The translations under genes and the position numbers were made by a program. Below the pieces are notes generated by a model, which was not told the DNA's origin, ran no database searches, and was given only the letters and a program-made list of their open reading frames with translations. From a virus, in the IMG/VR virus record IMGVR_UViG_3300025083_000102, positions 1-36,551 of that record: 36,551 nucleotides of DNA; one strand, given 5' to 3'. Shown in pieces: positions 1-36,551 of this stretch (position 1 is its first letter; every line of letters starts with the position of its first letter).

Positions 1-506
1 TAGACTACAGTACTCCACCACATTGGCACACCAACTGGATTTAAGTATTGTTCATATAAATCTGGCGGGTTCCCACGCAAATCACATGCTTGATTATACA
101 TACCAACATGTATGTGTTCTTGTTCAAACAAGTAATCCAAATTATCGTTACGTACAATATAGTCAATATCCAATAGTAATGTTTTATCAAAAGGAGAGTA
201 TTCATTAACTAAATGCTTATTACTATTTTGAAAATGACTGTCAAATGTAGTCCATGGACTATCATAATGTGTTCTTACATTTTCTTCTTGTTTAACATCT
301 GTAATTACTACTTCATCAAATGCTTTTTCAACTAACGGTTTGCCTTGGCTTGATTCAAGCCAATCATAATCACCTTCTGAAGTAATCAGGCAAGTGTTGT
401 TGTTTTTCATATGCTTTTTTACATATAGTGCGGCCAGTAATGCTAACTGTACATAATCAATTTCACTATTATTATAGGCAAAAAAGCAACATCCGTTATA
501 ACTCAT
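1..506 (-). CDS. Glycosyltransferase-like protein, N-terminal part (runs off the window)
   Basis: This reading frame is open from the ATG at 506 to the window edge (about 168 codons), so the 3' end is missing. The N-terminus has a short strand (CCFFAYNN) and a helix rich in Leu/Ala. Residues 113-115 form a D-I-D motif inside the hydrophobic strand LLLDIDYIV, as in the metal-binding DxD of GT-A fold glycosyltransferases. The later segment HVGMYNQACDLRG and the MWWSTVV end fit a sugar-nucleotide binding fold, but no family is certain. The ATG directly follows the stop of the upstream gene with no gap, so the two are probably translated together. A role in modifying host surface sugars, phage DNA or virion proteins is inference only. 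It could also be another Rossmann-like protein with a chance DxD. Confidence 0.6.
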   Translation of the reverse strand, partial: MSYNGCCFFAYNNSEIDYVQLALLAALYVKKHMKNNNTCLITSEGDYDWLESSQGKPLVEKAFDEVVITDVKQEENVRTHYDSPWTTFDSHFQNSNKHLVNEYSPFDKTLLLDIDYIVRNDNLDYLFEQEHIHVGMYNQACDLRGNPPDLYEQYLNPVGVPMWWSTVV

Positions 507-854
507 TTACCAGTCCATTACCTTTTTAATATTTCTTGCTTTTGATAGTTTGTTTGTTTCCATCAAAAACTCATTCATTGCCTCATTATATTTTTCAATA
601 ATCATTAACTTGAATTCATGTAAGTCATCAATTTGGATTGGTGTATTACGACTGTCTTGTATTACTGCGTTTTCAAATTCATTGTCTAGTAGACTTTGAA
701 TAAAACTAATCAACAGTTGATCAGCTCGCCATGTACCTTTTTGATACATAAATGTCTGCTGTGTTTCCATTCTAATTTTGAGGTTTTTCTTTTGATTTTC
801 TATTGTCATTCGATAATTAGAAAATTCCAATGCTTTTTCTAAGCGGTCATCCAT
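507..854 (-). CDS. Small hypothetical protein, helical
   Basis: A 115-residue protein that I do not recognise as a named family. It is rich in Glu, Lys, Asn and Met and looks almost wholly helical, with heptad-like stretches at both ends (residues 1-35 and 85-110), so a small coiled-coil or oligomeric protein is likely. It has no signal peptide or membrane segment. The ATG at 854 has a good ribosome binding site (GGAGGT about 10 nt upstream). It is the first gene after a sigma70-like promoter and is followed without a gap by the glycosyltransferase-like gene, which suggests a two-gene transcription unit separate from the baseplate cluster. Confidence 0.7.
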   Translation of the reverse strand: MDDRLEKALEFSNYRMTIENQKKNLKIRMETQQTFMYQKGTWRADQLLISFIQSLLDNEFENAVIQDSRNTPIQIDDLHEFKLMIIEKYNEAMNEFLMETNKLSKARNIKKVMDW

Positions 855-890
855 AGTGCTTCTACCTCCGTATACGGTTATTTAACTACT

Positions 891-919
891 ACTATAACTT
901 ATTTATGATTGTTTGTCAA
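891..919 (-). promoter_or_regulatory. Sigma70-type promoter for the 854-507-1 unit
   Basis: Read on the minus strand, the 70-bp gap holds a perfect -35 box TTGACA (914-919), a 17-bp spacer and the -10 box TATAGT (891-896), about 40 bp before the ATG at 854. An overlapping CATAAATA (900-907) resembles the phage late promoter, so the unit may also be read late. The layout matches the promoter in front of gp55 exactly in box sequences and spacing. Confidence 0.75.
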
Positions 920-924
920 GTGGT

Positions 925-2145
925 TTAGCTGTCATTAGCTGAATTAAAGTTTTCAATGACACTAACTGTTGGTCCAGTTACACTGTAAGTAACTGAATTT
1001 TTTGAAATATTATTAGGCTGTAATGTTTTAGCATAAAATGTAGTAGAACCAGTAATAGGACTTGCATGAGTTGATCCATCATCCATTACTACTTTAATCT
1101 GTACCTGGTGTGTTGATCCCACTTCAACATATTTGGCATGAAAAACTGCACGAAGGTTTGCATACCCACCGCCGTAACCACCACCGCCGTAACCACCACC
1201 AGGACTAGCACTACTAAAAATTGTTTGCCAATCGGTAGTTAAGTGATAAAATCCTTTACCGTTACTAATTCCGCCACTACCACTTTGTAATGTGCCTTCA
1301 TGGTTCATACGAACTGTGCCTAGCCCAGTACATATTGAATTCCAACTTGCATAACCAGCATTTGCGGCATTACCTGTCATATCTAAACTGAATCGTATCT
1401 CGCCACCACTATTAAAAAAGTATCGTGCTTGACTGTAATCAGTAAAGGTATAAGCAAATATACCTTCTAAACGTGAATCCCATGCCGCAGTACGTACAAA
1501 ATTCCCTGCATTTGTTTCACTTGCAGCACTTGCGCCCACAGTTAAATGTACATCGTTCATTAATACATTTGTTTGATATACGTTTTCAATATAATTACCA
1601 TCATTAGAAGTGATATCAGTACCAACTGAAACATTTGTAAGTTGTGTACTGTCGCCGACATGAGTCAATATGGCATTGGATCTATCAATTAAACTATTAG
1701 TATGTACACTCTCAACTTTGTCAGTAGGTGATAAATTATTTACAACTGCGCTATTACCATAACCAAATCTATGTGTATATCGATTAAATACAACCACACG
1801 TGTCGCCGCCGGAATGGCTGTAGTAAATGTAATAGTATTAGCATTATAGTCTATACTATAGCCACTGCCAACTTTTGTTTCCTGTCCAACTACTACAATA
1901 ACAAAGTCTGTTGATAATACATCGGTAGTCAGTGAAAAGGGACCAACACCCGGACTTGTTGATGGATAGTCTGTTTCATGTATTGAAAATATTGCATTAC
2001 ATTCTGCTGCATTATTAATATTACTGCCACTAAAGGTTGCGTCATACTCTCGCCCAGTATAGACATCAGCAAAGCACTTATTGCATAAATCTGCAAGTGC
2101 ATTGTAATGTGATGCTTCAATTACCTGACCGACGATGACTGCCAC
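925..2145 (-). CDS. Virion structural protein with glycine-rich loop, fibre or adhesin-like
   Basis: A 406-residue protein, last in the baseplate cluster. The first ~120 residues (MAVIVGQVIEASHYNAL onward) look like a structural attachment domain seen in tail-distal proteins of marine T4-like phages. The rest is beta-rich and Thr/Ser/Asn/Gly-rich. Near residues 315-330 there is a Gly/Tyr tract (GGGYGGGGYGGGY). Gly-rich loops are known in the gp38-type adhesins of T-even phages, so receptor contact is a fair guess. The start is GTG at 2145, supported by a TAGGAGT ribosome binding site about 9 nt upstream. The stop of the upstream gene (2146) abuts it directly. The exact T4 counterpart cannot be told; gp9-gp12 position analogues are possible. 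Confidence 0.6.
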   Translation of the reverse strand: MAVIVGQVIEASHYNALADLCNKCFADVYTGREYDATFSGSNINNAAECNAIFSIHETDYPSTSPGVGPFSLTTDVLSTDFVIVVVGQETKVGSGYSIDYNANTITFTTAIPAATRVVVFNRYTHRFGYGNSAVVNNLSPTDKVESVHTNSLIDRSNAILTHVGDSTQLTNVSVGTDITSNDGNYIENVYQTNVLMNDVHLTVGASAASETNAGNFVRTAAWDSRLEGIFAYTFTDYSQARYFFNSGGEIRFSLDMTGNAANAGYASWNSICTGLGTVRMNHEGTLQSGSGGISNGKGFYHLTTDWQTIFSSASPGGGYGGGGYGGGYANLRAVFHAKYVEVGSTHQVQIKVVMDDGSTHASPITGSTTFYAKTLQPNNISKNSVTYSVTGPTVSVIENFNSANDS

Positions 2146-3210
2146 TTACTTGACTCCTACTACAATTTCAATTAACCCTGGCTCTTGATTTATTTTAGTG
2201 TCAAGAGCTCTACCAATTACATGCTGGTATGTACAATCTTCGCCATCACTAACTGCTCTGGCATGACCTGGGGTACTTGAAGTGACTAGTCTGTCTCCTT
2301 TGTTGGTTATTCCTATTACTTTACATGGCACTCGACCTGCAAGTGCAATGTACGGATGTGTATCATCTGTTCCTGCATTTGAATTTAGCATAAGGCCTGG
2401 ATTAGTTGATACCACTCCAAATACTGCGCTTGAGCATTCAGTAGTACTAGCAGTTACTTCTTTTTCGCCACCCAAATCAACAACTGTACCGTATGCAATT
2501 GGTTGATCTGCTTCATATCTTTCTGCAAGGTCAGCATACTGTGCTGACGTAGCAGTACCATTAAATAGGTAATCTGTACCGTTGTTTAAGTTAATACCTT
2601 GCTTTATTGTTGGAAACTGTGTATTAAGTAATGTAGTTCCATTTTCCAAGTATTCAGCTGTTGCACCGGCTGTGTTTGGTGCCCAATCTGCAGCATCACT
2701 ACTAGTAATGGAAACAATTTCACCGTTAACAAGCATTTCTAATGTACTGTGACTTGCATTTACTGTATCAATTCTAGTACGTGCAATAAATTGGGTTGTG
2801 CCTAGTGGACTACTAACTGTTTGCCATGCACCGTTATAGTACATGTGAAGCTGACCATTATCACTGTCTAACCACATATGACCATCTGTTTCGCCAACAC
2901 CGTTTGGTGCTGCACTTTGTACTGTCATACTGCCGACACCTTTCCAGTTGCCGCTGTTTCCTTGTGTATCGTCAAAATACTTCATACAATTATTTGTACT
3001 ATCATACCAAAGCTGGCCCTCACTTGGGCGGCTTGGTGCTGTTCCCCCAGCAAAGTTTTCTAGCAGATGTAAAAAGTCTTCTGCTACTACTTCACCGTAA
3101 CGGCTATAATTTTTACCAATTAACTTAATGTCAGTTGTTGTATCTATAGTTCCGTCATTGACAAGGATTGCTGTTTTTGTTCCGTCTGTATAATCTACTG
3201 TATATGCCAT
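2146..3210 (-). CDS. Tail fibre-like structural protein with possible G2-type autoproteolysis domain
   Basis: A 354-residue protein. Residues ~60-130 contain two short repeats ending in LWYDS and MWLDS, each followed by a W-G/A-x-V-like segment. These are common in phage fibre proteins (pattern G-x-LWxD...). The C-terminal ~130 residues start at the ADLAERYEAD segment and go through YGTVVDLGG, FGVVSTNPG, YIALAGRVPCKV, KGDRLVTS. That order resembles the intramolecular-cleavage domains (peptidase G2/IMC type) that end some phage fibres. This is recognition by eye, not a match. It lies 3 bp after the upstream gene stop and abuts the GTG of the next gene, so the three distal genes form one translation unit. 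Likely part of the baseplate periphery or fibres. Confidence 0.6.
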   Translation of the reverse strand: MAYTVDYTDGTKTAILVNDGTIDTTTDIKLIGKNYSRYGEVVAEDFLHLLENFAGGTAPSRPSEGQLWYDSTNNCMKYFDDTQGNSGNWKGVGSMTVQSAAPNGVGETDGHMWLDSDNGQLHMYYNGAWQTVSSPLGTTQFIARTRIDTVNASHSTLEMLVNGEIVSITSSDAADWAPNTAGATAEYLENGTTLLNTQFPTIKQGINLNNGTDYLFNGTATSAQYADLAERYEADQPIAYGTVVDLGGEKEVTASTTECSSAVFGVVSTNPGLMLNSNAGTDDTHPYIALAGRVPCKVIGITNKGDRLVTSSTPGHARAVSDGEDCTYQHVIGRALDTKINQEPGLIEIVVGVK

Positions 3211-3213
3211 GTC

Positions 3214-3819
3214 TTATGATCCTGCTGTAATTCTAATTGTATATATGATCTGAATTTTACGGTTTTCACTCTTCTGTACAGGATGGAAAATAACATGAGT
3301 TAAATATACACCTCCTGGAGTTTTTAAACCTAGTTCATCAAAAATATAATTTCCGGTTAGGTTAGCAGCATTATCTAATGCGTCCTGACCGCTTGGCTCG
3401 TTGTAGCCAAGTGTACATGTGATAACAATATCACTGTATGTGTTACCGCCAGTGTGTACTACAACCATATTATTATCAGGGTCAGCACTTGCTGTGTTTG
3501 CAACGCCTTTACTGTATGTTTCGTTGTACAACTGTCCAGTAGCACTATTTGTATTTGTTGCTTGGTATGTTACTACACCAGTAGCATCAACACTAACACC
3601 ACCATTACCAAAGCCCATGTTTAAAACATGGTATGCGTTTCCTGTTGTACCGTCACCATCTGTTAAATTAGATAGCAAATGTGCAATAGCAACACTCATA
3701 TTTTCATAGTTAATTGCATTACGTTTGTTTACAAATACCTCACCAGATTCTGGATCTAGAATTTTGATATGGCCCATAACGCCTAACCCTGTTTTTTCAA
3801 TTTCTTGTAACTGATGCAT
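3214..3819 (-). CDS. Virion structural protein downstream of the giant protein
   Basis: A 201-residue protein whose N-terminal region (residues ~15-50, GHIKILDPESGEVFVNKRNAI) resembles conserved structural proteins of marine T4-like phages. The rest is beta-rich with a Gly/Asn/Thr-rich middle (residues 60-135) and an ordered C-terminus (VIFHPVQKSENRKIQIIYTIRI). It starts at ATG 3819 with AGGAAAT upstream and has its own late-type promoter 23 bp before the start. It is probably a baseplate-peripheral protein in the position of T4 genes 8-11, but no specific assignment is possible by eye. There are no membrane segments and no cysteine pairs of note. Confidence 0.6.
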   Translation of the reverse strand: MHQLQEIEKTGLGVMGHIKILDPESGEVFVNKRNAINYENMSVAIAHLLSNLTDGDGTTGNAYHVLNMGFGNGGVSVDATGVVTYQATNTNSATGQLYNETYSKGVANTASADPDNNMVVVHTGGNTYSDIVITCTLGYNEPSGQDALDNAANLTGNYIFDELGLKTPGGVYLTHVIFHPVQKSENRKIQIIYTIRITAGS

Positions 3820-3841
3820 GTTCTTAATTTCCTATTATACT

Positions 3842-3849
3842 TATTTATA
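3842..3849 (-). promoter_or_regulatory. T4-type late promoter TATAAATA
   Basis: An exact TATAAATA on the minus strand lies 23 bp before the ATG at 3819, within a 50-bp gap. It matches the -10-only late promoter recognised by gp55 in T4. It would drive the three distal genes 3819-925. Confidence 0.7.
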
Positions 3850-3869
3850 CGTTTTATAATCTTAGTATT

Positions 3870-6800
3870 TTATCCGTTATCATATACAAACTTGGCTTCA
3901 CTACTAACACTAGATGCATCGGTTATGCTTTTTCCAAAGTCATTAAATGCTGGTCGTAGTTGCTGTCCGTAATCCTCAAGTTCATTCAGTGTTGGTATAC
4001 GTACCGGAGGCCCTGCTTCGTACACAGTGTCCCCATTACTATGTGCTGTAATGCTTGTACCGCCTGTACCTCTAGTACAATTTATTAGCGTGTCGTTTTC
4101 AATATGCGTATATGTAATACGCTCATTACCAATCCATACCGCACCCAATTGATCTGGTGTTGCAGTGTACAATGTTTTATTGTACAATACTGATCCGCTT
4201 GTTACTGGGATCGATGTTGATGTAGCTGTGATATCACTACTTAAAGTAGTATTAGTATTGATTACCACTGCTTCAGTGTCACGGTTGCTATCAACAAACA
4301 TTCTAAATCGTTTACTATTTGCATCTTCGGTACTACCGCTGGTGTTTGTTGTAACACGTAGTTCTAATGCTTCATCAAAATATGCTGGATATAGTTCAGT
4401 TCCGTGTCCTGCATACTGTGGGTGTAAGAACCCTTGAGTTGCATATATGTCAGTAAACTCACTGTCACTGCCGTCAATACTAATATTGCTGGCATCTACT
4501 GTTAGTGTAGTACTACTTATGTCTGCTCCACTTGCTAATTCTTGTGTTGTAAACAAGCTAGCATCAGTATTTGTACCAATTGCCCAGTTTGCTCCGCCTT
4601 CCAGTAACACCCCATCGAATCCAGTATTTGTATGTGCATTAAGTTTTTCTGTAATTACCATACCTCGAGTATGCTCAGTTGCAGTAATTTTAACATTGTC
4701 AATATGATCACGTTGAGTATATAAATTACGCATCTTGGTGTGGAATGGCTTGACATCGTTTATGTAATCAATTACATCATCAATTCTATCAAGCTCAAAC
4801 AATTTGGTATTCTTGGTTAGGCTGTGCTTAATCACTGCTTTAATATACGTTGATTTGAACGCCCAGTCAACATTATTCTGCTCACTGTTGATATAATTTA
4901 ACATTGTAAACCACATATCAGCATATAATGGCTGATACTGTCCTACAAAAATATCAAATCTTAGTGTATCAAGTATTTCTCCCAACATTGAACCAGGATC
5001 ATGATCCCATAGTGTAAAGTCCCATGTACCTGTATCCCAACCAAAATCTTCTTTGTTATAATCCCAAAGTAGATCTCTAAACTGAATAGTTGCTTTTTCT
5101 TTAAATTGTAGTTCCCAAGTTGATCCATTAAAACGATATACTTGTTCTCGTCTTACCTTTTCATTGGGGCGGCTTTGTAATACTCGTGCTGTTTCTCCTG
5201 CAACACCAGGCACCAGTGCAAGTTCACTACGTAATAACACAGTTCTATCAGTGTCTTGTCCTATAATAAATCCGTCCACCATCCAGTCAACATATACCCA
5301 ATAGTCATTGATTTTATAATTATGCTGTCCAACAGTGATTATTGAATTTAATACTTTATCCCAATCCTTAACAGTATCAATTAGATTAATTTTAATCAAC
5401 TGTCTGTTTAATTTATCAACTAATACTCGTCTAGCCTCAGGCAAATATTTGACCCAACTCTGTCTTGGACGAATCATATTACCATATTGTGCCAGTGGGT
5501 GTAAATTAAAATCTGGCACTGGATTAGGTTGTGGAAACTCAACTGTCAGTTGATTTACGTCAATTGCAGTTGTGTCCGGTTTAACAATACTATTGAAGAT
5601 CTGGCTCCAAGTATTACCATTATCAGTGATAGGATCATTGTTAGTATTGCTTGTTGAAGCTCGATAAAAGTTTCCATCTGATGACTGAACTAGTTCGCCC
5701 TGTGTGTATGTAATCGCATTATTCCATACCACATATGTTTCTGTTACTGTGTTCTTGTCAAAACTAGCAATACTATCACGCAATCCCATGTGTAACCATT
5801 GTGGAATTACTGTAGCTGGATCATTTTCTGCCAGTAATACATATTCACGATGTAAGTCAATATCTGAATTAGTAAAGTTTAACTGTAGTGCAGCCTCACC
5901 GTTATTGATAAATGTTTCTAGATTACTTACTAAAATACTATTTTGCTGACTTGGATTGGTACTACTACCAACTGAAGCCACCCAGTTGTAACCAAATGCG
6001 CCTGGATCTTGTAGTATGTTAGTTAATTGTGTTGTTGTAAACTGACGATTTTCTCCAGTCTTTGTTGTTTTGTTCTTAACCCAGAAATAATAAAAAGTTT
6101 CTTCCTGTTCACTAGAGACATTATACTCAGTAAGTTCTGTCCAATAATAAACTGCTTCACCATACTCACCATCACGTGTATATGGAACACCACTGAGTTG
6201 TATGCCGTCAACAATTGTTCCAGCACGTACTTCATTTTCATACTCATCTGGTGCTACTGTACTTTTTGTCCATTCGTATATATCAATACTACTTGTTGGG
6301 AAAAGTGTTGCCCACCAACTTTGTTTATATACAAGGTCACCTTGTTCATAATCATAATATACTGCTCTACTTAAATCCCACCATGTTTCACCAACATGTT
6401 GTTCATCCCAATAATTAGTATCTGTAATACTATAAGAAGCATCAGTAGTGTTGGTATAGTTTGCTGAATCAAAATTTATTTTGTATGTCAATTCAGTATC
6501 AACAACACCTGGAATAATACCAGCTAACGGGTGAAATACTTCAAATGTGTGAACTGTACTTTGTTTATTTGTATCATAAAGTATAGCATTTTTAATTTTT
6601 GTATTGTCTGTACGCTTTGCTTGGTCTCGTAACTTCTCAAATTCAATACCATTAGTGCCTTGTACTGCTTGATATACTGCACCTAGTTCAGTACTAATAC
6701 CGCCTTCAATAACATTATCAACATACGCCAGCATGCCTACACGCCAACCTTTGTTGTTATTGTAATACTTGACATTTGTTAATGTATTTGTTAACTCTAT

Positions 6801-9800
6801 GTTAGTATTAAACTTAGTAGGACGCAATGCTAATAATTTACCGCCTGTGCCTTGTGTTTCAATATACTTGTCAATATAAAAGTAAGTTGGAGCATCTACA
6901 CGTGTAACTTGATGTATTCCGTCAACACTTGGAGTACATGTACTATTCATTATAACTACATAATCTCCAGTTGACAGATTGTGGTTGACAGACAGTTTAA
7001 TTAGTGCGTCATCACCAGTTTCGTTACCAGCACAAATCTCATCAATTTCAAAATCATAATCAAATGTTTGATATACATTATATCCAACAGACCTACTATA
7101 ATCAGTAGTTGTAATTCCGATATTATCTAATACCCATGTGCTTAGTTTTGCATTGGCTGGGTCTTCAATTTGATTCCAATCGCTAGTATTAAAGGTGTTT
7201 GTAACTGTAGTTGATGCTGTTGTTGTACCAGCTGATAGTCCAATACTGGCATTTGCTGTGCCAGATCCTATAACAAGTGTATCATTTGTACTAGTTAAAA
7301 CTAGGTTGTTATTAATATTGGATGCTGTAATTCCACTGATCGCTGTACTATTAATTTGATCAACAATATCATAAATTTGTGAATCTGTAGGTGATGTAGT
7401 AACAGAGCTGGTTGCATTTGTAGTACCAATATTGATACCAACATTGGTATTTGCTGTTCCTGCACCAATAACAATACTTTGATTTACACTTTGAATACGT
7501 AGCTGTGTACCATTTGCTGATGCACTTATACCAGTTAATGAAGCTTCATTAATTTCTTGTACAATTTCACTAAGAGTGAGTGTGCCGCCACTTACTACTG
7601 TACTTGTTTGTGAATTATATACCTGACTATTCGTACTAAATCCTACTTCAGTATTACTACCAGCACTACCAATTGTTAAACTTGAATCACCAGCACTTGC
7701 TACTTTTGTAATTACCAATTGGTTACTGCTGTTCTTACTTGGTGTAATAGTAGAATTGCCAGCACTTGTTAGCGAACTTTGAATTTCAGTAATTATTTCA
7801 TCAATATCAAAGATACGTGGTACTGTGGTGTTTACAGTTGCAACTGTTGAGCCAGTTAATATATTACCCCCAATTTTTACAAATGTTGCAAAGTCGTCTA
7901 TGTATGTACCACTTGCTATAGCATTTACTGAGGTTGTTGTATCTCCAGTGGTTGGCAAGCTACTAGTTGTATAACTTTGGTTTGTACAAGCATTGATAAT
8001 ATCAACATCATTCTGTAGTAAGTTTGTCATTTCTGTACTGTATCCAGCATTTGCACTGGAAATTTCAGTAGATAAGAATGGTATATTTAATCCACTGTTA
8101 ACATATGTACCTGTGTAATAGTTTCCAATCCAGGTAGTCCATGCACTAGTGCCTTCAATCGCAGTATAAGCAACACGTAGATCTTCCAGTGCATTAATTC
8201 TAGCAACTGCTACAGTATTCTCACTTGCGTTTGTTATAAATGCTGGTGAAAATCCTTGTTCTAATGCACTTAGCGCACTAATGTTAGTTGTAATACTAGT
8301 ATTTTGTACTAAATCAACAAACACACCATCTATCAGTAAGCCTTCACCAACATTACCAGTAACTGTAGGATTACCTACTGTACCAGTTACTACAATTGGT
8401 GCATAGTTTATTGTAGACACAGTTTTATCTAAAACTACTGTTGATCCGTCAATAATAAGTGTACTATTGTTGGGTGCTGTTGGATTATTAATTGTGCCAT
8501 CAATGTTAATAGTATCGTAGGTAGTAGTGGTACTTGTTTTACTAAACGTAATTGTTGTACCATCAATTATTAATGTTTCTCCACTCGGCACACTTGGATA
8601 TAATACTGTGGCACGTGCAGTAATATTATTGCTTATGCTACTCAGTCCAGTGGTTGCGATGCTTAACTGATATACCTTGCCTGCTTTACGTACTATATCG
8701 CCAGTTTTGTAAGCAACTACTGAACTCCAATTTGGTAGTCTAGCGTAGTCAGCCAAGATACTATACGCACTACTAATATCGTCAATACTTTTTAATTTAT
8801 GTTCAGCTTCACTAGCTAATGGTAACCCTGCTAATGGTAAATGCGATGCAAATTTTTTGTTTGCACTAATGCTACTACTATTTTGATATTCCGGTGGTAA
8901 TACTTCAAACGGTGTAGTTAAATCGCCAGTAATAAGACCAGTGCTACCACTGTGATAATCAATTATAAGATCTCCAGCATCATCACTAACATAGTTTTCA
9001 TTGAATCGAATTGCCTGTGGATTAGTTTTGATTAAATCACTATCAAGTTGTATTTCAATTGGATTACGTTTCTGTGTATCACCATAATCTCCCAAACGTA
9101 CCATCCACTCTTCATATATGTCATGACTCTGGTTAGTTCCAAATAAATTTTGGTTACGCATAAATGCATCAACTGCGATAGTTGTGCCTTTCATTTTACG
9201 TAAGCCTTTGCTAAAGTTGTATCCAGCATTATCTTCAATAAATGTATTACTGAGGTAACTGCCTTCAATATAACCAGTGTTAAACCTCGCTGTTTGTCTA
9301 GTAGATAGGTTGAGTGTTTTACTATCACTATTAATATTATCACGTTCAACTTCACGTATACTTGTTTCCAAGTTACTTATAATACCATCTGTTTTAACCA
9401 GATATCCTGGAGCTTCAATACGTCCATTCCAGTTACGTGTGCGTTCGCCTTCCAATTTAACTCGTGTATGTGAAATACCAGTAACTGGATCATGTGTAAT
9501 GTCATTAAACTGACTGAGATTGTTTAGTGTAATAATATGTTCATATTCAACAATATTAACACTAAGTCCAAATATTTCCTTTTTAGTATCTTTAAGACTA
9601 AATTCAGTTGTAGTATCATTTCGTAATACTAACATTTGGCTTGGTTTAATTTGTTTGTTGTCACTGTTAATAATATTAGCAGTTCCGTCATAATTATATC
9701 CGATGTAATCTACATAACCCACTGGTCCTTGTGTAAATTCCAGTGTGTTTAATACACCGTTAACATACAGTGGTGCTGGAGATTCAGTTAAACTCCATTC

Positions 9801-12800
9801 CATTGCAGTACGGGCATCCTGTAGCCAACGGGCTGATACATCAAATCCTTGTGTTTTGTAATATTCTCCCAGTCCAAGAATAAAGTTAAATAAATCTTGT
9901 CTCTTTAAAAATACATGACCATATGAATATTGTACAGTATTATTTTTATAATTATGGAATCGCTTGACATCCAAGTTTCCAATATCTATTTTACTAACAT
10001 GGCCGCCTTCACTAACTGGGTAAACTGTAAATGTTTTATCAGTATTATTATATCCAGATACACTATACCCAAAGTCGCCCTTTTGAATTTTTAAGCCAGA
10101 GTAGAATACACTCTTAATGGGTGTGCTTTTGGTTAGTACAATACTGTAGTCTTGATTTGGAAGTTCTACTGGTCCTTTTTGATAGCTGCTGTCCAACAAT
10201 ACAGTAATAATATTTTTGTCAGTGTATCCACCAATTGGTAACATTAGCTCACTTTTTAGGTTTCCAAAACTTTCAATCATATCATCTGGTGTGATATTAT
10301 AGATGCTTGCCCACTCCACAACTAAGTTGTTAAACCCTAGTATTACTGGGCGAACTAAATCTGTAAATCCACTGGCTGCTGCACCACTAGCACCAATTGG
10401 TCCGTTTATTGTAAGTGCAACATTATCTGTATATCCTGCAATTGCTGATCTAACACTAATGGCTTTAACTTCGCCGCCAGATACTCGCACTGCAAATTTA
10501 GTAGAACCAAATTTAGTATTACTAACAGCAACACTGGTACTATTATTGTACCCACTACCGGAAGTATCTACAACTACATTTGTAATTGTTCGTTTGTCAA
10601 CAGACTGTTGATGCATAAGTGTATTTTTTAAATTGCTTCTAAATCGCTGTGGTCCAATCACCCTCTGTGCATGCTTGGTATTAATAGTCCTGATTGTACT
10701 GAGATGATTAAGTCTATAAAAGTTTTCAAATACACGGAATGGTTTAAACAACATAGCTGATTCAGCCAATGCGAATGTAAAGAGGCTAGTTGCTCTCCAT
10801 GTGTTTTCAGTTGGTCCCCAGTCATTGAATTGGAAATCTTTAGTTTGTTCAATAGCTGTTGGGGTTGGAACCACACCGGCGGTTACTGGACTATTCAGTG
10901 TGCCACTGGTTGTAACTAGTGTATTATTATCCCAGTCGTATGCTGAGCGGTTAACTAATAAATCAGTATAACGAGTTGACAATGAAGGATCGCCAATTTC
11001 TCCAATTTTTAAACTTGCAATAAGTGCTGCACGTTTTGTAGGATCGGTCCAACTGTAATTAGCATCCCACCAACTTGGCTTACGATGGTGTCCAAGCATT
11101 CTCCACGGATGTGTATGTGGTCTTGCAGTACCAAAGTAGTAAGAATATAAACCTTTCCAGCCACCAATTTTAGGGCCAACACTACTATAGTTCCAAGTAA
11201 ACTCGTTGCCAGCATCATAATAATCAGCACTATTAAATCCTACTAGATTATTGTTAGTAGCGTATACATTGTACCAATCGTCAAGTATATCCTTCATATC
11301 AGTCCACTTATTACTTGTACTACGATTAGCATTTGGCAAGTTATCAGTAATTTGTTGCTGTAAATTATAATGTATATCAATCAGTCCAGCTACAATTCTT
11401 GTTTCAAGATCCAGTAAGCATGCAGTTATAATATCAAAATTAGTATCTGTCATATCATAGAATTCAGTACCTGTACATGAATGCACACTTCCATCATGGT
11501 TAAGTAATTTACCGTTTACAACTTCAACTGTGTACGGCTTAATTAAACCTAGTTTAACAGTACTTGGTGGAACGTAGCTATAATTATTAAAATCATACCA
11601 ACGTATTTCTAGTTCTGCTGGTGTTGCATTACTATCTAGTGTAGCGGCAGATGTTAGGGTAAGTTCGTCGATATCAAGTGTATAATCAATACCTCGCTGT
11701 AATGTGCGCCAAACATATGAACTACCATTATATTCTTTCAGATATACATAAACATGGTTATGACTTTCATTAAAATTATTGACCATATTAGTTGTATAGA
11801 ATATAGTAGTTGCATCAGTAATAGTTATAGTCTGCAATGATTCAGATTCATAATACACCATATCACTTTTACTATAGTTAAATGTAGTATTTTTACCAAC
11901 GTTGATATCATTTAGTGCTTGATCAACAATGCTACGAACAGTATCAGCTGATGTACTGGTATCCCATAATTGCTTTACCTTTGTTTTAAAGTATTCTTTA
12001 AAATTGTAGTAGTCATTACCAGTCTTGCGCAGTCCGTTAATAGGATTAGTATATGGATTGTTTAACAAGTAACTGAATTTTGTTGGACTAGCTACTTGCT
12101 GACGTATTGTACCGCCACTGCCACCTGGGGCTGATATCTTGTGTAGTGTATTTTCACCAAATGGGTCTCCACTAAATCCAATAGTATGTATTGCTTGATC
12201 TTTAAAGTGATGCAAAATATTACTAAAACTGATCGAACTTAAAACTTCGTTATTTGGATTGTATTTGAATAATGGAGCAGTATCAAATACATATTGTGTA
12301 GTATCAACATTATTAATGTTGACAACGTATTCTATTTCATACACATCATCTTTATTCGCTGGTGTTGTCATTGTAACAACGTTTCCAGAAACAGTATAAT
12401 CTGTAGTCTCTTTAATATTGTCACCATTTTTAAGTACAGTAAGTTGCTTATGATTGTTGTTATTAATAAAAATACGACCTGCAAATTTTGGTGTAGCAAC
12501 TGCGATGCCATTTGTCAAATACCCAGCGCCGCCATATGCTGCATAAGAATCTTCACTCATATAATAAGCTGTGGTATATGCATAGTTAGCACCAAATGTG
12601 ACAACCATATTATTGCCACTGGTAGTGACTGTAATGTTAGGGTCTAACGCACCATATGGATTAGTAATTCTAAAGTTTTGATTGGCGTTTGGTATTAGTA
12701 ATTTAAAAGTGTAGGCTACATCAGACTGTAATATTAGATCTGGATCAGTCTCACCGTATTCCACTGTGTCATGTATCATTTCGTTACTAATTCTGTAACC

Positions 12801-14633
12801 AGTTGCTCCAACTAAATCAGTAGTTTCTACCCAAAATACTGGGTTAAGTTCCAACTGATCACTAGCAAGTGTAAACTTGACAGTTTCATTTGCGCTTGCA
12901 ATATGTGTTTTAATCAGTGGAGTTCGTTGATTTCCACGTATCTGACTCCAACCGTTAATATAAGAAACGTTTACAATATCTTTTGCAAAGTAATATCCAG
13001 TAATATCTCTTGCATTAAGGTCTCCAATGTCAGTCTGATACCTTTTTACATTTAAGTTTAAAAAGAAGTTGATGTCGTTATTATTGTTTTGTGTGTTATA
13101 CTTTGGTGCAAATCCAAGTTCAGGATCTACAACGCCAGCAGTATTGTCTTCGTATCCAAAAAACTTATCACCAGCATAATCGTTATTTTGATATGTACTT
13201 AGTTTAAATCCATTTTCATCATACAATTCAAATAACGGATGATCACCACGACTTAACTTTTGCTGTCCATTAATCCAATTACTACCATCCCAGTATAATT
13301 CCAATCCAGGATATCCAGTAGCAGTTCCGGCTAAATCTGGTCCGTGTAATACAAGTACTTTATCTAATACAGTGTAACTATTGGGTGCATGAACTTGTGT
13401 AAAGGTGATACTAGTATCAACTCCACCTACTTGATATATTCCGTTACTGTATGCACCGCCATTTTTTACTAATACATAGTCATTATCAGCTAACCCAACT
13501 AGTGCATTTGTGTATGTACTCTGCCCAATTACACTAACACTGGGATCAACATCCACTAATATATGTTGAACGTTTCTAATTAATCGTTGTCCACTATTAT
13601 ATAGTTCAAGGTTATCTTCCCAACAAATAATTGGACGTTGTCCACGATTTTCTGTTGTGTTAAAATCAGTAATAACTAAGTTATTATATTCCACTGTGTT
13701 GCGGATTGCGTATATACTATACCATTGGTTTGCGCGACACCATGCATTTTGATCAACACTACTGCGATCTGCAACTACATATTCCTTTTCAGGATTTTTA
13801 TAATTACTATAATCCCATAAGTTACTGTCCCAACTGTCTAAATCCCAATCACTTGGCAAACGTGGAGTGTATGGCTGTACATGAAAAAACTGTATCTTAT
13901 CGTTTTCATCAATGTGTTCAACCAATTTAATATTGGACGTACCTATACCTTCAACCCAGTATGTGACGTCTACACGATAGTTTCCGCTTGTACTTGTTGC
14001 ATTAGCACCAGTAAAAATAACTCGCATTCCGTTCAATAACTCAAGAGTTTTTCCGTTTGTTAATGTAGGAGTTGTATAATTACTTAAACGTATAATATTG
14101 TCAATATCAATTGGATCAGTACTGGTTGGAACAATTACACATGGTGGAATGTCTTCCATTAGCCAATAGTAATTGGTATGATTAATAAACATATCAGTAT
14201 TAATGGGTAGGTCCAGTGTGTATCCAGTTTCATTTGCAAGTTGGTCTACTTGATCAGTATCACTGCCAACTTTTTTAAATAAATTTAGTACACTACTATA
14301 AGAAAGAGCTTCATCAGTAGCTCCTCCGTTTTTATGACTAATTCCTGGTGCTAACTGATTATTAAGTCTTTGTGCCGATGTTTCTGGATTAAACAAATCC
14401 TTTCCAGGTTTGTAATCTTTACCTTTAACACGCCCCCAATATGTATCTAGTGTTTCAGTACTGCCACTACTTAAAAGTTGATCAAGTGTAGTACTTAAAA
14501 ATCTACGATTGGTATCTGTTTGTAGAATACCTGGTAAGAAATCTGTAACATTTCTTTTACCAACAAAAATTTCATCTTCACCGCTTTGTGTAAAGTTTTG
14601 TAATTTTTTAGGATGTGCTGGATATTTTGACAT
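3870..14633 (-). CDS. Giant virion structural protein, baseplate, gp7 position
   Basis: A single uninterrupted frame of 3587 residues, about 30% of the window. It directly follows gp6, the place of baseplate-wedge gp7 in T4 (about 1030 residues), and is over three times longer. The N-terminal ~900 residues hold Trp/Tyr-rich segments such as DSNLWDYSNYK and DQNAWCRANQWYS, familiar from very large structural proteins of marine T4-like phages. The middle is modular: a GSGY-type repeat (~1344-1423), three LIIDG repeats (~2011-2111) and three flagellin-IN-like repeats (~2265-2478). The C-terminal ~700 residues are Trp-rich again. No catalytic motif was seen. AAGGA lies before the ATG, and the gene begins 11 bp after gp6. 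Likely a baseplate wedge or fibre-network scaffold; the gp7 link rests on position only. Confidence 0.75.
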   Translation of the reverse strand: MSKYPAHPKKLQNFTQSGEDEIFVGKRNVTDFLPGILQTDTNRRFLSTTLDQLLSSGSTETLDTYWGRVKGKDYKPGKDLFNPETSAQRLNNQLAPGISHKNGGATDEALSYSSVLNLFKKVGSDTDQVDQLANETGYTLDLPINTDMFINHTNYYWLMEDIPPCVIVPTSTDPIDIDNIIRLSNYTTPTLTNGKTLELLNGMRVIFTGANATSTSGNYRVDVTYWVEGIGTSNIKLVEHIDENDKIQFFHVQPYTPRLPSDWDLDSWDSNLWDYSNYKNPEKEYVVADRSSVDQNAWCRANQWYSIYAIRNTVEYNNLVITDFNTTENRGQRPIICWEDNLELYNSGQRLIRNVQHILVDVDPSVSVIGQSTYTNALVGLADNDYVLVKNGGAYSNGIYQVGGVDTSITFTQVHAPNSYTVLDKVLVLHGPDLAGTATGYPGLELYWDGSNWINGQQKLSRGDHPLFELYDENGFKLSTYQNNDYAGDKFFGYEDNTAGVVDPELGFAPKYNTQNNNNDINFFLNLNVKRYQTDIGDLNARDITGYYFAKDIVNVSYINGWSQIRGNQRTPLIKTHIASANETVKFTLASDQLELNPVFWVETTDLVGATGYRISNEMIHDTVEYGETDPDLILQSDVAYTFKLLIPNANQNFRITNPYGALDPNITVTTSGNNMVVTFGANYAYTTAYYMSEDSYAAYGGAGYLTNGIAVATPKFAGRIFINNNNHKQLTVLKNGDNIKETTDYTVSGNVVTMTTPANKDDVYEIEYVVNINNVDTTQYVFDTAPLFKYNPNNEVLSSISFSNILHHFKDQAIHTIGFSGDPFGENTLHKISAPGGSGGTIRQQVASPTKFSYLLNNPYTNPINGLRKTGNDYYNFKEYFKTKVKQLWDTSTSADTVRSIVDQALNDINVGKNTTFNYSKSDMVYYESESLQTITITDATTIFYTTNMVNNFNESHNHVYVYLKEYNGSSYVWRTLQRGIDYTLDIDELTLTSAATLDSNATPAELEIRWYDFNNYSYVPPSTVKLGLIKPYTVEVVNGKLLNHDGSVHSCTGTEFYDMTDTNFDIITACLLDLETRIVAGLIDIHYNLQQQITDNLPNANRSTSNKWTDMKDILDDWYNVYATNNNLVGFNSADYYDAGNEFTWNYSSVGPKIGGWKGLYSYYFGTARPHTHPWRMLGHHRKPSWWDANYSWTDPTKRAALIASLKIGEIGDPSLSTRYTDLLVNRSAYDWDNNTLVTTSGTLNSPVTAGVVPTPTAIEQTKDFQFNDWGPTENTWRATSLFTFALAESAMLFKPFRVFENFYRLNHLSTIRTINTKHAQRVIGPQRFRSNLKNTLMHQQSVDKRTITNVVVDTSGSGYNNSTSVAVSNTKFGSTKFAVRVSGGEVKAISVRSAIAGYTDNVALTINGPIGASGAAASGFTDLVRPVILGFNNLVVEWASIYNITPDDMIESFGNLKSELMLPIGGYTDKNIITVLLDSSYQKGPVELPNQDYSIVLTKSTPIKSVFYSGLKIQKGDFGYSVSGYNNTDKTFTVYPVSEGGHVSKIDIGNLDVKRFHNYKNNTVQYSYGHVFLKRQDLFNFILGLGEYYKTQGFDVSARWLQDARTAMEWSLTESPAPLYVNGVLNTLEFTQGPVGYVDYIGYNYDGTANIINSDNKQIKPSQMLVLRNDTTTEFSLKDTKKEIFGLSVNIVEYEHIITLNNLSQFNDITHDPVTGISHTRVKLEGERTRNWNGRIEAPGYLVKTDGIISNLETSIREVERDNINSDSKTLNLSTRQTARFNTGYIEGSYLSNTFIEDNAGYNFSKGLRKMKGTTIAVDAFMRNQNLFGTNQSHDIYEEWMVRLGDYGDTQKRNPIEIQLDSDLIKTNPQAIRFNENYVSDDAGDLIIDYHSGSTGLITGDLTTPFEVLPPEYQNSSSISANKKFASHLPLAGLPLASEAEHKLKSIDDISSAYSILADYARLPNWSSVVAYKTGDIVRKAGKVYQLSIATTGLSSISNNITARATVLYPSVPSGETLIIDGTTITFSKTSTTTTYDTINIDGTINNPTAPNNSTLIIDGSTVVLDKTVSTINYAPIVVTGTVGNPTVTGNVGEGLLIDGVFVDLVQNTSITTNISALSALEQGFSPAFITNASENTVAVARINALEDLRVAYTAIEGTSAWTTWIGNYYTGTYVNSGLNIPFLSTEISSANAGYSTEMTNLLQNDVDIINACTNQSYTTSSLPTTGDTTTSVNAIASGTYIDDFATFVKIGGNILTGSTVATVNTTVPRIFDIDEIITEIQSSLTSAGNSTITPSKNSSNQLVITKVASAGDSSLTIGSAGSNTEVGFSTNSQVYNSQTSTVVSGGTLTLSEIVQEINEASLTGISASANGTQLRIQSVNQSIVIGAGTANTNVGINIGTTNATSSVTTSPTDSQIYDIVDQINSTAISGITASNINNNLVLTSTNDTLVIGSGTANASIGLSAGTTTASTTVTNTFNTSDWNQIEDPANAKLSTWVLDNIGITTTDYSRSVGYNVYQTFDYDFEIDEICAGNETGDDALIKLSVNHNLSTGDYVVIMNSTCTPSVDGIHQVTRVDAPTYFYIDKYIETQGTGGKLLALRPTKFNTNIELTNTLTNVKYYNNNKGWRVGMLAYVDNVIEGGISTELGAVYQAVQGTNGIEFEKLRDQAKRTDNTKIKNAILYDTNKQSTVHTFEVFHPLAGIIPGVVDTELTYKINFDSANYTNTTDASYSITDTNYWDEQHVGETWWDLSRAVYYDYEQGDLVYKQSWWATLFPTSSIDIYEWTKSTVAPDEYENEVRAGTIVDGIQLSGVPYTRDGEYGEAVYYWTELTEYNVSSEQEETFYYFWVKNKTTKTGENRQFTTTQLTNILQDPGAFGYNWVASVGSSTNPSQQNSILVSNLETFINNGEAALQLNFTNSDIDLHREYVLLAENDPATVIPQWLHMGLRDSIASFDKNTVTETYVVWNNAITYTQGELVQSSDGNFYRASTSNTNNDPITDNGNTWSQIFNSIVKPDTTAIDVNQLTVEFPQPNPVPDFNLHPLAQYGNMIRPRQSWVKYLPEARRVLVDKLNRQLIKINLIDTVKDWDKVLNSIITVGQHNYKINDYWVYVDWMVDGFIIGQDTDRTVLLRSELALVPGVAGETARVLQSRPNEKVRREQVYRFNGSTWELQFKEKATIQFRDLLWDYNKEDFGWDTGTWDFTLWDHDPGSMLGEILDTLRFDIFVGQYQPLYADMWFTMLNYINSEQNNVDWAFKSTYIKAVIKHSLTKNTKLFELDRIDDVIDYINDVKPFHTKMRNLYTQRDHIDNVKITATEHTRGMVITEKLNAHTNTGFDGVLLEGGANWAIGTNTDASLFTTQELASGADISSTTLTVDASNISIDGSDSEFTDIYATQGFLHPQYAGHGTELYPAYFDEALELRVTTNTSGSTEDANSKRFRMFVDSNRDTEAVVINTNTTLSSDITATSTSIPVTSGSVLYNKTLYTATPDQLGAVWIGNERITYTHIENDTLINCTRGTGGTSITAHSNGDTVYEAGPPVRIPTLNELEDYGQQLRPAFNDFGKSITDASSVSSEAKFVYDNG
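7205..7826 (-). repeat. Three tandem repeats resembling the flagellin IN motif
   Basis: Inside the giant protein, three units of about 60-75 residues each run: I-x-x-I-x-x-x-I-N-like helix, ITAS-type strand, LVLTS/LRIQS-type strand, then LVIGSGTAN-x-x-x-G. Examples are IVQEINEASLTGISAS and IYDIVDQINSTAISGI. The order (helix ending in IN, then G-I-x-A-S, then L-x-I-x-S) is that of the flagellin hook IN motif. Similarity was judged by eye. Confidence 0.6.
8300..8600 (-). repeat. Three tandem LIIDG repeats in the giant protein
   Basis: Three units of about 30-40 residues share the core L-(I/L)-I-D-G-x-x-(V/I)-x-(L/F) followed by a Thr-rich linker: ETLIIDGTTITF, STLIIDGSTVVL, and GLLIDGVFVDL. 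They sit just before the flagellin-IN-like repeats and probably form repeated beta hairpins. Confidence 0.6.
10365..10600 (-). repeat. GSGY-type beta repeat in the giant protein
   Basis: Encodes a two-unit repeat (residues about 1344-1423) with the pattern GSGY...V..........GG.V.AI.V....AGYT..V.L.I.GP.GA.GAA. The same pattern occurs in gp6 next door, suggesting exchange of a domain between two baseplate genes. Confidence 0.5.
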
Positions 14634-14644
14634 TTATTTTTTCC

Positions 14645-17600
14645 TTAGGCCACTGTACTTGTTCTTAAATTTGCACCAGTAAAGCTGGTAACTATCTTAA
14701 TACTGTTTAAATCAATATCAGGTATAAAGACTTCATCGCTGTTTGGAGTAACTTGGAATAAGTTACCAAACGCACTGTCTTCCTGTATAGGCACAATAAC
14801 AATACTACTCATGATACCCAACAACTGGTTGTGTACATATGCACTTAATTCAGTAAAGAAGAACGTTTCACCAAATTCCCAATTGTCTATATCAAAAAAT
14901 GATGTAATAGCTGCAAGTACTCGGTTTTTAATTTCAGTATCTGTTAGTGTTGTACCGGCTACCTTAACTACACGAAAGTTTGCCTGCAAACTAGTATCTG
15001 CTGTCTCACCAAACAGTGGTTTATATTTTGCACTGCGATATATTAAACTATCACTGATACTTTTCTTATTTTCAATACTAGAAAATTGTGTTTTTAGTTC
15101 ATCACTAGTGGGCGGTTTTGGTAGTCCATCTTCAGTTCTATCATTACTTAACCAGTTTCGGTATGCTAGATCGTATGCGTTAGTTAACACATACGTATCA
15201 ATAATGTTACTAATACTTGGATCAATTCGTTGTTCACTATCCGCAATTCGCTTCCACTGGAATACAAGATCTTTACGTCCACTAAGTGTGCCAGTACTGG
15301 CAGTTGGATCAATAACAGTATAATCAAATCCGTATTCAGTAATTATTTTTGTTTCAACTGTATCAGTACCAACTAAATCCTGAAATGCTAGTGGGTCGTC
15401 TGGATACAAATCATTTTCTAGACTGCTGATAGTTGCAATAATTTTATGATCATCACTGTGTCCATCTCGCTCACTGTAATACTTGTAACCATAGAAATTA
15501 ATGTCACTACCCAAACTGTATGGACTATTGCCGCTACGGCTGTTTGTTTTAAAGATACGTATTTTATCACGAGCTGGTTTATTTGTTTCAAAATCAAATT
15601 TTATATTGCTGTTCTGGTTATAAAATCTAACGTCACTTGTACTACCAAAAATAATACGGAAACGTCTAGTAACCATAACCCACCTGTCACTACTATAACT
15701 AATTTTTACAATCCAGCTGTTGTCTAGATTGTTTCCTGTTGTATTTCCAGCATATGTAGTATTGTAATTTGTTGTTGAATTAGCTGAGTCTGGTGCTACG
15801 TTATTTGTAGTTACCACTTTCCATTCACTATTGTCGCTGTCAAATCTTAACCCAAAAGTGTTTTTAAGGGTTAACTGCTCAACTATTGCTGATTTTTCAC
15901 CAGCACTAAATTGAGTGTTGTATGCTGGGAAAATACGACTAACACGTGCTGCGTTAGGCACCGGTTTATTTAATACTATTGCGCCGGCTCCGGCACTATC
16001 ACGTCCAATTGGAGTACCAGTGATATCATCAATACCAAGACCGTCCTCTGTAATTTTAGTAACTCTTGCCCATATTTTTTCTGCACTGGTTGCAGTTGCA
16101 GTAGCAGAAGCACTTGTTCCACCGCCCCCAGTTATTTCAACTGTTACTGGGTTTGTGTATCCTTGTCCGCCATTTATAATAGTAATACTGGTTACCGATC
16201 CTGCTGTAATTACTGCATTGGCAGTAGCACCTGAACCTGTTCCTTTAAATGTTACAGTGGGTGTACTGGTGTAACCACTACCACCATTGGTTATTGTAAG
16301 TGTTGTTCCTGTTACACCCAAACTTCCACTGTTGTATGGACTTTCAATAAATTCTACAATACTGCCTAATTTAATTTCCTTAACTGCGGTGCTTGAGCTT
16401 TTGCCTACACGCTCCACAATACTATTACGTGTTATATAACCAGAGGAACTGCCTACTTTGTTCCACTGAAAACTTGCAGTGTTACTGCTAAACGCTACAC
16501 TAACTGGACTATACTTTTGATAGAATAAGTTAATAGTTTCTGGATTACTAATTAAATTACTAATATACTGATCAAAAATTTGTTCTTCAGTTAAGTTAGT
16601 TGGTAAACTCAATGTAGTTCTGTTTAGTGTGTTTTCACTATATACATATCCGTCATCAGCAACTATACTAACATTTTGGTATTGTGCTGTGGGGTCGTTT
16701 ATGTCAATGAATCTGCTGTGTCCACTATGTGTACGATTTATACTTTTAATTTTACGGATATTATCTCCAACTGTCAGTGGAAATACACTGTAGTCTTGTG
16801 CTGTAACCATACGATCCTGTGCCGCAAATACACGCCCACTGTTTGTTTTGATACTAGTAACACTTTCACGACTACTGGAATTATTTGTTGCTTCTTGCAT
16901 TTCAGCAGTAAAGCTAGCAGTGTACTCATTGTTATCACTAGCAGTATATGTAAAGCTAAAATTTACTGTACCAACATCGTCAGTGTTCAAGGTGTAACTG
17001 TTGTTTAAACTTGTGCGATACCAGATACGCAAAATGCCACGTGGTACGTCAGCAAACACACCATCACCAAAATTTACACTAATTGTATCGTTGTCTTGCG
17101 TTTTAACACTATACAGTGTTCTTATTTTATTTTGAATTGCACTAAAAATTGCACTAACACCAAAGGTAGTATCTGTTTTAGTCCAGTTAGCCAATACTTG
17201 ACCGTCTGCATCAACATTTTGAACCCATACGTCTTGATTGTTAATATTTGTTTCGTTAATTGCAATACTTAGGTTACTTATAGCACTGTCAGCAGTATAG
17301 TCAGTGTACTGTAGTGTACCTTGTTTAAATCCAACAAAGAATCCAGTATTTGCACTAGCAATGCCTTGGTTGTCATTTTTATATATAAAGTTAAAACTAG
17401 AATCTGGAGTTGGGTTAGGTTCTCCTAGAACATCATCTGCATCAATATACTGGTTAACTATTTCAAACGATTCATTTTTTCCGTTTACTTTTGCTTGAAA
17501 CGGAAACACAATGCCCTGGTTGTCTGCAATGTTTGTATTGTACACATCTGTTTTAATACCGCTAATTGTTTTACTGGCACTTGGCTTACCAAATCGGTTT

Positions 17601-18100
17601 GTGCTGGCAAAAATTTCATTCATTATTAAAATAAAGTTTTGATAACTGTTTGAATCTAAATCATTGACAAAATCGATTTCCTTGCTTTTTAAACTTGTAC
17701 CACTTACATCATATACATTTTGTGTAGTTTTTACGGAAGTAATTTTTAGCACCCCACGAGATGCTAACGCTCTAGCTGGATTGTATCCCAAAAAGTCTGC
17801 AATACGCAAAACGCTGGCACGGCGCTCTGCTGTACTTAAAAAGTTTTCTCTACTTGCTAGGTCCACACGGAACGCTAAATTGTGTCCCATAAATGCAATC
17901 ATTTCAAGTAGTGCTACAAATTCACTTGAACTAATCCAGTCATTATAGTTTTCTGGATAATTGTCTCTAATATAATCAACCATTGCACTACGAATCGTAT
18001 CGTAATCATATGCCTGGAAGTTTGCCTGTGCAAAACTGTCGTAGACTACTGTAAAGTCTTCAGCAGCAAACAGGTTTCTTTGTCTAATACTCTGTGCCAT
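14645..18100 (-). CDS. 6: Baseplate wedge protein gp6, enlarged
   Basis: A 1151-residue protein. The N-terminal region (FTVVYDSFAQANFQAYDY, then SSEFVALLEMIAFMGHNLAFRVDLASRENFL and RADFLGY-type segment) is a clear match in style to T4 gp6 and the baseplate J family: the helix-rich module that dimerises to form the wedge ring. The C-terminal ~130 residues (ITSFFDIDNWEFGETFFFTELSAYVHN) are the usual gp6/gpJ end domain. T4 gp6 is about 660 residues, so ~500 residues are added. Part of the excess is a GSGYT-type beta repeat at ~595-672. The ATG at 18100 shares one base with the gp25 stop (TAATG), so translation is probably coupled. gp6 binds gp25 and gp53 in the wedge, which fits the neighbours. 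Confidence 0.9.
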   Translation of the reverse strand: MAQSIRQRNLFAAEDFTVVYDSFAQANFQAYDYDTIRSAMVDYIRDNYPENYNDWISSSEFVALLEMIAFMGHNLAFRVDLASRENFLSTAERRASVLRIADFLGYNPARALASRGVLKITSVKTTQNVYDVSGTSLKSKEIDFVNDLDSNSYQNFILIMNEIFASTNRFGKPSASKTISGIKTDVYNTNIADNQGIVFPFQAKVNGKNESFEIVNQYIDADDVLGEPNPTPDSSFNFIYKNDNQGIASANTGFFVGFKQGTLQYTDYTADSAISNLSIAINETNINNQDVWVQNVDADGQVLANWTKTDTTFGVSAIFSAIQNKIRTLYSVKTQDNDTISVNFGDGVFADVPRGILRIWYRTSLNNSYTLNTDDVGTVNFSFTYTASDNNEYTASFTAEMQEATNNSSSRESVTSIKTNSGRVFAAQDRMVTAQDYSVFPLTVGDNIRKIKSINRTHSGHSRFIDINDPTAQYQNVSIVADDGYVYSENTLNRTTLSLPTNLTEEQIFDQYISNLISNPETINLFYQKYSPVSVAFSSNTASFQWNKVGSSSGYITRNSIVERVGKSSSTAVKEIKLGSIVEFIESPYNSGSLGVTGTTLTITNGGSGYTSTPTVTFKGTGSGATANAVITAGSVTSITIINGGQGYTNPVTVEITGGGGTSASATATATSAEKIWARVTKITEDGLGIDDITGTPIGRDSAGAGAIVLNKPVPNAARVSRIFPAYNTQFSAGEKSAIVEQLTLKNTFGLRFDSDNSEWKVVTTNNVAPDSANSTTNYNTTYAGNTTGNNLDNSWIVKISYSSDRWVMVTRRFRIIFGSTSDVRFYNQNSNIKFDFETNKPARDKIRIFKTNSRSGNSPYSLGSDINFYGYKYYSERDGHSDDHKIIATISSLENDLYPDDPLAFQDLVGTDTVETKIITEYGFDYTVIDPTASTGTLSGRKDLVFQWKRIADSEQRIDPSISNIIDTYVLTNAYDLAYRNWLSNDRTEDGLPKPPTSDELKTQFSSIENKKSISDSLIYRSAKYKPLFGETADTSLQANFRVVKVAGTTLTDTEIKNRVLAAITSFFDIDNWEFGETFFFTELSAYVHNQLLGIMSSIVIVPIQEDSAFGNLFQVTPNSDEVFIPDIDLNSIKIVTSFTGANLRTSTVA
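16085..16315 (-). repeat. GSGYT-type double repeat inside gp6
   Basis: Encodes two successive units (residues about 595-672): NGGSGYTSTPTVTFKGTGSG and NGGQGYTNPVTVEITGGGG, each followed by an Ala/Thr-rich strand. It is an internal duplication and resembles the repeat in the giant protein at 10365-10600. Confidence 0.65.
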
Positions 18101-18474
18101 TATAAGTTCTCTTCTTCCGTTTCAGCTGTAAATTGCAAATACAATTCATCCACTGTCGCTGTATCTTTGTATGTTAAATTAACCACACATGTGATACTGT
18201 GTACCCCTACCTGTACATCTAAGTTGTTCAATATCCATCGTGGATCATTGTCAATAATATCTCTTACATCATCTTCTACTAAGTCAATAACAAGATCATC
18301 CAGTGGTTCAAACACCAAATCTGGTAGTACACTACCAAATTCAGGCTGACCAAGTCTCTCGCCTTTTCTTGTGTAGAAATGATTGAGTAAATCACGCTTT
18401 GCTAGTGCAATGTCTTCCAATACAACATTACCAAAACGTACATCTACTGTGCTATAACCTTTAAATATCGCCAT
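18100..18474 (-). CDS. 25: Baseplate wedge protein gp25
   Basis: A 124-residue protein of the GPW/gp25 family, at the usual length (T4 gp25 is 132 residues). Seen: the N-terminal VDVRFGNVVLEDIALAKRDLLNHFYTRKGER, then LGQPEFGSVLPDLVFEPLDD, the family's conserved core with the E-P of the EPR-like loop, then the acidic helix and a beta C-terminus. gp25 forms part of the wedge core with gp6 and gp53 and helps start sheath assembly. It overlaps gp6 by one base and starts 16 bp after the HNH gene. No strong ribosome binding site is visible. A TATAAATA box lies only 6 bp before the ATG. Confidence 0.92.
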   Translation of the reverse strand: MAIFKGYSTVDVRFGNVVLEDIALAKRDLLNHFYTRKGERLGQPEFGSVLPDLVFEPLDDLVIDLVEDDVRDIIDNDPRWILNNLDVQVGVHSITCVVNLTYKDTATVDELYLQFTAETEEENL

Positions 18475-18479
18475 ACTAC

Positions 18480-18487
18480 TATTTATA
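18480..18487 (-). promoter_or_regulatory. TATAAATA box immediately before gp25
   Basis: An exact late-promoter octamer on the minus strand whose near edge is 5 bp from the gp25 ATG (18474). If used, transcription would begin at or just inside the start codon, giving a leaderless mRNA. It may instead serve the gp6 cistron, or be a chance match in AT-rich DNA. Confidence 0.4.
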
Positions 18488-18490
18488 ACT

Positions 18491-19042
18491 TTAATAAACA
18501 GGTGTTTTAATAGTTAATAAATCTGCTGGCCAATTTAAAAATTCCTGCCAAGCTGGGTCAGGAATTGTTAGTTTGTAACATTTGCTTTGTTGATATATTT
18601 GATGCCAAGTTGGCCGGGTAGGTGGCCGCATGGGAGATATGTCTTGCCGACTTCCCTTTTTACCATTACAGTGATTACATGCTGCAACCATGTTTTGCCA
18701 TGTACTTTTACCGCCATGTAAGCGTGGAATAACATGATCAAATGTTAATTCATGGTGATAAAACTTAACTCCGCAGTATTGACACCGGTAGTCGTCCCTG
18801 ATAAACAAGTTTCGTCTACTAAGTTTTGCGTGAGATTTACGTTTATGATACATTTTTGCAACAATAATACTGGGTACATCAAATTCTATACTTGGTGATC
18901 TAACTTTCCAGTTGTCATGTGTTTTAAAGATGTATATACTATCTTTATAGTAGGCGCTTATACTTTCTTTCCAACTGAGCGTACTTAGTGGGCTTAACTC
19001 CATGGGTTGAAAATCAGCATTGAGCAAAAGTGTGCTTGACAT
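18491..19042 (-). CDS. HNH endonuclease
   Basis: A 183-residue protein of the common bacterial HNH family. The N-terminal part (LLLNADFQPMELSPLSTLSW... KVRSPSIEFDVPSIIV) and the RRNLFIRDDYRCQYCG entry are typical of chromosomal members. The core is complete: C87-x2-C90, D102-H103, N117, C122-x2-C125 and N126-x-K-K-G, so two zinc knuckles and the H-N-N catalytic set are present. HNH genes are often mobile in phages (homing) or help DNA packaging beside terminase. Here it sits among baseplate genes with its own late promoter (19064-19071) and an AAGGA site before the ATG, so it is a probable insertion. Role unknown; nicking or homing is inference. Confidence 0.88.
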   Translation of the reverse strand: MSSTLLLNADFQPMELSPLSTLSWKESISAYYKDSIYIFKTHDNWKVRSPSIEFDVPSIIVAKMYHKRKSHAKLSRRNLFIRDDYRCQYCGVKFYHHELTFDHVIPRLHGGKSTWQNMVAACNHCNGKKGSRQDISPMRPPTRPTWHQIYQQSKCYKLTIPDPAWQEFLNWPADLLTIKTPVY

Positions 19043-19063
19043 ACTGTAGTCCTTTGTTGTAGA

Positions 19064-19071
19064 TATTTATA
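19064..19071 (-). promoter_or_regulatory. T4-type late promoter TATAAATA before the HNH gene
   Basis: An exact octamer on the minus strand in the 32-bp gap between the lysozyme and HNH genes, 22 bp before the ATG at 19042. It is spaced like the other late boxes in the window and would drive HNH-gp25-gp6 and the giant gene. Confidence 0.7.
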
Positions 19072-19074
19072 GGA

Positions 19075-19788
19075 TTATAATTGGCCGAATTTGGCAATAA
19101 GCTCACGCTGGCGCAAGTTAGTCATACCAGGTATAAATGCTGTGGTCTGTCTGTAGTATCCACTTTCGCACTGACGTTTACTAAGTTCAGTTGTTATACT
19201 ACCACTTGTATATTGTTTAAGAGCATACGAAATTCCTTCACTACGTAAGTATTGTCGTGTTCTACTAGTAGTATAATCAGCTAGTTGTAAAACTCTAGCT
19301 TCTGCTCTGCGTGATGAAGGATTAACTTTTCCATCAGCTATCATATCAGTTGCTAACAGCCAACGTCCAGCACGAACAGCCGTAAACACATCATATACTC
19401 CAACATCACTGGTTACTTTTTTCCAAGTACCAGTATCACAATATAATCCAAATAATGCATCATAATGTGACTGCGACATACTAATAAGTGGCAGGGTTGA
19501 TTTAAATATGGTCTCTTTACTTTTGATATATTCAATCCAAGCACTGTATGCTTCTGACTCAGTTATACCAATACCAGTTGCGTCACCATAACCATATCCA
19601 ATTTTAAAGTTTTTGCCGTCTGCAGAGTATCTAAACATACGATACTCACTACCAGCCAACATTAGTTGTAGCATTTCAGCACTAACAGTAAGTTGTGGCA
19701 ATGCAATCAAAAAGTTTACTCGCCAATCATCTTTAACAATATATGTATCCCATGCAGTTCTGCGGTTTTCTGTTACAAAATTAAGCAT
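19075..19788 (-). CDS. GH24-like (T4-type) lysozyme domain protein, hub-associated
   Basis: A 237-residue protein. Residues ~40-180 follow the phage lysozyme (GH24) plan: AGSEYRMFRYSADG, then the IGYGYG loop, ITESEAYSAW, MSQSHYDALFGLYCDTG, AVRAGRWLLA, and NPSSRRAEARVL, which matches the family's R-R-x-x-E region. E48 and D57 have the same spacing (9) as T4 E11 and D20. The usual Thr before IGxGH is Lys (K62) and the His is Tyr, so activity is uncertain. In T4 this domain is inside gp5. Here it is a separate gene that overlaps the gp5 3' end by 8 bp, so it is probably translated with gp5 and mounted on the hub to cut peptidoglycan during injection. There is no signal peptide, so it is not an export-type endolysin by itself. 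Confidence 0.7.
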   Translation of the reverse strand: MLNFVTENRRTAWDTYIVKDDWRVNFLIALPQLTVSAEMLQLMLAGSEYRMFRYSADGKNFKIGYGYGDATGIGITESEAYSAWIEYIKSKETIFKSTLPLISMSQSHYDALFGLYCDTGTWKKVTSDVGVYDVFTAVRAGRWLLATDMIADGKVNPSSRRAEARVLQLADYTTSRTRQYLRSEGISYALKQYTSGSITTELSKRQCESGYYRQTTAFIPGMTNLRQRELIAKFGQL

Positions 19789-21517
19789 AGCCGTTGGCCA
19801 AATGTTTGTCTAGTGTACTTTTAGCATACGGTGCAATACCAGCGTATGTAAATCCACTGCCCCATGCACTGCGTCTGCCTGTGCGTATATCAAAATGCAA
19901 ACTCTTATCATTGTATACACCAATACCAGTTATGCCAACACTACTAGCAATTGCAACTAACTGCAAACGCTGATCGTTTGTAAACTGTGCACCACTGATA
20001 TCAACAGCGTTGCCTTGCATATGCTGTGATTTTTTAGCGCCGCCAACTTTTGCATTATAGTTTGGACTACGATAACCACTGGTAATAGTTAAAGGCTGTC
20101 CAAACTTTTTAGCAACTTGTTTAACTAACTCAAGCAACTTTGGATTTACTGCACGGTCAACTCCAGCTCTCCACTGTATCAATCCGCTAGCGTCAGTTTC
20201 AGCTTCAGGAAAATCTCCCAAATCATAAGCACCTGTATTTTCACCAGCAGTAGGGTTGGCTGGTGTTTGATAGTAATAAGTATCACTTGCATATTGATCA
20301 GTAGTGCCAGCAGGGCTACTGGTGTCTACAACTTGAACATCTAAGTGTCCATTCCATGGCTCAGCTTCTGGCACTCTAGTACTAACACTTTCTTTTACAA
20401 CTTTGTTACCAGTATGCTGTGTTGTGGTTGGCGTTGCCGCCGCTAAAGCTGGTGGACCATTCATATCAATACGACTGGCTGTTTCTCTATAGTTTCCAGC
20501 AACTCGTAAATTGCCGTTACTTTCTGTTTCTATTTGTAAATTACTGTGTGCTTTAATGTCAATAGTACCAGTACTAGCATGCATCTTAACACCAGCAACT
20601 CCAAGACTTTTTATATTTGTTCCAAGTTTACTTTGCATATTAATATTGCCGTCAGCATTTATATTAAAATCGCCAGCAGTATTAAAGTTGATAGAACTTT
20701 GGGCATACACATCTAAATCACCATTACGGTTCATTTCAATCCAACTGTTGCCATCTTTACTAATAATGTATGTAAATCCATTTGTGTCATCCATTAAGAT
20801 TTGCGCACCGCCAGCAGTACGTAAACGAACTAAATTACTTGTACCATCTTCAGCACCGCCATCGTCCATAACAAATGCATGACCGTCCGGTGTACTCATA
20901 CCCATTACACGACTTTTGCTTTCACGTCTAGGATTACTAAAGTTTAATCCACGTAGCCTGTCTTTTTCAAGACCTTGTGTTTTTAAAGCTTCAGCTTGTG
21001 GGTGCGCTTCGGGTGGTTGGTTTTCTGTTTCTCTAGTTTTTGGAACTTCTTGTACAATTGTAAAATTACCATTGCTATCCAATCCACTTTGCGGTCCAGC
21101 AATACTACCGTTACGTGTTTCGTCAGGTAATACACCCAATACAATACCAACATTACTATCACCACTAAATGCTACTAAAACTTCAGTGTCTAAATCTGGG
21201 GGCTGTCCCCACATACCAAAACTACGTTGCGATGAACCTCCAGCAGGTGTTGTTCCACCAAATGGACTCATAAAACGGCACCAAACAGCACCCAAGTATT
21301 CACTGTCTCTATCAACCTTGTCAACTAATTCTGGATCTAGCATTCCGTAAAAACGAGCAATACTTACTTTAACACGGCCCATCTGTCTGGGATCGTCACT
21401 GTTGATAACAAATCCTCTGTATACACCTGCAGGAATTTTAATTCCCTTCTTAATAACATTTTGGTTGTATGCGTCTTTAACTCGTCTACTAAATTTATTA
21501 CTACTTGCGTGGCTCAT
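19781..21517 (-). CDS. 5: Baseplate hub/spike protein gp5 with C-terminal M15 peptidase
   Basis: A 578-residue protein with three parts. Residues ~30-130 form the gp5/VgrG OB-fold (YRGFVINSDDPRQMGRVKV, VWCRFMSPFGG, DTEVLVAFSGD, VGIVLGVLPD). Residues ~200-345 are short repeating strands (GDLDVYA, GDFNINADGNINM, GTIDIKA, SNLQIET), the triple-stranded beta-helix needle. Residues ~455-560 are an M15-type peptidase: SGYRSPNYN, then S-x-H-x2-G-x-A-x-D with H499 and D506, and SLHFD with H541 and D543, the expected zinc ligands. T4 gp5 carries a lysozyme between OB and helix instead. Here a peptide-cutting domain sits at the tip end and lysozyme is a separate gene. ATG overlaps the upstream stop (ATGA). 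Confidence 0.88.
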   Translation of the reverse strand: MSHASSNKFSRRVKDAYNQNVIKKGIKIPAGVYRGFVINSDDPRQMGRVKVSIARFYGMLDPELVDKVDRDSEYLGAVWCRFMSPFGGTTPAGGSSQRSFGMWGQPPDLDTEVLVAFSGDSNVGIVLGVLPDETRNGSIAGPQSGLDSNGNFTIVQEVPKTRETENQPPEAHPQAEALKTQGLEKDRLRGLNFSNPRRESKSRVMGMSTPDGHAFVMDDGGAEDGTSNLVRLRTAGGAQILMDDTNGFTYIISKDGNSWIEMNRNGDLDVYAQSSINFNTAGDFNINADGNINMQSKLGTNIKSLGVAGVKMHASTGTIDIKAHSNLQIETESNGNLRVAGNYRETASRIDMNGPPALAAATPTTTQHTGNKVVKESVSTRVPEAEPWNGHLDVQVVDTSSPAGTTDQYASDTYYYQTPANPTAGENTGAYDLGDFPEAETDASGLIQWRAGVDRAVNPKLLELVKQVAKKFGQPLTITSGYRSPNYNAKVGGAKKSQHMQGNAVDISGAQFTNDQRLQLVAIASSVGITGIGVYNDKSLHFDIRTGRRSAWGSGFTYAGIAPYAKSTLDKHLANGYA

Positions 21518-23589
21518 CTTGGTCCTCCACTTTCTTGAATTGCTGCTGGGTCTGATGTGAATTGTTGTAATTGTGCATCTGGATTATTTGTACCTATACC
21601 AGCCAATGGTACAATTTGTGGTGATTGTAGTGTTCCCAACACTGTACTAGTATTGGTTGCTAAATCTCTAACTGCACCTAAATGTTGAGTAAACATACCG
21701 CCGTTAAATCTATTAATAACATCAATAACACGATAGGTACCACTGAGAGTATAGTCGTCTCTGGGTATTCTTCGTCCTGCACTATTCTCGTCAATTGGAA
21801 ACTTAACATTTAGAAAAAATAGTATACCACCCTTTTCGTAATCTGCTAACTCGCTAGTAGTAGAATTATTTCTATAAAAGCTACTGGGCAATCCCATCCA
21901 GTATGGGTCTCCACGTATGCCCATTTCAATTTTTAGCATATCAGCACTATTTTCTAGATTACTTTTAACTGCACCAAATTGTAATGTGCCACCGGATCCA
22001 TCGTTTTCAGGACCGTAAATGTCACCGTCATCCACAATGTCTCCTGCAAATCTTAAACGCATACTGATATCATCTTTTGCTTCAGAAGCACTTAGGAAAT
22101 TTCCGCTTGCACTGGTGCCATCACTACCACGTGTTAAATCAGCAAACTCAGCTAATTTAGCATCAAGTTCTGATTGAACTTCGCTTCTTTGTTCTTCCAA
22201 TTCTTCAATTTGTATTTCTCTATTAATAATAACACTGGGCGGAGCACCACTTTTTTGTTGGTTTAGTTTAGATATCTTTCTACTAATTTCTACAATACTC
22301 TTTTTTAAGGCTTTGACACCATCATGTACTGTTGGTGCGGCTTGGCCGGCTGTTGATGCGTCTTTATTTGCATCACCAACTTGTCCGTTACCCACAACAC
22401 TAATTTCATAATACTGGTTATCAAATTTTAAGTCCAGTTGCATAATTTCAGAATTTAGTCCAGTAAAAATATAATCATAACGTTTGCGTAGTAAATTTTG
22501 TGTAAACATTTTTTGTACTCTAGAATTCTGTATAGTAGCATTAGTAATGCCCTTTCCATACTGAACACTATCCATAATACGATCAACCATGATATGCTTT
22601 TTAATTTTGAATGTAATTATTTTAACATAGTCACCTCGCAATGGGTCAAATGGTCCAAATTCTACTTTGGGTACTACTTTATAAAATACTGGGAATTCAT
22701 CTAAATTTTGATTGCTGGGCTCTCCTGGTGCTACTTTCATAAATCCACCAGTATCAGTTACAATCTTTTTATATTCTTCAGTTGCTTGTAAAACCATACT
22801 GGTTATATCTGCCAGGTTACTACCATTGGGTATAGTAAAATGTATCTTGTCGCCAATTTTACTAGGGCCTAGTGTTTTTAGTCCCTCTGCAGCCTGTTGT
22901 ATCTTCCATTGTTGCCAAGTATCTGTACCAGTATCACTATCCCATTCAATACTGTATTCATCCTTGTATGCGGCATTCCAATTAAACAGTAGATCATTTT
23001 CCAAGCTCTTCTCATATTTTTGCATAAACTCACTGACAAATTCACCAACTGTCGCGGCCTCAACTGTGATTTGACTTTTAATAACTTGTTCCAAATAACT
23101 AAATGCACTTACACTGTTTTCAACTGCATTGATATTATAGTTGGCACCGCCAGCATCAACTTGCATTTGTATGTCTTGAAATACTATTGGATATATAAAC
23201 TTTAGCGGGTGTCGTTTAGCACTACCATTTGACACACGGCCAATAAATTCAACTGTGAAAAAATACCTTGCCAACAAATGGTTTTCAATATTAAGTTGTC
23301 TTGCAGTCAGTGCAATGCTTTCCAAAAATGTAGTACCATTGGGTTCAGCTATTTTGATAGTAAACATATTTCCATATGTACTACGTACCTGACCAAATCC
23401 AACTTTAAATGATTGTTCTACGTCAGCAATATTATATCTTGATTCCTGACTGTTGTCAGCCATAACAATTGTCTTGCCACTACTAATAGCTGCATCAAGC
23501 AGTCCAGCACTATCAGGATGCACCATGTGTAGTGCAAGATTATAACTGTAACTGTCATATTGATTAAGTGTATTTTCTAAGTAAGACAA
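21514..23589 (-). CDS. Large baseplate hub protein, gp27-position
   Basis: A 691-residue protein translated just before gp5 and overlapping it by 4 bp. In T4 the hub protein gp27 (391 residues) holds gp5 through its OB domain, and the close coupling here suggests the same partnership. Seen: mixed alpha/beta N-terminal half (FTIKIAEPNGTTFLESI, FFTVEFIGR), Trp-rich middle, a long coiled coil at ~435-495 (KSIVEISRKISKLNQQKSG... ELEEQRSEVQSELDAKLAEF), and a C-terminal GTYRVIDVINRFNGGMFTQ segment typical of tail hub proteins. The start is TTG at 23589, supported by AGGAG 6 nt upstream. The gp27 name is from position and style, not proven homology; no motif settles it. Confidence 0.55.
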   Translation of the reverse strand: MSYLENTLNQYDSYSYNLALHMVHPDSAGLLDAAISSGKTIVMADNSQESRYNIADVEQSFKVGFGQVRSTYGNMFTIKIAEPNGTTFLESIALTARQLNIENHLLARYFFTVEFIGRVSNGSAKRHPLKFIYPIVFQDIQMQVDAGGANYNINAVENSVSAFSYLEQVIKSQITVEAATVGEFVSEFMQKYEKSLENDLLFNWNAAYKDEYSIEWDSDTGTDTWQQWKIQQAAEGLKTLGPSKIGDKIHFTIPNGSNLADITSMVLQATEEYKKIVTDTGGFMKVAPGEPSNQNLDEFPVFYKVVPKVEFGPFDPLRGDYVKIITFKIKKHIMVDRIMDSVQYGKGITNATIQNSRVQKMFTQNLLRKRYDYIFTGLNSEIMQLDLKFDNQYYEISVVGNGQVGDANKDASTAGQAAPTVHDGVKALKKSIVEISRKISKLNQQKSGAPPSVIINREIQIEELEEQRSEVQSELDAKLAEFADLTRGSDGTSASGNFLSASEAKDDISMRLRFAGDIVDDGDIYGPENDGSGGTLQFGAVKSNLENSADMLKIEMGIRGDPYWMGLPSSFYRNNSTTSELADYEKGGILFFLNVKFPIDENSAGRRIPRDDYTLSGTYRVIDVINRFNGGMFTQHLGAVRDLATNTSTVLGTLQSPQIVPLAGIGTNNPDAQLQQFTSDPAAIQESGGPR

Positions 23590-23590
23590 C

Positions 23591-23884
23591 TTAAACTCCT
23601 ATTGAGCTAGTATTAATTGGTACACGGAGAGTGACTCCAGTTTTAAAATCAAATATTGGATCAACAATCTTATTACGATTGAATAACACAAACACCCACC
23701 AGTAGTCTGCGTCACCGTACAATTCAAATGCAAGTACATCTGGTCGTAAATTGTGCTTGGCGGTTAATGTTATCTCTTTTGTATTTTCATAACTAATAGT
23801 TACTGGTGGAACATACGATTCCAAATACTTACTGTTTGATTTAGTTTTACTGTATACACTTGTTTTTTTATATGTAACTGCCAT
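23591..23884 (-). CDS. 53: gp53-like baseplate wedge protein with LysM-type fold
   Basis: A 97-residue protein. The core NLRPDVLAFELYGDADYWWVFVLFNRNKIVDP, then G-x-x-L-R-V-P, is the pattern of phage LysM-like baseplate proteins and of T4 gp53 (E-x-LA-x-x-IYGNPxxYWVLLxxN). T4 gp53 is twice as long (196 residues), so this is a minimal version that keeps the peptidoglycan-fold core. gp53 holds wedges together beside gp6 and gp25. It sits between the tube-cap-like gene (TAATG overlap at 23884) and the hub protein (1-bp gap). It could also be a hub-associated LysM protein rather than the true gp53. Confidence 0.6.
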   Translation of the reverse strand: MAVTYKKTSVYSKTKSNSKYLESYVPPVTISYENTKEITLTAKHNLRPDVLAFELYGDADYWWVFVLFNRNKIVDPIFDFKTGVTLRVPINTSSIGV

Positions 23885-24471
23885 TAGATAAATCCTCCAC
23901 GATAAAGTGATCCATTAGCAAATCCATTCAGTGTAAACTGACTTTTTGTACGTCTTGGACTGTATTGTACCAGTAGGTCCATGGCAATAGTAGCCACTGT
24001 TGGCATCTGTACTACACCTCCGCCAACGCTGGCTTCTACGTAATCTACATCATCTGGAAAACTTTGTGTAAATCCGCCAACCAAAACTGGTACACGTTCA
24101 TAGTTTGTTGCACCATATGCACTAAATTCCAATACAGGAGGAGGAGCACCACGATCCGGGTCACCTTCTCCAAAATTCATTTTAGTAACTACTCTTAAGA
24201 AATGATATACTCCAGCCAAATATTGGATCTCTTCAGTTGTTTGTTGATAAAAAGTTGCTGTAATTTGAATACCTGGAGGGCTACTACTTTGAAATGCATG
24301 CGGCTGACTGTTTGTGTGTACCAAATCATATTTACTATATGCTACCTGTACTTGTGTTTGGATTGTTGGTGTATATGGAAATACAATACCACGATTTAAA
24401 ACACTTGCAGGTCCTTGCAGTGCTTGGTTGTATCCACTTTTACATAACAGTCTGGCACGTTTATCTTCCAT
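23884..24471 (-). CDS. Baseplate tail tube cap-like protein (gp48/gp54 type)
   Basis: A 195-residue protein. The C-terminal third (RVPVLVGGFTQSFPDDVDYVEA, VQMPTVATIAMDLLVQYSPRRTKSQFTLNGFA) follows the pattern of T4 gp48/gp54 tail-tube junction proteins, where a conserved strand is followed by P-T-x-I-x-x-x-L-x-x. T4 gp48 is 364 and gp54 320 residues, so this protein is shorter. The N-terminus starts with a basic helix and then beta strands. It is joined to both neighbours by one-base TAATG overlaps. Its place before the hub genes fits a protein at the baseplate-tube junction. Naming between gp48 and gp54 is not possible here. Confidence 0.5.
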   Translation of the reverse strand: MEDKRARLLCKSGYNQALQGPASVLNRGIVFPYTPTIQTQVQVAYSKYDLVHTNSQPHAFQSSSPPGIQITATFYQQTTEEIQYLAGVYHFLRVVTKMNFGEGDPDRGAPPPVLEFSAYGATNYERVPVLVGGFTQSFPDDVDYVEASVGGGVVQMPTVATIAMDLLVQYSPRRTKSQFTLNGFANGSLYRGGFI

Positions 24472-25091
24472 TATTTGCGTCCTAGCTTTTGGTCCATTGT
24501 ACTCATTACTTGCTGATCAAATGCACCAAACAAATCTGTAATAAATTGCTGTGCTTGGTTATCATCAAGTGTTGCGTACTGTCTGCGTAACTCAGTGGCG
24601 CTTGTTGCTGGCTCACCAAGTACTTTAAATTTTTGTGTTGGTACAACATCTAGATACCCGTGTATATCGTATGTTTCACGTGTGTCTTTGTTGTGCTGAT
24701 AATATGTAGGCTCTCCGTTTTTCTTGAGTCCTACTTTAAAACGTGGATTACCTTCATCCATATCCTTTTTGCCGACACCAAATACTGCGGCTGTTGTTTT
24801 AGCATCTAAACGATCTAATATTTCATTAGGAACGTATGGCTGTCGTGTATTGACAATTGCACTGGCTGGAACACCAGTAAGCATCATCATACGCTTTTTC
24901 TCTTCAAAACTAAATGGCGAGTCTGGTCCTTGCTTATCGCTAGTAGCAATAAAAGCAGTGCCATATTTGCCTGATAAATAGTCGTACACAAACTTATGCC
25001 CTTTATGAAAGGGATGAAAACGACCAGGATAGATAGCCACTGCTTTTGTTGCAGTTGCTTCTAAAAAACTAATAACTTCATTGATCAACAT
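24471..25091 (-). CDS. Nucleotidyltransferase (cytidylyltransferase/NMNAT-like)
   Basis: The ATG at 25091 was chosen because GGAG lies 9 nt upstream; a GTG 15 bp further upstream is in frame but would overlap that site. The product is 206 residues with the adenylyl/cytidylyltransferase signature: AIYPGRFHPFHKGHK (H29-x2-H32, the (H/T)xGH motif), then a beta/alpha Rossmann layout, and near residue ~165 the S-A-T-E-L-R-R segment, in place of the ISxTxxR motif. It should bind a nucleoside triphosphate and transfer the nucleotide; substrate unknown (NMN, phosphopantetheine and others are possible). Similar genes occur in marine T4-like phages beside baseplate genes. It is first in the late cluster and overlaps the next gene by one base. 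Confidence 0.8.
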   Translation of the reverse strand: MLINEVISFLEATATKAVAIYPGRFHPFHKGHKFVYDYLSGKYGTAFIATSDKQGPDSPFSFEEKKRMMMLTGVPASAIVNTRQPYVPNEILDRLDAKTTAAVFGVGKKDMDEGNPRFKVGLKKNGEPTYYQHNKDTRETYDIHGYLDVVPTQKFKVLGEPATSATELRRQYATLDDNQAQQFITDLFGAFDQQVMSTMDQKLGRK

Positions 25092-25109
25092 TGTAATAAT
25101 CTCCACTAC

Positions 25110-25117
25110 TATTTATA
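25110..25117 (-). promoter_or_regulatory. T4-type late promoter TATAAATA heading the baseplate cluster
   Basis: An exact octamer on the minus strand, 18 bp before the ATG at 25091. It leaves a short leader that contains the GGAG ribosome binding site. It should be read by gp55-RNA polymerase and drive the baseplate genes leftward. It lies about 25 bp from the divergent sigma70 promoter of gp55. Confidence 0.8.
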
Positions 25118-25142
25118 CACTGAAAAAAGTGTGACTTTTAGA

Positions 25143-25171
25143 TTGACATAGTGTATAATGAATGTTATAGT
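25143..25171 (+). promoter_or_regulatory. Sigma70-type promoter of the gp55-gp47-gp46 operon
   Basis: A perfect -35 TTGACA (25143-25148), 17-bp spacer, -10 TATAGT (25166-25171), about 25 bp before the gp55 ATG at 25196. The boxes and spacing are identical to those at 891-919 on the other strand. It suggests host polymerase reads this operon early or middle, before gp55 is made. Confidence 0.8.
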
Positions 25172-25195
25172 TATAACTACATAAGGGAAATATCT

Positions 25196-26098
25196 ATGGC
25201 AAAACGAGTAAATTATTTAAACAACAAGGAACTTCTTAAGGAAATTCACAAGAGTAAGATTAGTTTCGCCTGTGTTACTGACGAGAAATACTATCAGAAT
25301 GATGCTATTGTACATGACATGGACCAGATAACTGATGAAGTTATTGCCGAAGCTAAACAAACACGTGCTGATAGAATAGCTGTGGAAACACATGCTAAAG
25401 CACTAACCCAGTGGGAAAATACACCGGGTAAAAAGGCAAAAGACAAACCTAGGCTAATTAACCACAAGTTTGATGGTAGTGAAATACCACTTGAAGATGT
25501 AGTTATTAGATATATGACATTTGATCATGTGCCATTAGAGCCAGGACGTAAGAATAAACCAAAAACTATAGCTGATCAGCATGCAAAATGCAATTATCCG
25601 CCATTCATTCACTTAGCCTGGGTAGAAGGCAAATGGACAGAAGTTGTGCGTAGCCACTGGAAAGGTGGGTTAAGCAACGGACATTTTAGTGTTTCACATG
25701 GTCGTATTACAGAAAAGTTAGCTAGTATGATGATGATGTTGTGTCACCGATACAGTATGCGTAGTAACTGGCGAGGATATACGTATGTAGATGAAATGAG
25801 AAGCCATGCATTAGTACAATTATCACAAATTGGATTGTACTTTGATGAGAGTAAATCAGCAAATCCATTTGCATATTACACAGCGGCTATTACTAATAGC
25901 TTTACACGAGTGCTTAATTTAGAAAAACGTAATCAAAATTTAAGAGATGACTTGCTTCAACAAGCAGGCCAAACACCCAGCTTTACACGTCAAATGGATG
26001 ACGAAGCTCAACAGCGTAAAGCAAGGGAAACCAAAGAGTCAGATTACCATGATAAAATGGAGCAAGAAATGAAAGATGCAGGTTATAACGTACTATGA
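25196..26098 (+). CDS. 55: Late transcription sigma factor gp55
   Basis: The start at the ATG 25196 (MAKRVNYLNNKELL) was preferred to an in-frame upstream GTG at 25151, which lies within the promoter. AAGGGAAA precedes the ATG. The product is 300 residues. The N-terminal YLNNKELLKEI matches T4 gp55 YVNNKELLQAI, and residues ~175-260 (GRITEKLASMMMMLCHRYSM, YTYVDEMRSHALVQLSQIGLYFDES, ANPFAYYTAAITNSFTRVL) match the sigma region-2-like core. T4 gp55 is 185 residues. About 110 extra residues (~45-155) with no recognised domain separate the two parts. In T4, gp55 works with the sliding clamp gp45 and coactivator gp33 at TATAAATA promoters, which are present in this window. It overlaps gp47 (ATGA). 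Confidence 0.88.
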   Translation: MAKRVNYLNNKELLKEIHKSKISFACVTDEKYYQNDAIVHDMDQITDEVIAEAKQTRADRIAVETHAKALTQWENTPGKKAKDKPRLINHKFDGSEIPLEDVVIRYMTFDHVPLEPGRKNKPKTIADQHAKCNYPPFIHLAWVEGKWTEVVRSHWKGGLSNGHFSVSHGRITEKLASMMMMLCHRYSMRSNWRGYTYVDEMRSHALVQLSQIGLYFDESKSANPFAYYTAAITNSFTRVLNLEKRNQNLRDDLLQQAGQTPSFTRQMDDEAQQRKARETKESDYHDKMEQEMKDAGYNVL

Positions 26099-27117
26099 GT
26101 CAATTCTTCAATAAAGTTGCGTGTTTTACAGATATACACTTTGGTAACAAAAACAATAGTAGACAACACAATGATGATTGTGAAAGGTTTATCTATTGGT
26201 TTATTGAAAAAGCCAAAGAGGCTGGATGTGAAACATGTATATTCCTAGGGGACTGGCATCATCATCGTGCTAGTGTTAATGTTAGTACACTGAATTATAC
26301 AGTACCAAATATTAAACGACTAAGCGAAGCGTTTGAAAATGTATATATGATTATGGGAAATCATGACTTATACTACAGAGAAAAGCGTGAAATACACAGT
26401 GTTCCGTATGCTGATTTACATGACAATGTACACATTATCAATGATAAAATGGTAGAACGAGACGGTGTTAGCCTTGTTCCTTGGCTTGTTGAAGACGAGT
26501 GGAAGAAGATGAATAAGCTCAAATCACGTTATGTATTTGGACATTTTGAACTTCCATTCTTTAAAATGAACGCTATGGTTACTATGCCGGATCATGGCGG
26601 ACTTAAAGCTGAAGACTTTAACGGTCCCGAATATGTGTTTAGTGGACATTTCCACAAACGTCAGGACAACGGCAATGTTCATTACTTGGGTAGTCCGTTT
26701 CCACACAACTATGCAGATGCATGGGACGACGAACGTGGCATGATGATACTCAATTGGGGAGGTGAACCAGAGTACATAGACTGGACAGATGGCCCTAAGT
26801 ATAGAACACTACCACTAAGTAAACTGATAGACGACCCAGATCGCTACTTGAGTGCAAACACGTATTGTCGTGTAACACTTGATGTGTCTATCAGTTACGA
26901 GGAGGCAAACTTTATCAAAGAGACTTTTGCAAAGCAATACAGTCTCAGAGAAATTAGTTTACTGCCTGCTAAGAAAGAAGAACATGCTACTGATTGGAAA
27001 ACTGACAACGAAATAGAGGTTGAAAATGTGGACCAAATAGTGTATAATCAACTTAAAGCTGTTGATAGCGAACTGATAAACAGTAAAATTCTTATGGATA
27101 TATATGCGAACTTATGA
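26095..27117 (+). CDS. 47: Recombination endonuclease subunit gp47 (Mre11/SbcD type)
   Basis: A 340-residue protein, the normal length (T4 gp47 is 339). Metallophosphatase motifs are in order: D13-x-H15 (CFTDIHFG), GD53 in LGDWHHHR, GN89-H90-D91 in MGNHDLYY, then GHFELPF and the SGHFHKR motif with metal-binding histidines. gp47 pairs with gp46 to process DNA ends for T4-type recombination-dependent replication; the subunit holds the nuclease site. It lies between gp55 and gp46 with 4-bp ATGA overlaps on both sides, so the three proteins are made in coupled fashion. Confidence 0.95.
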   Translation: MSQFFNKVACFTDIHFGNKNNSRQHNDDCERFIYWFIEKAKEAGCETCIFLGDWHHHRASVNVSTLNYTVPNIKRLSEAFENVYMIMGNHDLYYREKREIHSVPYADLHDNVHIINDKMVERDGVSLVPWLVEDEWKKMNKLKSRYVFGHFELPFFKMNAMVTMPDHGGLKAEDFNGPEYVFSGHFHKRQDNGNVHYLGSPFPHNYADAWDDERGMMILNWGGEPEYIDWTDGPKYRTLPLSKLIDDPDRYLSANTYCRVTLDVSISYEEANFIKETFAKQYSLREISLLPAKKEEHATDWKTDNEIEVENVDQIVYNQLKAVDSELINSKILMDIYANL

Positions 27118-28889
27118 TTAATATTAGAAACGTAACCATTAAAAACTTTATGAGTGTTGGTAACGTCACACAAGCCGTACGGTTTGATGACGCAGGACTC
27201 ACACTAGTACTAGGCAACAATGTTGACTTGGGCGGTGACGGTAGCCGTAATGGCACTGGTAAAACGACAATCATTAACGCATTAAGTTATGCGCTATATG
27301 GAAACGCACTAACAAATATTCGCAAGGATAATTTGATTAACAAAACTAACAACAAAGGCATGTTAGTTACTGTAGACTTTGATGTTAACGGAACTGAGTA
27401 CCGTATCGAACGTGGACGTAAGCCAAACATCTTTAAGTTTGTAGTAAACAACCATGATTTTCATGATGACGCTACAGATGAAAGTCAGGGTGTTGGACGT
27501 CTTTCACAACAAGAAATAGAAAAGCTTCTGGGTATGAGCCATGATATGTTTAAACATATTGTTGCATTAAACACATACACTGAACCTTTTTTAAGTATGC
27601 GAGCTAATGATCAACGTGCTATTATCGAGCAATTGCTGGGTATTACTATGTTAAGTGAAAAAGCAACAGTACTTAAAGACCAGATGAAAGAATCGAAAGA
27701 CTCCATCAAAGAAGAAGAATATCGTATCAAAGGGGTAGAAGAAGCAAACTTAGCAATTGCGAAAAGTATTAAAGACTTAGAGCGCAGACGCAGAGTTTGG
27801 GAAGAAAAGAAAACTAATGATACGATTGCTTTTGAACAGGCGATTGCCGAACTGGAGCATCTTGATATTGAAACGGAACTTACTGCACATGCAGATTTAA
27901 TTACGTTTAACAATAAAGTAACACAACAGTCACAGCTACAATCTTTTGTTAAGTCAATTGAAGCTGATGATAAGAAACAAGGTAAGCTAGTCGAGAAGCT
28001 AGAAAAAGAAATTGGTCTGCTAACAGATCACAAGTGTTATGCTTGTGGACAAGACATGCATGATACAAAACAAGAAGAAATTCTCAAATCAAAACAAGAG
28101 CAGCGTCATGACGCCGCCATGCACATTGTTGCTAACGGCACACAGTTGCAAGAGCATAATACGGCTCTACAACAACTAGGTGAAATCGGCACTGCACCTA
28201 GTACATTTTATGATGACATTGCTGATGCACATGATCATCGTAACAAAGTTGTACAACTACAAGGTCAACTTGATCTTAAAAAAGCTGAAAATGATCCGTA
28301 TACAGATCAAATTGAAGCATTGCAAAATGAAGGCATCCAGGAGGTTTCGTGGGACAAGATTAATGATCTCAATGTCTTACGAGATCACCAGGACTTCTTA
28401 ATGAAACTGTTGACAAACAAAGACAGTTTTATTCGCAAACGTATTATTGAACAAAACTTATCATACTTAAACACAAGACTTGGCTATTATCTAACTAAAC
28501 TCGGGCTACCACATGAAGTACAATTCCAACCAGACTTAACTGTAGAAATTACAGAGCTTGGTAGAGAACTTGACTTCGACAACTTATCTAGAGGCGAACG
28601 CAACAGGCTTATACTTGGCTTATCATGGGCATTTAGGGATGTATTTGAAAGTATGAATACACCTATTAACTTTTTGGCAATTGACGAACTAGTAGACTCA
28701 GGCATGGACAGCAATGGTGTAGAAGCATCATTAGGCGTACTCAAGAAGATAGTACGTGAAAGAAACAAAAACGTATTCTTAATTAGTCACAGAGACGAAC
28801 TTGTGGGACGAGTAAGTCATACTCTGCAAGTACTAAAAGAGAATGGGTTTACAACATTTAATGCGGATACAGATTATGTCGAAGAATAA
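27114..28889 (+). CDS. 46: Recombination endonuclease subunit gp46 (Rad50/SbcC type)
   Basis: A 591-residue ABC-type ATPase, close to T4 gp46 (560). Walker A is at ~43-52 (RNGTGKTT). Long coiled-coil arms flank a zinc hook C308-Y-A-C311. The signature LSRGE is at 491-495, and Walker B (NFLAIDELVDSG) has D524-E525 as catalytic pair. The H-loop equivalent is in FLISHRDEL. With gp47 it forms the Mre11-Rad50-like complex that loads recombination at DNA ends and is needed for T4 late DNA replication. All key residues are present. It overlaps the upstream gene by 4 bp and the next gene by 14 bp. Confidence 0.96.
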   Translation: MINIRNVTIKNFMSVGNVTQAVRFDDAGLTLVLGNNVDLGGDGSRNGTGKTTIINALSYALYGNALTNIRKDNLINKTNNKGMLVTVDFDVNGTEYRIERGRKPNIFKFVVNNHDFHDDATDESQGVGRLSQQEIEKLLGMSHDMFKHIVALNTYTEPFLSMRANDQRAIIEQLLGITMLSEKATVLKDQMKESKDSIKEEEYRIKGVEEANLAIAKSIKDLERRRRVWEEKKTNDTIAFEQAIAELEHLDIETELTAHADLITFNNKVTQQSQLQSFVKSIEADDKKQGKLVEKLEKEIGLLTDHKCYACGQDMHDTKQEEILKSKQEQRHDAAMHIVANGTQLQEHNTALQQLGEIGTAPSTFYDDIADAHDHRNKVVQLQGQLDLKKAENDPYTDQIEALQNEGIQEVSWDKINDLNVLRDHQDFLMKLLTNKDSFIRKRIIEQNLSYLNTRLGYYLTKLGLPHEVQFQPDLTVEITELGRELDFDNLSRGERNRLILGLSWAFRDVFESMNTPINFLAIDELVDSGMDSNGVEASLGVLKKIVRERNKNVFLISHRDELVGRVSHTLQVLKENGFTTFNADTDYVEE

Positions 28890-29229
28890 AGATGAAGATT
28901 TAGAAGATATCGTATTGACAGACTTGGATACAGGTGTTACACTTAACATACCATCATCCAAAGTTGTAACACACGACAGTTATAGTCATATGAGTGATTT
29001 TAATATGAGTGATAATAGCAGTATTACTATTGATACCGGCTCTTTAACGAGTGATTATATAAGTACATTAACTAACACTGGTGTGTTCAGCGAAGATGAA
29101 TTCAGTGCTATATATGAACGGCCTTCTGATAAAGTTATCAGGAAGCGTTATACAGGACATAAAAAGGTACAGGATATCAGCGAAGTTGGTATACACACAT
29201 TGGAAAAAATGAGTAAACGTGGTAAGTAG
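28876..29229 (+). CDS. Small acidic hypothetical protein
   Basis: The ATG at 28876 (MSKNKDEDLEDIV) was chosen; it overlaps the gp46 end by 14 bp, and upstream in-frame starts lie deeper in gp46. The product is 117 residues, with an acidic Ser/Thr/Asp-rich first half and a basic C-terminal tail (~85-117, VIRKRYTGHKKVQ... KMSKRGK). I do not recognise it. The split charge could suit a nucleic-acid or protein-binding tail, but this is inference. It overlaps the GIY-YIG gene by 11 bp, so it is part of the same operon. Confidence 0.7.
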   Translation: MSKNKDEDLEDIVLTDLDTGVTLNIPSSKVVTHDSYSHMSDFNMSDNSSITIDTGSLTSDYISTLTNTGVFSEDEFSAIYERPSDKVIRKRYTGHKKVQDISEVGIHTLEKMSKRGK

Positions 29230-29668
29230 TGATTGGAAATATAATGGGTCAGTAGTAAATGAACTTCCTGAAACATGCGTAGGCTTTGTCTACATTATTA
29301 CTAATACCACAAATGGCAAAAAATATATTGGAAAAAAACTGGCAAAATTTAAGGTAACTAAACAGCCACTCAAAGGCAGAAAAAATAAGAGACGTAGTAC
29401 TAAAGAAAGTGACTGGCGTACTTATTGGGGCTCAAGCGACAAACTTAATGAAGATGTCGCAACACTAGGCGAAGATAAATTTACACGTGAGATATTATAC
29501 TATTGTGAAAGCAAGGGAGAACTATCTTACTTAGAGGCAAAAGAACAATTTGATCGCAGTGTACTAGAAACAGACGAATATTATAATGGTATCATCAATG
29601 TTAGAGTTGGTGGTAGTAATATATTAAGACATCGTCTACTAGAACATCGAAAGGCTTACGGCAAATAA
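29219..29668 (+). CDS. GIY-YIG-type endonuclease
   Basis: A 149-residue protein. Near residues ~22-40, GFVYIITNTTNGKKYIGKK has the two-strand layout of the GIY-YIG nuclease fold (VYI ... YIG), followed by KGRKNKRRSTKESDWRTYWGSS, REILYYCESKGELSYLEAKEQFD with the catalytic-Glu region (E of LEAKEQ), and an Asn-rich end (INVRVGGSN). The pattern matches small Seg-like or freestanding nucleases of T4-like phages. The start is GTG 29219, since no closer in-frame ATG exists; it overlaps the preceding gene by 11 bp and shares a TAATG with the next. Likely a nicking/homing or DNA-processing nuclease; targets unknown. Confidence 0.75.
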   Translation: MVSSDWKYNGSVVNELPETCVGFVYIITNTTNGKKYIGKKLAKFKVTKQPLKGRKNKRRSTKESDWRTYWGSSDKLNEDVATLGEDKFTREILYYCESKGELSYLEAKEQFDRSVLETDEYYNGIINVRVGGSNILRHRLLEHRKAYGK

Positions 29669-29976
29669 TGGCAAAAAAATTAGATTGGTCCAAGGCACGA
29701 GCAGATAAACTTACAGGTGAACTAATTAGTTCACAAGCACAAACTTCAAACGCAAATTCCGACAAGTATTATAAATACAAGTCAGATATTGAAATACAGA
29801 CACAATTATTAAAACAGGGCATATGGCCCACAGGCAAACATCAAGGCACCATAATCGCCGATCTACCGGTAGATTATTTAATTTGGGCAGGTCAAAAACT
29901 AAAGTCCAAACACATGAAACATGCTGCAAATAACGAACTTTTAAGGCGTTATTACTCCGGCATTATAAAAATATAA
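29668..29976 (+). CDS. DUF3820-like small protein
   Basis: A 102-residue protein whose C-terminal half (residues ~52-95) has WPTGKHQGTIIADLPVDYLIWAGQ then KLKSKHMKHAANNELLRRY. This matches the pattern of DUF3820, G-K-x-x-G-x-x-I-x-D-L-P-x-x-Y-L-x-W, a small domain found alone or on the tail of exonuclease-X type proteins. The N-terminal half (LDWSKARADKLTGEL) is short, basic and Ser-rich. It is joined to the GIY-YIG gene by TAATG and closes the recombination operon. Its function is unknown; the family's link to nucleases and this location suggest a DNA-related role. Confidence 0.7.
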   Translation: MAKKLDWSKARADKLTGELISSQAQTSNANSDKYYKYKSDIEIQTQLLKQGIWPTGKHQGTIIADLPVDYLIWAGQKLKSKHMKHAANNELLRRYYSGIIKI

Positions 29977-29980
29977 ATCT
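29973..29980 (+). promoter_or_regulatory. Possible late promoter TATAAATC before the RNA region
   Basis: Seven of eight bases match TATAAATA on the plus strand, spanning the stop codon of the DUF3820-like gene. It is well placed to start a transcript into the hairpin-rich region that begins about 20 bp downstream. Chance match is possible in AT-rich DNA. Confidence 0.35.
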
Positions 29981-29984
29981 CAGG

Positions 29985-30396
29985 CAAAACATAATCTAAC
30001 ACATAAGGTTGGCGGGCCAGATTAATTTACCGCTGTGGAAAAACCTATGGGGACATAGGACACGTACATATTGATGGGCCTATCTACAAACTTGGGGTTA
30101 CCGTTGATATAGATCGATGTTAGCGATCTGCAATACTTTAAGTATTGTAGTCAATGCGTTGGTTTGACAAACCAAAATGAGTAGGCTCTCCTGACAATTG
30201 GATCCTACGGGTAGTAAATTGGTCGCTACATATGGCCGTTTATGTTCCTGCGTTGTAAGCAGATTGTAAAGGGGTACAGCACAACCGCCCCCACCTTACG
30301 TTATAAAGGTTTATCGATATGTAGTGTGGCATTGGATAGCGGGCAAGCTCTCTAGGTTTACATTTAGCCGTATCAGGCTAAGTGTGACTAGACTTT
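29985..30396 (+). ncRNA. Candidate large structured non-coding RNA
   Basis: About 400 bp without a usable reading frame but packed with perfect inverted repeats. Local hairpins: 30044-30059 (6 bp, GGGA loop), 30111-30129 (6 bp, 7-nt loop), 30131-30147 (7 bp, TTA loop), 30159-30175 (7 bp, GAC loop), 30181-30208 (GTAGG/CCTAC outside TCC/GGA), 30228-30245 (5 bp), 30364-30381 (6 bp). Long-range pairing is possible: 30030-30036 with 30336-30342 (7 bp, one G-U), and 30004-30009 with 30293-30298 plus 30011-30015 with 30284-30288; these two sets cross, so they are alternatives or a pseudoknot. The GGGA loop is a GNRA tetraloop only when read on the plus strand, which favours that strand. The base composition is richer in G and C than nearby. 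I see no tRNA, tmRNA, RNase P or group I/II intron core. Family unknown. Confidence 0.5.
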
Positions 30397-30475
30397 ATGG
30401 CAAACTAATAATATATTATATCTTATCATATATCTTCTTGTTTTAAAAATGATTTATGAATGAAATGAATAAATC
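30397..30475. other. AT-rich gap between the RNA region and the convergent gene
   Basis: Almost wholly A/T, with self-complementary ATAATATATTAT near 30408-30419 and no reading frame. CATAAATC on the minus strand (30451-30458) resembles a late promoter. It may be the 3' tail of the RNA, a melting region, or simple spacer. Confidence 0.4.
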
Positions 30476-30493
30476 CGTTGTCGTAAGACAACG
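30476..30493 (-). terminator. Perfect 7-bp hairpin after the gp26-gp51 unit
   Basis: CGTTGTC and GACAACG enclose a 4-nt loop, 12 bp after the stop of the minus-strand gene. Read leftward it is followed by GGATTTATT, a weak T-rich tail, so it may end the gp26-gp51 transcript. Read rightward the loop is GTAA, a GNRA loop, but no T-run follows. It may instead stabilise the 3' end of the plus-strand RNA. Confidence 0.45.
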
Positions 30494-30505
30494 TAAACAA
30501 GATGA

Positions 30506-30721
30506 TTATAACATGTTTGCTTCTGATATACCTTTATCCTGTTTGATCTTCTTGGATATGATTTTCGATAGTCTGTTAACGTTAGCCAAAGGCATTTGTA
30601 AGAGATCGTTATAACTGAGACCTCCGTTGCTGTAAACAGCTAATTCTAATAGATTCTGTTCTAAATTTTCTTGCTGGACAATCAGATCCTTGGTAAAGGC
30701 GTTCAGCTCTAGGGCTGACAT
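30506..30721 (-). CDS. Small protein in the gp51 position
   Basis: A 71-residue protein, 11 bp after the stop of gp26, with AGGG before its ATG. In T4 the gene after 26 is 51, the hub assembly catalyst (249 residues), so by order this may be a reduced counterpart. The sequence (LIVQQENLEQNLLELAVYSNGGLSYNDLLQMPLANVNRLSKIISKKIKQ) is all helical. The SYNDLLQMP-x4-N-x-L-S-K pattern also resembles the C-terminal parts of tail assembly chaperones, which bind tape-measure proteins, and a tape-measure-like gene lies across the divergent promoter. Assignment by order and style only. Confidence 0.6.
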   Translation of the reverse strand: MSALELNAFTKDLIVQQENLEQNLLELAVYSNGGLSYNDLLQMPLANVNRLSKIISKKIKQDKGISEANML

Positions 30722-30732
30722 TCTAATTGCCC

Positions 30733-31572
30733 TTATGTGAAAAAATTTATAGGATCCAACTCCAGTTTAGTTTTATATTCGTGCTGACATTCAGTACATG
30801 TTAAATTGATGTTTGTGTCAATTCGTGGATCACTTAACTTACGAATACGTGAAATAACCTTTTCATAAGTCTTACTGTCCATGTTTTCGACCCATTCATA
30901 AATGTGTTCAGCATTTTCAACTTTAATAGTTTCGCCGCTTTCTTGTGGTAATTCAACACTTAAAATATTGTCTGCACACAATTGAACACTTACAGCACTT
31001 GCTTGTAACAATGCTTCGTCAAACATTTGTGCTTTATCATCGTCTGTTAGGTCGTCATTAAGTATCATTTGCATACGCATCTGATGGAAACGTTGTACAT
31101 TACCTTTTACTTGACTGCGTAAACTGAATGGTCTAACAAATATCTTAACTCCACCTTCAATTTCAATAACATTTTCTTTGTCAATTGGCTGTGCTGACGC
31201 CATGAGACTGGGCAATGAAATTTCATACTCCCCTTCTTTCTCACACTTTGAACAAGTACTGGTTACTTCCAACATTTCTCCGTGTGTTGCAACTTTGATA
31301 CCCATGAGAATCATATCAACATCACATGTTGGTATTTCTTCTGTATTAGATATATCTGGAACACAACTTTTAAACAAATCAAACAGTGCATCGCCATTAA
31401 ACAGTGCATCAGGTGACTTGAGTTTGATTTCATCCACGGCAGTCATTGGCATAACGCCAAGTTCATCGTCGATACTCAAGTTTAACCCACTGTTATAAAA
31501 GCGGCCACTGCTTGGTAAGCTAAGATATACGCTTTTACTACGGTATAAGTCCTTTAATGGATTATCGCTCAT
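30733..31572 (-). CDS. 26: Baseplate hub protein gp26-like, with zinc knuckles
   Basis: The ATG at 31572 (MSDNPLKDLYRSKS) was chosen because GAGG lies 5 nt upstream; the frame stays open 14 codons further. The product is 279 residues (T4 gp26: 208). The N-terminal YRSKSVYLSLPSSGRFYNSG is typical of the T4 baseplate gp26 family, followed by the MPMTAVDEIKLKSPDAL segment. Two CxxC pairs (C107/C110 in CSKCEKEGEYEISL and C259/C262 in CTECQHEYKTKLEL) look like the halves of a zinc ribbon. gp26 helps assemble the central hub. The RPFSLRSQ segment and the acidic middle are family-like. It is first in a two-gene minus-strand unit. Confidence 0.8.
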   Translation of the reverse strand: MSDNPLKDLYRSKSVYLSLPSSGRFYNSGLNLSIDDELGVMPMTAVDEIKLKSPDALFNGDALFDLFKSCVPDISNTEEIPTCDVDMILMGIKVATHGEMLEVTSTCSKCEKEGEYEISLPSLMASAQPIDKENVIEIEGGVKIFVRPFSLRSQVKGNVQRFHQMRMQMILNDDLTDDDKAQMFDEALLQASAVSVQLCADNILSVELPQESGETIKVENAEHIYEWVENMDSKTYEKVISRIRKLSDPRIDTNINLTCTECQHEYKTKLELDPINFFT

Positions 31573-31581
31573 TTTAACCTC

Positions 31582-31589
31582 GCTAAATA
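31582..31589 (+). promoter_or_regulatory. Late-type promoter (GCTAAATA) toward the tape-measure gene
   Basis: The motif GCTAAATAG on the plus strand resembles the late box with C in place of T-A at the second position. It lies 70 bp before the ATG at 31660. It points toward, and faces, the minus-strand box at 31626-31633. Confidence 0.4.
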
Positions 31590-31596
31590 GTAATAG

Positions 31597-31613
31597 TGCC
31601 ACAACATGTGGCA
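31597..31613. repeat. Inverted repeat between divergent genes
   Basis: TGCCACA and TGTGGCA separated by ACA, a perfect 7-bp inverted repeat. It sits between two face-to-face late-type promoters, so either transcript would carry a 5' hairpin. It could be a protein operator or an mRNA 5'-stabilising hairpin. Confidence 0.7.
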
Positions 31614-31625
31614 ATATGGTAATAT

Positions 31626-31633
31626 TATTTATC
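31626..31633 (-). promoter_or_regulatory. Late-type promoter GATAAATA for gp26
   Basis: Seven of eight bases match TATAAATA on the minus strand, 53 bp before the gp26 ATG. The same GATAAATA form precedes gp20 at 34763. Confidence 0.55.
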
Positions 31634-31659
31634 TACGTACATAATAGCAGATTTTAAGC

Positions 31660-34600
31660 ATGGCAGGATCAAAACACACAATAGAAATAGCTGGACAGGC
31701 AGTAGAAGTACCAGCATGGGCCAGTGAAGAACAACTCAAAGAGCTTATAGCCATTGACAAAGGGAACTTAGCCAGTTTAAGTGCATTACTTCAAAATAAT
31801 AAAGCTGTTTCCAATAGACAAATTGCTGAAAACAAACGGCTATTGGGCGGAGTTAAACAATCTATTGACGATAGCACTGGAAGTCAGAAAAAAGATGACG
31901 CCAAGATATTTAAAAGTTTACGTGATTTGCTCAGTATTAATAAATTACAAGCGGCGGCTGCTAAAAAATCTAGAGAAATTGAAAAAGCACAAGTTGATAA
32001 CCTTAATAATGCTGTTAAGAACATGGGTACAGGAATTAGCAAAAGCGCCAAAGACCTTGCAACTGGTGTTCAGAAAGTTGACCTCAAAGGTATAGCAACG
32101 GCTGTTGGTAGCATTGCTGGTATGGGAACAGCAGCTGGATTTGCTGTTGGTATGATTGAAGGGTTTGCTAAGAATCTAACAGAACTCATGAATACTGGTG
32201 TCGGGTTATCTACATCACTAAGTGATCTGCGTTCAGATGCAGCAAGTGCTGGATTAGACTTAGCATCTTATGGTAAAATCATAAATGGAAATAGCCGTGC
32301 TATCAAAGCAATGGGATCATCAACTGACGATGGTGCTAGAAACTTTGCGGCACTCAGTAAACAACTGCGCAATAGTGCCAGAGATGTAGGACAATTTGGT
32401 CTTAGTAACACTGAGTATAACGAAATACTAGCAGAAGAAATTGAAATTAGACGTCGCGGCGGAATGAGTCAAGCACAAATTACTGACAGTGTTAACAAAA
32501 GTATGAATGAGCTAATGAGTGAAACAACTGCACTAGCCAGTATTACAGGTCAAGACCGTAGAGAAATGTTACGTAACCGTCAGGCTGTTCTAAGTGATCC
32601 AATTATTGAAACAGCAAGACAGCAGTTTGCAGCACTGGGTAAAGATTTACCTGCAAATATCGGAAACTTAGGCTCAATAATTGGCGGTTTAGGCGATGAA
32701 GGCGCAGTATTTGCAGGTGCTCTTGCACAAGCAGCAGTTACTGACATTCCGTTCTTTAGTACTGCACTTGGTAGTCAGCTTAAGGAGATGATCAGTGTAG
32801 GTGGTCCTGAAATTCAAGGTGCATTTGCAGACATTGCAAAATTTGCTGACGAAAACGCACTCACAATGCCAACAGAAGAATTTAACACTAAAATTACTGC
32901 AATGATGGGCAGACTGGGTGAGGTTGCTACACCTGAAGTAAAACAAAACTTAATGAATCTTGGTGCTACTGGAGTAGATAGTGCTACTAAGTTACTGGGA
33001 TTTGTTAATGGATTACAAGGAATAGCTACATCTGAAAAGGCAATATCAGATGCTAGAACAAAAACAGACGAAGGGCTTAAAGATAATGCCATGGTTGGAG
33101 TTCCAAGTGCTATGGAAGAAGCAGCCAATGCAATTAAAGCAAGCGCACTTAATACTGTTTTAGATACTGTTGGTGTTGATGTCAAAGCAAGTGGGTCTGA
33201 CTTAGCAGATGCAATACGTGGAATTGGTGATCGATTTGGTGGGGAAAAAGGATTATTTGAAGGGATCGGACTTGCGGGCGTAGGCATTGCTGGATTGATT
33301 GCTGGACTAGCTGCGGCCACCATTGCTATAAATGCACTAACAACTGCTATTACTGTAAAAGCATTAGGCGGTTTAGGTGGCATGGGCGGTGGTGATGTTG
33401 GCAAAAACAGTAGGGGTAAAGGCAATGCTAGAGTCAAGCCACGTGGAAGATTTGGTAAAATATTTGATTTAGGTCGGCGTGGTGTCAACTTTATAGGTGA
33501 TAAACTTGGTGGCGGAGGACGAGCTATTGCTGGTGCTGGTACCGCAGTTGCATCTAAGGTAGACAAAACAAAAATCCCAGGAATGGGTAACGTTGCCAAA
33601 GGTGCTTTGAGAAGGTTTGCGCCTGTTGCGGCACTTCTTGGCGCTGTTGATGCTGGAAGTGCATTAATGAATGATGATTTATCAACAACTGAAAAATCAG
33701 AAGAAGTTGGTGGCGCTGCAGGCATGGCAGGTGGCGGACTAGCAGGTGCGGCCGCAGGAGCCGCTATTGGCAGTGTTGTTCCTGGTGTGGGAACAGTAAT
33801 TGGTGGTATAGTAGGTGGTGTAATTGGTTCTTTTGCTGGTGATTTTATTGGCAGTAAAGCTGGAGAAGCAGTTGGTGAAAAGTTATCAGAAAAGGAAATC
33901 CAAGGACTAGATTCTGAAATTACCGAAACCAATAAAGAAATTCAAGAATTACAATTACGCATACAACGAAGTATTGACGGGCAAAATGAATTTTGGGGTA
34001 GCGAGGAAGGTGGTCAACGTAAGGCCAAACGTGAAATCTCAAAGTTAGAAGAAAAATTAGCTGAATTAACTGGACGTGTTGAAAAGTCTAAAATGTCAGA
34101 AAAACCAGCAACTCAACTATCAACAATACTGAATACACAAAAAGCATTATTGGCTGATGCAAATAAAAAATCAGCCGCATTATCAAAGTTTGAAGCATCT
34201 GCTGGTGAAAAAACAGTTATTGGCAGAGAGTTTGATCCAATCGAAGGTGGTGATGTTGATGTTATGGGATATGCTGATCCTGAAAAGCAAGCTGAATACA
34301 AGCAGTTATTTAAAGACAAATACAAAAGTCAATCTAAGTTAAACAAGTATGAAAGTTTTGATAGATATAAAATTGCACGTGCAACTGAACTAGCAAAACA
34401 GATGGGTATCGATACTGGTGATGGAAATGTAAAATTCACAGCAGAAGGAAATGTTCCTTCCACTATTAATGGACAACGAGTTGACCAAAACTTACTGTCA
34501 GAACGTGAAAAACAAAAAATAGGCGCAGCAAGAGAACTACGTGATATGATGAATGGTAGATCGACACGCCCTCCGTCAGTAAGTACATCAGATACCAACA

Positions 34601-34746
34601 ATACAACTACACTAGATCAGACATCAAGTGTTAGTCCAGAAGTTGCGCCACTTACTAAAGCACAAGGCGATCAAGTAATTTCTGAACTAAAAGAAAACAA
34701 CAGACTACTAAGAAAGCAAACTGATACAATTGAGAATACTGCATAA
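31660..34746 (+). CDS. Tape measure-like / tail hub protein (gp29 analogue)
   Basis: A 1028-residue protein. The N-terminal region is basic and helical (ELIAIDKGNLASLSALLQNNKAV, then LRDLLSINKLQAAAAKKSREIEKAQ). A hydrophobic stretch at ~536-570 (VGIAGLIAGLAAATIAINALT) and a glycine-zipper segment at ~685-737 (GGAAGMAGGGLAGAAAGAAIG, VIGGIVGGVIGSFAGDFIGS) could insert in or cross a membrane, as in tape-measure proteins that enter the host membrane at injection. Coiled coils follow at ~755-800 (SEITETNKEIQELQLRIQRS) and at the end (ISELKENNRLLRKQTDTIENTA). T4 gp29 is 590 residues. The context (gp26 on one side, portal on the other) fits a tail tube length determinator. Homology with gp29 is unproven. 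Confidence 0.6.
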   Translation: MAGSKHTIEIAGQAVEVPAWASEEQLKELIAIDKGNLASLSALLQNNKAVSNRQIAENKRLLGGVKQSIDDSTGSQKKDDAKIFKSLRDLLSINKLQAAAAKKSREIEKAQVDNLNNAVKNMGTGISKSAKDLATGVQKVDLKGIATAVGSIAGMGTAAGFAVGMIEGFAKNLTELMNTGVGLSTSLSDLRSDAASAGLDLASYGKIINGNSRAIKAMGSSTDDGARNFAALSKQLRNSARDVGQFGLSNTEYNEILAEEIEIRRRGGMSQAQITDSVNKSMNELMSETTALASITGQDRREMLRNRQAVLSDPIIETARQQFAALGKDLPANIGNLGSIIGGLGDEGAVFAGALAQAAVTDIPFFSTALGSQLKEMISVGGPEIQGAFADIAKFADENALTMPTEEFNTKITAMMGRLGEVATPEVKQNLMNLGATGVDSATKLLGFVNGLQGIATSEKAISDARTKTDEGLKDNAMVGVPSAMEEAANAIKASALNTVLDTVGVDVKASGSDLADAIRGIGDRFGGEKGLFEGIGLAGVGIAGLIAGLAAATIAINALTTAITVKALGGLGGMGGGDVGKNSRGKGNARVKPRGRFGKIFDLGRRGVNFIGDKLGGGGRAIAGAGTAVASKVDKTKIPGMGNVAKGALRRFAPVAALLGAVDAGSALMNDDLSTTEKSEEVGGAAGMAGGGLAGAAAGAAIGSVVPGVGTVIGGIVGGVIGSFAGDFIGSKAGEAVGEKLSEKEIQGLDSEITETNKEIQELQLRIQRSIDGQNEFWGSEEGGQRKAKREISKLEEKLAELTGRVEKSKMSEKPATQLSTILNTQKALLADANKKSAALSKFEASAGEKTVIGREFDPIEGGDVDVMGYADPEKQAEYKQLFKDKYKSQSKLNKYESFDRYKIARATELAKQMGIDTGDGNVKFTAEGNVPSTINGQRVDQNLLSEREKQKIGAARELRDMMNGRSTRPPSVSTSDTNNTTTLDQTSSVSPEVAPLTKAQGDQVISELKENNRLLRKQTDTIENTA

Positions 34747-34762
34747 GCGGTTGACAAATATC

Positions 34763-34770
34763 GATAAATA
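34763..34770 (+). promoter_or_regulatory. Late-type promoter GATAAATA for gp20, beside a TTGACA box
   Basis: GATAAATA lies 28 bp before the ATG at 34799. A TTGACA box (34751-34756) with TAACAT 17 bp downstream (34774-34779) may form a weak sigma70 promoter overlapping it. The two signals suggest early and late control of the portal gene, as seen in the gap at 891-919. Confidence 0.55.
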
Positions 34771-34798
34771 TAGTAACATATAAAATAAAGAGATAAAA

Positions 34799-36490
34799 AT
34801 GAGTTGGAAAAAACACTTTACAGTATACCAAGGCAAAGAAGCCAAAAGTAACAACAAAGGCGCTGGTAGTAGCGGAAGCACTAGCCGCTTTCAGAGTTGG
34901 TTACCAGAGGTGTACAGTGGTATGCCAAACCGTGTCGAACGCTATATGCAGTACGACCAAATGGACATGGACAGTGAAATCAACGCTGCTCTTGACACTA
35001 TTGCTGAATTCAGCACACAGTTTGATGATGAAACTGGAACACCTTTTAAATTTGTTTACAAAGGCGATCCTAGTGAAAGCGAAAGCAAAATTCTAGAACA
35101 AGCACTAAAGCAATGGTGTAACTTAAATGATTGGGACAAGCGTATGTTTAAAACGTTTCGTAATGTCATTAAGTATGGTGATCAGCCGTTTATCCGTGAC
35201 CCAGAAACATGGGAACTGATGTATGTTAATCCACAAGATGTACTCAAAGTAGTTGTTAACGAAAGCGAAGGCAAAAAGCCAGAGCAATACATTGTTAAAA
35301 ACTTAGACCTTAACTTACAAAACAAAACAGCAACTGAACCTCTAGAGCATAACAATACATTTAGTGGCGGAACTACTGCTGGCGGATTTGCTAGCATGGA
35401 AGGCCGCAGTTATGGTGCCACAAGTAACAGTGGCACAGCTGGCATCGAAATGCAAGAATTTGCCATTAATGCTGAACACATGATGCATGTGGCAATGACC
35501 GAAGGAATGGACGTAAACTGGCCGTTTGGTACAAGTGTTCTTGATCCAATTTTTAAAACATACAAACAAAAAGAATTACTGGAAGATGCGATTATTATCT
35601 ATAGAGTACAACGTGCGCCAGAACGCCGTGTATTTTATGTAGATGTTGGTAACATGCCTCCACACAAAGCCATGGGCTTTGTTGAAAGAGTTAAAAACGA
35701 AATACACCAACGCCGTATTCCAAACAAAACAGGCGGCGGACAAAATGTAATGGATGCACAGTACAATCCACTTAGTATCATGGAAGACTATTTCTTTGCA
35801 CAAACTGCTGAAGGCAGAGGTAGTAAAGTTGATGTGTTGCCGGGCGGTACTAACTTGGGTGAGATTGATGACTTAAAATTCTTTACAAACAAAATGCTTA
35901 GAGCATTACGTGTACCCAGTAGTTATTTGCCAACAGGACCAGAAGATGGTAGTGCAACATATAACGACGGACGTGTGGGTACTGCATTTATTCAAGAACA
36001 TCGGTTTACAAAGTATTGTCAAAGGTTACAAAATCTTGTACAACCAATTTTTGATAAAGAATTTAAACTGTTCCTCAAAAATCGCGGCTTTCAAATTGAA
36101 AGCGGATTGTTTGATTTACGATTTATTGAACCACAGAGCTTTAGTCAGTACAGAGAAATTGAAATTGACAATGCAAGAGCTGGAGTATTCAACCAGATAG
36201 ACGGGGTAGATTACTTGAGCAGGCGCTTTATACTTAAAAAGTATCTTGGACTTAGTGAAGATGAGATACTAGAAAATGAAAGTATGTGGAAAGAAGAAAA
36301 TCCAAATGCATCTGGATCAGCTAGCGGAGACGAAAGCGGATTGAGCAGCGTTGGTATCCGTCCAGGATTAGATGATGCCCCAGGTGGCGATTTTAGTATG
36401 GAGGATGACGGTGATCTAGGCGATGAAGCTGATGATGGAGAATCACCAATCAGCGGCGATGCTGATACCGACACAGGAGATGAAACATGA
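34799..36490 (+). CDS. 20: Portal vertex protein gp20
   Basis: A 563-residue protein, close to T4 gp20 (524). Family segments are clear: the start (SRFQSWLPEVYSGMPNRVERYMQYDQMDMDSEI), the DEFAxTFxxE-like region LDTIAEFSTQFD, IIIYRVQRAPERRVFYVDVG, LPGGTNLGEIDDLKFFTNKML, then RVPSSYLPTG-x8-Y-N-D-G-R. gp20 forms the dodecameric gateway for DNA packaging and the neck connector. It is first in a head operon; the next ATG overlaps its stop (ATGA). The very acidic C-terminal tail (~500-563, rich in Asp, Glu, Gly and Ser) is longer than in T4. Confidence 0.95.
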   Translation: MSWKKHFTVYQGKEAKSNNKGAGSSGSTSRFQSWLPEVYSGMPNRVERYMQYDQMDMDSEINAALDTIAEFSTQFDDETGTPFKFVYKGDPSESESKILEQALKQWCNLNDWDKRMFKTFRNVIKYGDQPFIRDPETWELMYVNPQDVLKVVVNESEGKKPEQYIVKNLDLNLQNKTATEPLEHNNTFSGGTTAGGFASMEGRSYGATSNSGTAGIEMQEFAINAEHMMHVAMTEGMDVNWPFGTSVLDPIFKTYKQKELLEDAIIIYRVQRAPERRVFYVDVGNMPPHKAMGFVERVKNEIHQRRIPNKTGGGQNVMDAQYNPLSIMEDYFFAQTAEGRGSKVDVLPGGTNLGEIDDLKFFTNKMLRALRVPSSYLPTGPEDGSATYNDGRVGTAFIQEHRFTKYCQRLQNLVQPIFDKEFKLFLKNRGFQIESGLFDLRFIEPQSFSQYREIEIDNARAGVFNQIDGVDYLSRRFILKKYLGLSEDEILENESMWKEENPNASGSASGDESGLSSVGIRPGLDDAPGGDFSMEDDGDLGDEADDGESPISGDADTDTGDET

Positions 36491-36551
36491 AGTTTCGTGA
36501 GTTGAGAGAATACTATGAAGCTGAGGATGATAACTTCAATTCAGCTAAAAT
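36487..36551 (+). CDS. Start of a prohead gene (partial)
   Basis: The ATG overlaps the gp20 stop by 4 bp and 21 codons are visible (MKFRELREYYEAEDDNFNSA). In T4 the gene after 20 is 67 (prohead core), then 68 and 21 (protease). The short acidic-basic start is compatible with gp67 or with a fused core protein, but too little is visible to name it. Confidence 0.5.
   Translation, partial: MKFRELREYYEAEDDNFNSAK

Follow-up and report, generated by a model that had tools for sequence, protein, structure and literature searches.

A predicted divergent promoter pair between the gp55 late sigma gene and a baseplate cluster in giant T4-related phages

In a 36,551-nucleotide stretch of viral DNA (IMG/VR record IMGVR_UViG_3300025083_000102; here, the window), the gene for a gp55-type late sigma factor heads a rightward gp55-47-46 operon, and a gap of 104 bp (25092-25195) separates it from a minus-strand baseplate cluster. 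This arrangement raises the question of whether the promoter that makes the sigma factor lies back to back with a promoter that the factor would itself use. We consider it likely, at about 85%, that giant T4-related phages carry a conserved divergent promoter pair where the gp55-47-46 operon meets the baseplate cluster, with feed-forward via gp55. The pair is a variant of the T4-type late system, which is already known.

The junction and the leftward cluster

The window gp55 has sigma region 2 homology to T4 gp55, matching it in structure 7d7c (7d7c_F, E = 5.6e-6), and belongs to the gp55 late sigma family on the basis of phrog_12791, phrog_234, and 7d7c_F (Table 1). The promoter in front of it agrees at 11 of 12 positions with the host sigma70 consensus (TTGACA, 16 to 18 nt, TATAAT), and 24 nt lie between TATAGT and the gp55 ATG at 25196. 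On the other side, the first leftward gene begins with an ATG whose A is at 25091, and 18 nt separate this codon from an exact TATAAATA. The original prediction had placed TTGACA-17-TATAGT ahead of gp55 and an exact TATAAATA on the minus strand ahead of the leftward cluster, and both are present, at 25143-25171 (+) and 25110-25117 (-); remeasurement returned the same 25 nt between the late box and TTGACA, and standard spacing from the elements returned the same predicted starts, near 25178 (+) and 25104 (-), which are 74 bp apart. By analogy with T4 late-box geometry, the leftward late mRNA would open with the Shine-Dalgarno sequence GGAGA and have a leader of ~13 nt. A 9-bp perfect inverted repeat in the gap, TTATACACT/AGTGTATAA (25113-25121 and 25150-25158), was rejected as an operator, being kept only in the near-identical loci L001-L003 and lost from L004 onward.

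Table 1. Coordinates of genes and promoter elements at and around the gp55/baseplate junction of the window
Feature	Position	Strand	Evidence or remark
gp55-type late sigma factor, 300 aa	25196-26098	+	phrog_12791 (1e-84); phrog_234 (1.5e-24)
gp47 (SbcD-like), gp55 direction	26095-27117	+	phrog_100 (5e-70)
gp46 (SbcC-like)	27114-28889	+	phrog_77 (1e-96)
-35 element TTGACA, gp55 promoter	25143-25148	+	sequence match; TTGAC invariant in 9 lineages
-10 element TATAGT, extended TGn	25166-25171	+	17-nt spacer; predicted +1 ~25178
Shine-Dalgarno AAGGGA of gp55	25183-25188	+	AAGG-like site kept in alignment
Late promoter box TATAAATA	25110-25117	-	exact match; predicted +1 ~25104
Shine-Dalgarno GGAGA, leftward gene	25100-25104	-	TCTCC kept in alignment
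Cytidylyltransferase-like protein, first leftward gene	24471-25091	-	phrog_395 (6.8e-10); PF01467 (0.0023, under its cut-off)
Virion structural protein	23884-24471	-	phrog_12050 (8e-40)
Baseplate wedge subunit	23591-23884	-	phrog_7145 (5.7e-25)
Virion structural protein	21514-23562	-	phrog_11190 (2.7e-46)
Baseplate hub subunit and tail lysozyme	19781-21517	-	phrog_13211 (2.8e-23)
Internal late box TATAAATA, ahead of HNH endonuclease gene 18491-19042	19064-19071	-	exact match
Internal late box TATAAATA, 5 nt ahead of gp25 ATG	18480-18487	-	exact match
Internal late box, ahead of gene 3214-3819	3842-3849	-	sequence match

The late box in the gap had been read as serving a 24-kb cluster; the leftward promoter stands, and the single unit does not, since late boxes also occur inside the cluster, at 3842, 18480, and 19064 and 5' of gene 507-854 (-), and one 24-kb transcript from 25104 is thus not implied. 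The box 5 nt from the gp25 ATG would put a T4-type start on the A of that codon and is thus predicted to yield a leaderless late mRNA; its spacing to the ATG is identical in the relatives G001, G002, and G003. In a related locus, L022, an apparent homologue of the 23884-24471 product, as judged by eye from likeness of the open reading frames, lies directly behind the late promoter.

Other features of the window were seen in passing. The HNH endonuclease gene, which has a TATAAATA to itself, sits within the baseplate cluster, and gene 507-854 is preceded by an 11/12 sigma70 promoter and by CATAAATA, both on the same strand. A second divergent gap, at 31573-31659, has a baseplate hub gene on its left, a 1,028-aa open reading frame on its right, and a minus-strand GATAAATA late box; compare CGTAGATAAATA, which recurs ahead of a gene of the same size in G001-G004.

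Position and conservation of the motifs

The motifs themselves are no more frequent than chance predicts. Exact TATAAATA occurs 5 times in the whole window against 5.57 expected, with no enrichment, and between 22 and 36.5 kb there are 46 sigma70-like sites against 46.3 in shuffles; the gp55 site ties for the top score among those of the window. Taken alone, these counts are what would be seen if the promoters were chance AT-rich matches; position and conservation decide whether they are real. In the window, 6 of 9 NATAAATA are on the sense strand 3 to 60 nt 5' of a gene start (binomial P ~5e-9). With five relatives added to the window, giving six records, 59 of 92 are so placed relative to called gene starts, where ~3% is expected, against 12 in the corresponding antisense position; these positional counts are approximate because the gene calls came from a simple script.

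Relatives were drawn from IMG/VR and from annotated phages. The divergent gp55/structural arrangement is found at 85 of the 89 gp55 loci examined, for which automatic gene starts gave none at L067 and L134 and the wrong minus-strand gap at L007, L026, and L029. Annotations of five cultured giant phages, MIJ3, PBECO4, GAP32, Atu_ph07, and SCTP-2, show the same order, the gp55 neighbours in the last two being labelled only as hypothetical proteins. In an intergenic alignment of nine lineages, what is mainly kept is the leftward start codon and the Shine-Dalgarno site of each gene, together with the late box, the -35, and the -10, seen as the blocks TCTCC, ACTATTTAT (ATAAATAGT on the minus strand), TTGAC, the -10, and AAGG.

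This phylogenetic footprint is specific to strand. Of 14 lineages, 13 carry NATAAATA on the minus strand, where 1.39 would be expected, and none carries it on the plus strand; when gp55 proteins are grouped at 70% identity, all 22 clusters have the late core TAAATA on the minus strand (5.08 expected) and 14 have a strict sigma70 promoter on the plus strand (0.06 expected), with none on the opposite strand, although the quoted odds overstate certainty because the relatives are not independent samples. Some lineages have GGCTAAATA, GGTTAAATA, or GGTAAATA in place of NATAAATA, and PBECO4 and GAP32 have a -35 other than TTGACA, which in GAP32 reads TGGAACG. Sense-strand enrichment and conservation of the core are as expected if the leftward element is a T4-type late promoter, and they contradict a chance origin of the pair, which is exceedingly improbable.

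Late co-activators and known systems

Late transcription in T4 involves gp55, a late TATA box, gp33, and the gp45 clamp (PMC2988020), and T4 and the window share a gp55-family sigma factor, a TATAAATA-type box about one turn 5' of the start, which in the window is a predicted one, no need for a -35, and late structural genes. They differ in that gp55 has 185 aa in T4 and 300 aa in the window, and in that gp33 and gp45 are not detected in the giant clade. Five complete giant phage genomes gave no match to gp33 (PF16805) or to the gp45 clamp (PF09116, phrog_223); of the controls, the cyanophage S-TIM4 matched PF16805, PF09116, and phrog_223, and T4 matched phrog_223; PF02916 missed the S-TIM4 control and was set aside as uninformative. 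The authors of the CBB genome likewise reported the absence of gp33 and gp45 (PMC5259590). Divergent homologues of either protein may exist in giant phages, but since no member of these families was found, late activation in giant phages probably differs from that in T4. The giant-phage gp55 proteins also have no counterpart of DFLYE at the T4 gp55 C terminus (SLDFLYEAND), which is missing in S-TIM4 too; S-TIM4 has a clamp, so lack of the clamp-binding motif does not exclude membership in the gp55 family.

The divergent gp55/baseplate junction is absent from T4, S-TIM4, and the Methylophilales phage Melnitz-2. T4 gene 55 is co-directional with the genes around it, and no baseplate operon diverges from it. 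It has an early promoter, Pe40.4, and a middle promoter, Pm55 (PMC6024815). S-TIM4 and Melnitz-2 have the gp55-47-46 order, but sizeable annotated genes upstream are co-directional with gp55 and no divergent baseplate operon is located there. Cronobacter phage GAP32, in contrast, has the same divergent gp55/baseplate order as the window. An independent MEME analysis of Enterobacteria phage CBB gave ATAAATA ahead of structural genes, and the gp55-like gene of CBB comes straight after a predicted promoter of a second class, most members of which precede DNA-synthesis genes (PMC5259590). A late motif of this kind and a predicted promoter next to gp55 are common to CBB, GAP32, and the window; the -35 of the gp55 promoter in CBB and GAP32 is TGAAACG-like and not TTGACA. 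The transcription section of that paper does not discuss a divergent pair, published accounts of MIJ3 and PA5oct give no promoter or timing data, and a search of titles and abstracts turned up no relevant account of divergent phage sigma/late promoters.

Coupling and spacing of the two promoters

Conservation of the promoters, the family of gp55, and the divergent order together make a feed-forward logic well supported at the level of sequence. Host sigma70 RNA polymerase would transcribe gp55 rightward in the early or middle phase, and gp55 would then displace sigma70 on the host core polymerase. The resulting gp55-polymerase would open late promoters of the TATAAATA type, among them the one in the 104-bp gap, which would fire leftward into the start of the baseplate cluster. 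Such a compact promoter pair would matter for the early-to-late step in giant phages, where the T4 co-activators are undetected. Of the early-to-late switch proposed for this gap, the feed-forward part (host-type promoter, gp55, and late promoter, in divergent order) is thus borne out by sequence and conservation, and the part in which the two promoters interfere is not supported as a general feature, as their spacing varies.

In cluster representatives the predicted starts are 48 to 96 bp apart, and in L125-L127 the distance reaches 122 bp; spacings of 16 to 32 bp, which reflect sigma70 calls that were weak or misplaced, are left out. A conserved fixed spacing, as expected for obligate interference, was therefore rejected (48 to ~120 bp), and mutual interference of the two promoters is unsupported as a general rule. 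It may occur locally where the promoters are close and is not required by the best explanation.

With starts 74 bp apart in the window, RNA polymerase footprints that extend 5' of -40 would meet or overlap, and the gap could act as a compact interference switch in which the two holoenzymes exclude each other and late complexes at 25104 shut the gp55 promoter, giving negative feedback. The late box abuts or overlaps TTGAC in L105, L110, L112, L124, L131, L132, and Atu_ph07, with predicted starts ~48 bp apart in the six L loci, as such a switch would have it. The variable spacing argues against it, as does the sliding clamp, which extends the T4 footprint upstream and has no detectable homologue in giant phages, and we regard this addition to the feed-forward scheme as rather unlikely. 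The same variability suits another account in which two functionally uncoupled promoters lie where oppositely oriented operons merely meet, their proximity reflecting genome compactness. A short gap is expected in a dense genome (~97% called coding), and several further late boxes occur in the leftward cluster; yet the junction with both promoters persists over most of the clade, down to ~40 to 50% gp55 identity, though other causes could preserve the gene order. We judge this account of the proximity somewhat more probable than not.

Returning to feed-forward via gp55, some loci carry an additional element. A late-box dyad, TATTTA-N5/6-TAAATA (17 to 18 bp), lies in the gap upstream of gp55 at 14 loci in two clusters (L096, L097, L102, L107, L108, L109, L111, L113, L114, L117, L120, L122, L123, and L133); the window gap has none. 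The dyad is possibly a second late box facing gp55, making it a candidate bidirectional late promoter that also feeds gp55, and a late box added in this direction would favour late gp55 expression, not shut-off. More tentatively, giant phages might run gp55 late transcription without T4-type gp33/gp45 activation and use the junction as a conserved hub, tuned by spacing (abutting boxes, mutual exclusion) or by a second gp55-facing late box (positive feedback). Together, the loci whose boxes abut, those with wide spacing, and those with a late-box dyad form a natural comparison set for promoter geometry versus timing.

The gp55 gene itself varies in L022 (6004-7872), and also in L023 and L024, where the protein has an insert of ~300 residues within sigma region 2 (NWRGY|C...GN|SY); the insert resembles an intein (PF14890, 2.7e-5, under its cut-off).
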